64,000 bases of DNA from Patagioenas fasciata (lineage: Eukaryota > Chordata > Aves > Columbiformes > Columbidae), in the NCBI RefSeq assembly GCF_037038585.1, contig NC_092541.1, positions 3,035,445 to 3,099,444 on the forward strand, read 5' to 3'. The notes below the pieces were generated by a model. That model made no database searches. It saw nothing but the letters and a program-made list of their open reading frames with translations, and had not been told where the DNA came from. Each line of letters starts with the position of its first letter. Position 1 is the stretch's first letter. A program made the position numbers and the translations under genes. Shown in pieces: positions 1-64,000 of the stretch.

Positions 1-1240
1 TTATAAAATATGATAAATAATTGATGCGATATAAAACCCTCCAAGATCTATGCTGGAAGGGGTGAAATTGTGCTGGAGTCGATAAGCAACCTGTAATCAG
101 TTTTCAGCTCAGACCAAAGGAGAAAGAGAAAGGCGGGGGGGGGGGGGGGGAGTAAAGCACGTTGCTGATAAACCAGCGTCTACCTCTCGGTCTCTCTCTG
201 CTGGAGGAAAAGGAAGGGAGCTCTATTTATCCCTCTATTGATCCCGTCTAAAATTCCCTCCCTCGCACCATTTCCCTGGCTCCGAGGTACTTTTTTCACA
301 AGACTGTACATAATTCCCTCCCCCCTTGACCCTCACCCCCTCACCCCCCCCCCCCCAAAAAAAAAAAAGACAAATGTCTCATTGATACCTAATAGTTTCA
401 GGGGTCTCTTTTCCCAAATGCCATTCAGCTCTAGACCTAATTTATTCCAGTGCCACAGGCTTTGAGCTTCGTATTGAGCTGGCATTTGCTTTTCTTGTTG
501 CGGAAAAGAAAGAGTGCACAGATCCCTTGTTCAGCGTGTCAGCGGTTCTGCAGGGCTCAATCACACAGTCAAACCTCACCAGCTGGCTGATTTGCTTTCT
601 GCTGGAGAAGCAGAGACACTTTCCAAAATGTGGTCTGCCTCAATTTTTTTTTTTTTGGGGGGGGGGTGGGGGGTAGAAAGAAAGAAAGTCTTACAGGCAG
701 GAAAAGCGGCGCAGACAATGGTGGCTGCGCGTCCAGGGTTCGCGTTGTTTCTCCTTCCCCAAGGTTATGCTGCAGGGGTGGGTGAGCATCCCCGCGCTCC
801 TCTTGCCATGGCAGGGCAGCACAAACCAGCTCCGCTGCGAAAATCACCGCTTATTTTATCTTTTTCTCAGCGAGAAGAGCGGGAGGAAAGGAGGGGGGGG
901 GGACGCAGAGCTGGGGATGGGCGAGGGAGAAAGGAGAGGAGAGAAAGGGAAGAGGAAAAGAAAAATCACACATTACCTTCAGGAAGGGTTTCCACACTGC
1001 CTCCCAACCTGTCACCACCCAGGAGCTGCTGCAAACACTACGAAGAGCAGAAGCCCCGGCAGCTGCCCCGCGTCCCCCCCCTCGGCCAGGGCTGCCCGGC
1101 CCGGTCCTGCCCGCAGCATCTCCCCGGGCTCGGGCGGCTTTGATGGCCCGGGCTGCAGCTCCCACACAATTGACTTTTATTTCCTTTCTATCAAAGTGGT
1201 CCTGGAGGAAATGGAGCAGGGTAAAAGAATGATGTCACGG
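1..1240. other. HOXB7-HOXB8 spacer (right part), no gene seen
   Basis: No exon with Hox or other recognisable coding similarity is seen. The open frames here are low-complexity translations of G, C, T and purine runs. Visible content is a 16-base G run near 135-150, a C13-A12 junction at 344-368, a T run followed by G runs at 645-672, and a GC-rich patch at about 1030-1160. The HOXB8 transcript should end close to 1240, so this is sequence 3' of HOXB8 and 5' of HOXB7, which would lie off the left edge. Confidence 0.6.
344..368. repeat. C13-A12 homopolymer junction
   Basis: Thirteen C are followed directly by twelve A. Slippage-prone and likely length-variable between individuals or assemblies. 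Confidence 0.8.
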
Positions 1241-1257
1241 AATTCTCGCTTGTAAAC

Positions 1258-1263
1258 TTTATT
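1258..1263 (-). terminator. HOXB8: HOXB8 polyadenylation signal (AATAAA)
   Basis: The plus strand reads TTTATT, giving AATAAA on the minus strand about 820 bp after the HOXB8 stop. It is the only canonical hexamer in the 3'UTR that does not overlap the stop codon. Downstream GU-richness is modest. Confidence 0.65.
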
Positions 1264-1580
1264 GTAACTTTCTTCCGCCGCTTCCAGGTTTAGACAATAG
1301 AACAAAGTGATGAAAGAACAACAAAATATATCATTAGTTCCCCCAATAAAGTAATTCACGTATACAGTATACATTCTTTTTCACAGTTAACCTAAAGATC
1401 ACTTTACAACTTGCTTCACTGTGCGCATGCTAACTAAAGGAGAGAAAAACGCTTTTTTCTTGTATTTTTAAGAGACATTTAAAAAATAAAAATTATTAAA
1501 AAAATCCCGAACCAAATAAAACAACAGAAGGAAAGTAAAGAGAGAAAGACAGAGAAAGAGAGAGATAACTAGAGCATAAA

Positions 1581-1602
1581 TAGGCAGTTTCATGTTGTTG
1601 GG
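1581..1602 (-). promoter_or_regulatory. HOXB8: miR-196 cleavage site in HOXB8 3'UTR
   Basis: The 22 bases are complementary to the mature miR-196a encoded at 23277-23298 over their whole length, with one G:U wobble (miRNA position 5) and no mismatch. The plus strand begins TAGGCAGTTTCATG and the miRNA begins TAGGTAGTTTCATG. HOXB8 is the classic vertebrate mRNA cut by a microRNA through such near-perfect pairing, so the function is established for the family. The pairing is read directly from this sequence. Confidence 0.95.
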
Positions 1603-1747
1603 ATGTTTGTTTCAATAGCTACCTCCAGTACATACAGATAAACCACAACCAAAAAAACGTGAAAAATAATGTTTAAAAAGTGCACAAATGTAATTTCACG
1701 TAACTCCTATAGCATTGAAAGCTACGTTAACCAACCCACCCCCCAGG

Positions 1748-1785
1748 AAAGAAGAGAGAGATAGAGAGAAAGAGAGAGAGAGAGA
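1748..1785. repeat. GA-rich simple repeat in HOXB8 3'UTR
   Basis: Imperfect GA/GATA dinucleotide tract on the plus strand (CU-rich in the HOXB8 mRNA). A similar interrupted tract lies at about 1530-1565. Confidence 0.8.
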
Positions 1786-2081
1786 ATTTCACAGTCATGT
1801 TTTACATAAGCTATTGCGTTACACTACCACTAGTTAATAACTGGCAAAAGGCAGGAGAGACCTCCCGATCACTTTTGCATACTGTTCATTGTATCAAAGG
1901 ATAATCAGGAAAGTGGTGCTTACAGCTATATTGTTTACAGCAATAAAAGGGGGTTTTTCCCTTCTCTTTTCTATGCATTGTTGTTTGTTTCCCACCCCTC
2001 CCTTACATTAACTGCCATTAACGTGGGGCTCGGGGGCTCTTCACCCCAGCAGCGCTTGCCTTTCAGTCCTTAAAAATCCTT

Positions 2082-3590
2082 TTATTTCTTGTCCGCCTTC
2101 TGTGCTTCCCCTTCCTCGTCCACCTCCTGGGCTCTTTCCATTTTCTGTTTTTCCAGTTCTTCCTGCTCGCATTTGCTGCTGGGAAACTTGTCTTTGTTGT
2201 TTTCCTTTTTCCATTTCATCCTCCTGTTCTGGAACCAGATTTTGACCTGCCTCTCTGTCAATCCCAGGGCATGCGAGACCTCGATCCTCCGTTTGCGGGT
2301 CAGGTAGGGATTAAATAGAAATTCCTTCTCCAGTTCCAGCGTCTGGTAGCGGCTGTAGGTTTGCCTCCCCCTCCTCCGTCCAGCGGCTGCTGGGGAATTG
2401 CAAAGGTTGGGTGGAAGAGGGGAAGAAGAGAAGGAGGTTGAGAGATACATAAACCAGGCTCGGGAACAGGCACAGACACGGTCACACACACCAAACACAC
2501 TCACACGCACCAAACACACTCACCAGGCGCATTCACACACCCCAAACACTCGCAAACACACACGGGCACGGGAGGGGTGGGGGGGGAAAGAAAGGACTCG
2601 CAGGAGCAAAGGCAGGAAGCAAAGAGGGCGAGGGAAAGGCTGCTGTCGGATATCAGAAAAGGGAAGATGGTTATAAAGGAAAGGGGTGATGGTGGCAGGG
2701 GAGGGGAGGGTCACCCACTCCGAGCAGCCCAGCTAAAGCCTGCACTTGCACACTTATTATTACCCGAACCACCACCACAACAACAGACTCCGGCACTTTG
2801 GGATCAGGGGTAAAAACAACAGAACTGCAGCCCGGGGAGAGCGAGAAGCAGCCCCAGCGAAATCCCAAATCAAACGCCAAACAAAAATGAAGGGGCTTTT
2901 TAAGGCTATAAAAGTGCCATAAACTTTAAGGGCGCTTCCTTCCACAGAAAGCCCGGCTCGCTCAGCCCCCAGAAGAAAAGGTCTCCTTCAGGGTAATTAA
3001 ACTATAAAGCAATTTACAAGTGCAAAAGTTTACCCCCATAAAGCAGTAAAATACAGTCACTGGGGAAGAAAAAGAGAGGGAAAGCAAGCAAGAGGGGCAG
3101 AAAGCAAAGCAGAGGGCCACTCTCTGGGCTGGGGAAATGCCTCTCGCTGTCCTTTCCATCTCGGCTCACCTTGCGGTCGCATCCAGGGGAAGAGCTGGGT
3201 CGGAGAAGGGCTCTGCTCCGAGCTCTCCGGCTCCTCGCCGAGGCCGCTGGCAGCGAGCTTGCAGTCCGTGTACTGCACCAAGTCCGAGTCCTGCGCGCCG
3301 AACAGGCTCTGCCTTTGCAAGGGGTCGTAGCCATAGAAGTTGCTGGGGTCCCCATGGCACGCCACGGCGCAGGGATTCTGTTGGTAAGGGGAGCTGGAGA
3401 GCGACGATGCTCCGTGGTAGAACTCCTGGATTTGGGTGGGGTGCTGGAAGGTGCCCCCCGTGCTGGGTCCGTACACCACCGTGGGTCTGCCCCCCAGATC
3501 CTGAGCGAACCCGCAGTCATAGTAATTGGGACGCAAGGAGTCTCCGGTTTTGTATTTGGAGAAGAGTGAGTTGACGAAATAAGAGCTCAT
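2082..3590 (-). CDS. HOXB8: HOXB8 homeobox transcription factor (two exons)
   Basis: Join on the minus strand: exon 1 3590-3170, exon 2 2389-2082, 242 residues (human 243). Exon 1 starts [16 protein letters not shown], the typical Hox8 N-terminus, and ends just after the hexapeptide FPWM (residues 134-137), which contacts PBX. The donor reads CAAG|GTGAGC. The acceptor reads CCCCAG|CAGCC, restoring Gln-Ala-Ala-Ala-Gly. The homeodomain covers about residues 145-204, with recognition helix [16 protein letters not shown]. The tail is acidic/basic and ends KADKK. The residues that separate paralogs ([20 protein letters not shown] after the homeodomain) match HOXB8 rather than HOXC8 or HOXD8. It is a nuclear DNA-binding factor for posterior trunk and neural patterning. 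It is probably restrained after transcription by miR-196 (site in its 3'UTR). No break or odd residue is seen. Confidence 0.98.
2390..3169 (-). other. HOXB8: HOXB8 intron
   Basis: A 780-bp intron with GT...AG ends, interrupting the gene between hexapeptide and homeodomain as in other Hox genes. It holds a CACA-rich stretch at about 2475-2570 and otherwise nothing recognised. Confidence 0.9.
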
Positions 3591-3975
3591 TTTAATTTCA
3601 ATAATAATATTTGTTTGGAGGAAGAAGAAAAGGAGGAAAAAAACAAAACAAACAAAAAAACCCCAAAACAAACAAAAAAAAGAAGCCAAGCAAAGCAGAC
3701 CACGGGAATCTATTAGCAAAAAAAGAAAGCGCTAAGATGCTAAGCAACGACAGTTTGTGATTTCCAGGAATATAAAAGGAGGATATAATCAAAACTCTAA
3801 GCCTGCATGATATTGAATTCTTTCCTCCCCCCCACCCCTAAAAAAAAAAAAAATCGCCACTTAAAGAGTTCTCGCTTTACATTTCCAAGAAGAGATGCCA
3901 GTTCATAAACAGTTTTCAGTGATTTACTTCAGCGCAAATGAGTTGTTTCATATTTTGCAGTGTCTTTTCATGATC

Positions 3976-4009
3976 ATTTGCATCTATTACCAAAACCTCA
4001 TCCTATTGG
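3976..4009 (-). promoter_or_regulatory. HOXB8: Octamer and CCAAT box upstream of HOXB8
   Basis: An octamer ATTTGCAT lies at 3976-3983 and an inverted CCAAT (plus ATTGG, in CCTATTGG) at 4005-4009, about 390-420 bp upstream of the HOXB8 ATG. Closer to the gene only weak TATA-like sequence is visible (about 3768-3786). Assignment as HOXB8 promoter elements is inferred from position. Confidence 0.4.
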
Positions 4010-4080
4010 CTTCTCCTTACTCCACACGGACTCTGCACCGCATGATTGTGAAAGGAAGAGTGTGAGAGAATAAAGAAGGA

Positions 4081-4145
4081 AAAGCAAGCGAGGGGGAGCG
4101 AGAGAGAGAGAGAGGGAGCGAGAGGGGAAGGGAGAAGGAGGTGGG
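4081..4145. repeat. Purine (GA/GGAGCGAG) tract upstream of HOXB8
   Basis: A polypurine stretch dominated by GAGAGA and GGGAGCGAG. Such tracts upstream of Hox genes can bind GAGA-type factors, but nothing here proves a role. Confidence 0.7.
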
Positions 4146-4564
4146 GTGAATATACGGATTAAATATGTTTAACTACCTACATTAATGAGATATCGCTCGC
4201 CTCACAACAAATCACATACCTAGACCACCCAAAAGATTGATTTTTGGGGAGTGCTGGAAAATTAAAGAGAAGCGCTCGCAGTCGTTAATTTCAAAATTTT
4301 AACGAGGCAGTTTTAGCCTTTTTAAATGTCAGGGTCGCTTTGGAAAACTGTAAAAGAACACGATTTAATTGCTACCAGTTTTAAAAGGTCCTATAAATGT
4401 AATTGGTATTTTAATACAAGTTATCAAATCATACAGCTTCTTACCCTAAACATATTTTAAAACAAACGAGGTAGTCATATTTAACATTTTAATGATCAAT
4501 TTCCTTATTATTGATAAAGGTTTAACTATCACATGAAGGGAATTGCATTTGTAATAGCCCCAAA

Positions 4565-4690
4565 AAAGGCTGTAAACTGTTTAACAAACTATAAAACGCC
4601 ATAAAGCCGGGGATGTTGTTGTTGTTTATACCGCACTACATAAAAGCCGTTAGGATTTTACGAGTTCGTTCCTCTACTGCTATAAACCAG
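4565..4690. promoter_or_regulatory. Cluster of CDX / posterior-HOX type motifs
   Basis: Within 125 bp the plus strand has GTAAAC, ATAAAACG, CCATAAAG, CATAAAAG, TTTTACGAG and CTATAAACC, all variants of the TTTAT/TTTAC core bound by CDX and Abd-B-class HOX proteins. It lies about 1 kb upstream of the HOXB8 ATG. The motifs are visible; regulatory use is inferred. Confidence 0.4.
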
Positions 4691-7309
4691 AGGTTTCGAT
4701 TGGACCCGTCCGCATTACAGCGAGATGTCGAGGTGTCAATATTGAATTAAAATGATTATAGTTTTTCATATATAACATTGACTTTCGGTGGCTCCGCAGC
4801 CCCCTCCCCGCCTCCCTCGTTCGAGATGTGCTCGGGGATGTTGCGAACTCCTGGTTGTGGTTTCCACCTCCAGAACAGACCCGCAGAACCCCCCTGGGCT
4901 GGAGCGGCTCCTGCCCACCCTCACCCCTCCCCAAGAACTTTTTTGGGGGTTTTTCATGATACTTCTAATGAAAACTGGGGCGAGACGGGGGATGGGGCAG
5001 GGGAGAGAGGAGCCACGCTTTCTATTTTATTGGCATTTGGTAACAACGGAGCAAACTTACCCCTAAGATGCCAACGCTGCAATTTTCCACCAGCTAAACA
5101 CACAGGGGGTAGATTTTGAAATTCATTTCTCGCAGTCAGCAAATATTACCGAGATGTGTTTCAGTTAATAACGGCAACAACCCTCCCAAGCCAGGACCCC
5201 CCAGCCCCTCGCAATGCAGCTCTATTTTCCAGTCCTTCAACCTCCACGAAGAATTAAAGACACTGTGTTAAAGCTCTTTTCCCCCCTTTGCCCTGGGTAA
5301 TTCCCCCTGCTTCCCACCGCACCGCTCTGCGCGCTTTGGGCACCAGAAAGGTGGATTCAAGGCGTTTCGCTCGTTCCTGCCTTGAACTGAGGGATAATTT
5401 TCAACCTCCACGACACGGAAAAGAGGAAAAAGTTGAAATGTTACGGCTTGTCTTTGATTAAAAAAAACCCCACCAGCCAAACAACACCACCCACACAAAA
5501 TAAACTTACATTAAAATTAGCAGTGGGAATGGGCAGGGAATTAAGAGAAGCAGAAAGAAATCGAGAGAAAGAGTAAGAAGGAAGGGAAGAAATATAGTAA
5601 CGGAATAAAACTTTAAAGCCATCCTTAGAGAAATAATTTAAGTAAATACGTTTCCTTTATTTTGTGTGGGGATAATTTCAGTCGAGTCTAAGAGCCTTTT
5701 CAAGTAATTATTGTTGTTGGAGTACTTGCAGTGGTATAATTAAGGCTTTTCCCCCCCTAAAAGACAAGTTAACATTTTACTTTTCTCAACACTTTTATTG
5801 TCGATTGAGCAGATTTTGGTTTCCTCTTTGAACATAAACCCCCAGAAATGGCGCACAGAAGTAAATAGAGCTTTGCAGTCTGGGCTGGGATGCTGGAATT
5901 TGCAAGAAAGAAAGAAAATAAAATAATCCACCGAAGTGTTTGTAGGACAGAACCTTTTATGTGTATTTACAGGCGCATTCCCGTCCATTGAAGTTTGTGA
6001 AGTAGGAGATAGCAGGAATTCCTGTTCATCCGTGGACCCCAAGAAGGTGGGAGTGAAGTTGTTCCTGGAAGTGAACATTTTTATCAAGTGCGGTAGAATT
6101 TTATGGTCATGATGTGATGGGAACTCACCAAGGCACCAGAAATCAATGGCTGATCTTAAATCATCCATCTACTGTACCCAGATCCCTGATGAAAGGAAAA
6201 TGTTTCTATTATAAGAAAAAACAAGTGGAGCTGTGTGTGTGTGTCTGAGAGAGGAGATAATTTATAAATACCCGATGAGGGAAGATTTATTGGGACTTCA
6301 CAAGGGAAAAAACTGAAAAAACATTTAAAAACGAGCCCTTTTCCAGGTAAACCTTAACTTTTCACTACTCTGCGTTTTGCTGGATGTTTCTATCATCTAG
6401 TTCTGTTTACACGTGTATTTCATTTTATAGCATTGAAACAAGCGGGAGATGCTGCACCGTCCGCTTTTCGGGGACCGGGCGTATGTTCTGATCCAACTTG
6501 GGGAAACACTTATTCCGAACATACCTATTTATAGCAATTCGAAAGGAAACGTATAGAGAAATTACTGCTACCCTTCCTTTCCGTGTTATTTGGAGCTGAA
6601 GGACGGGAACGTCTGAACATTTTTGTCTTGTGATTTTGACGAAACGAAGGTCGAAATAAAAGCGAACTGATGGAACTGAAAGTTCACATTTTTGCTGCTG
6701 CCGCACCAGAGGATTATTTATATGTATCACAAAACGTAATAATATTTTTAAATTAATTTTCCATTTTGCAACGTTTAAAAGCGTTTCCAAACATTTGAAG
6801 AGAAGACCTCGGGTGAGGAGCAGGAGCGTTACCCAAAGCGGAGCAGGGACACCGAAAATGACCCGTTCAACTTCTAAGAAGCGCATACTGATTATTTTTG
6901 TTGTTCCGGCGATGGCTGCGAATGTCAAATATTCCAAATAAAGAGCCCAGCAAGCTCAGATGGTCCTGAGGGCCAAGGGAAAGAGCCGGGAAAACCGGCG
7001 TGAATCTGCGTGCCCTGATATCTCGGGGCCGCTCTTTCCCCGTCCTGCAAACGCAAATCCGCGCTTTGCAGATAATTAAGCTGTTCTCCCACCTCCGGCC
7101 CAAGTAGCAGAAGACAAAAACCGGTTTTATTTTTAATAATCCCATTTGAATGAATATTTTCAATAGATGCGTGTCCCACCTCTCACCGCATCCCAGCTCA
7201 GAGCCTCCACATTAACTCCCCCCCCGCCTTTATTTTTTAGCCTCACGTAATTTACCCTCAGAAAACCAAAAAGAGAAGAAGCTCTACCGTATAAAACGCA
7301 CAAACCACC

Positions 7310-7620
7310 GCTAATGAGCCCCGCTAATGAGTCCGGATCGTTCCCGCCCGGATCCGCATGTCACGCGGGGCCCTGCGCCCGCGCGCGCGGACGCGCGTCT
7401 CCCGTGGAGCAAGGGCGCCACCTCGCGGCAACGGGCGGCGCTGCAACCGCGGCCGGGGGCGCGCAGGGCGGGGGGGGATCCAGGAAAATGGGGGAGCGAG
7501 GGGTCCCGTTCGGAGCCGGGGAAATAAAGCGGCCAAAATGAGAGAGATAAAAAGAGGGAGAAAAAGGCAAATCGTGTTTTTCCTCCCGGCCCCGCAGCGC
7601 TGAAGTTTTCGGCGCAGAAG
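7310..7620. promoter_or_regulatory. CpG island between HOXB8 and HOXB9
   Basis: A short GC-rich, CpG-dense island (including a GCGCGCGCGG run at about 7380-7390) stands in AT-rich surroundings. It contains the CTCF-like motif described separately. No coding exon is supported, although several short frames are open because of base composition. Confidence 0.55.
7414..7428 (-). promoter_or_regulatory. CTCF-like motif
   Basis: The minus strand reads CCGCGAGGTGGCGCC, which fits the vertebrate CTCF core CCGCGNGGNGGCAG at all but the last two positions. CTCF boundaries inside Hox clusters are established in mammals. Occupancy here is inferred. Confidence 0.5.
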
Positions 7621-10247
7621 CGGCTCTACCCGGCAATAAAAGAGGCAAAATGGGTTTGCTTTTGAAAACCGCTATTGTTTCAAATTCCGAGACTAAACAA
7701 TTGGCCATTCTGCTCTGGAGGGGGAAGGCCAGAGCTGTAAACCCATAAAGAGCTTCCCAAGCCCAGACGTCTCGCCAGAACCTCGAGTGTGTGAGCGCGG
7801 GGGGGGCCGGTGGGTGTTGTTGTTGTTGCGCGCAGGGCTCGGCATTCGGGAGCCTGGAATCGCTTGAAAGGAAAAAGAAGGGGGAAAGAGAAAAAAAAAA
7901 GAACAAAGGGAATCATCCAGAGCGCTGGATTTTCACGGCATCTGCAAGAGAAGAATAAATTAGCCCAAGTCCCTCCCCACCTTTTCTCTCCCTCTCGTCC
8001 CCCCCATTTTTAAATACCTCTTCCCTTATGAGAGGGGGAAAATAAACTTTGTGTGTGACCGAAGCAGAAATAAGAGCATTTACACGTTGGGTTTCCCCAC
8101 ATTCCCAAGTCCTTGTAGTAATTTAGGAGTTCCTGAAAGTTTTCTTGCACTGTTTGCTTTACAGCCGTTTAGTTCCTTAACCTTCAGAAATTTATACCCT
8201 ATAAAGTTTTATAGCGGTCATATTCTTTTATTGCAGCACACTGCACTGAATTTTCCTTTTTTTTATGACAAGTTGCTTCCCTTTCTCTCTCTTCCCTCTG
8301 TAAGCTCCAAATATCTCTCTTCTTCTTTTGTTTTCTTTTCAGAGCTGCCCCAAAGAAAGGATTTTTTTAAGAAGTGAAATATTGCCCTTTAGAGCCCTCA
8401 TTATGTTAAAAATTAGTGGAAAGAGATTCCCGGTTATATTTCTCAGTACCTGCTTCCTGCGGGGCTGAGCAGGTCTTGGGGTTTGTTTGGTGTTTTTACA
8501 TATAGGGATAGAAACACTTTCCGAGCGCTTGTATTTCTTCACGAGCAATAAAATGTCAAACGAATTTGGAGACGGAGCCCTTGGAAAAAGGAACCGCGTG
8601 TCAAAGCCGAGGTGATGCGAAGTGGGGAAGGCGGGTGGGCTTTCCGACTGCTTGGTTTGCCTTGCTAGTTTTGCTTTAGCAAAGTTTTCCTTGGGTGGTA
8701 AGAGAATGAAGCAAAGAAAGTCAAATAAAGCCGCTCCGCGCTTCCCTCCCTAAGGCTGATGCGGGGATGCAAAGATTCAGCCCTCAAAACCAAACAATTA
8801 AACAAGCAAATTGAAACGATAATTTAAAAAATCCACCCTTAAATGTAATCAGAGATTAACTATTTGCAGTTTAAAATAAATAAAATAATATATTTTTTTT
8901 AATTTAGAAACGCGGCGAATTTGCATGGGACCAAGTAACCACTTGCTACCACCGAAAGGAATCATTTTCCTTTGTCTCTGCACAAAATAATACACTTAAC
9001 AAGGCACTGAAGAACGCAGGAAAACACAGTGAAAATATTAGTGAAGTTTCCGATGAAGCGGTATAACACAATGACATATAGCTGCTGTTGTTCTAAAATC
9101 GATTTTTATTCTGGAGCATTAAACATCTCTGGAAAATACATCCGGGCTGATGCTACAGAAGACAGGTTTTCCAACATTTTTTTTTAAAGTAAGCATATTT
9201 CCTAATAAAACGAACTAACATTTTAAATTCTATTTAAAAAGAACCTTATATTGTTGTCTTAAAAATATCCGCTCTTTACCACAACTCTAAGGAAAGTGGG
9301 AAATGCTTCTAAATCCTAGTGGCCGATGGGCTGCAAACATCAATTGAGTCACGAATACGCTTCTGAAAAATATAGCAATGAGGATTTAGGCAAGTCCAGA
9401 CTCAGTTCGAGATATGAGGAATACATCGGTTCAGCATGGAGCAGATTCGAAATTCATCCGTCCTTGATAAGACCCAAATACAACTGAAAAACTTGCCCGC
9501 GCAGCTTGAACACGGCTAAACCAGCTCTATCGACCCTCTATCATTTCAAAAAATAAATGGGGATTTAGGGAAATGATCCTGCTGGCACCAGGTATTTTTG
9601 TTCGCAGCTCTGAATGTCTTGGGAACAGCTTTTTAAACTGAGTTTCGAGGAAGGAGATTCGGGGCTTCGACACAGGGTGAAGTTTGGTTACATTGAACTC
9701 CCTCCGGCAACAGAACGGTTAAAATGTGAAGCCCCCAAGGAGCTACTTCAGGATGGAAAGTTTTACACGAGAAAGTCTAGGCATTCAAAACAAAACAACG
9801 ACAAAACCCCACCGTCCGGCTTAAACACTTCAAGCCTGGTTTCTGCTCGAGTGGAAGGTTTCAGTTTATTTTTACCCCTTTCAAGAGGAATTGGAGCGGT
9901 GGAAATTTCAATGCACGGAGGCACAGCTACTTGATCCTTATCTCTGGATCATGGGAGGACAAAAAAAACCCCCCAGGAATAGTTTCCAAACCCGCAAATC
10001 TGCCTATCGCTTCTCCCCAGAGCAATCTCTGTTCTGCGGATAGAAGGGGTCTTGCAAAACCTGACGCTGAGGATACACAATCCTGAGTCATATTCGCTCT
10101 GGTTCGTCCGATATACGGCAGAAATAAACTCATTTTCTCTATTTTCCCCCCACCCTATTGAAACAAGCCACCTTACACTCGCCTTGTTCCTAGAAAGCCT
10201 CCTGGCAGCTAAATATACACATTTGCACACGAAGCAAACGAGAGAGG

Positions 10248-10253
10248 TTTATT
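10248..10253 (-). terminator. HOXB9: HOXB9 distal polyadenylation signal (AATAAA)
   Basis: The plus strand has TTTATT. On the minus strand it is followed within 40 nt by GU-rich sequence (CGTGTGCAAATGTGTAT), as expected of a real cleavage region. Confidence 0.55.
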
Positions 10254-10896
10254 TCCATATTTTCCATCCACTACCAACTGCAGAACTCTTCGCATACTTA
10301 AAAATCCACAGTAGAAACAGAAAACGAGCTTCCACATCCACAGAAACACAACCACAAACACAGTTTACAATACCCACCATAGAATCAACTGGTACTAACC
10401 CCCCTCCCCGCCCTGGCCCCCCAACCCTCCCTTCCCAACCCAAAGTTAAGCCTTACAGAGATAAAGGGAAACCGGTCCCGCCCGGGCGGATCTGTCAGAT
10501 GAGGAATCGGCTCCGGCCGCATGACAGGAGCCCAGCGAGCTCTACATTTGGTGTTTGAAACGCTTCTTCGGGATGAGGATGAGGATGGGGGATCAGCGCG
10601 GAGCCGCCGCAGCCCCCGGTGCCACCCGCTCCTTCCCAGGCCCGATGAGGGGGGGGGCGGTGGGAAACGTGCTGCTTCAGGCACAAAAACCACCCTGAAA
10701 ACTCAACCCCACCCCAACAAAAAGCACCGAGGATCAAGTATTAAAAGCATCTCAGCAAACAGGAGCGGGAAGAAATCCACCCAGGCTGGGGTTAGCACTT
10801 TATCTCTGCAACAGCTTTAGGAAAAGTCAATCCACAATAAATTATAAATATGCTAGCACTAAGAACACAACCTCCCCCTCCCTTATAGCTCTACTA

Positions 10897-10903
10897 AGGT
10901 AGT
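10897..10903 (-). promoter_or_regulatory. HOXB9: miR-196 seed match (7mer-m8) in HOXB9 3'UTR
   Basis: The mRNA strand reads ACTACCT, complementary to miR-196 positions 2-8. Pairing outside the seed is weak, so repression rather than cutting would be expected. Only the long 3'UTR form would carry it. Confidence 0.4.
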
Positions 10904-11337
10904 TTTTTAACTAGAAAATCCCTTTCTTCCTCTCCTCTAAAAGTTAGGAATAAGTTGGCAGGGGTTCTTCCGCCCCTTTTTCTCCTAAATAATTTACAAT
11001 GCGGCTCTGAGAGTGCCCCCCACACACTCTCTCGCCTCCCTCCCCGTCTTTTCTCCTCTTCCAAGTGACCCAATATAAAACTACCAGATGAAGAGGTTTG
11101 CCTGTAAATACCCTACTAAACTGGCAGGTCAAAGTCACATATCTGCCAGGGTGGGATTCAAATCAAAATCCCGCATAACAAAACAATCTTTAAAAAATAT
11201 ATATATTTTAAAAAAAAGAAAAAAAAAGAGTTGGGTTGTCATTAACCGGCTACCCTGGTATAAAATTGGCGAATTGGAAATGATTTGTTGGGTGCAATTA
11301 AACGCAAGTCTCGCGAACGTGTCTGTCTTGTGGTAGT

Positions 11338-11343
11338 TTAATT
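11338..11343 (-). terminator. HOXB9: Possible proximal HOXB9 polyadenylation signal (ATTAAA)
   Basis: A variant hexamer on the minus strand about 520 bp after the stop. It would yield a transcript lacking the miR-196 seed site. Weak evidence alone. Confidence 0.3.
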
Positions 11344-11861
11344 AGATCTCCTGGTTCCTTGGCCACCCCAACGTGTGTGTGAGTGTGAGTGTGTGTTGTG
11401 AATGTTATATAGAATCATTGTCCTTACGTGGATAAAGAAGACAGCGAGGTTGGGGGGGGGCTTGGGCCGGGGTGTTTGTGGCCACTTGTGTTTGCCGTCC
11501 TGCTTTCCAGGGAGAAAGTGCAAGCAGAGAAACTGCTGTTCAGACAGGAGCCTCTGCCTGTGTTAGACTGTAGGGGAAAGAAAAGAGAAAGGACAAAAAA
11601 ATAGAGAGAGAAAACAAGAGAACAGAAACCAAACCCAATGCGTCCCAAAAAGGAGCTGCAGTTTGGGCTGGGCTGCCTCCTACGTGGCCATACTAAGATA
11701 AAAAAAGAGTATTAAGCAACATCTCGCATGCAAAGGTGGAGATGGGGAATGGGGAGGTTGTTCCCCTCGTGGTTGGGGAATTGGGCAGCACTACAGTGGG
11801 GGTGCGCAGCCTGGGAGCTGAGTGGGGCGGGGTGGGGGGGGGATGCTGCTTTTCTGGTTTT

Positions 11862-14800
11862 TCATTCTTTGCCCTGTTCCTTGTTCATTTTCTTCATTTT
11901 CATCCTTCGGTTCTGAAACCAGATTTTGACTTGTCTCTCACTCAGGTTGAGAAGTCTGGCCACTTCGTGTCTACGGTCCCTCGTCAGGTACATATTGAAT
12001 AAAAACTCCTTCTCTAGTTCCAGGGTCTGGTATTTGGTGTAAGGGCATCGTTTTTTCCGGGAGGAGCGGGCGTGCAGCCAGCTGGCAGCTGGGTTGGCTG
12101 AAAGAGAAGCAGCGAGATCAATACGATGCAGCTTGAGTGTTTCTCAGAAGGTTTTAATCATGCCATCAAATATTAAGGTTATACATACGCATATGCACGC
12201 CCGGCTGAAAAACGCTCCCGCCCCAGGAGTGGGCAGAGGCCGCACCGAAATCACACGGGAGCTGCAGGTTGTGCGGGGGGGCGATCCCCAAATACCAGCG
12301 CACCCCGTCCCTGCGCGGGGGGACCCGGGACCCGCGGGTCTGTGTCTCTGCGCTCGCGTGTTTCCCGCACACGCGTGTCCGTGCACACCCGTGTCTCCTG
12401 CACACGTGTGTGTTTGGGTGCACACTTGCCACTGGCAGACCGCCCCCCCCGGCTTTTCCCCGGGTCCATCCGTGCCAGGTAAACACCCACACGCACTTAT
12501 AGATTTGCATAACTCCCATCTGCACGTTACACTATATACAAAGAAACCAATGCATTTCTTTTTTCCCTTTCCAGACGTGTTTTCCCACGTGTCTACAGAT
12601 TTACTCCTATAGACACATGGCGCAGGAACAGAGCAGAGAGCGGGGGTCTGGAGAAACCTTTCATAAATCCTGCCTATTTTTTTTGCTATGTGGCAAGAAC
12701 CGGTCTCCATCTAATAAACATCCTCTGAGGGCTGGGTGGACTCTGCTGCCGGAGGTCTGGACAGTGTCACCCAGACACACGGACATTTGCAGAGCTGCAA
12801 ATGCAGCCCAAAATAAATAACAGGCTGCCTGTCACCCTCGCGTGTGGGAGAAGTTACGTGGGAATCTGTTGCAAAAAGGACATTTCAGGAATTGGCCTGT
12901 TCAAGGGGGGGTGGGAGAGGGAGAAAACAACATTTTGGGAGCACAAACCCAGCTCTATACACACGATAGTGGTGAAGGTCGCACCCAAAGGTGAAGTGGG
13001 TTTAGGGTAAATAATAGAGCATTTACTAATCACATGCAAATATTAGCTGACCGTTGGGGAACTGAGAGGCGGGAAAGAGTAGAATGAAGGGTTATAGACA
13101 GACCACGTATTTCTATTTTATTTCCTTTGCCTCCTCTGAAATTATGACTGAAACCATAAACCTTTACTCCAATTAAATGGACCATTATAAATATATACAT
13201 ACACATGCGCGCTTGCCACCAGAACGTTTCCTCTACGTAAAATGAAATATATTGAATATATTCTTAAAAATAATCCGGTTAATCTTCCCCTGTAAGTACT
13301 GCCTCTTACAAATTTGCACGGCTATTTCCTTAATGTAATTGACTTGATCTAATATGCAGAATTAAATATTAAAGAGGAAGAAAGCTGTTAATAATTGATA
13401 CTGTTAATCCTGCTACCCATCCTTTAATGGCAATGGAGGGCTGTGCTTCAGAACACATTTTTATTCGGTTTGGGTTTATTTTTCTGTCATATCTTGGATC
13501 GTTAAAGTATCAGATATTTTAAACGCGGATGTTGCTCTATCTGTTCTCTATACACAAATCCCTAAACAGGAAAGCGAATGGGAAGAGCTTCTGGCACATG
13601 TTTTCTTGAAAACCCAGCAAATAAATTAACAGATCCCTGTGCCATGCACAGGGCGGAGATTCGTTATTGCGAAATACTTTCAAAAATTGAAAGAGTCAGG
13701 GAAATTGGTGGGAGCACTTTCTGCACAACAGCTCCGTCTTCCAGCCCTGGCAACCTCTCAACATCAGCCCAAATTAAACTATTATTTAAACCAAAATATG
13801 CCTCGTAACCGCATGCCATAGAAACCACACAGCATCCTCTTAGCGCGGGTCCCTGCACTTACTTATAACTTAACAACGTTTTCTTGGACAAGATTTTTAT
13901 ATATTCAATTTCAGGGACATTGAGCACAGAACCTGGATATTTAATTCTCTCAAATCATTCACCTCACGGTTGCAGTTTGTTCTGGATCTCTGCCCAGTAC
14001 AATAGAACAGTGCTTTCTTTTTGTGTGTGTGAGTGTGTGTGTGCCTGTGTGCAAGTTAAATGATAGGGGGGGAAAAAAGTCACCATAACATCCCGCTCAA
14101 GGAGGGGAGGAAGTAATGAGGGGCGAGAATATACTGTATTTTTAATCGTATGGTTGCAATGGCAAACTCTGTTGCTGCTCCACGTTGGAGGGCGGGGGGG
14201 GAGTGTGGAATTAGAAGTTAATTCAAGGGGAAAAAGAATGAAAGAATGAGTGTGTCAGGCGTCCAGCACAGAGCCGGGGGGTTCCAGCCTCTGCCGGGGG
14301 GAAACTTCGCCTTCCTCCGCAAAATATTGACCGAGCGGGTGAAGCCAAGTTTCCCTCTCTGCCTCCTGCCCGCTCACCTTTCAGCTGGAAACCAGGTACC
14401 AACCGGCTCACCACGGGGTGAAGATACCGATTATTTCTTACTCAAACGCCATCGCATTATTAGCATTATTATTATTAATAATATTATTAATAGCATTATT
14501 GATAGCGTTAATAAATATTTTCAAGGTGAATTATTTTACTTTCTATATTTCGGGGGAAAAAATAAAAACAACCAACCAAAAAAAAAAACCGCACAAAAAA
14601 AACCAACAAGCCAGCTCGCCGAAAAAGCACATGGTGAAGTTGAACTGTTTCCCCAATCTGGCTACATTGCAAATAAAAGCTAATTAAGTTGGAAGCACCC
14701 CCCACCCCGCCTTTTATTTTATTTTAATTTTTTTTTTTCGAGGAAGGAACGTGGCTTTGAAATATTCACACCCTGCACCGTTGCATTTAATAAACACATA

Positions 14801-15910
14801 ATTTTAAAAAGCCAAACAAAGCACATAAATACGAAGCAGCTGCAAAGGCAGCGGCAGGTTCCAGCGGAGCGGAGCTGCGGGGAACGAGCCGCCCCGGGCT
14901 GCGGGCACCGGGCGGCGGGCACGGCGAAGCCCCCGCTGCTCTCTCCCTCCCCACGTGAACGTTTCCCCCGTAATTTCGCCTCTTTCCCCCCTTCTCCTTC
15001 TCCCCCACCGCCGCCCTCCGCTCCGCTTTCCCGTCCTTTCTTCCCTGCCTCCCCCGGCCCTTCCCGGCCCCTCCGCCCGCACCCGCGCACATTTACTCCC
15101 GCTTACTCCAGTGTCTCTGCTGCCGGAGCCAGCGCTCTGGAGGACAGAGGGTGACTCGCTCCAGCTTTTGTCCGCTCTGGACTCTGGTTAAGCTCAGGGA
15201 CCACGCTCATTTTTATTTTTATTTTTATTTACCGGCAGAGACAATGCCACCCCTCTCCCGTCCCCACCTCTCCCCTTAGGTTGGCATCAGCAAGCGGAGA
15301 CTTTTCTTTAAGCCCCGATTTTAAACTTTACGCAGCATTGTCCCCTTTTATTGCACCTCCTCCAGCTTTTATACTGTTTACTTCCTCACTTTTATAACTT
15401 ACTTTGATCTGTCCTGTCTTTGTCTTCGCTTCCTTCACAAACTTTATTGTCCTCGAAGCTGGGCCTTTGATTGGAAACGATCCCTTCCCTTGCAGCAGAA
15501 GTTTCTAAATTGTACTCCTGTGTTCCCTGTTTATGGACATCCCCGGGACGGCCCAGCAGCGGCTCTGCCTTCACAGAGCCCTGCCCGGGGAGGTTCTCTG
15601 CTCTGGGTACCGGATCCAGCCAGCTCCGGAGGTACCTGCTCTCAGATGGGACGCTTTGATGTTGAATATATGGATGGTAGACGGCAGGAAGGGTACCAGA
15701 AGAATGTGGATTCAAAGGAGTCCAGGAGGCGCTGAAAACTGGAGGTTTTGGCTGAAAACTACAGGAGGGGAATTCTAGATGCTCATTGTGCCCAGCTTGC
15801 CTGGAACTTGTATATTGCCCAGATGAAAATTTAGCTGAAGGCGAGTCTTCACTTTCATGACTTATAATAGAGTCGACATAATAATTGCTAAGAGTCCCAG
15901 AAATGGACAT
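11862..15910 (-). CDS. HOXB9: HOXB9 homeobox transcription factor (two exons)
   Basis: Join on the minus strand: exon 1 15910-15403, exon 2 12097-11862, 247 residues (human 250). Exon 1 begins [20 protein letters not shown], the Hox9 N-terminal activation region, and ends [11 protein letters not shown] with donor CAAA|GTAAGT. The acceptor TTTCAG|CCAACCC completes a split Thr codon, giving [20 protein letters not shown] across the junction. The tryptophan at about 176 is the Hox9 PBX-contact residue. The homeodomain covers about residues 182-241 with [20 protein letters not shown] and recognition helix [17 protein letters not shown]. The protein ends KEQGKE, a HOXB9 hallmark. Roles known for the family are thoracic skeletal and posterior neural patterning in the nucleus. 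Position 5' of HOXB8 in the same orientation confirms the paralogy group. No damage is seen. Confidence 0.98.
12098..15402 (-). other. HOXB9: HOXB9 intron
   Basis: A 3.3-kb intron with GTAAGT donor and TTTCAG acceptor. It contains an alternating CACACGCGTG/CGTGTG stretch at about 12355-12425, an ATT trinucleotide tract at 14455-14517 and a GC/CpG-rich block at about 14860-15080. No alternative coding exon is supported. Confidence 0.9.
14455..14517. repeat. Imperfect (ATT)n tract in HOXB9 intron
   Basis: Trinucleotide ATT/TAA repeats interrupted by GC-containing units. Partly palindromic. Confidence 0.75.
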
Positions 15911-15951
15911 TCTCAGACATCATACAAAGCACGGTTCAATGAAGGGAAAAA

Positions 15952-15961
15952 AATATATAGG
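15952..15961 (-). promoter_or_regulatory. HOXB9: TATA-like box upstream of HOXB9
   Basis: The minus strand reads CTATATATTT about 45 bp upstream of the ATG. If used, it would leave a very short 5'UTR. A CCAAT box in TGACCAAT lies further up at 16053-16057. Both are visible; use is inferred. Confidence 0.35.
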
Positions 15962-16052
15962 ACAGATCTAGATTTGTACTCTACCCCCTTCTCCAACTTC
16001 CCAGCCAACAAAGTACAGTTGGGCTGCTGTGTTGTGAGCTCCCAGCAAAATG

Positions 16053-16057
16053 ATTGG
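16053..16057 (-). promoter_or_regulatory. HOXB9: CCAAT box upstream of HOXB9
   Basis: An inverted ATTGG in TGATTGGTCA, about 145 bp upstream of the ATG and about 95 bp upstream of the TATA-like box. Spacing is acceptable for an NF-Y site. Confidence 0.45.
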
Positions 16058-16095
16058 TCAAACTTTTTTCGTGTGCCTGATAAAGCGTCAGTCTC

Positions 16096-16106
16096 GGCGT
16101 AAATCA
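16096..16106 (-). promoter_or_regulatory. HOXB9: PBX-HOX9-type composite site
   Basis: The minus strand reads TGATTTACGCC. The in vitro preference of HOX9/10-PBX heterodimers is TGATTTACGAC or close variants, so one base differs. It lies about 190 bp upstream of the HOXB9 ATG. Confidence 0.4.
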
Positions 16107-16171
16107 ATCGCAGCCGAGGGGGCTGCGCTGCGCTGTCATCCGCCCTTGCATTCCATATCAAGGATGGATTG

Positions 16172-16187
16172 TTTTATGTTTATGCAA
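16172..16187 (+). promoter_or_regulatory. HOXB9: Double CDX-type motif upstream of HOXB9
   Basis: TTTTATGTTTATGCAA holds two overlapping TTTATG cores about 260 bp upstream of the HOXB9 ATG. CDX proteins are known direct regulators of central and posterior Hox genes. Occupancy is inferred. Confidence 0.4.
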
Positions 16188-19100
16188 TGTTGCAAAACGT
16201 CAGGAGTTTCGAAAAGCCACCAAACGGACAGAGCTGGGACTGATATCCCTTCCTAGATTCGCTCCTGGAATATCATGAGGGGGGGAATCCGAAATGGGGG
16301 GGTATTTTTTTGTTTAAGAAAGATGCTGGTGTGCTCGCTTTGCCTTTAACAACCGTCATGGGGAACAGAGATAAAAGCTGTTCTTTGCCACTCGGGCTCC
16401 AGAGTACGATAGCAAAAACCCCAGAAAATAAGTACAAACCAACCCACCCCAGCCCCCCCGGGATTTCATACACATACAAATGTGCACGTGCATGACAGGC
16501 ATATATACATAAATGCACACATATATGCGTTTTTGTAAATAAAAATATGGCTCCAGGTAGTGAGAGTGATGGGGAGGGTGTTAATAATTAACCAGCTGGG
16601 ATAGGAAAATGGATGGTTAACATGGTAAAATCAAATGGGTAAATATGAAATTTAAGGTGTCGCTGGCATGGACGTGGCATTGCAACTTTGACCAGCAAGC
16701 TGGCGAGCCGCAACCCCTGTGTAAATCCGAAGCCTGCCTTGGGCTTTATGCTTATATACCTTATATACCTTAAAATACGTCTGTATGTGAACGTATGTTC
16801 ATATGTTTTGCGGCATAATCTCAGGGCTGTTTTGCTTGGGCTACAATAGTGTCCCAGATTGCTGAAATCAGAAGCCTTCATTTAACTTTACAAGGCTAGT
16901 AAAATACAGTGAGCCACTGATCCGGCTTTGTTACAGAACGCCTTAAACTTGTGATGGTTAAATAGTTTAATAAAACTTACATTAGCTTTCTTTGATTTTT
17001 ATAGCCTTGAATTTATTGCCTGTAGAAAAGAAAAGGGGCAAAAAAGGAATCCCAAGCGTTTTCAGCTGCCGTACCCCCCCCGCCTGCCATGTATGTGCCC
17101 ACGGTGCGTGTGCGTGTCCAACAACAGCCCCCCCGCGATCGCGTTTTGCGTGTGTTTTCCAAAACCCGAGGGTTTCGAGATTTTCCCGTTGCACCGAAGC
17201 GATGATGGACACGGGCAGAGCCCGGAGCGGCTCCCGGCCCGAATGATGCGGGGTAACGGGGTCAGTTTTACCAAGTTATGATGATAAATCCCTTTTATTG
17301 CGAGATAGTCCGATGGTGTCGTAAATGTTGGTTAAGGAAAAGGTGCGCTCTGTGATTGCGGCAAAAGTGTTTCTCTGGACTTCAGCTGTAACAGTCTGGA
17401 TCAATTTGCCTTCTTTAATCTATTGCCCCTCCGCCCTTCTCCCTCTCACCCCAACACTGAAGGATATTTAAAGTGAAGGGCAAAGAGATTTCTAGGAAAG
17501 ATAAATCATCGCGAATCCTTCTTGAAGTATATAGGGATGGAAGTCTATATGAACAGGCTAATAATAACACTGAGGGGTGCTAATAGTTGCCTGAAATGAA
17601 GGAAAAATATATTTCGCATTTCTGTCTATATCTATGAGCGTGTGCACGCGTGTGTGTCCATATGTCCGTGCCTACACACCACAGATGTTGGAAATTGCTA
17701 TCAGAGGTATTTTACTGGTGCCGGAAGAATATGAAGGCGCTTTAAAACCTCCAGCCAAAGCCTCAGATTTTTCCTTATTCCTATAAGCGGTGCTTTTCCA
17801 TCAGCATCTGCCCCGCAGCCTGATGGACAGACACATGTCCAGGACCACATCTCCTCTAAATGAGACGCTATTTGGAAGCTGTTTATTTTCATTGAATAAA
17901 ACCGAGAGGAGGGCGAGGAGAGCCGGAGCTTAATGCCGGAGGTCAGATTCATTTTTAATTTCCGCGGCCATCAGGGTAGCGAGAGCCCCCCAGCCAGCTC
18001 CAAACCCTGCCCGTGTTGGACACGCAGCCCCAGTCCCAGGCTGCAGCCAAGGTGAGCTCTGAGGAGCCCTCGCCAGCTCAGATCTTGCCCAGGCAGCCGT
18101 AAATGTCACCAGGTGAGTCCTCTCCCGTCATCTGCAAAATCCGCTTTCCAGTGGAGTCCAGCCAAAGTGACTCCGCTTCACCCCTTTCGCTTTTAAACAG
18201 GCGAAGGCAGCGAAGCCCCGTCCCAGGGAGCAGCATCGCTCCGATGCCGCTCGCACGAAGGAGGGGGATCCCTGCTTTTTCCAACTTTCCCATTTCTATC
18301 TCCTCCCCACCCTCTTCTTTTAACTTCCCTAAGAGCTGCGGAGGTTTTGAAATGGAAAGACCCTGTGTCATCAGGCATGAAATAAGAGCTGGTTGCTCAC
18401 GTTGTCATATTTCTCGGCTTTATTGCCTTTCAGGAATGATTTTCAAAAATCAGGCTATTTCACAAGAGATTCGGAAGGACTCTGCAAATGTTATGAGAGC
18501 TTGGGAAAGGAAAGGGCTGATTTAAGTGTGTCGTGGAGATTAAACTCGCTTGGCGCATGGAAATGTGTTTATACAACTGATGGATAAACAGCCATGTTGG
18601 TAGCAGAGTGTTGAATAAGTATAGATGAAATTATTGAATGTTAATTGAAGCAAAACACCTGTTCTCTGTTTGCTAGATAGATTGGCCATGTCTTACCTGT
18701 AATAAATATATTCCTGGAAAAAATCCTGGTGCGCCTCCTATAAATAATGATGAACTATGTCAGCACGTGAGTATATAATTTTCTGTAGTATATAAATTTA
18801 AACCAAGAAGACTCTTAGGAGTGTGGCTGTGAGGCAGAAACCAAGGCTTTTCAGCTCCCCAGTGAATGGAAACCTCACAAGAAGATCTGCAAAATCCATT
18901 TGCTTTTGCTCCTCTGGAGGTTTCCGTTTGTTCAGTAGTTTATTTTTTAGACATATTTCCATAGCTCATCTCTTTGCAACCTTTTTTATAGGCGAACTCC
19001 AGCTCTGTCCCGGTCTGGAGAGAGCGAGTCCTGCGGAGCTGCTGCTCCGGCTGCACTAGGAGGGCGTTTAGGTTTCCAAGTCTTAAATAGAGCCCATCAG

Positions 19101-20102
19101 AAATTACATGAAAAGCTCTTCTGTGTGTGAAAAACACTTGGAGAAGGAAAAGTCAAGGAGAAAGTGACCTCGGAGTCTGAAAGTCTAAAGGGATGAATCT
19201 TTGGGAGAGAGGAGGCAGGATGTGCGAGCTGTTCACAAACTGGATTAATTTTAGATATGCGATTGTTGTGAAGTTGGTAAGGGAAGTGGAACTGGAAATA
19301 GTTATTAAAAAAGAAGTCCAAAGTGGGAACTTTTTCCTGCTTTCAGAGTCCACACCAAGAGCATTTAGCTGTGAGGAAAATCCAGAGTATCGTCAGCTTG
19401 CAATGGAAAGCCAGAGGCTCCTGAACTCAGATACTGTTTATAAAAAACCTTTATTGTTTGTGGAAAGAAGGAATCATTTCCAAATAGTGCTTTGAAACAC
19501 GCAGCTGCCCAAATCCATCCTTAACAAAAAACTCTATGGGTTGACATTTCTAAGCTGAAACCAACCAAATAGAAAATATTTTCAAAATATGCATATTATA
19601 AGTCTGTGCGATCGCCACTTTTTACTGGTTTATAAGTTTTGGCAGAAGACAGGAGAAAAGCAGATGAGCCATTTCTTAGCGGAAACATATTTAACCACTT
19701 TTTAAATAGGGTTGTTATCATTTATTAGAACTGGCACCTTCTCGCAGCTGATTTTGCCTCTTTCTCACGGCTACGGAGGAGGCGGAGGAGACCTGGGGTG
19801 CGGATCTGCCCCCGTCCTGCTGCCCGGACTGAGGGGTCCCCAGGATCTCCACAGCCAGACACGGCGTCGGGGTGTAACCTGCATTACTTCGGGCACTTTT
19901 ACTTCTCCAGCTGAGGTTTCGAAGCCGATAAGGGTAAGAAAGAGAGGAGAAAAAGCTGAGAGTGACCTTCATGAATGCTGGGAGTCTGGAGACCAGATTC
20001 TGAGACAACTCAGCCTTCAAAGGGCTGAGCGTTTATGTTAGGAGATATAAAACATTCCGAAATTGTACTGCTAATAATAACGATAAGCACAACAACGACA
20101 CC

Positions 20103-20138
20103 TTTTTTTTTCTTTTTTTTTTTTTTTTTTTTTTTTTT
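20103..20138. repeat. Poly(T) tract
   Basis: 36 bases, all T except one C. It has no flanking SINE or LINE body that I recognise, so it is scored as a simple repeat. Confidence 0.85.
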
Positions 20139-21906
20139 AGTCAGGGAACAGAAATCAAATCTCAGCATAAAGCGATCATAATTTATGAATGATGCATTCA
20201 GGCAAGTCTGAGAGGTTTTGAAAGAAACTTCAGTCACGGCTCCCTCCAAACGCACGAAAGCGCACCAAAAAATCCCTCCTGAAGAGCAAAACCTTCAAAA
20301 ATAACAAATAAAATATATTTTTTAAAAGTTAAACAAGTTTCTGTAGCTCAAAAGCCGAAGGATCTACCTTTGCCATTTCCTGTGCTAGCGCTCAGTTTGA
20401 ATGCTGCCGTCTGTTAAAAATCCGTAAGTGCTGAGGAGGGAGGGGGGGGGAATTCCTTGTCTGGAGAGAAGCAAAAACAAGTTACACATGTGGGCAATTT
20501 TCCAAGAACCGAAAGTATACCCTGGCTTAAAATCCCAAGTCCAAATGAGGTTTGTAATCTCAGCAGTTAATAAAGCATTCAGATCCCCTGTAAAGTAAAA
20601 GCGTATGTGCATTTGAAAAGGGAAACTGGAAGGAGAGAAAGTTAAAATAAAGTTTAATTGTAGTTCAGGAACCCACTTTCTGGCTACTAGACTGAGTCCA
20701 CCCCCCCTCGCCTCTCTTCTTGCAATAATATTCCGCTCCCATGCAATAACTGGGCGCTCGTCCCGCCCCGGCTGCCGCGGGTTTTACACCCGGGAGCTGC
20801 TGGTGCAACGGCTGCGGATCCCCCGGCTCCGCTTTGGGGTCACACGGTAGAACTGAAGTGTCCCCCCGAAATAAAGAAACCAAAAATCGTCCAAATCGCA
20901 TGAGTCTGGGAGGAAGTAACAACCCATGATGGTGAGAAATCTGTCGCTGCCGCTCCAGGCAGGGGAAGAGGGTGGGAAAATACAAGCACAGGTACAAGAA
21001 TTAAGTTGCGATATAATTGTTTCCATGAAACCCCTACCATGAGCGCCGGTGAAATAAAAGGGGGAGTTTCTTTCGGGTAGGCTCTTTTCACAACACTTTT
21101 ACCCGTAATTAAAACTCATCCCGGGTCGGGGTGACACCAGACAGGCTGGACCCGGCAGAAGAGCAACTTGGGGGAAATTTGTTGCATTAAGCGCAGTTGC
21201 TCGTTGCCTGGGAGCGCAGAAATGTGCAGCGTGGCGCAAACCAGGCAGTCACTACGCGGAGGACAATTTTGTAGCCACCACACACACAGCTTCTTTTCCA
21301 GGTAAGGTCTCTCTTATCTCTCTAATTTGGAAAAGAAGAGAAACTAACGCTGCAGCGGCAGCCGCGCCTGAGGGACAGGACCCTGTGCCACCGCACCCTC
21401 CTCTCCCAAAGCCTTGGGAAATGAGCCCCAATTCCCGTTTTCAGGCAGCAATACAGACCCCCTGGGCCTGATTCTGATCTTTCCCAGCTCTGTGTCCCCC
21501 ATTCTCCTCCCTGACTCTTGTTTCCTGTATTTACGTGGGTAGGAGGGAGATCAAAATCAGAAGCCCAGACATTTACAAGGCAGGTTAGTGGTTGCCTGTG
21601 GGGACATTATTACTGGATAGTTTATGATTAACTTTCCCAGATTGTCCTTTTCCGTTTAAGGGCTTTGAGTCAGGGCACAAGCACCACGTTGTTTCTCGGG
21701 AACCACAAGGCTTGCGGGTTAGACGGAAAACTCGGAGCTGTTTTACGCTGTTTGACTTTCCCTCTCCTCCCCTTGAGCGGCTGTTTGTTTTATAGGTGCG
21801 ATAGGCGCTATGGCTACAAGAATCCCCACATTCGGGAATAAAGCACGTACCAGTTTAAAACCCATGCAAGTTTTCTGTTTATTTGTTTTCGTTTGCTTTT
21901 AACACT

Positions 21907-21920
21907 CCGAGGAGGGGCAG
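21907..21920 (+). promoter_or_regulatory. Weaker CTCF-like motif
   Basis: CCGAGGAGGGGCAG agrees with CCGCGNGGNGGCAG at 12 of 14 positions. It lies between HOXB9 and miR-196a. Low confidence without occupancy data. Confidence 0.25.
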
Positions 21921-22889
21921 GGAGAGGGGGGAATCCTGAAATCCAAGTAATTCTTTCGGCCACATAAAGTAGCAGCAGATGGTGATTTAGACCCTGGATA
22001 TGGTATCAAAGTTTAATTCCTTAAACCTCGAAGTGAGATCCAGTCCCAGGCAGATTTAGCCGTGGCCTGGACCATGTGGAACTTGGTTTTATGCGTATTT
22101 GAAACACCGGTGCTGGGAAAATCGCCTCCATGAACTTATTGCTCACGCACCCAATTCTGTTTGCAGAGAGTGGACCGGGTGGACTCCATCTAGGCACACA
22201 CTGACACTCGGGGCTCTCCGCTCTCCCTCGTTCTCACAAGGATTTTTTATGTTTTAAATCGGCTTATTCCCACGTGTAACACGTTGAGATACGGAGGAAG
22301 GATGTGGTGAAACTATTGTGGCATCTGACACCACCTAATCCCTTTTATTCCGTGAACTTTGCAGCCGTTGTCCTCGCCCAGGTTTGTCTGAAGGTGTCAT
22401 ATTTGATGAACTTAGAGCCCAATGCCCAGCAATGAACATCAGCCGCGTATCTGTGCGCGGTTACATGCGTACATACCGCGGCTTGGCACTGATCAGTCTC
22501 TAAGGACGTGGGCGCGTTTCCTACGAGGAGCAGGAGCTCCTCGGGGACTGAATATTCAATGTTTAGCAGGTATGGCTAAGTTCGGCATTTTTACCCTCAG
22601 AGGAAAAGCCGCAGAGACTCGGTCCCTATAAACATTGCCAGCGAAGCGACAAACGCCAAGCGCTGCTGAGACGTGCAGCACGGCCTTTAATAAACTTATT
22701 GTTTCAATGGGGACAATTAAACTCATGAGCTGGACACAGTCCTCATGTGCTCCTTAAACCCGCGTTTTACGCTTTACACCGAGTAGATCCCAGCTACTGA
22801 AACAAGACAGACTTTTTTTCCTAGCTCTGTGTGTATTTATAGGTGTAGAATTTTATGCGAGACACCAACTTTATTGCGCACCCAGAGGG

Positions 22890-23200
22890 GTTTGATAGCG
22901 CGGGGCCGCAGTCGCTGGGGAGCGGGGGATTCAGCCTCTGGAGGCGCCGCAGCCTAATTAGACCTTTAATAAGCTCTTGATGATTCGGGGCGTGACTGCG
23001 CTGTCTCGCAAAAGGTCCCTGAACCGGGGACTGAAACAAAGAAAACATCAGCCCTGCCCCGGTGCTGAGCGGGGCCCGGGGGGGACACGGCCCCGGGGGG
23101 ACACGGGCCCGGCGGCTCCGCGCCCGGTGCCGGGCGGTCCAGGGGAGGGAGGGGGGTCCAGGGATGTCGCCCCCTTCCCCATCCCTCCCGGGGCTAAGTG
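22890..23200. promoter_or_regulatory. CpG-rich patch beside miR-196a
   Basis: A GC- and CpG-rich block immediately 3' (in miRNA sense) of the hairpin. No coding exon is supported. It could be regulatory for a plus-strand transcript crossing the hairpin. Confidence 0.4.
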
Positions 23201-23234
23201 CCCTCAGCAAACTAGAGCGAGGAGGATAACTGGA

Positions 23235-23305
23235 GTAAATCAGGTAGTTTGATGTTCTTGTGTTTAAAATTAAAAGCCCAACAACATGAAACTACCTAAT
23301 TCACA
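23235..23305 (-). ncRNA. MIR196A1: miR-196a precursor hairpin
   Basis: On the minus strand the 5' arm at 23277-23298 is identical to mature miR-196a as I know it (starts TAGGTAGTTTCATG, ends TTGTTGGG). The A at position 12 excludes miR-196b. The 3' arm at 23241-23262 pairs with it over about 28 bp including the stem base, with only three or four mismatches and two wobbles, around a loop of about 14 nt. Its position 5' of HOXB9 is the conserved place of mir-196a-1 in vertebrate HOXB clusters. It is a Dicer substrate whose known targets are Hox8 and neighbouring Hox mRNAs, and the HOXB8 site is present in this window. The host primary transcript and its promoter are not visible. Confidence 0.97.
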
Positions 23306-23361
23306 GAGCAGTTCTAGTTCAGCCTTGGGTCAAAGGCTACAATTCCCAAGAAAGGCGCCTG

Positions 23362-23376
23362 GGCGGCCATTTTGTT
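23362..23376 (-). promoter_or_regulatory. YY1-like site upstream of miR-196a
   Basis: The plus strand contains GGCGGCCATTTTG, matching the YY1 core GCCATNTTG, about 60-70 bp upstream of the hairpin in transcription sense. Function is inferred only. Confidence 0.3.
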
Positions 23377-26130
23377 TGACATCATCTGCAATCTGAACTT
23401 TTATAATAGAAAACAGTTGCTAGGAAACAAAAGCAACAAAAGGATCTTTTCAGAGACGGAATAAAACCCCTCCGATTGCACGAAATGACTATTCAAATGA
23501 TTTCCTATGTACAGTGTCTGGAGCGGATCCCTCCTGCAGGACTTTACAAATAGTTTACAAATAGACCAGAGGAAACAGTAAAATGCTATTGACTTTGAGA
23601 AACAAGCGATTATCGCAGCCATAAAAAAGAGCAAAAATTCCTAAAGTTCTTCCCTCACCTCCTCTGGAAAGCTCATTTGAAGGGTCGTTTCTGATAAGAA
23701 TCTGATTTATCAAGACTTCCTATTAAAACGCTATTACAAGATATTTTTTTCCCTTTTAATCAAGACCCACCAGCAAATCAAATCAGTGAGTTCCGGGGAA
23801 AAAAGCAAGTAATTCATATTCTCCTCCCCTGAAAGCAAGTATATCTTGGATCGCTTAAGGAGAATAAAATAAGCCACCACAACTCCAGAACATATAAATC
23901 AATTAAAGCAAGAGGGGGGAAAAAAGCGTCGTTGTGACTATTTGATAGGTGTAAATAGCAACACAGAGAAACGTATTGTGTCCTTTCCTCCCTCCAAGTC
24001 GCTCCCCGAGCTGGAAAAGCGGGTTATAAAATAATGAGTGGGGGAATTAAAGGCGAGGGGGCGTCCAGGCCCCGGGGACTTTGCTGAGCTCCAAGCGGCT
24101 TCCGAGAGGGAAGTTTGGCAGGGAAAAAATACAATAAAATAAAATTTAAAAAGAAAATAAAAGAAAAAGAGAGCGTATCGGGTCAGGTCACAAACCACTT
24201 ATGTATCCATTTTTTTATATATGGAATATAAAGTCAATGTCTTACCTTGTAAGCTGGGGGGTTGTCCTCAAGTGGACTAAATAACTAAGCAGGGTGAGCA
24301 AAAGACAATGGGCAGAGATAGTCCCGTCCCAAAGGGCAAGTTTAGGGGAGTTTAAAAGTTCACCGAAGAAACAAAACCTCCGAGTTCAAGAGGCGCACGG
24401 CGGAGCCAGAAACTTGCCTATAACTTAACTTCATTTCGTTTGAAAAGCCTTTAAAAGCCTGGACGGGACGGTGTATAAACGGATGGTGCCGGAAATACAA
24501 TAAAACTGAGCCATGTTGTTGAACTTCAAACGCTTTGCAGCAGGTCGGGCGGGAGACGGGGCGGAATCCGAAAACAAACAAACAACCCACCCAGAACAAC
24601 CAGCCCTCGAAAAACCAAACAGCCCCTTGGAAGAGAGCGGAGGGGGGAGTTTTTGGGGGGTAGGAGGGATATTGAGAGCTTGGGGGTTGTTTGCGGGTTT
24701 GTTTTGTTCGAGGTCAGAGCTCTAAGTGCACGGAGGGAGGAAAACATCGCCTGATTCCGCATGATAGGCTGTAATTGGAAATTAATAGAGGTTTCTTATT
24801 ATTTCACAATTAATATTTTCTCTTTCCTTTTTTTTTTTAATACGCAAACATTAGCAGGTTCAAGTTTAAATCAAACCTAACTTAAAGTCTAGAATAAAGC
24901 TTCAATTATGTTTATGCATGAATGACCTATAATATTCCATATTCGTAGTTTGTATGTGCCATATATGTTTGCAGGCATGTGTATGTACAATCTGCGGTAC
25001 TTATATGTAGCACACCTATCCTAATTCTAAAATTTGACGAATGTTTCTTATTTCCCACAAAGATATTTTAAAAAACCCTTCAGAGCTGCTGTTTTGCTTT
25101 TCATGCCAATGCAATTTGTATAAACCAAAGTGGTAGTCGCAGTTGAACTCATCCTAAAAGCACTTTCTTGCAGACAAAAGAGGCAGCAGGAATATATTTT
25201 AACCGGGTTTTCACTGCTACAACGTGGAAATGAGGCCCCCTCCGCCCCCAAAGTGCAAACTGCAAACATAAAGCACTGAAGATAAGCATGAAAAACAAAC
25301 CCGCAGATGCCATTTAATGTCACGATTCGGTTTAAAACAATATTAAGTGAAAAATAAAGAAGAGGAAAAAAAATAACCCCAAATCTAAGTAGGTTTAATT
25401 CTTGGGCTGGAGCAACGTTCTAAGGTAATGGGATATTTTTCCTCCCCTTCTGGCTGTTTCTAAAGTTTTAAAAGACGTTTTCAATTCAGACGTCAAAGAC
25501 AAGTTAGAGCTCTTAGGCAGTAAATGGATGTCTGAGCTGTAAGATAACTTCTGCTTGTCAGGGGAATAAGTGCTAAAGTAATTAATAGGCTTGGATGGGA
25601 GGGATTTCAAGTGTTTGCGTGAGCATATATCAGTAAATGTATATATGTGTACATATCCATTACACACACTCTTACATAATAGAAGAATCTATTACAGATC
25701 ATCCAAGAGAATGGATGAGATCTCAAGATCTCATTATGGGTTTCTTTGTGACTTACTTAGATCTTCACAAAGCGGTATTTTTATTAAAATATGGTTATAG
25801 CAGCTGGTTTTCACAGTTCCCATTCATCACCATTGGCCTTTGGGAGTATTTGGTGTCTGCTCCTCAGGACTCACGCAGATATTCCCAAGCAGAATACGTT
25901 ACAAACGGGAGGTGCTTGTCGCATTTATGGGAAAAAGATTAAAAAGTAGCCCTTAAACCCTCCTCCTTCCCTCCCCCTGCACACGGCTGTGCCTGGATGG
26001 GAGTGGGAAACAGCTCGGCGTGGGCTCTTTCTCTCTTTTTTTCCAGCTATCCATCAAGCCAAAGGACATAACAGTAACGCACACAAAACTGCGCTGTGAT
26101 ATTTCTTAACCACCCATCGCCAATACATAT

Positions 26131-26148
26131 ATAGATAGATAGATAGAT
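26131..26148. repeat. (TAGA)n microsatellite
   Basis: Four to five GATA/TAGA units after a short TA run. A longer (TA)n-like stretch follows at about 26440-26470 and an AAATA-rich stretch at about 26560-26612. Confidence 0.8.
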
Positions 26149-26689
26149 TTTATGTGAATGCTTGAATCATTCCAGGTTCGCTAATAATTTTTAAAAAGAG
26201 GAATAAGTAATAGCTGCCGCCCATCCACTGGCCGGTATTTGACCGCTTGGCCCCGAAAGGAGCGGGGTGGGAGAACCCGCGGGTCCGTGGAGGGGCCGGT
26301 GGTGCCGGGGGCGGCGGGGCCGGTGGCCTCGGGGCGGCGCTCGCCGGCCGGGCTGGCCCGGGCCCCGCAGCGCCCTCGGCCGCTGCAGCTTTTGTTCCTC
26401 TGTCAAGGAGAAAACAAACATTTTGACTTCTTTATTTCTTTATACATATATAAATATATATATATATGTATTTTTTTAAGTGAAAGGAGGGGAAGCAAAG
26501 AGAGGAAGGAGCTTTGGAATAAAAAATTCAACATTCTGCCTTAAGGAAAGACGCATTAAAATAAAATAATAAATATAAATAAATATAAATATAATAATTT
26601 AAAATAAATTTTACAGCACAGACTTCTCAGAAGCCCAGTAGGGCACTCATGATGCACGCAAAGAGCTTTGCCACACCAGTAATTGCGGG

Positions 26690-27200
26690 TGGGCGCAGGG
26701 GGACGAGGCACATGGGGGTGACCTGGAGGTCCCGACGGCCATGGGCTGGCACAGGGAGCAGCGGCCCCATCGCCGTGCCCAGGGACGTAGAGGGGCAGGA
26801 GGAGCCCCAGGCGAGGATCATCTGCCCCGACACGAGGGGAAAAACCCCCGCGGGCCGCCCAAAGCACGACCAGACCTGCCGGGCTCTGTGGGGAGAAGCG
26901 AGACCCCGGGGGTGGCAGCGCTCCGGCTACTTGTTGCTGCAGGAAAAGAAGTTTTCCTCCGGGACAATGGAGACACGAGTGGGGTGAAACGGGAGCCTCT
27001 CGGCCCGGCCTCCCGCCCTCCCCATCGGATGGAGGATTCCCATCCTCGTCTGTCCCCCTCTCCCGCCTTGAAATCACGGATCGCGGCCGCCCACGCTCCT
27101 CCTGCGCCCGCGGAGAGTCGGAGCCGGATTTTATGGACTAAACCCGCAATTAGATGGAGTCATTAGGCCCAAAGAATGACCCACGCGTGTCCCCGCAGCG
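26690..27200. promoter_or_regulatory. CpG island in HOXB9-HOXB13 spacer
   Basis: CpG- and GC-rich block preceded by a smaller one at 26230-26400. No gene is recognised. It could be a lncRNA promoter or remnant regulatory DNA around the lost HOXB10-12 genes. Confidence 0.4.
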
Positions 27201-29689
27201 CCTCTTCCCCTCCGCACGCACCTCCCGAGGAATTAGGAGAAAGCAAACTCTGCAAAGCCCCGGGCTTAAAAGCAGAATCCGAGTTTAAAAAATAAAGTTC
27301 CTTTTGCTGTTTCAAATACTTGAAAAACTCCGATTAATAGGTAAGAAAAGGTGGCGGGAGCTCCTGTGCACCCGCCTCGTCATAACTCCCCATTTCTTTG
27401 CAGGGAGAACTGGAAACCCAGAGAGTGCGGAGAAGCAAAACGAAAAGACATCTCGGCAGCGAGCAAGCGCCGGGTTTATTTTGGGGTGTCCGGGGTGCCA
27501 GAAGTGCCCTTGCGGGCTCAGGGCTCAGCCCCGACCTGGGGTCCAGGACCCACAGAAACAGGGGGACAGGGAGAGTTGATTTGCTTGGCAAAAAATTAGT
27601 CCCCAGACATGCGGGAAAGTTTTCGAGTTACTTAAATGAGGGTTCCTTTAATTAACCATAGCGGCTTTGGGTAGAGGGGTTGGAGGCTAAGCCTTGAAAA
27701 GTAGTTTTTACAGGTACAAGAAGAGTCAGAAACACTGCATTGGTTGTCATTAAATAAAATAAATCAGCAAAATATTTTGGACAAGTCTACGGTCATTTAA
27801 ATTGAGCGGTCAAGAGCATTTAACTCTGCCGAATTAAACCTCTTGCTTTGCCAAGACCCTTATAGGTCCAACGGTTCGTGCGAGAATGTATTTTGCCCCG
27901 TATATTCTCATGCCAGCAAAACATTTCTAAAATCTTCGTTTTAATAATTTTCAGGAGAGTTTTTGTTCGCTAATTCTTTCAGTTGCTGTATTTCGGAGTA
28001 TTTTGAATTAGACTGAAATGTTTGCAAGAGTTCTCCGTTGGGGGGAAATGAAAAACATTAAAAAATTTTAAAATCGAACAATATTGATAAAATTTCTCTG
28101 GGAAAGAGCAACAGAAATATATCCAACACCGGGCGGTAAATATTCCATTTGTTCCTATTCCATACATTTGCTCGGAAATTCAATTAAGCCTGGCTGCCTT
28201 CGATAATTGACATAAGCCCTCCGTCCCGGCGACTTGAATTGGTTTCTTCTCTGCTTTTTAACATTGTTATTAGAAATCCATAAAGCAGGGGAGGGACAGG
28301 AAATTAAATGTAAAGGTACCTCATTATGGCACAAGTGCTTTCCTGCTCTGCATCGGCACGGACGGACGCGAGTTGATGCAGACGGGGAGAAACACGTGGC
28401 GACAAGGAAAGGCCGAGTCCCCTCCGCAAGTGGCCTTGGCAGTCCTGGCGAAATGACCTTTTAGTTTCAAGTCTAGCAAGCAGCCTTCCTTCCCATCCCA
28501 TCCGAGAGCCAGCAGAGAGGGGGGAAATAACCAAAAAACAAGAGGGAGAAAGGAAAATCGCGTACATGGTAGAGCCGCGTAAGTAGAAAGCGTGGGTTGG
28601 ATTCTTTTTGTCAGTATTTTAGTCTAAGTATGCGCTGGGACAGGCTGGAATGAGGGGTTTATTCCAGAAGGCTTTCCCAGCCCTGAGCCGAACGGGATTT
28701 CGCTGAGCTGGAGCTGCGACGAGGCCACTTCTAATCCCGGGTTCATGGCGCAGTAAGAGGGTTCGAACAGACAAATAGAGAAGTAAATGATGCTAAAGAT
28801 GAGGAGCCGGATCAATGATTTAAAAATAAATCGCCAAAACTCCCAGTGGGTGGAGAAAGGGGATACGAGTAACCCGGCTTTGCCTCTCACCTCTGTTTTA
28901 AAAGAACTTGAGCTTTTTTAGAAGAAGGAACCTGAAATTAAAATGAAAACGTAAAGAAGAGGGGAGGTAAGCACGGCTGCTCGCCCATCCAGAGAGCAGT
29001 TTTCTACCCAGACGTTTCAAGATGATGAGGATAAAATATTCTCGAGAAGCTACATGTGGGAAAAGACCAACACGTTCCGAAAAACACCTCCTTATCCAGT
29101 GTCCGACAAGGACACTTACTCACCTGCCCGTGCCTTTCCTCTCTCAAACGCTTTCCCTCCCCCTTAAAAATACAAGCGAAATGAATAAATGGCGGCAGCC
29201 CGTGTCCTTCGCAGAGGCATCCTTCCACCACTTGTTACAACCCGGCAAACCTTTCCCAGCTGCGGCTCATTTTATTTTAGCAGTTTGAGGGTTTTTTTTT
29301 TAATCCTAGAGAATCCTTTTGGTTGAACGTTGCTCTGGCCTGAGAGCCAGGGTGCTGTAAATTAATTTTTAACCAAAGGGCCATTGTGTTAGCAAAAGGG
29401 AAAAAAGAAACCAACCAACCCAAACACCTTCCCTCCCCCTGTCTAGACAAAATCACTGTTTTGACGGCAAACTGCAGACTTTCCCCGCTCCTCCCTTATT
29501 CCGGTTTGTTTGCCTTCTTCTGCTATAAAGCAGGGGAGAGGAGTTTAATTTTTATTTATTTGCTTTACCCACCTTTGATTTCTCGTGCTGTTTTAGCATC
29601 TTTAGACCTGGCTAAAGATGGAGCTTCCTGCCGAAAAAAACCCAAACAAACAAAAAAAAGAAGATACTTTCTTTATCTTCTCTTGTGCT

Positions 29690-30060
29690 TCCCCCGGTCC
29701 ATCAGGCGGCTCCAGCACAGCGGACACCCCAGGGACAGGCGGTCGCAGCCGGCGGGGACTCGGGAGGCACCGAGAACCGGCGGGGTCGGTGGGTGAAGCG
29801 GGAGTGGGGGGGTCCCCTCTGCTGTGCGAGGGATCACAGGGGCTCTCCTCGGCTGCCCGGTGTGGGGGGACCCCAACCGGGTCGGGGGAAAGGACCCCCA
29901 GCCCTGGCTGCTGCCCGCTCATTCCCATCCCGAATGAGGTGCGGGGGGTCGCCCCTCTTCCCCCAGCTTTGCGGTGGGGTGGAGGACCGGGAGGAGAAGA
30001 GACGGCTGGGGGAGAGGGTCGCTGCCGGGGGAAGAAGCGGGCTGGGGCTTTGCAAAAAAA
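29690..30060. promoter_or_regulatory. CpG island in HOXB9-HOXB13 spacer
   Basis: GC-rich, CpG-dense, with repeated GGGGTC and GGCGGGG-type boxes and no recognisable exon. Orientation unknown. Confidence 0.4.
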
Positions 30061-30546
30061 GATATTTTGGGGTAAAGGGGGGTGGAGAGGGCTCTGACGA
30101 TTGACTTATCTCTTAGAAAACGCGTCTGCAGGCGAGCTCACCAATCCGGGCTGGCCGAGGCTGCTGAGACCATCCCCTGGTGTCAGTTTGAATGGGAAAC
30201 TTCACTGCTTTGCAGTGAGGGGGGATGTATTTTTTAATATAAAGACCTGCAGCCACGGCCGGTTTTCCCTCGCCCCTCCCCGCCCGCTCGGCCCCCAGGC
30301 AGTTTGCTCACACCTCCGTTGCCAGCAGCTCCATTTCTGGCATGGGGGTTATTTTGGGAAAGCCCTTTGCGGAGGTGAACCTGTGGCTGTGCCAAGGCGT
30401 GAAAGCCCACCCCCAAAAATAAAAAATAGAGAGGAGAAAGAGTGCTGCTGAGCGCCGATGGCCGGCTCGCCCCACTGAGCCCGGCCTTTGCAAGCCGGGC
30501 TCTAAGCCTTTGCGCCCTTGTAGTGCATCTTGCGCAGCTACGTGCA

Positions 30547-30620
30547 GGGGGGGGGGGGGGGCGGGCAAATATAAAATAGTATGTATTTAATATTACATAT
30601 TAAATATTATATACTATATG
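30547..30620. repeat. G15 run followed by AT-rich inverted repeat
   Basis: Fifteen G (30547-30561) are followed by about 50 bp of almost pure A/T with the self-complementary core TTTAATATTACATATTAAA. Could extrude as a cruciform. No transposon signature is seen. Confidence 0.6.
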
Positions 30621-32000
30621 CAAAAAGTCCGTGGCATTTTTAGGGAAGGGAAGACCTCTCGGCTCGGGTTTATTGCTGTGGAGTCGGCATGAGCTGGGTC
30701 GGCAAAGCCCAGGCTCGGAGGGCTCCCGAATTTGGGGGTTGCTTGGGGGTATGGCCAACACAGAGAAAAGCCGGGTTGCCCAGGAGGGTGGCTCCCAGCC
30801 CGCTTGCTCTCCCTTCAGAAAGGATTTATACACAGGATGAAATGCCTGGCCACATCGGTCAATTTAATGATCAGCGTGAATTAATTCTGACTCCGTCTTT
30901 AAGAAAAATGATGGTTTGTGGCACAATTCTCTGCAGGGCTGTCATTGCAAAGAAGAAAAGAAACCAAACCCCAACAGCACGGGAGCGTTTCCGATGCCTG
31001 GAGGCAGCGTTTCCAAACCGGCTTGGACCGAGAACACGGAGAAAAGGGGAAATTCGGTGTTTCTGTAGAAGGGAACCATTTTATCCATTATCTTCTCGTG
31101 TTAATACACCTTCCCTTCTGGAAACGAACCTGCGGGGACGGGGTGTTGCTGACAACATATTAGGGTTGAAACCGACAGGCTTTTGCAGTTGTACCTGGTT
31201 CTATATTGGAGACACATTCCCAAATGCGGGGAGGACCGGCCGTGACCGCCCCCCCGCCGCAGCCCCGGCCCCGCTCCGTGCACTTGCTCCCTTCTCGTTA
31301 CCGTCTGCCGGGAGCAGGACTTTTAAAGGAAAACTCAAGGGTGACGTTCCAGGGTGTCTCGGCTAAAGGGAGTGAAGATCGGCTTATATTTGTTTCTTTT
31401 TATTTTATTTTTTAGCAAAAATCTTCTGTCGGAAAAGCGCGAAGGCACCTCTGGAAATCTGGGAAGAGGACGGGGGATGTAATTAACCCTTGGAAAGAAC
31501 CCTCGGCTCTCTAGAGAGGTTATTTTGTTGAAGTACTTGAAGGATGACAAATGTACCTCCGGAGGGAGAGCGCTCAGGGCGTTATCACCGCCCGGGGAAG
31601 CCGCTGAAGGGCCCCGACTAAATATAACACACAGCGTTAAGGCGGGTGGGGACTTTGCTGTTTTTAAATCCCGGCTAAATCCTGGCGATCGCTCCTCGAT
31701 TTCATTCCGCCCGGGGACTCCGTCCCCTGCCCACCCTGACGGGCTTCGCTAAATCTACTTCACGTTCGGGTTTTCACGCTGAAGCCCCGCGGCTGCGATC
31801 GTGCGGGGCCTCAGGGCGGTGGGGGCCGAGGGCGGGCGGCACGCAGTGAATTTTGCCACATGATGCAAATCGCATGAAAAACAACCCCAAATCGCTGCCC
31901 CGCTTCCCCCCCCCCCCCAGGTTTGCTGCCGGCTGATGTGAACGTGCATCCCGGTCCCGGTCCAAGGCGCACAAGGCACCCCGGCGACAGCCCTTGTATC

Positions 32001-35000
32001 CCAGTTCTGAAAAAACCCTTCCTTGTAAAAGTCACTTTACATCTCCTGAGCCTGAGAACTACCAGGTAACAACTTTTTACGACCCGGCCCCCAGGACACG
32101 GTCTAATTTCGTTCCTTAACTCAACTCTCCATCCCATTCTCTCCCGGTTGGTTCCCAGCAAGAGACCCCTCCGAGTTTAGCATGAACTTAAACACTCAAA
32201 CCTTGCAATGGAGCTGATTCACGATCTGGGCTTAAACCGCAGGATTTTTAGACCATCTGGAGTTGAACTCAGATTCCAGCGGGGACATTTTCAGCTGTTT
32301 AAAAGTCCTTGGGATCCCACTATCATGGGGGAAGCGCCTTTGCCAGCAGCAGCTCCGGTCTCTGCAGGAAGGTGCTGAGGTTGGTTCTTCCTGGGGGTTT
32401 CTGGCCCCGGAGCATCCCAAGGGTCACTCTGCTCCCATGTTGGCCCAGGCAGAAAATTCCCAACCCAATCCCAGCCTGAAGCAGCTGGAGAAGCTCCTCA
32501 GATGTGTTTCTTTGCTCTTCTTGCTTGTTTTCCTTCTGATGACTTGTGTATTTTGGAGTTTGAAGCAGGAGCTGGGTGGGCAGAAAATGAGGTGAAAGGA
32601 GGGGGAAGCGGCACTAGGAAGCTGGGCAAAGACCAAGAGCAAATCCATGGTTTAACTCCCCTTGAAAGTGGCTGGATGTGAGCCCTCCTCTGCCCTCGGC
32701 CCTTGTCCGGGGACCATCGCTTCTTGGGTTTATGGTTCCCCTCTGTGTAGTGTCAGCGTTTCACACCCTTGATGACACAGCCTCCCCTTTTCCAGTCCCT
32801 CTGAAGGTTCGGATTCCAAATAGAGTAAAAAAACCCCAAATTCTCCAGCTCAGGGATTGTTCTTAGTATGGGTCTACACGCTAGTCCACCAGTTATTCTT
32901 TAGATTAAGAAATAAAACAAAATTAAAAGGCCCCAAAATCAAGAGGTGAGTCACAGAGTGAGACTATGGGTTCCAGCAGCAGGGCTCGGCATCTCTCCCC
33001 TCGGACACAGCAAAGACAAGTTGTGGCACCATCCTGAAACTATTTAGCTCACATCCATGGGAGATGGGGGCCTTTTAAGGTCTCTTCTCCATACCCCACC
33101 CCCAGAGCCCCTACCCCTCATATATTATTTTTACTAATGTGGGATTTTTTTTTTTTGCCTTTCTTGAAGGAGGAGGGATTTGTGCAGCCAGATCCGAGGA
33201 ATTTAGAGAGAGAGAGAGAGATCCCCCTGTTGACTAGAGAGAAGTTGTTCTTGGGATTAGAGATGTCTGACCTTGAAGGTCGCAGGTCATGGTCTTGAAT
33301 AAGGAGCAGGAGAGCGAGGCTGGGATTGAAACTTGAGGTGTGTCTGCTGGAGATCACAGGGAAAAGTCTTCCAAACAAAGAGGAATGCCTCGGTCAGGGT
33401 GAGAAAGGACAACTTCCCCAAGAATTATGGGCTCCTTCCAGACGGTCACATACCTGCAGACCCCCCAAAGGATGCGCCACGGCTGAGGGAGGAGAGAAAG
33501 GAGGGGAGAAAGAAAGGAGGAGCAGGATGGCTGGAGCCAGAAGGCCCTGTTATTTATGACTATTTGCACTCTGGGCAGGCCCAGAGGCCCTAATGCTGGC
33601 GGTTTTATGGAAAAAGGTGCTGTGGAGAGGATAGAAGGAACATCCCACCATCAGGGTGGAGATGGCTGCCCAGAAACATCTTGGCAGGAAGGGAATTCTT
33701 CTCTCTGTGAGACCCTGCAGAGCTCTGGGGAGTTGCTCACGGCTCTATGCCTCAGTTTCCCCCTGGGAATATCACTCAGAGAAACAAAGAGCACTTCAAG
33801 CCTTGTTTCAAAGCAGTGAGGTTAGAACAGACTACAGAAGCCGCCTTTCTCTGCTGGGATTTCCATCCAGATAAGGAAAACAACATAGTGGTCCAGAGTT
33901 ATCAGGCTCGTGCCCATGGATGCTGCAGCGGGAGGTTTGTGTGTCTGTACCTGGGTGTCTGTGCGTGGGCCGTGTCCCTGCCCTGCCCAGGGTGCGTGGG
34001 TGGCGTGGGCAGGAATGAAGGACCCAGGAAAGTGTTTGAAGATCCAGGACCTTCAACACAAGCACAGCTCACCTCCCTGGAGCCCCAGCATTTGAAGAGG
34101 CTCAGCTCCAGACCCTCTGCTGATGTCAATATGGTCTGAATGACCTCAAGGACAAGAAGTCCTGACTCTATTTCAACATTTGTTGAAGAGAGCGACGAGG
34201 ACCTCGTGGTGTTACTCGTGCACAACATGCCCAGAAAGCTCTGCAGTGACACTCCACAGGCCGGGTCTTGTCGCGGTGCTTCAGCCCATCCTTGGGGCCT
34301 TTTCCGTCCCTTTCCAGGCCCAGCGACGGCAAAGAGAAGGGAGAGGGTGGGGGCAGAGCAGCCCCTGCCCCGGGAGCGGCCCCGAGCAACGCTAGAGGGA
34401 GCCCCGGGCTCAATTAATTAACGAGCGAGAATTAACCGAGTGAAAAAAAACCTGCTGGAGCTGGGAGACAGTCAGAATTCGTTTACCTGGGCTATTACTG
34501 GCATTTCAAGCTGCATTTATGCTTATATATATTTAAAAAACCCTACGTGGGTAGCAGTGAGATGACCATAACCCAAAATGCAGCGAAGGAAATGACTTTG
34601 CGCATTTGTGGTCTGATTCGGAGCAGTTTGGGTTCTAATTGATTTAAACGGCTGTCAGGCCTGCTTTCCTCTCCGCCTAGGTATTTATTCTTCACTTTGA
34701 AGCATTTGAGGGAAACCAGCAGGCATCAATCTGTCTCCGAAATGCCTTTTTTATGCCAGTATTGATTTTTGAAGTGCCCCTGGAGGAAGAGATGTCAGGA
34801 CTGGATATTGAGGAGTCCAGTGCTCCCCAGGCTGGCCCAGCTGAGCTGCTCCCGGGAGGTGCCCAGGCCTGGTCCAGAGCCGGCCCAAGGCATTGGGACC
34901 GCAGCCAAGAGCCCACGGTGACGGCCACCACGGCGCAGTGGATGGGCTGGAGCCATGTGGGGGGTGAGCTCAGGCTGTAGTGTGAGCAACACGGAACCAA

Positions 35001-38000
35001 AATGGAGCTCAGCAGAAAGAAGGTTATAAAAGCTGCTGTTGGGCTTATTTATTATCATTTTAATCTTATTAACGTCCCATTCGGTGGCTCTTTGGAGAAT
35101 AAAGCACTGATAATGTGTATTTATCTTGATAGAAACAAACCGAGCTTAATAAAAATGAATCACTCGATAAAGAAAAAAGGCAAATAAAATATTTCTGAAG
35201 TTTTATATTGCCTTTTTAATTAAGTATAATACTGGTTGAGTATGTAAGAGGGGGAAAACTAGAAAGTAGCAGAGATTATGGAAAGGGTTTACTGTATTCC
35301 ATGTCCTAGGTGTAAATAATGTTCCTGTTAATTTAAAACCAAGGCTGCCTGTCTTTATGACTTCACTGCACTCACATTAGCTCTATCTTTATACAGTGTC
35401 ATGGGTGCAAATAGATTGGGTTGAAAACTTCCCCCGGAGCCACTTTAAAGTGACTTATAATCTTTCCCTTTAGTGGTGTTAATTCAACTTGGAAAAGGTG
35501 TTTGAAGCACCATTAGGCAGAGAAATGGACCTTCTCTCCTGCTGGTGCCCTTATCCAAATAGCAACGTTACAAAAAAAAAATCTGTTTCATATCAGGCTA
35601 AGTCTCTGGGGCTCCAGAGAGCAGCTGAAGGGGACGTGGGCTTCCTTTTTACGAGACTTAAATACATAAAGGATTTATGCTTTGCACTTCTGTATCACCA
35701 TCCTGTGGAGGTCTCCGGGCACCTTGGAAACCTCCTGCCTCGCACTGTGCAGGACAAGTGGCAGCAGCTGCTGGCAACAGGACGGAGGAAGAGCTGGGGA
35801 CACAGCCAGGGGAAGGAAGGAGTCCAGGTAGCCCAGGCTGGCCCCATGGTGGCACACTGGTGGGGTGGGTTGTGCAGCAGGACTGGGACAGACAGTTGTC
35901 ATCCTCTATCTCAACCATCCCTCCGTGCCTGGCAGCTCGGTCAGCACCCGGTGGTGTGGTTACCCCACGTCTTGGTGGAGGAAATGTTCTATTATGGGGC
36001 AGTCTGGCCCAGGAGAGCCAGATTGTCCCCACAGGGGTTACGACCCAAAAAGGACTGAGAGATTGTAGGATGCGACTTTTCTCCTGTCCTCCAGGAGAGG
36101 GCAACCCCTGGCTGGAGCTGAGCTGAGGAACACTTGTTAACAAGAGATGCTTGGGAGGATTTTCCTCTTTCGCTGCTCCTTTCGAGCAAAAGCTCAAATT
36201 ACTGGGCTGGAGGAAGGCTGTAAAATGGAAAACACAGATGGAGGAGCTTTCAGGGAGTGTCGGCTTGGGGTAGCCTGTGTTTCTTGCATAGTGATATTCA
36301 CTAGTACAAACTAGCCCTAAAAAATGGAAAAAACAGAGTTAGAATCAAACCAAAGTTTATTCGGATTCCATCAGAAGTTTATGCTCTGCAATCCAATCAT
36401 AAACATATCTCACCATTTGTTTTCATTAGGCTTGTGTTTAATTCTTCTTCTTTAATGTTCTTCCTTCTGAAGACCCAGACAGAAGATGCAGGTGTATGTT
36501 GGGTAAAACAAACCGATCTATATGTAGCCTGTCTCCCAATACTTGATTTCCACCATATACACTGGGATTTTTAAGGCAATAGATTCTCCCAGAGCAGCCA
36601 ATGTGTTCTTGACCTGTCCTGTGGAGACAGGCGGGTGAGCAAGACCCTGGCAAACATTTATTCCAAGTTGTGTTCTATATAATTGGGTAGCAGATCAAAT
36701 AGCTCAGCCTCTTCTCTATCTCAGTTTTCCCATGTACAAAATAACAATAATGAAACTGCAACATGGATTAAACATAATTTTCTTCAGATGTCCTCTTTCC
36801 TAAGAGGGTGGTGAAGATCCAAGCTGGTATTTCAAACAAATTTTACTATGCATGTGAGAAATGTTCCATGTATTGCAGTGTAACTACTTGTGAGCATGTC
36901 CTTACCTTTGTATTTGGAGGAGCTGGTGTGGAGAGGAAAGGGGGTCAAAATGCTTCTGAGTAAAGAAACCAACCGCTCAGGAGGGCTGCTCAACACCTCT
37001 GATTTCCCAACTACGTCCAGGGAAAAGGTTTGGAAAACCTAATGCACAAGTATTGGAAGGGAAGGCGGCATCCCACCAGACCACTTCATCCCAGTGCAGG
37101 TGTGCGGTTTGGAGAGAGAATATCTGGAAAATAAATGAACAAAACCCTGTTAAGCAGTCCTCAGAGCATCCCATCTCTTGCTGTTAGATACAGGAAAGAA
37201 AAGCAGGAATGAGAGAAAAACACTGGAGCCTGGAGAACTGGAATGTGGAGTTTTTTGGCACAAGCTGAGCAGGAGAAGTTTCCAGAAGAAACAACATGAG
37301 TGAGAGGATTATTACGAAAGGCCAGAGTGTCAAATCTGTGCTGAGAGTTAAAAGGAGCCTATAAAATCCACTCGCCAGAAATGGAGCCAGAGCAAGGTCT
37401 GGAGTTAACTCCTTAAAGCCTACAAACCAGTGATTACCATCAGAGTGACTTTCTCTCTGTGCAGAGGTGCAGAGTCTGGGCAAAGTCCCATCAGAGCCGT
37501 CACCCAGAAAGCTATAAAGAGCAAAAAGGCAGATCAAGCAGGTTGATGAGTGTTTTATGCAATGCAATAAATCCAATGTCTAGAGCAGGTCACTAATTTT
37601 AACTCCCCTTTCATAGCCATTATATAATGGTTATTTCAAAAATAAAACAGGATCATAACAATATAATCCAGTTATAACTATATAATCCACATGCATCTAA
37701 TTTTACCACCTTTATTAATACAAATAATTGTACTGCAGTAGCTATGTGAGGCCAAACCCTGCTGGGGACTTGCGGACTGATTGCAAAGAAATTCCAGTGG
37801 CTTATATTTTTTTCCGTACTCAAACCCTTTGCAAACACTGAACAGTGAATCACTGCAAGTTATGCAGCAATTCTTCCTCTTCTGTATAAATACAATGAGT
37901 CCTGACAGGTATCCGCATACTTACCGAAGTAAAGACTAAAGCTGAATTACAGAGCATTGCCTAAATAATAAGCAAAAATGGGTGCAAGACAGGAGTGTAT

Positions 38001-39250
38001 CCTACACTTCGCTGTCGTGGTCGGTAGGACATGAAATGATGGGTGTATAACATAGTTAAGATTTACATGTTTTCAAAGATTCGGTATTTGCAAGGAATGG
38101 AGAAGGTAGATTTGGAGCCTGAAGGCAGTGGGGGATCCCTGATGTTGGGTGGATACGTGTCACAGCGATAACAAGATAAAGTTGTCCAGGACCAAGTGGC
38201 AAACTGAGCCCAGGGCTCCAATCCTATGCAGAGGGTATGAGAATCATTCTTACCGCTCTCACCTCCTGCTTCCCCTGCAAAGTGTCTTTATTGGCCTCTG
38301 CTCCCGTAAGCCAGGAGGAGCTGATTAGCAGATTACAGACCAGTCCCGACCTATCCCCATTTCCCCTTCTGTTCCTGGCCTTTGCATCCTGCCCCTGCTC
38401 CCAGATGTGGAGGATGAGACCCCGCTGGAGGGAGCTGCCCTCAAATCCTGCCCTGGCTGCACGGCTCGGCTCATCCGCATGAACCGGGACAATGAGAGAT
38501 AGGAGATCATGAAACGGTGGCTTGAGAGTTATTACCAATTTGGTTCTGTTTGGATCGTGGGCATTCAGAGACATTTTGGGAGGAAGCAGAAAGTATATGG
38601 CCAACTTTTAAATAATATTTTGGGTGCTCCACTTGAATGGCGGGTGCTTAGCCAGAAGAAACGACTCGAGTTTAACACACACCAGAACAAATATTGTGCC
38701 TCCAACTCAAAAAGGCAGAGCTGAAAGGGACAATCAAAGCGAGATGCTTTGAAAAGTCAGAAACAAGTGTAACATGGAAGCAAAGTCAAACTAATGAAAG
38801 TCAAAATGAATTTATGAGGCACCTTAATGAAACACGTGGACATGCAGAAGATGAATCCATGGTGTTTAAGCTTTTAAGTCTGCAGATAGTATGGAACTCA
38901 CATGATTGGAAAGGTAATAAATTTTGTAGCAAATGGACAAGATCATATTTGCACAGAGAAAACCTTTGCCCAAAGCAAGCATGTGTGGTTGGTGACAGAT
39001 TCAATTAGGCGATGTAATGCCAGTTACACAACTGTCTTGTTCAAAGACATGTACTATGTTCTGTCAAAGGTTGCACCCTTCGCTGGTAACATTTATGGAT
39101 TAAAGCCGAGCAGCTTTGCTCTGCCCGACAGATGGGTCTTGTTCCTTTGATGAGAGAGATCACAGAGAAAATGATAAACAAATCATGTCCGACTCTGTAC
39201 TCATGGTGACAGAACATAGATAATAAATGTTACTTTTTACTTAATTACCC
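32001..39250. other. Spacer, middle part, no feature recognised
   Basis: Moderate GC, few CpG, few homeodomain-type clusters except an AT-rich block at 34.4-34.7 and 35.0-35.4 kb that resembles the conserved-looking stretches nearer the genes. No exon, tRNA or transposon end is recognised. Open frames up to about 190 codons lack domains and overlap one another on both strands. Confidence 0.5.
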
Positions 39251-39514
39251 AGAAAGTGCTCAGACAATATGCAGTCTCAACCCGGGACATGGAAGCGCTG
39301 AGCGATGATCAGACGCTGCCACGTTTATGAGTCCTGCAGCAACAACCCTGCCCAGATGTGGGGCTGGAACCCACCACTCGGCCGGGCAGGAACCGGCCCC
39401 CGGGACCCCCGAACGCGCATCGTGCACCCCCCGTCCCCCCGGTCCGGCAGCACCGCGGAGAGCTCCGCACCCCCCGGCGGAGGGGGCTGCAGGAAACCCC
39501 GCGGCCGATGTACA

Positions 39515-39557
39515 GACACACCTATAGACACACCTATAGACACACCTATAGACACAT
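39515..39557. repeat. 12-bp tandem repeat (GACACACCTATA)
   Basis: Three perfect 12-bp units and a partial fourth (GACACATCC). Lies at the edge of a small CpG-rich patch (about 39340-39510). Confidence 0.95.
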
Positions 39558-41029
39558 CCAGGTATGGGAGCAGCATTCCGGCTGGGCACTGCGACCCGCA
39601 GCTTTCAGAGCTGACGGCAAAGCTCTCCCTGGCCCACCAAGCGGGGGGATTCTCCCTTTCCATCAGGTTGGGAGTTACTTCTTTCCCAAATGAATCCTCT
39701 GAAAGGATCTGGGCTCCCTCTGTGACACGCAGCCAGCGCTACTGCTGGGTATGACCAGCAAGGGCTGTACTGGTGGTGAGTCCTCCCCAGTCCACAACTG
39801 GGAAAGGTCCTCCCTGCTCCGCACGGTCACGCTCTCCTGGAGCTCAGAAAGCTCAGTTCTTTGGGCTGGCGCTTTGCTTTTCTTCCCTGCATCTCTCTGT
39901 TTGTAGTTGTGCGTGCAGTCGCTATGCAACGGGGCAAAAATACCACCACCTGAAATTACAGGAGCGAAGTAACACCGTCAACTTGAATTACAAATTAAAA
40001 TAGAACAAATAATAGTAATAAAAATACTCACTTAAAGCGGTATTGAACACAGAGGGACAGAAAGAATAACTTCTTCCCGCGGAGGTGGGGGGGGAATCTA
40101 GAAGCTAAGTGCTAAAATAGAGGTATCAGGGTGCTGTGATGGATCTGTGCTTTCTCCAGACTGATTTGTGCTTTCTCAGGTGCGTCTGAGAATATTTCGG
40201 ATGAGGGAACAGCTGCCTTTTCACTCACCTGAAAGTGATTTTCTCTTTGCTTTTCCTTTGGAAACTTGGGGCTGCAGGATCCTTCTTATCCTCGGTGGTA
40301 ACTTTCTATTGTTATTTAACTGTGCGTACCCGATTCGCTTTCCCCTTCTTCAGCCAGGCAGGGAGCAAAGGAGAGTCCCCCACACACAGAGAACCCGGTG
40401 CGGGTAATTTAACTGACCCTGTGGGAAGTGCAACTGCAAATAGAGACAAATAACAATTCGTTAGTCCAGAAATTCGGTGTCTAGATCTAGAGAGAGTTTT
40501 ATTGTTGATGCTGGAACAATAATAGTGGCTGGGGGTGTGAATTAGTGCAACATTTTTTAGAGCGCAAATGGCTAATATGAACACGAATATTTTTACAGAA
40601 ATACACTAAAGGTTGGAATTCGTATTTTGTGAAAGCCTTACCCCGGTGGGAATGATTTTTAAAATGCCTCCTTATTATTTGCTATGTGTGCACATTAAAA
40701 AAATACCGAAAGAAAACGAAAATAACAAAGAGTGAGAGGTTTTCCTAGAGCTGCAGCCGCGACAGGACGCGGGACATGGGTCTTGGCGAGCGCAGGGGCA
40801 GATGGGGCTTTGTGTTGCAGGGGTTTGATATTTGGGTTGTATATTGTAGAGCTGCTGTTGTCCAAAATAATTTAAAATCGGCTTAATTTGCGAGTTTGCA
40901 GTGTTACAAAAAATTAGGGTGAGTTTTGCGGGGTTGTTTTTTCTTTCCCCTCTGTGTTGATGACTTTCTTTTCTACGTAAATCAAATTAAATCGGGTAAT
41001 TTTTGCGCTTCTAAACGTCCACAACAGCA

Positions 41030-41900
41030 GCTCCCCGCGTTGTTTCGGCGGTGGGAGAGGGTTCGGTCGCACAGTCCCGTCTGCTGGGTGAACCCCCGGG
41101 CCCTCCAGACCCACCTCGAACCACTCGTCCCCGCTCTCCGGGTCCGGACCCCGGCAGCTGCACTCACAGCCCGTTTTTAGCCGTTTCTGGCCGGGTGAGC
41201 CCTTCGGCCGCTTCCCTGAAGTTTGTTCTTTATTTTGGGTTTTTTTCTTTCTCCCCAGGTTATTTTACCGGCAAACGGTGGGTGCGGAGCCGGGACGGGC
41301 ACCCCCTGCCCGTCGGTGCGGGGATGTGGCTTTGCTGTCGGCTCCTCTGGGCCGGGGGTGCGACCCGGGATTTACCGGTATTTGTCGGGATTAACCGGGA
41401 CATCAATCCCGGTCGGGAGTCCTCGGGGGGGACCGAGGCTCCCAGGCGACCCGTGCTGTGCTCACGGCTTTCGGGGGCAAGGGGGGGCATTATTTCATTC
41501 ATTAACAGATCATCCCCAGTCCCTTTCCTTCGCCTTTCACGGAAATGGTCTCCCCGATTTGTCCTTTCCGTGTTTTCCCTGCGCGGCCGCGGAGCCGCTA
41601 GGGCGAGAACCGGGGAGTTGGATTCGACCCGTAGGAAACCGAAGCACCGGGATTTACTGTAAAACGTCGCGGCCGCCTTTCCCGGAGGCGACAAAGTCTG
41701 AGAATGTCACTTAGCCGGAGTTTGTCGCCCAAAAAACGTGCTCTCGTTCGGGCGGTAATAAATTTCCCCTCCGGCACGGAGCAAATTGAACCGCAGCGGG
41801 GGGCAGGGGGGGGGTCGCTGCTGCAGCCCCTTAATTTCTGCAGCTTTATCTGCAGCTTTAGCCCCCCCGACGGTTCCCCCCGCTCATAATGTTGCCCCAG
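41030..41900. promoter_or_regulatory. CpG island with CGGGATT-type inverted motifs
   Basis: A GC-rich, CpG-dense block of about 0.9 kb in the middle of the spacer. Between 41367 and 41420 the words CGGGATTTACCGG, CGGGATTAACCGGG and CAATCCCGG recur in direct and inverted form. It also contains short CTGCAG-TTTA direct repeats near 41840. No coding exon is supported. Confidence 0.45.
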
Positions 41901-44900
41901 TACTCTGAACGCCCAGTTTTGTCGGTCCCTGCACACACGGGTTGTGTGATGAGGAAGGGATCCTGATTTATATCCAAGGCGTTATTAGATTGAATTATGC
42001 TTCCTGAGAGGCAAAAAAGGGCCAAACACACCCAGGTTCTCCCGGATGGGAGGGGGCACAGGCCTTTGGGGTGGACTTGGGGGGCACTCGGCCCCGCGTG
42101 TCATCCTGGGGTCCATCATGCAGAGGAACCTGAGGCCCTTCTGCTCTCAGGTGCGTTTCCAGTTCTATCCATACACATCACGTTGCTTCATGCATTTGTG
42201 CAACCCCAGGTTTAGTGGAATGTGCCTGAATGATGGTTGAGCACAGATGTAGGAAAAGGTTGCCAAAAGCATTCCAAGAAAGGACATGGAACTGGCAATA
42301 AATGAGGCTGCATCAGCAGGAGTGGAGGCTACGAGCTCTGGAATCTTGTGCCAGATTTCACATCCTCTGTGGACTGATGGCGATGGGGAACTCGGGGGAG
42401 GGACAGGAAACTGGGTGGCTGGTGTCTCACCAGCAGCAGCTCATGAATATGCTCAGCAACAACATCGAGTAGGTGGGAAATCAGAAGTAAAGAAATGAGG
42501 TTGGTTCAACGGTTTGTGTTGAAAACTGCTCTCTCCATTGATTTGCAGTGACAAGGATTTGTCCCAGGGCATGGAAAACACCGCAGAGACGGACTGGGAG
42601 AACATCAGTTCCCAGGTGCCAGTGGTCCACAGCGCAGCAAAATTCAGACTGAGAGGGTAAAGCAAAATAAGCATAAGCACAGGTAAAGTGCTCTGATGCT
42701 TTACCACAAGCTCTCCAGACTCAGGGATTGACAGGGCACAGAGAAGGGTTGGTTATGCCTGACTCTCCCTTTCCTCTCTGAACTGGGACTGTGCACGCTG
42801 TAGGAATGAGCTTTGTCCTTTTTTTCCTTTGCACTGAGCTGAGTCATTGTGGAGGAGAAGCCCATTTGTTAACGAGAACAAAGTGCCAAGGTTGAGAGCA
42901 GAGTCTCTCTGGTTGTGACCTGTTGGGCTCAAGTGTGGCAGCAGGACAAGTGTCCGGTCACTCCTGCTTCCCCCGGCAGAGCCACGGGCTGTGCGGGGTG
43001 CACATCACACCCCCCGCATCGCCTGCCCAGACCGCACACAGACCCAGAACGTGCCATAAATCCTAAGGTGTGTGATTTTTCTGCAAACATTTATTTAGAT
43101 GCCGGTCCCTTGGTCTGCTCAGGAGACTCTGTACCCTGGGGCTGGGCAAACACGCTGCTGTGAAGGGCTGGAGATGAGAAAATTGTTTCTTTTGGTTGTG
43201 GGAAAATGCACTGAAGCTATTTCAGTGTTAAATACCGCTGCCAAACTTCTTGGAGGGAGAAATAGGAAGAAAATTATTGTTTAGGGCCATCTACATAAGG
43301 ATCAGTTCTTTTCAGTAAAATAATCTGGGATAGGCAGATATATTTTAAAAGAAGGAAAATCTCATTATTCAAAAGTATGTTCAAGAAATACAGAGATATT
43401 AAGCACTATTTGATAATCTTGGGGGAGATCAATGGCTGTTGCATAAAGGGTGAGTCTTCAAATGACAGGAAACTCACCCCAACCTGCCATGTAATTCAGC
43501 AGAGGAATTTTAACAAGAAGCACCTGCCCGTCTCTTCTAGCTCAGCACTGGCCTTTATGGCTTTACACACACTGTTAAATTTAATCAAGCACATCAGTTT
43601 ACATATTGTTTCTAATGATTAAACTCTCTATGGCTGGTTTTTTTACATATAGGTGAAGTTATCAAGGTGTATTACATTTTTTTTTAATATACCAACCAGC
43701 TGAAACATGCGGGCTGCTGGCACACTGTGCATTGAGTCAGGAGCTTGTATATTCCCAGCATCCAAGAGTTCATGCAGACTCTTGAGGAATGTCATAAGCC
43801 AGAAATGATGAGATGGTAAAGGCATTTGACTTAACAACTGATCCATGCTTTGTGCCTGTGTGACACCGGTAGAAGCATTAGCCCAGCAAATGGTCCCCAG
43901 AGGTGGCCCAGATCAACCTCTCGTGCTGCCACAGAACCGGGATTGCAACGTGTTTGCCAGGATGCATTTCAAATGTAGCAGTGAGGAAAGATTTTGCACT
44001 AACAAACATTCTCCAGGGTTATAAAATGAGCATCCAAAAATGGGAGGAGGTTAGTGCTGGAGGGAGGAGGGGAAGGAAGAAGGGTCACAGCTTGGAAATC
44101 CCCGGCATGAGGAGGGGGTGATGGAGCACACGACGCATCCAACAGCGCTGGACTCGCTGCTGGTGCCTCTGCAGAGCTGGGTCCAGCACGGCCCAAATGC
44201 ATCCAACTCATCGACCTCCATGGAGCTGATCCCTCCCTACTTCCCTTTGCTCTGTATCTCTGGATGTCCAAAAACCAGGAGCAAATTCCTCTCCTTCCTT
44301 CAAGGCAAAATTTCTTGCTGGATAAATAGAAGAAGTGGCAAAGCTGGGAATTCGCAACTCTTTCTCAACTGTCTGGCTCAGTCTCATATTCACAGGCCCA
44401 TGGGGACCACTTCTGGGTGCACATCTGAAAGAACACAAGAGCACATGCTACTTGAGCTATTGAAGGTCACAAACATCTTACCCATCTGAAAGACATTGTC
44501 GTAACAGGCCACTGTTTGCACAGGACAGATGGAGAAAAGAGAGGGAGGAGAAAGAATCCCAGTTGCTGTGGGAGGAAAAGCAACAGTTCCACCCCCAGTG
44601 GATCTGCAGTACCAGGTTGGTGTTTCAGTGGTGTCAACTGAGGAATATTGTGGAGGGACAAATAAGAGAAGCCACAATAAGATGACATAAAATAATGGCT
44701 CATGCTGTAGAAAGGTTCAGCTTCATTCCTCGCAAACATGCATGGAACGATGGTCCCAGTCTCCTCCTTCAGTGCAAACACAGACGTGTCTCTACTTCCA
44801 CCCCTCCCAGTTCCATCCCGCTCCATTTCAGTACGTTTTGGTGCATTTTGATGAAAAGCAGACAGGGAACCCACCTGCTTTGTTTCCATTTTCTGTGACT

Positions 44901-45700
44901 TAGCATTGCCGTAAGCTCCATGTCTGCTCCCTTTGGACTTGGTCTGTACCTGACATTTCCACATCTCCTTCCCTTTCACACTTGACATTCTTGCCAGGAT
45001 CTGGTTTCTGGTTTGCAGACCAAGGCTCGGCCCCTGATGGTTTCATGGATCTGCAGGGGTGTGTTGGGCTTGGAGGTGAATTTGAGTGAATCAGATCCCT
45101 TTGAGATTCTGACAAATGGCTCCTGGAAGGTGACCCAGGTGTGACCTGTATTTCTTCTGGCCACCACGCTCACCAAGTGTACTGTCCTTCAGTGCCCAAA
45201 TTCCCCTCACCAGCCCCATTCCTGTGCAGTGTTGAGGAATTAATGGCATCAAAAACCAACAGATCCCTTAATTCGATTGCTTTTGTTGCTTTATGCAACT
45301 GAAGATAATCACCACCCGGATTTTCTTTCCCTTCTCTGTGCAAAAACCCCCGTAGTCTCCTAATAACTGACATAGTGATTTCCATGTATTTTTCTTAATT
45401 AAGTAATACCCTTCCTGTGGCTGTACAGGGAGGCTTTATTATTTGCTAAAATAAATATATATATACACATACACGTATACATACACATATACTTATACAG
45501 CAAGTGACTGTATCAGCAGGGGAAAAAAAAAGACAAAAAGAAATAAAAAAGAAAAATGTATTTCAGTCTTTGGTGTTCAGGAAAATAATAATAATAATAA
45601 AAAAATAAAAGCCTACGGGTACTGTAAAAAATGTATTGGGCTGCAAATTATTGAAGGGGACAGGAGACACTTGCATGGCAAGTCCAGGTGCAACCAGGGC
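41901..45700. other. Spacer, right-middle part, no feature recognised
   Basis: About 3.8 kb of ordinary-looking intergenic DNA with moderate GC and low CpG. A TATATA/CACATA dinucleotide stretch lies at about 45450-45500 and an (AAT)n tract at 45584-45600. No gene, RNA or transposon recognised. Confidence 0.5.
45584..45600. repeat. (AAT)n microsatellite
   Basis: About five AAT units inside an A-rich region (45520-45610). Confidence 0.8.
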
Positions 45701-48100
45701 TTTTCTCTTTCTGGGTAAAATTGTGTTTTGAAGTGATTTCCCCTCCTCCCGTAGCCCGTTCTCGGGTCCGCAGCCGCTCCGGTGCAGACTCAACCGGAGC
45801 AAACGTTCGAGGGACCCAACAGATCCGGGTTTCCCCCCCGATTCTCCGCCGGGCTCTGGTTTCTCCTCCTGCCCGGCCGAGAGCAGAAGGAATCGCCTCT
45901 TTCTTGCACTTTCTTGCGCGCAAATTGATGCCGAAGGGGGTGATGGAGGCTGAGGGATGCGATGAAATGCAAACGGGCAGTGTAGGGTTTCTAATTGCCC
46001 TTAAATAAAAGAAAAATAGTAATAATAAAAGTATTTAGCTCTCAGAATAAAGAAAATACGGCCCTTGAAAGGAGAAGAAAAGAGCCCCTTTTTCTCCGTC
46101 TTTTGGTTGCACAGGGAAATCGCACATGGATCTATAATGCGGATATTTCACAGTTTACAGTGGGCATTAACATTCAGCACACGGTTCTCTGCAGTAGGAA
46201 TGAAATGGTTTTGAGTGCGAACGAAGAAAAACCCATTAGAAAACCATGACTGTATTAAATTTCAGCTCGGAAAATTGAAATATTTCTCACTTGGACGCTT
46301 AATTCTGCAGATCAGAGCGAAAACCCCAATGAACAGAGCGTTTTAGTTGCTGTGGGGGGAATATTTCATCCCAGTGGCACTTCCAGAACGGCGGGAGACT
46401 CATCGTTGGCGACTCCGCTTGCAAACAATAAACCTGCTTAATCTTTTTTACACTTTTAAAATCTTTCTAAAAAACAATTAAGTCATCTAGCAGAGAAAGA
46501 TAACATCGATTCTGGTGGAAAATTAATTAAATTTGCCTTTTACAGAGTGCGAAACTAAAATATATCGAAAAGTCGTTGCCCTGGCAGTGCTTTAGAGTAA
46601 CGAATTTCATTTTAAATTTATTGGATGTAACTACAATGACGAGTTTTCCTGGTTTGTTTGCGGGTCTAAAATCGCACAGGGATGCGCGGCAGCGCACGCA
46701 CTAAGAGATCACATTAGCATTTGCGAAAATAATAATAATATTATTAATAATTTTTAAAATAAATAGAGGGAGTGAGGTAGAGCTCTGTTTTATTTTTTTT
46801 CATTGTATTTTGGGACTCAGATTAGAAAACAAATGGAGTGAGGACGTAGAACAATGTACCTTTGATTCAGCTGAAGGAGAAGCGGGGCAAGACAGAGCAG
46901 TCTGAGGTCCCTGTTAATGACATCCCGTCAAGATGCTTGTAAGACCCAAGAATGTTTACAACGTGGGCTCAAGTTCAATGACAAAATCCTTTGAAGGGGG
47001 AAGGGGAAGGAAAAAAAAACCCCAGCCCAGACACTTTGTGCGGTGGGCATGAACTTGAACAAAAGAAAGGAGTCAAAGGCTGGGGAGAAGGCGGGGGGGC
47101 GAAGGAGAGGTGTCCCCACTGCGCCTCTCATGCCTTTCTCATGCTCGGAGGTGGATCTCGGGTACAATTTTCTTATCAAACTTGTATCAGAGCCCCCTCA
47201 TCCCCCGGGACATCCCAGGTCTCCTCTGCCCCGCGTTTTGCGCTGCGCTGCCCCAGGTTTCAGCCTGTTCTGTCCCACGTTTTGTGCTGCTCTGCCCCAA
47301 GTTTTCGGAGTTTCAAGTTCAACGGCAAAGGGAGGGGGCGGGAGCCTTCACCTGGGCCGCCCCCCCGGCAGCGGCTCCTTCCCGGCGGTTTACGAGGATG
47401 TCGGGTCTCTCTGGCCCTTTGCTGGGGCCGCCGTGTCAAGGTTTTACAGCTCTGCCCGGGACTCTCCTCCTCCCCTTCCCAGCTGCTTTTTCCGCCTCGG
47501 ATTCGGGATGGAGCTGAGGGAATGGGGGCGGGGAGGGGGGGGTCACGTCTCCCAGTTTCAACCCAGTTCCCTACTGGGTCGGGGGATCTTAACTGGGGCT
47601 GGAGATATCTGAGGGCTTCCAGTCGTTCCAGTGCCGGTTTGAGGACATCAGGGAAAGATCCCTATATGGGGGGGGGAACAAAAAATTATGGGAAAAGAAA
47701 CATCTTATTAAAGGGATTAACCGTTAACGCGCCATAGTTCTAAGGGAAACATCCCTGTCCAAACCCGTAAACAGACCAGGTTTATTTTGAAGTCACGCTC
47801 AAATATGAGCCATTTTCTAAAATTTATTTCGTTGGGTTATTTGCTTTTATTGTTGGCTCTCTGAGGCCTCCTCGGATACACCGAAATCAGGGCGAGAAGA
47901 TTCCTTATTGGTAACACAAGGGGAAAGAAAAGCGGGTGGTTTTTCATCCATCTGCCCGTTCAGTAAAACCAGGCAAACATCCCAAGCCTCTTTCTAGCGC
48001 TGGAGGCGCAATCGGGATTGTTTCCCCGGGCCAAAAGTTAAGGAAATAAACCCAAATCGGTTCAAAGACTGCTAACTAAGAGCAGGATCCGGATTGGGAA
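45701..48100. other. Spacer 3' of HOXB13
   Basis: Small CpG-rich patches at 45.75-45.90 and 47.22-47.54 kb enclose an AT-rich block at 46.0-46.8 kb with many ATTA/TTTAAA cores that looks like conserved noncoding DNA. The 22-bp tandem repeat at 47226-47313 makes a misleadingly long plus-strand open frame (46991-47737), which I do not accept as a gene. Confidence 0.5.
47226..47313. repeat. 22-bp degenerate tandem repeat, four units
   Basis: Units starting at 47226, 47248, 47270 and 47292 share the pattern CTGYCCCNNGTTT plus a diverged second half, at an exact 22-bp period. Confidence 0.7.
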
Positions 48101-48119
48101 GAGCAAAGCGTAACCGGTC

Positions 48120-48570
48120 CCTGCAGGGCAGCGCTTTCCGCAGCGCTCCAGCGCTATAGGCGAACACAGGCACCCATGGGCGGGTGTTACGGGCGGCCGG
48201 AGGAGCCCACGGCCCGCGCTGGGTGCGCACACGCGGCTCCGTGCGTCCGCGTTGCCCCTTTTCCTCCTTTTTTGGCTTTTTTCCGTGTGCCGGAGCAGCC
48301 ACCGGGAGGGGCGGGACCTCATGGGGGCGGGGTTTAGTGCGTCTGCCCCGCCCCGCCCCCGCTGACGTCACCTATCGGAACGCTCAGCCCAAGCGCCATT
48401 GGCTGTTCCCGTCCGGTGGGTTCTGACGCCATGTGTGACGTCACGGGAGGAGGACCGCCCGGCTAGGCGGGGAGAGACTGCGCCCCGGGGGGCGAAAATA
48501 TCGGGGGGAAACGGGGAAAAATGGGGGGAAACGGGGAGAAAATCCCGGGGAGAGTGCACCCTACTCCGCT
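48120..48570. promoter_or_regulatory. Orphan CpG-island promoter with two CREs, CCAAT and GC boxes
   Basis: Within about 150 bp there are GC boxes (GGGGCGGG at about 48309-48316, GGGGGCGGGG near 48323-48333, CCCCGCCCCGCCCCC near 48347-48361), a perfect CRE TGACGTCA at 48363-48370, an inverted CCAAT in CCATTGGCTG at about 48396-48405, and a second perfect CRE at 48436-48443. No TATA box is visible. This is the architecture of a strong, often bidirectional, promoter. It lies about 1.6 kb beyond the HOXB13 stop codon and about 0.5 kb beyond its likely poly(A) signal. In human, the PRAC1/PRAC2 pair starts from a bidirectional promoter in this position (from memory). No PRAC-like protein is found here, so the transcript it drives is unknown and may be noncoding. 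Confidence 0.6.
48503..48536 (+). other. Predicted G-quadruplex
   Basis: Four G tracts of 6, 4, 6 and 4 bases are separated by loops AAAC, AAAAAT and AAAC, formed by a tandemly repeated 20-bp unit. It lies 60 bp to the right of the second CRE of the orphan promoter. Confidence 0.7.
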
Positions 48571-48968
48571 TCACTCCCTGCCCGGAACCTGCTGGAAGCC
48601 AGAGCCCGCCCAAACCTAAAATAGTTGATAAATATGCTACTAAACAACCGCAGAATCACTATTTAAAATGGTCATAATTTAGGCCATGCTGCGGTCTACC
48701 ACTTCGAATTTATGCAAGAAAGAAAAGGCAGTAAAAAGGGCATATTTTTGTTTGTGGTGGTAACGGTGTTTTGGAGCTTAATCGCCCTTTCAGAGGCTTT
48801 TTGGGGTTTATAGGCAGGTTTAAACACGAGCCGACCCGCCGCTGCCTTCAAACACCGAAATATGAAACAAAGAAATTGTGTACGTGGAGTTTGCGCTCCC
48901 CTGAAGCTGTAAATAACCCGAAAAGAACAGAGAAAAACCCATGTTCGCGTATATTAAATTTCACCCTA

Positions 48969-48974
48969 TTTATT
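48969..48974 (-). terminator. HOXB13: Candidate HOXB13 polyadenylation signal (AATAAA)
   Basis: The first AATAAA on the minus strand after the HOXB13 stop, about 1.04 kb downstream. No nearer hexamer was found. Confidence 0.45.
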
Positions 48975-49082
48975 CTGTTGAAAAGGATGACGACGTTTCT
49001 TAATTTTAACCAAGGTCATTTAGTATTATGTGGGGATTACCTCAGCACATGCTATGAAACGTATCACTAGAATTAGTAGAAG

Positions 49083-49520
49083 GAAAATGTGTGTACAAAT
49101 ACACGTATATTGGCACAAACGAAAGCGTATATGGAATTATACGAATTGCATTTACCTGTATCAAAATATAGGCGTGAACCTACATATAAGTATGTGTATA
49201 AGGACGCATACAAACACGTGTATATACACCTTTTTCTGAGTATATATTTATATCCACACATCCAGTACTATATTGCATACGTTTGGGTAGCTGGTTATAT
49301 ATAAACACACAAACACAAATATCGGTTAGGTATAATAATGCGTATTGCTAGATATATGCATGTGCATACGTATAGGTATATTTTATATATAACCGCGCAA
49401 AACCGTAGTACGTGCCTTCAGAAATGCGTGCCTCGGTACATATGTGGCACACGCATATACTGTACAATTATGCAAACAATTCACGTGTGTTTCTATGTAA
49501 CACACCTGCACTATATATAT
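49083..49520. repeat. Alternating purine-pyrimidine (TATA/CGTA/CACA) low-complexity segment
   Basis: Some 440 bp built from words such as CACGTATA, GCGTATAT, ATACGAA, GCATACGT and TATATACAC. Unlike an ordinary (TA)n or (CA)n tract it keeps many CpG dinucleotides inside very AT-rich DNA, and holds two CACGTG E-boxes (49215-49220, 49482-49487). It lies inside the likely HOXB13 3'UTR. Confidence 0.6.
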
Positions 49521-50011
49521 TCTCCCTTAGACATGCATTTTGATACCTCTGCCTGTAATTAAGGGGATTTCGTACTGGTTTTCGTATCCAAAGATCCGAT
49601 TCCGTGTGATCCCCACAACCCCGGGCAGCCCCGTTCCCGCTGGATGCAGCGAGCCGGGAGTTGCGGATTTGGCTTCATTAATGCAATTAGACATTTCCTC
49701 CCCCACCCCCCCTTTTTTTGTTTTTGTTTTAAAAAGCGGTTTGAGGACGCTGTTCAATCCGAAAAGGTGGGAGACGGGGAGAGCACGACGTGGCGACGGG
49801 AGCGGACTGTACAGGGTCCTGTGCGTGCAAAGCGGGCGGGGATGGGGCATATTCCCAACTCGCCCTCCTCTGGGGGGGATGTCACCCGGGAGCAGCGGGA
49901 GCAGTTCCCAGCGGTGTCCCCGCCGCCCCCTTTCCCACCGTTGACAGTACCGGAGCCCGCACCCCGGGGGAACAGGCGGGGAGCCGTTCGGGGCTGGAGG
50001 TGGCCGTGTCC

Positions 50012-51415
50012 TCACGGGGTGTTACTGCTGCTGCTGCTTTTGATTTTGGCGACGACTTTTTTCTCTTTCACCCGCCTGTTCTGGAACCAGATGGTGATCT
50101 GCCGCTCCGTGAGGTTGGTGGCGGCGGAGATCTTCCTCCTTTTGTCGCGGGTGATGAACTTGCTGCTGGCGTACTCCTTCTCCAGCTCCTTCAGCTGCCC
50201 CTTGCTGTACGGGACCCGCTTCTTGCGGCCCCGGCGGAAGGAGCAGCCGTCGGGGGGCAACTGTCCGGCGGAGTCTGGGCGAGGGGAGAGATGGGGCTGA
50301 GCGGGGAGACCCCCGCACCCTGCACCCGCCTCCCGTCACCTTGGCCCTGCAAGCAACACCCTCCTGCCCTGCCACCCCACTTCTTCCCTCCATCCGCCCT
50401 GACAGCGAAGATATTCAAAGATATTTAAGTTATATATTCTCTCTATTGATGTTTGAAGCTTATTTTGCTTATTTAGTTTGTTTTGTTTTGTTTTGGGGGG
50501 GGTGTTTGTTTGTTTGTTTGTTTCGTGGAGAAATCCAGGTATCGGCAAAACACCGACGTGGGGAGCCCCGCACTTATACCCGCGTACTCGCTCCGCGGTT
50601 TCAGCGTCGTCGGTGCGCGACCGGCCCGAGTCCAGTCCCACCGGCGTGGCCGATGTGGGCCAGCTCACAAACAAGTGTTACTGCTCAGAGCAGCTCCCCA
50701 GAAGGTTGTTTTAAGCCTTGGTCCCACCCTCCCCCTCCGCACGATGGACCCCCACACCCCACGTCCCCTCTCCCAGCCCTAGCGCAGGGACTTTACCTGT
50801 AAAGGCGGATTTCAGGAGGTAGCCGGCCTGGCCCTGCTCCTTGGGGCAGCACATCTGGCTGCTCCAGCCGCTGCCCAGAGCCCACGGCTGATGGTAACCG
50901 TCCACGGGCAGCAGCGTCTCATGCCGGGCCTCCCCCGGGCCCCCCAAGCCCGGTACCACCGACACGTCCAGGTAACCGGCCACGGGCTGGTACGGGGCCC
51001 CGTAGCCGGGGTAGAACGCGAACTCGGCGGGGCGGCTCTGGAAGTCCTCGCTGCCCGCGGGGGGGTCCAGGTACTTCTCTGCGGGGAAGGGGCCCTGGGC
51101 CGGGCCGGCTTTCAGGGCGCTGCGGGCGACGCGGCAGGAGTAGTAACCGCTGCCGAAGTAGCCGTAGGGCAGCGGGGCGGAGGCGGCGGGACCCGGCGGG
51201 GCGGCCGGGGGCGGTGGGGCGGCGGGACACGGCTTGGGCGGCTCGGCCGGGCCCTCCGGCGGGTAGCCGGGGTTCATCCCGGGGGGAGGCGAAGGACCGC
51301 TGAGGGCCGAAGGGGGAGGCGGCAGCAGCCCCCCCCTGCCCTGGCCGCCTGCGAAGCCGCCGGCTGCCAGGAGCCCCTCGAGGCCCGGGGGGCCGCGGGG
51401 CTCCGGGGGCTGCAT
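50012..51415 (-). CDS. HOXB13: HOXB13 homeobox transcription factor (two exons)
   Basis: Join on the minus strand: exon 1 51415-50797, exon 2 50274-50012, 293 residues (human 284). The start [20 protein letters not shown] aligns with human MEPGNYATLDGAKDIEGLLG. Then follows a long Pro/Gly/Ala-rich stretch and the Hox13 N-terminal domain signatures [36 protein letters not shown] and WSSQMCC. The donor ACAG|GTAAAG and acceptor GCCCAG|ACTCC restore a split Asp codon ([13 protein letters not shown]). The homeodomain at about 220-279 has [20 protein letters not shown] and recognition helix [16 protein letters not shown]. As in all Hox13 proteins there is no PBX hexapeptide. The C-terminal tail has five Ser encoded by AGC/AGT repeats. 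The family acts in the nucleus in tail-bud and posterior patterning and ends axial growth. The whole coding region is a CpG island. An in-frame upstream ATG (51574) is rejected because it overlaps the CCAAT box. Confidence 0.97.
50275..50796 (-). other. HOXB13: HOXB13 intron
   Basis: A 522-bp intron with GTAAAG donor and CCCAG acceptor. It contains a (TTTTG)n/G/(GTTT)n composite tract at 50477-50523 and a GC-rich right half. Confidence 0.9.
50477..50523. repeat. (TTTTG)n-G-(GTTT)n composite simple repeat
   Basis: Pentanucleotide, homopolymer G and tetranucleotide tracts in series within the HOXB13 intron. Likely length-variable. Confidence 0.8.
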
Positions 51416-51494
51416 GGGGGGCGGCGCGGAGGCCGGGGCATGGGGAGAACCTGCTCGGCAGCACCCGGGCACTGCCCGAGGGGGGTCCCCGGAT

Positions 51495-51577
51495 CTTTTT
51501 AAAAGGCTACGAGCTGCCGAGAGCGGCCTTTCCCCGCCGGGCTGCCCTGACGCAACGGCCGGGCACTGCCTCATTGG
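51495..51577 (-). promoter_or_regulatory. HOXB13: HOXB13 core promoter (CCAAT and TATA-like box)
   Basis: On the minus strand a CCAAT box at 51577-51573 is followed about 70 bp later by a TATA-like TTTTAAAAAG at about 51504-51495. This spacing predicts a start site near 51470 and a 5'UTR of about 55 nt ahead of the ATG at 51415. The elements are visible; the start site is inferred. Confidence 0.5.
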
Positions 51578-51685
51578 CTGCCGCTCGGGGGGAAAAGGAC
51601 GGAGAAGGAGGGAAAAAAACCCAGCCCCACACACAAAAAAATCTCCAGCCTCAATAAACTCCGGCTGCAGAAATTGCGAAAATAC

Positions 51686-51730
51686 TTTTATTGCAATGGG
51701 AGGAGGAGGGGACCCCCCCGCACGTGACAG
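51686..51730. promoter_or_regulatory. HOXB13: Upstream HOXB13 module: Abd-B-type site, E-box, TALE site
   Basis: TTTTATTG at 51686-51693 fits the posterior-HOX/CDX motif, CACGTG at 51721-51726 is an E-box, and TGACAG at 51725-51730 fits MEIS/TGIF. All lie within 45 bp, about 270-315 bp upstream of the ATG. Auto- or cross-regulation is inferred. Confidence 0.35.
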
Positions 51731-53199
51731 GCGGGTACACGGGAGGCGCCTCTTGCGCTGCATCTTGCCAACAAAAAAAGTGGTAGAGGTGGGGGAAGGA
51801 ATGATGGGGAAGAAGGAAGGGAGGGGAAGAGGAGGGAGGGTCATGAACGACGCGGAGGAAAAGTCCCCGTGGAAAAATACGGGCTCAGATTATAACCATC
51901 CTTTTTTTTTCCTTTGGTGTGTGTGGCCCCTGCGTCCCACGCAGGTCTGGGGGTTCTGCCCTGGGAAAAGCCCAGTCCAGCCCGAGGAGACCCACAGATC
52001 CCTCGGCCCAGCGGGGTGACAGCGGGAAGCTGTGGGGCAGCCACGACCCCCCCCGCCCCGGCCTCTCCCTCTGCCCCGATCGAGGGGGTTTATCCCCTGC
52101 ACACAGTCCTGGACCCCCTCTTCCAACTACAAAAGCCGAAACCTCTGTCCCTGGGGAAAGGGACAGGGCATGGCCCTAAAAGCAAGGAGAGAGGGAAAAG
52201 GGTGTCTCCTGTACTCTGAAAAAAATAGCTGCAAAGGTGCGTGTGGAAATCGGTCTGCTTTCACACACGATTGCCACGCACAGCGCTGGCAGCCAAAGAC
52301 CATCCCAAAGGGAAAGAGCTTGGAAAGAGGAGGTGGAAAACGATACAGAGAGCCCCTTTGGAGTCCGGGGGCAGCAGGCAGGTGGAGAGCCAGGTAAGAG
52401 CAGGGAAAGACAGACGGACGTGGCGATGAAGGATTACATGGACCTGGAACACTGGGGTAAATACACTGAGGCCCGTGCCCATGTGTGTGCTGATAAATTC
52501 CTCAGGTACGCACGTTTATAATCATCTGTACACGTGGTACAAACACACAGAGCGACGTTTCTTGCTCGTTTTTCTCCTGGGTTTTCAGCCAAAGGCCTTG
52601 CTGGAATTTCCCCAAAGGCAGCTTGAGCTTCTGCCTTGTTTCCTTTGTGCAAAGCAATGGAAAGATTTCTGCTTTCCGACTACCAAATCGCAATAAAAAT
52701 TCTCCTGCCACGTCTTTGGGCCACGAAAGCAACGACCCATCTGCCCAGAGAAGCCAGGGATTGACGCCCAGGGACAGAAATCCCGGTAGGAAATAGGGGT
52801 TAGAAGTGATGATTATGAAGCTCGCCCAGGGGACAAAAGGCCCCGTTTCGCTGCGGGGGGCAGGTGTCCCCCCAAAACCTCATCTCTTTCCAGTTCCCCT
52901 CATCTGCAGGGTCTTCTTTGTCCGGGGTTGTTTCGGTCAGATCCGCTCCGACAACCCATCCGCTCTCCCAGGGAACTAAACCACATCGCGAAGCTGCATC
53001 TTCGCTCCTCGGCCCTTCTTGTCCGCTAAAAATCCCGCAGACTCACCAAAATCGACCATTTTCCTTTTCTGGGGAAAACAAACAAAAAAAATCCCTTTAT
53101 TTTTAGCCTTCACCTTTCCGATTTCAAAGCTCCTTTCTTTCCTTTCTGCAGTTTAACGACTGCAGTCCTTCTTTGATGCCCTTTTTATTCTCCCCCTCT

Positions 53200-53410
53200 C
53201 CCCATTTGCTTTGAACGGGGCACGGCGGCCGCGCCGGGCGGGTGTTTGCGGACGGGGCCGCCGCCGCCGCCACTGACAGGTCGGGCTGAATCCGGAGGTC
53301 AAGGCCAAGTTGAAAGTTAAAAGCCTGTTGACTTCGGGGCTTCGCTGCGGCCGCGGCTTCGCGGGGAGATGCTCCCGAGATGTCCCGGGCTGAGGCTGGA
53401 GCGGGATCCA
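53200..53410. promoter_or_regulatory. CpG island 2 kb upstream of HOXB13
   Basis: A CpG-dense block with (CCG)n at about 53255-53272, repeated GCGGCCGC words and AGGTCAAGGCCA at 53296-53307, which resembles an extended nuclear-receptor half-site (ERR/NR5A type, TCAAGGTCA). A second GC-rich patch follows at 53510-53680. No exon is recognised. Confidence 0.4.
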
Positions 53411-55979
53411 CGGACAGAGCGACTTGCTGCACATTTTCCTGGTAGTTTGTGTCACTTTATTTCCTTCTATTTATTTATTATTTTTAAATCCAAACGGGAC
53501 AAAAGAGGAGCGGGATCCACCGGTAGAAGCGCCCGGCGCGCACAGACACCCCGAGAAATGAGGGTCCGGAACCTCCGATTGACGGAAATGGGGTTTTATT
53601 CCGTTTCCCGGGCAGCCGGTGCGCGGCGGCTCCGGGCCCGCAGCCGCGTCCCCGGCAGGAGCAGCGTCGGGGAGGAATTCACCTTTTTCACCCCCAAAAA
53701 CGACACTTCGGTTAATTTCAGAGGCATTACCGCTTTCCGAAACTGCAGCTTCACCTCATGCTTTTAAATCCGCGCTTCCCTTCAGCTCAACTTCTTCAGA
53801 ACATGTTCGGAAAATGTAGAGCACGCTTTGCCGTGGAAATAGTTTAAAATGCGGCTTCCAAATTGATATTAAGATTTCCGTTCTTTGACAATTTTACGGA
53901 GAAAATTCAATGTAATATTTAAGGTCACAATAAAGCAAGAGGAACGGCGTTATTTTAAGTGAAAAAAAAATGTTTTCTTTTACTAGTTCCTCTCTATGAT
54001 CTGGCATACAATTACCAAATGTACTTATTAGATTTCAACTAGTATTTTATTATATTCTCGATGGGAACCATTTAATATTTATGCCGTCTGGAATCTGATA
54101 AAGCTTGAGAATAACTTTTTAACAGTCCGTGATGTTTCTAAAAAAAATTGAATTTGAGCCCGTCGTTATAAAAGACAAAGAAAAGAACCTCAAAACCAAC
54201 CCAAACCCCAAAGCAGTTTGAAGGGGAGGAAAAAAAGAAAAGAAATATAGTTAAAGACTTAGCGTTTGGAAATAATCAATTGTTGGAAAATTGGACTCTG
54301 AGTCTGGAAGGGAGCCCAGCGTTTTGGTTTCTGATTTTGGCAATATTTCTGGGAATAAAAAAGAATCAAATAAAGGCAAACATTTTGATCTTCTAGTTCT
54401 TTTTTTCTCCCTTCACCACCGTCCCCTCTTTCCCCCCCACAGGCATCCCCGGAAGCCCGGGGGATGTAGGTGCGAATATTTCTCTCCCCGATGCCTGGAG
54501 GGCCAGAATCTGTACTTTATAGCGCATTTCTCGTGGATCCTTTGAACAAATCGGCTGGCAGGGGAACAGAAAGCCCGGCCCGGCTTCTCTGGGCTCTTTT
54601 TATCCCCACTCTGCGCTGAAGTCCCGGCGCCGCAATCACTGCAATGCACTTCTGACCTCCCACCCCCTTTTTTGGGGTGGGAAGCGGGGTGATTTCAGAC
54701 TCAGGGTTGGGTTAACCTGGTTCTCAGTGCATCCCACCCAGCCCAGCCGGATCAGCCTTTTCTCCTGCGCACGTTCCCCGTCGGTGCTGAGCACCCTGCA
54801 CCCATCATTGCACACACCAGGACTGGCTCCGTGTTCCCCCAGTCCCTGCTCAATTTATTTCAGCTGTTGTGGGAGAAAAGGGGAGTTGGTTTGTGCTTGG
54901 CTTCTAAACCCTGCTTCTGATGTTTGATTTGTTAAGAGCTGTTGGGATCCTTTACGCTTCCCTAGTGGGAGCCTGCAGCCAGGCTCACATTTTTGGTGGA
55001 ATCGGGAAAATTTTGAGGCCTATTCTCAAAAGTGTGCCCTGCAGGAGGTGAATTTGGTGGAATCCAGCCCTGTCGCTGCTGGGGGACACTGGACATGGGG
55101 CAGCCTGAAAGTGGGAACCAGGGGAATCCCCTTCCCTCATAGCATAAAGCTGTGGGCAAGTCCCTAAACTGGGCTGTCCCTCTGCTCTGGTGCAGTGTTT
55201 AATGTGTTCTTGCTCTTTTCTGGTCTCTCTAGTAGCCGAGAGATTTCTCCCGAGGGCAGAAATTCAAACACAAGAACTTTGTCTTTTGGGCTGAGCCATC
55301 GCCATGGTGGTCACTGGCGAGGGCCAGGCTCATGTACCTGGTGTGATTCATGCCCTGCGCTTGGGGAATTCACAGTAGGACGGATCATAAATCATGGCGA
55401 GATGAGCGATGCTGCTCCTGGTCCCAGGTTGGGCACAGGAGTGCTCAGGACATTGGAATCATGACTGAGGTCCCCAGGCCTGTGGTGACTGCTTCAGTGG
55501 GAATTTTACCTCTTGCCATTCATGGCAAAGCCTCCCTAGGCTTTGTGGCCAAGGTCTTCAGAGCAGGTAAAATATTGGGGGTCAGAACCTCCTTAGGGCA
55601 GCCGCTCTGTGGAAATGCCCTGCAGAGGTGTCCGGGGTGCAGCATTGCTGCAGAATCTTGTGTGTTTCTTACCCGTGCTGCAGGGAGAGTTCCGTGTCTA
55701 TCCAAAAAGTGGCCAAGCGTTTCACTCAGGCTGGTTCAGCCTTCCCGAGCCTTGTGCTGGATCAATAATTAATACTCACCGGGAGTGACCATCAGGTCCA
55801 GAGTGGGCTCAGCAGAGCAGAGACCACAGCAAGTGTCTTGGGACACCTTGCGATTAACCCTCCTCCATGCCAAGACATCACTGCAGCTGTGGGGAGACGG
55901 TCCGTGCGCTGGCCTCACCACTGCCATTGCCACTGCCATTGTCACTGTCACCGCCAGGCCAGCTCCGGGGAGGTCCCTC

Positions 55980-56360
55980 CACTGCCCTGTAGCACAGGGT
56001 GACTCGGGTGAGGACCGCGGGACGCAGCGCGGAAAGGCGCTGAGCCCGGCGGGAAGAGGGGGCTCAAAGGTCGCATTTCCCCCCACTTTGCCCCTTTCCT
56101 TATTGCAGGGGCGGTGGCCGGGGGAGGAGGAGGGTGGGGAGGAAGGCGGGGGTGAAGGAGACGGCCGGGGGGACACGCAATCGTCTCCCGCCGCCCTCCC
56201 CGGGGCTCAGGGGGTTCCGGGGGCTCCGGTCCTGCGGACACCTAAACAGCTTTTTTAGTCTTCAGTGGAGCCGATGTCCAAATCCAGGTACTTCCCGGCA
56301 TTTTCAGCGCCGGACTCGCAGCTCCCCCGGCACACGGTGCCGGCTGTGAGGACCAGCGGC
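55980..56360. promoter_or_regulatory. CpG island distal to HOXB13
   Basis: GC- and CpG-rich block with GGGGCGG-type boxes. Open frames through it have no recognisable domain. It could be a promoter of an unrecognised gene or noncoding RNA. Confidence 0.35.
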
Positions 56361-57365
56361 TGATGGCGAATTGATCTGGTTTGAGGAATAAATGCATTGC
56401 TGTGACTCGACTAAACGCCCAAAAGTTACTTGCCAGAATGGTGGGAAAAATAACTCCAAGTATCAGCCCATGGGTGAGTGAATTGTCTGTTTACAAGTGC
56501 CAGACTACATTAATCTCACAATGGCGGGATTGTTGCTTTACGAGGACAGGGTCGGATGCTTTGTGTTCTGCTTTGCAGAAACGTAATTCCACCCTTTTCC
56601 AAAGGACAAACCACAGGGAGAGCACCTTACCCGAGTCTAACCTTTGCAGTCGCTTTTCCTCCCTCGTTTCCAGCCCAGGATGGGGAATTTGGGCTCCTGT
56701 CCCCGGCCTCGCCGGTTCTGGGGGTGACCGGGGGTTTCTCAGGCAGTTCAGACCTTTTGTACCCAGAGAATGCTCAAAACCCCGCAGGTTTCAGCACAGG
56801 AACTCAGGTCGGGCCGGCAGAGGGAGAAATTCTGATCGATGCAGAAGTAACAGCTTTAGGACTGAAGGAATCAGGTTTGTGAAGTTCCCCGCAGCTGCAG
56901 TTACAGGAGGAGGGAACTGTCCCTGTTTACAGTAAATCCGTCCAACCCTGAACCTGCAGGAATTCTCCTCTCATTGCCTCCGCGGGGACAAAGGGTTTGA
57001 TACTCACTACTCGGAATGTCCCTCTGATAAACCAGGACCGTGGGCGAGTAGCAGGGATGGGACCCGGCTCGGAGCCCGTGGCACCGGGAGCCCTTTTATT
57101 CGTTGTCCCTAAAAAGGGAGGAAATCTCTGTTCCCATGGCCAGATCTCCAGGGATTTGTATCATCTGTATAATAATTAACAAAATATCATCCCGAATAAC
57201 TTTTTATTTAACACCTGTACCAGCAGATGACCTCATAGAAAGGAGCATGCGGGCTCAGAAAGCACCGTGTTACTGAAGTACTAATTACACGTTTTCTGTG
57301 TTGCAGCCGATACAGCGGAGCGGGGAGGTTCGTGCTGTTCCTTCCCTTAGTTTATCAGTGTGTGC

Positions 57366-57423
57366 CAAAACCAAAAAACAAAACAAAACGAAACAAACCC
57401 CACCCAAACCAACCAACCAACAC
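57366..57423. repeat. CA/AAAC-rich simple tract
   Basis: Imperfect AAAAC, AAACC and CCAA units in series. Confidence 0.75.
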
Positions 57424-60400
57424 ATCCCCAAACACCACCACCAAAGTCCTGGGATAACGCCGCAAAACATATAAATAATTATAAAATTGGTTAACGTTTT
57501 ATTTTTAAACTTTCATTCCCCCCTCTCCCCACTCAGTCCCCATGTTTCCCGAATTACCCCGGATTCCGAAGGGGAGGAGGTTTTTCCTCCGTCTCTATAA
57601 TACTCCAGCGTTACCTGGTTTTTTTAGTTGTTCTGGGCAAACAGTGACTTTTCCTCTCCCGTTTCTGTGCCCCCGACTCTGTGCTCCCCAGGGTCCCCGC
57701 AGCCCCGCCAGGCTCGGAGGGTCGCTCGCCCCCAAACCCATCCGGGGGACAGTGTCACAGCAGGGACCGTCAGTATCCCCATTATCCACCAACCTCCCAG
57801 GCTGCTAAAGGCATCGAGTTCCTACCCGCCAAGATAACCGGTTTCTTTTACATTAATTATCCGGATTATCGAAAACGAGCCCCAGCTGAAGGTGCCCCCA
57901 GGGGCCCCCAAAGGTGCCAATCTAGCCGTTTATTTAATTAGAGGTTTGTTTGTGAACGACTCCACCACCTCCACAGCTACATCGGGGTTGATTTTGGTTT
58001 CGTTTTCTTTCCTTTTTCCCGGCAAATTTATCCTGTGGGGTTCGGGGGTCCCTGAGATCCCGGGTGTGAACAGGGAACAGACCCTTGGAAAGACTCACAG
58101 CTTTCCCTGTTGAATCATTTGCGTTCTGATGAAACATTAATGGAAAAGGATAATGCATCTTTCAGCAACCTCTCCCAACTCGATTCATACCTTTGCACAT
58201 CTTAATTTCCAGGCGATCTCTACAGGTTCTTGCCCTCCGGTAAGGAGAATCAACTTTCTTAATTAGCAAGCAATCAGGAAGTAAAAAATTTAACAGATTA
58301 CAGCACAATCATAAATAAAGGAATAAACCACATGTGCACAGTGTTAGGAAAGCAACATGCGAACTACACATTTTTTCTGCCATTTATTTCTGTGCGGATC
58401 TAAGGGATTTTTTCCAGTTCCCACTGTCTGGTGCGATTCTCTCACCCAGGGCATTCTTCGTGTCCTCATGCCAGGTGTCTGTGCGCTGCTCCGAGTTGTC
58501 TGCAGGTCATGATTTCCACTCAAGAATTCCCCATTTGCAGCATTGTGAGTTGCTTGCAGCTCATGGCTGTTCTGACCAGACTGGCTACTGAACACCCAGC
58601 GTTGCTCAAGGAGCTGCAGTGGACCCGCTCAGCCCCAGCTCTGCCCACGCTGCTCCCACCACCCGGAGCTCCCGGAGCCCTTGGTGCTCCAGCAACATTC
58701 TGCCTCTCGCTTCAGTCCAGTTCTTACTGCTGGTCAGCACAGCTGGGGAATAACTTTGGTTTCCGAAGCATAATATGGTGTAAAAAAGACTTGCAATGCC
58801 AAGGTTATTCACTGCGACCCTAGGAAGTCCATCAAACCCCATTTTCAGTCATTCCTGCTGACAAATGTTCCCCCAGCATTGCCCAGGCTGGTTCCTTTCC
58901 AGCAGAAGGGACAAGCCCTGGGCAGGCTCTTGTGCACGCACACAGCAGGAGGCTGCATCTGCCCACATCACCCTGAGATTTTAGTACCTGAGCCCACCTT
59001 GTTCCACATTCAGCAGCCGGAGCTACAGCTCTGGGTTCTCCCTCTTCGCATGGCAGAGTCACCACATCGGAGCCTTTCCAAAGCACCGGCCTGGCAGCTG
59101 CTCCGCCGTTCACTGTGCCATGCACAGCTCCTGCTGGCTGCTCACCAGGCAGTGCCGCCTCGTTTGATCAACACCAGCACCAATAAATGCTGCTGGCTGG
59201 TCCTCGGCGGTTGTGAGCGATGTTACCACCCGTGTGGTTTGATGTCATCGCGGATTTCTGTGCCCAGGCCCCAACTGTGGGGAGCTGGGTGTGTGACATT
59301 GCCGGCGGTGGCTTCATATTTTCCATTCCTTACTGAACACGTGCCAGAAACACTATTGATTGTTGCTTAAGAAAAGGGATTAAGAAGTAAATATTGTTTC
59401 CTCATGACTGGGTTACTGTAATGGTTTCTTCTCTTGAGCTCTCCCTTTTACTGCTTGTAGAGGAGATATTTTCCTTGGACCGGTATCCTTGCTAAAGGCA
59501 GAGGGGGTTTATCTGGGACACTCCAAAATATCTGTATTGGCTCCCCCTGATCCCTGCACTTCCTGGGTGTGATAACCCAGGATTTCGGACACAATGCATC
59601 TTCTGGCTACGCTGTGAGGAAGGAAATCTAGAAGAGTTTCAGCAGAAAGGGGTCAGAGCCCCACACGAGCTACATCCCTCCCTGGCTCTGCTAGAATATA
59701 AATCTTCACATATACATTGTAATGAAAGGAGCCATCCCATCTGCACTGGAACCAGTTAAATCCCAGTCACACGTTCCCAACAGAGGGGATGTGTCTGGGA
59801 GCAGCACAGCTCCTCACACAGGCCAAGACTTGCACCTTCCTGCTCAGCTGGCAGCAGGAATTATAGAATGATGCTGAGCAAATGTTTTGGCTCCTGATCC
59901 GTGTTCAGCCTCTGTTGTTCTGATTTCGTTCCTGTTGTTACTTGTACCGAAGCTGGGGTGGGTATGGGGGGGCATGTTTCTGGTGTTACCTTCACGTTTC
60001 CATTTGTTCCGTGGGTCTATCCTGACAGCCCTGCCCAAATCATGAGGCGGACAGCAATGTTTTTGATAGGACTGTGTTAAATGGGATGAACTGGTCGTTT
60101 GCAGGATGGCCAAGGGCTGATTGCAGCCCCTGAGCCTTGGCATAGCCGTTGTCTGAGAAGGGGCTGAGAACTCAGCCCAAAAGCACCAAAACGCCTCTGA
60201 TGTACCAGTTCTTTCGGGGAAGTGGGAAAAATGGAAGCTGAGTCCTGCTGTGCTCTTGAACTGCATCTGTCAGAGGGCAAACATCACCTACAGCAGCTGA
60301 AAAGCAATAGGAATGGAAACTGATGCAATTTTCACGTGCAGATAAACCCTTTAATCTCATTTTGCATAATTGTATTGTTGCAAAGGGATTATGCACTATT

Positions 60401-63400
60401 GAAGCTACAGATCTCCTCTAGCCTAGATAATTTCTCGGAGCCTTTAGCTGCCAGTATTGTTGTGTATAATAATTATAGCTCATGATCATCTTACTTTGCC
60501 CAGCTGTTATTGGTATAACTCATCGGCCAGACGTTCTGAAACATGCTACTAATAAATGCCACTGGAACCTGCGTGCATACAAAATATGACGGGCTGAAAA
60601 ATAATAAACCCGCTGCAGTGAATGATCAGAAGGAAGCGACAGTTCCACCCAGTGAGACCTGACAGCCTTGAAAGCAGAGGTGTTTCTGGAATTGCTTCCA
60701 AAATACACAGCTCACCATGGGCAGAACAAAGGGTTGGCCTATGTGAGCGAGGAGCCGATGGATACGGGTTTGGCGTTGGTGCACAGGGACAGTTTGAGGG
60801 ATGTTGGCTGTTCAGAGCCCCTAAGCACACAAGTAGGGGGGAGAGTCGCTGTGTTTTACAAGAGATGGAGCTGCCAGCCTGTTCTTGTGTCCGAAATACC
60901 ATTTTCCTGGCTTTCCAGCACTCCTGGCACCAGTTTCCACCCTCTGCCCATTTGACTTTGGAGCGGGAAGGGCTGGGAAGGGGACACGGTCCTGCTCCCC
61001 ACAAGGGGCACACGGACAAGCGATGTTATGAGAGAAAAAAGAAGTGAAGACAACTGAACCCGCACTTGCCCTTAGCTGAAGGGCAGTGTCAAAACTTCAT
61101 TTTCTTTTTGATTAACCCTCAGATGAAGTAATTTAAAGGGAAGGAAAGTGATTCTGCTGAGTGACACTAATTTCAGTCTGATTCATTTTACAGTGTTGTA
61201 AAAACAATTATGTGCCTGGCACCATCCAGAACATTGAACACTGTTCAATAACCATCAGATCTACCGAGATGAAACTGATACAGCTTGTTAGAGCATAAAC
61301 TTATTGAAAATGGGCTTTGCAGCCAGACCAAGCGGACAGTGGCTTTTTTTTTTAATATGAGCTTGGCTGGTTTTCCTCAGCTGAAATAAAAAGGTGCAGT
61401 TGCTGTAGTGTCTTTTGATCAGATTTTTAAAGGAGTCTGACTCTCATTTGGTGACTCTCGACGCCTTTCCAGCTCACAGGATCCTTCTCACAGTGACTGA
61501 TTAACTGCACGTTGTGTATGTGGTAGTTTCCAGCGACTTACATTATAGTGTATTTTTACCTAGAAACAGCCTTGGAGTGGCTAGCTTAATTTCTACCAGA
61601 AGTTCTATTAAAATATATGAAAAGATTACTCTTTTATTGATGTCTGACATTGGAATTATCTCCCTTAAGGCAGACACATCTGTCTCACGAGGCTAAATAG
61701 CTTGTACCAGGAGCTGATTCAAAGTCAGATTGATGGTACGGGCGAAATTTATTCTTGGAGCAACATTGCTGAGGTCAGTGAAATGCAGAGCATCCGCTCA
61801 GGCTGTGGAGCGGCTGCTGTTACAAATGAGCTAAGAAAAAAGTGAGGATGAGACCCTGGTTACCTTTTAATTTGTTCCATGGTGCTGTTTTGCTGGGGCA
61901 GAGGTTTCCAGCCCCTGCTCGGTCCCCAGCTTCCCCAGTGACTGCCCACTTTGAACTGAACCCACTGACCACAAAGCAGCTGAACAGGGAGATGAAACAA
62001 TAGATTCAAATCCTTCTTTTACCAGGGCAGATGTTGCGCGTGCTTTGGACAAGGGCAGTGCCTCGTTATCCATAGTTTTGTTAACATGCGGTAAATAAAT
62101 GTATATTATCCAAAATGGAGCTTGAAAAAGAAATCGCCTTATCCACTGGAGCTATTTGTCAGACGCACGAGGCCTTATTGCCTCTGATCAGCTGGAAACT
62201 GGGCCAGGGAAGGGCAGATCTGCGCTTAGTGCGGTCCCAGCAGGGTTAAGTGCATAACAAATCACTCTCCATGGAGCAACCAAACCAGGGACCCCGCAGG
62301 ATCGGTCACTGGGCCACGTTTCAGCCTCTCCCAAAGCCTGAGGAACGAGACTCCGCTGCACCACACTCATGAATTGATCCTTATAGTTGTATGAAAAGTC
62401 ATAAATGTATAGGTTGCGTTTCAACACATCTCTCCTTGTGAAGAGGAGATTCTCAACATGCGGTGCAAGCGCTCAGCTGAAGTTCAGTACAAAGAACTTT
62501 CTTCCTCACAAACTCCGTTCCGCTAAGTGGCTCAGACACCAACCTGGTGTCCTCAGCAAAGGATTTGTCACTGAGCAAAGCAAGAGCTGGCAGCAGCCAG
62601 ATACCAGCACGGCAAACACATACACGTCAAGTTCCAGTACAGCGGTTCCACGTCAGGACACCCACAAACTCCTGATGTTTCTTTTTTAAAGGCAAATTTC
62701 ACTGGTCATCTGTTGAGGAATGTTGTATGCTAGCAAAGCTGCATTGAGGCAATTGCCAAAGAACGTATTTTAAAACAAAAGAAACAACAAAATGGTTCTA
62801 TCAGTTCATGGCAAACAACGTTGTCTACAGAACAGGGGATCTCTCTGATTTGGGGAGACAAAAAGGTTGGGAGTAGAGGTTTGCTCAGACCCCAGAAGGA
62901 ATGGAATATGATATTGAACACAGCAGACCCTGAACATCCTCTGCCCGGCGGTGTGTTTGTCCTGTGTTGCCTCCACTAACGACGCAATGATGAAAGCGAA
63001 GGCGGCAGAAGGCAGCACCTCCCTTGTCAAGGTTTTCCCTCCTAAATATAACATCTGTCCAGTCAATGCATCATTACTGAGACAGCTATCGTATGCTGAA
63101 TATCACTGATGAATCACCTAGAGCACAAAGCCAAGCAGTTCCTCTCCCAGCACTGCTCAATCTTTCATTCCCACATCACTTTAAAATTAAAATTAGGAAT
63201 CTTTCGCTCTTTTGATGCTTTGCCTTAAATCTATAAATAGTCTGCTGAGGATACAATGCTGAGTCAGAGGAAGAAAAATCACCCACTGAGTAATTCACAT
63301 CTCTCCTTACTCCAGCATGCACCATTTTCCACGGCTGGTCGGCCAGCACCCACTGTTTGCAGAACACTTCTGGAAGGTGGCAGTTCTTGGCCAGACAGGT

Positions 63401-63622
63401 ATCACCACCTAATTTCTGCTCCTCCTCTTCCTTTGTCCTCACATTTATTTGTAGCTTCCACTGTTCACAACTTAGGACACTCTCTGTTCTTCTCTGCATC
63501 AAATATCCCATATGCTGCTGCCTCGAGCCACTCAGTGTTTTCATTGGGGGAATCAAGGTTTTAGAGGACTGAAATTAGAAGACAAAACATCTTGGGAATG
63601 TGGTTCTCTGAGTGTTTTTTAC

Positions 63623-63706
63623 TTGCTGACCTGACTCTCTGATGTGTTGCAGGGCGACGACCACGTCCTGCATGGTCTCTTGGGGCTGGATTGGAGTTGT
63701 ACCCAC
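63623..63706 (-). CDS. Candidate duplicated small exon, copy 1 (unknown gene)
   Basis: On the minus strand an 84-bp segment is bounded by a good acceptor (TTGTGCTCTAG before it) and an acceptable donor (CAA|GTAAAAAAC after it). It is open in one frame: 28 codons containing TTPIQPQETMQDVVVALQHI and ending RESGQQ, the last part predicted as an amphipathic helix. The length is a multiple of three, so including or skipping it keeps frame. I do not recognise the family. Against: the segment is short, splice motifs occur by chance, and the rest of the gene is not in the window. The differing residue from copy 2 is Gly versus Val. Confidence 0.3.
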
Positions 63707-63761
63707 CTAGAGCACAAGATAATGAGTGTATTAAGGAGTTGGTTCTCTGAGTGTTTTTTAC

Positions 63762-63845
63762 TTGCTGAACTGACTCTCTGATGTGTTGCAGGGCGACGAC
63801 CACGTCCTGCATGGTCTCTTGGGGCTGGATCGGAGTTGTACCCAC
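63762..63845 (-). CDS. Candidate duplicated small exon, copy 2 (unknown gene)
   Basis: Same structure as copy 1: acceptor TGCTCTAG, 28 in-frame codons beginning VGTTPIQPQETM and ending RESVQQ, donor CAA|GTAAAA. Relative to copy 1 there is one synonymous change (third base of Pro) and one replacement. It would precede copy 1 in transcription order and splice to it in frame. No known family is recognised. Confidence 0.3.
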
Positions 63846-64000
63846 CTAGAGCACAAGATATCAGGTGTATTAGGGAGCTACACGTATCTTACAGGCGACA
63901 GAGGTGTGTGGAGCGGAGCCAGGGACGCACTGTTCTCCACCCCAGCGCCTGAGGTCAGGGGTGACACAGGAAATCTGGTTTGCTGAGGCTTCAACAAGGA

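Follow-up and report, generated by a model that had tools for sequence, protein, structure and literature searches.

A HOXB-cluster miR-196 hairpin of Patagioenas fasciata whose opposite strand repeats the miR-196 seed, probably as a by-product of stem symmetry

The window, by which we mean the whole 64-kb stretch of Patagioenas fasciata DNA analysed here, lies on a 9.48-Mb contig (C29), and the own genome searched comprises 1.45 Gb in 359 contigs. The window is the posterior HOXB region, with its Hox genes on the minus strand. The frame at 11865-12143 has Hox-A9 and Hox-C9 as its top solved-structure matches, and is therefore assigned to group 9. A mir-196 precursor is placed between this group-9 homeobox and HOXB13, roughly 11 kb upstream of the former and likewise on the minus strand. 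The features on this strand are the following.

2085..2519, minus strand: homeodomain frame, which we take to be HOXB8 from gene order and the miR-196 site
11865..12143, minus strand: group-9 homeodomain frame, by position that of HOXB9
50015..50335, minus strand: homeodomain frame of HOXB13, with Hox-B13 as its best solved match
23232..23307, minus strand: mir-196 precursor, HOXB copy (Rfam RF00256, 78.2 bits over the full model, 1-77; z -6.31)
23277..23298, minus strand: mature miR-196a on the 5p arm, an exact 22/22 match
23241..23262, minus strand: 3' arm of the sense hairpin, CACAAGAACATCAAACTACCTG, which faces mature miR-196a in the stem
1581..1602, minus strand: miR-196a target site CCCAACAACATGAAACTGCCTA, located downstream of the stop codon of HOXB8 and pairing at 22 positions, 21 of them Watson-Crick and one G:U

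The precursor is presumably miR-196a-1, given its position, and is the sole Rfam match above cut-off in the 64-kb window: read from 23307 to 23232 it scores 78.2 bits against a gathering score of 55.4 bits for RF00256. By score, mature sequence and location between the group-9 Hox gene and HOXB13, the minus strand is thus a full member of the family. The hairpin also resembles mir-5697, mir-3047, mir-548 and other families, in each case below the cut-off of that family, and these matches were dropped as reflections of a near-perfect stem. Folded over 96 nt (23222-23317), the minus strand reaches -32.6 kcal/mol (z -6.31), and none of 200 shuffled sequences is as stable. Within the sense duplex 18 of the 22 pairs are Watson-Crick, the rest being U.G at position 1, C.C at 11, G.G at 17 and G.A at 21. 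In a lizard, a variant named mir-196c lies between HoxB9 and HoxB13, according to an excerpt of PMC9498476.

Exact copies of mature miR-196a were found twice in the own genome, on contigs C2 and C29, and from bird chromosome numbers we take the C2 copy (locus L001) to be that of HOXA. An outer helix, AACUG/CAGUU, lies beneath the main stem of both copies (window 23222-23317, minus strand; L001 1491-1586) and is a flanking structure common to their sense primary transcripts. A HOXC copy is expected from other vertebrates; none was seen in the own genome by exact-copy search or by a family search that scored 59 of 229567 candidates, and it may be unassembled. Nucleotides 1-21 of mature miR-196a have no exact match in the viral contigs and none in the prokaryote contigs.

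The opposite strand of the same hairpin holds three further features, all of them relating to RNAs that are hypothetical.

23241..23262, plus strand: hypothetical antisense 5p RNA, identical to miR-196a at 18/22 positions, with seed positions 2-8 at 23242-23248
23232..23307, plus strand: hypothetical antisense precursor (46.7 bits, below 55.4; z -4.16)
23277..23298, plus strand: full complement of miR-196a in any plus-strand transcript, forming the 3' arm of the antisense hairpin (22/22 Watson-Crick)

The plus strand at 23241-23262 reads CAGGTAGTTTGATGTTCTTGTG and differs from mature miR-196a, TAGGTAGTTTCATGTTGTTGGG, only at positions 1, 11, 17 and 21, while the seed AGGTAGT (positions 2-8) is identical; position-wise comparison thus bears out the 18/22 agreement and shared seed that a sequence-only reading of this DNA had pointed out. 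The same comparison indicates where the likeness comes from. The antisense base equals the sense base exactly where the sense pair is Watson-Crick, so that the antisense strand resembles miR-196a because 18/22 stem pairs are of this kind and the seed is free of G:U pairs. Four non-Watson-Crick pairs placed at random among 22 would spare the seed with a probability of 0.187, which makes the shared seed unsurprising. A common antisense seed follows from a Watson-Crick stem and by itself gives no evidence for a second microRNA, or for anything beyond a good stem. It is moreover common to both strands only when the 5' end of the antisense RNA falls at exactly 23241.

We therefore consider it probable (roughly 0.8) that this is an ordinary HOXB-cluster miR-196 gene, and that the "second miR-196" of the plus strand is a by-product of the symmetry of its stem. 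The gene shares the strand of the Hox genes, and its 5p product would repress mRNAs of Hox and other genes, in part by cutting, as at the HOXB8 site, activities that are established for the miR-196 family. Read as its reverse complement, the 3' arm repeats the 5' arm through the Watson-Crick stem, and should the plus strand be transcribed across the locus, an antisense product may be made in small amounts. A dedicated antisense function is presumably absent. The symmetry itself is real and its cause ordinary, any antisense function being hypothetical.

The plus strand does fold. Over the same 96 nt (23222-23317) it reaches -27.3 kcal/mol, with 0/200 shuffles as stable, so that the hairpin forms on both strands (z -6.31 minus, -4.16 plus). 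This strong fold, relative both to shuffles and to the antisense strand of the HOXA copy, counts against a mere by-product. Scored as a mir-196 precursor, however, the plus strand reaches 46.7 bits and falls short of the 55.4 bits of RF00256; the cut-off is reached on the minus strand only, which counts for the by-product. The proposal that the plus strand yields a 5'-arm microRNA of the miR-196 family accordingly survives in part: the strand folds and its 5' arm carries the seed, but the hypothetical RNA stays below the family cut-off.

Processing signals also differ between the strands. The preferred place of a CNNC motif is +16 to +18 past the cut. With the predicted 3' cut set by a 2-nt overhang, the sense strand has CNNC motifs starting at +4, +14, +15 and +17 within 30 nt, and the antisense strand has only one, starting at +20, and none at +16 to +18; the sense motif at +17 and the lack of an antisense counterpart favour a by-product. 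The predicted antisense 5p begins with C, and its duplex end is the more stable (-4.6 kcal/mol, against -1.3 for 3p). Under the asymmetry rule a more stable 5p end favours use of the 3p arm. The sense duplex has the same bias (-5.6 and -1.4 kcal/mol), yet the miR-196 family uses 5p; since the end energies predict 3p on both strands, evidence from duplex ends is weak.

A CpG-rich stretch at 22801-23250 (GC 0.60, CpG observed/expected 0.74) adjoins the hairpin, upstream of it for the plus strand; the window has 24 stretches of this kind in all. In the interval 21000-26000, poly(A) hexamers (18 plus, 11 minus) are too common to be informative.

The HOXA copy provides a comparison within the same genome. 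It scores 81.4 bits on the sense strand and 31.6 bits on the antisense strand, and its sense fold (-32.9 kcal/mol, z -4.79) is like that of the HOXB copy. Its antisense 5p departs from miR-196a at six positions (1, 5, 12, 15, 19 and 21), giving the seed AGGCAGT, and its antisense fold (-19.7 kcal/mol, z -1.14) does not stand out, 24 of 200 shuffles being as stable. G:U pairs make up 6/31 of the HOXA sense fold against 2/29 in the HOXB copy. This higher content likely explains the poor HOXA antisense fold, because each sense G:U becomes an A.C mismatch on the opposite strand. A testable contrast is the useful residue of this comparison: the antisense strand of the HOXB copy folds, while that of the HOXA copy is indistinct from shuffles.

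In the Rfam consensus, only three of the 22 antisense 5p positions (1, 5 and 21) disagree with miR-196a, the difference at seed position 5 arising because the consensus has G opposite U5. Near-symmetry is thus a trait of the family, in keeping with a by-product. The G.U at seed position 5 of both the consensus and the HOXA copy is missing from the HOXB copy, and this loss counts on the other side. The sequence-only reading had described the 3' arm of human mir-196a-1 as diverged in this part, and this proved correct: the hsa-miR-196a-1-3p sequence is in print (excerpt of PMC8499475), and the antisense RNA derived from it has the seed GGGTGGT and differs from miR-196a at positions 1, 2, 6 and 11. 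Among the three hairpin arms compared (window, HOXA, and human as printed in that excerpt), the seed AGGTAGT is found in the window alone, and it is also not that of the Rfam consensus, so that the HOXB copy is in part unusual. The idea of an antisense seed conserved in amniotes was dropped, given that the printed human arm disagrees.

Antisense microRNAs are an established kind, as excerpts of the literature indicate. Drosophila iab-4/iab-8 is likewise a Hox-cluster hairpin whose antisense 5' arm resembles its sense 5' arm (excerpts of PMC2884542 and PMC3290615), and in Ciona antisense products are apparent at 44/380 predicted loci (excerpt of PMC2884542); both Drosophila products were detected and the Ciona ones are based on reads, whereas the pigeon product is a prediction from sequence. 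By these excerpts, miR-196 and iab-4 are unrelated in sequence. Among vertebrates, an excerpt of PMC3272019 (section 20) describes eight putative antisense microRNAs in mouse cardiomyocytes, including miR-30e-as, "notably similar" to its sense partner miR-30e, so that an antisense microRNA resembling its sense partner is not a new idea for vertebrates. Unlike the pigeon RNA, miR-30e-as was detected by PCR and among small-RNA reads, its level in the heart biopsy dataset being about 4% of that of miR-30e (same excerpt), and it comes from a non-Hox locus. The pairs miR-214/miR-3120 and miR-24-1/miR-3074 also arise from both strands of one vertebrate hairpin, but the seeds of miR-24-1 and miR-3074 differ (excerpt of PMC7357559), whereas the predicted seed is the same on both strands at the miR-196 locus.

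Evidence on transcription points both ways. In excerpts of PMC1831499, mammalian Hox clusters show widespread antisense transcription (section 7), and the human transcript carrying mir-196a1 and HOXB7-8-9 runs on the Hox strand (Table 1); an excerpt of PMC8293171 places the human antisense RNA HOXB-AS4 in the interval from HOXB9 to group 13, where the table prints HOXA13. Hox antisense transcription and the position of HOXB-AS4 count against a by-product, and the Hox-strand human transcript counts for it. Pieces of 14 nt from the antisense RNA or from the window's 3' arm are printed in none of the open-licence papers searched, a limited negative that also favours a by-product. Excerpts of the bird miR-196 papers PMC3585881, PMC2375912 and PMC9876980 contain nothing on an antisense product. 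The names "miR-196b-as" and "miR-196a-AS" do occur in print, and were rejected as antisense microRNAs, as they designate oligonucleotides (an inhibitor and an in situ probe).

At the HOXB8 site a G stands opposite U5 of miR-196a. The hypothetical antisense RNA would keep this seed G:U and add mismatches at positions 1, 11, 17 and 21, and the predicted duplex energy would go from -36.4 kcal/mol with miR-196a to -20.3. The earlier expectation that the antisense RNA could not cut HOXB8 and would repress it by seed pairing only is thus plausible in its first half, owing to the mismatch at 11, and implausible in its second: repression through the seed is doubtful because the G:U at 5 leaves no canonical seed match there. 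At ACTACCT sites the two RNAs would act alike.

A functional antisense microRNA would be a 5p RNA from the plus strand that bears the miR-196 seed, represses canonical miR-196 seed sites and spares HOXB8 from cutting, like iab-8 beside iab-4. If real, it would constitute a vertebrate Hox counterpart of that pair and a simple route to repress miR-196 seed targets without HOXB8 cutting. The plus-strand hairpin with its miR-196 seed, the position-11 mismatch and wobble seed at HOXB8, and the iab-4/iab-8 and miR-30e-as precedents (in the excerpts cited) are all consistent with it, as is the CpG-rich stretch directly 5' of the plus-strand hairpin, though that is only one of the 24. Set against these are the sub-cut-off Rfam score, the 5' C and more stable 5p end, the lack of CNNC at +16 to +18, and the absence of the seed from the HOXA copy, the consensus and the human arm as printed. 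We regard such a microRNA as possible yet unsupported, and on balance unlikely. A more specific version, a lineage-specific dual-strand HOXB miR-196 gene, would have gained a canonical antisense seed with the lost G.U at position 5, while the wobble seed and central mismatch would spare HOXB8. In that case, transcribing the plus strand would uncouple HOXB8 cleavage from the seed repression of other miR-196 targets; we judge this the least probable of the readings.

A plus-strand RNA, if it exists, might instead be a target rather than a source, being cut by miR-196a or soaking it up at 23277-23298. The 22/22 Watson-Crick pairs fit this, and a parallel is given by the RTL1 mRNA, targeted by microRNAs from the opposite strand (excerpt of PMC6805670). 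On the other hand, every RNA transcribed antisense to a microRNA necessarily contains such a site, and this one falls inside the plus-strand hairpin. We regard this reading as very unlikely. The reading of an ordinary miR-196 gene with an incidental antisense likeness thus remains the one we prefer.

Sequences close to the miR-196a complement also occur elsewhere. A coding exon on contig C4 (L006 1501-1522), which we take to be TBC1D1, holds CCCAACAACATGAAACTGCCAA, two mismatches away from a full miR-196a complement, one of them a G:U at 5; this match may be due to chance. Only 2/22 positions set the HOXB8 site apart from the 3' arm of the Rfam mir-196 consensus, and a G lies opposite U5 in each. 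The star arm of miR-196 therefore resembles the best target of the family, which would fit an origin from target sequence duplicated in inverted orientation, or simply the complementarity that the two have in common.
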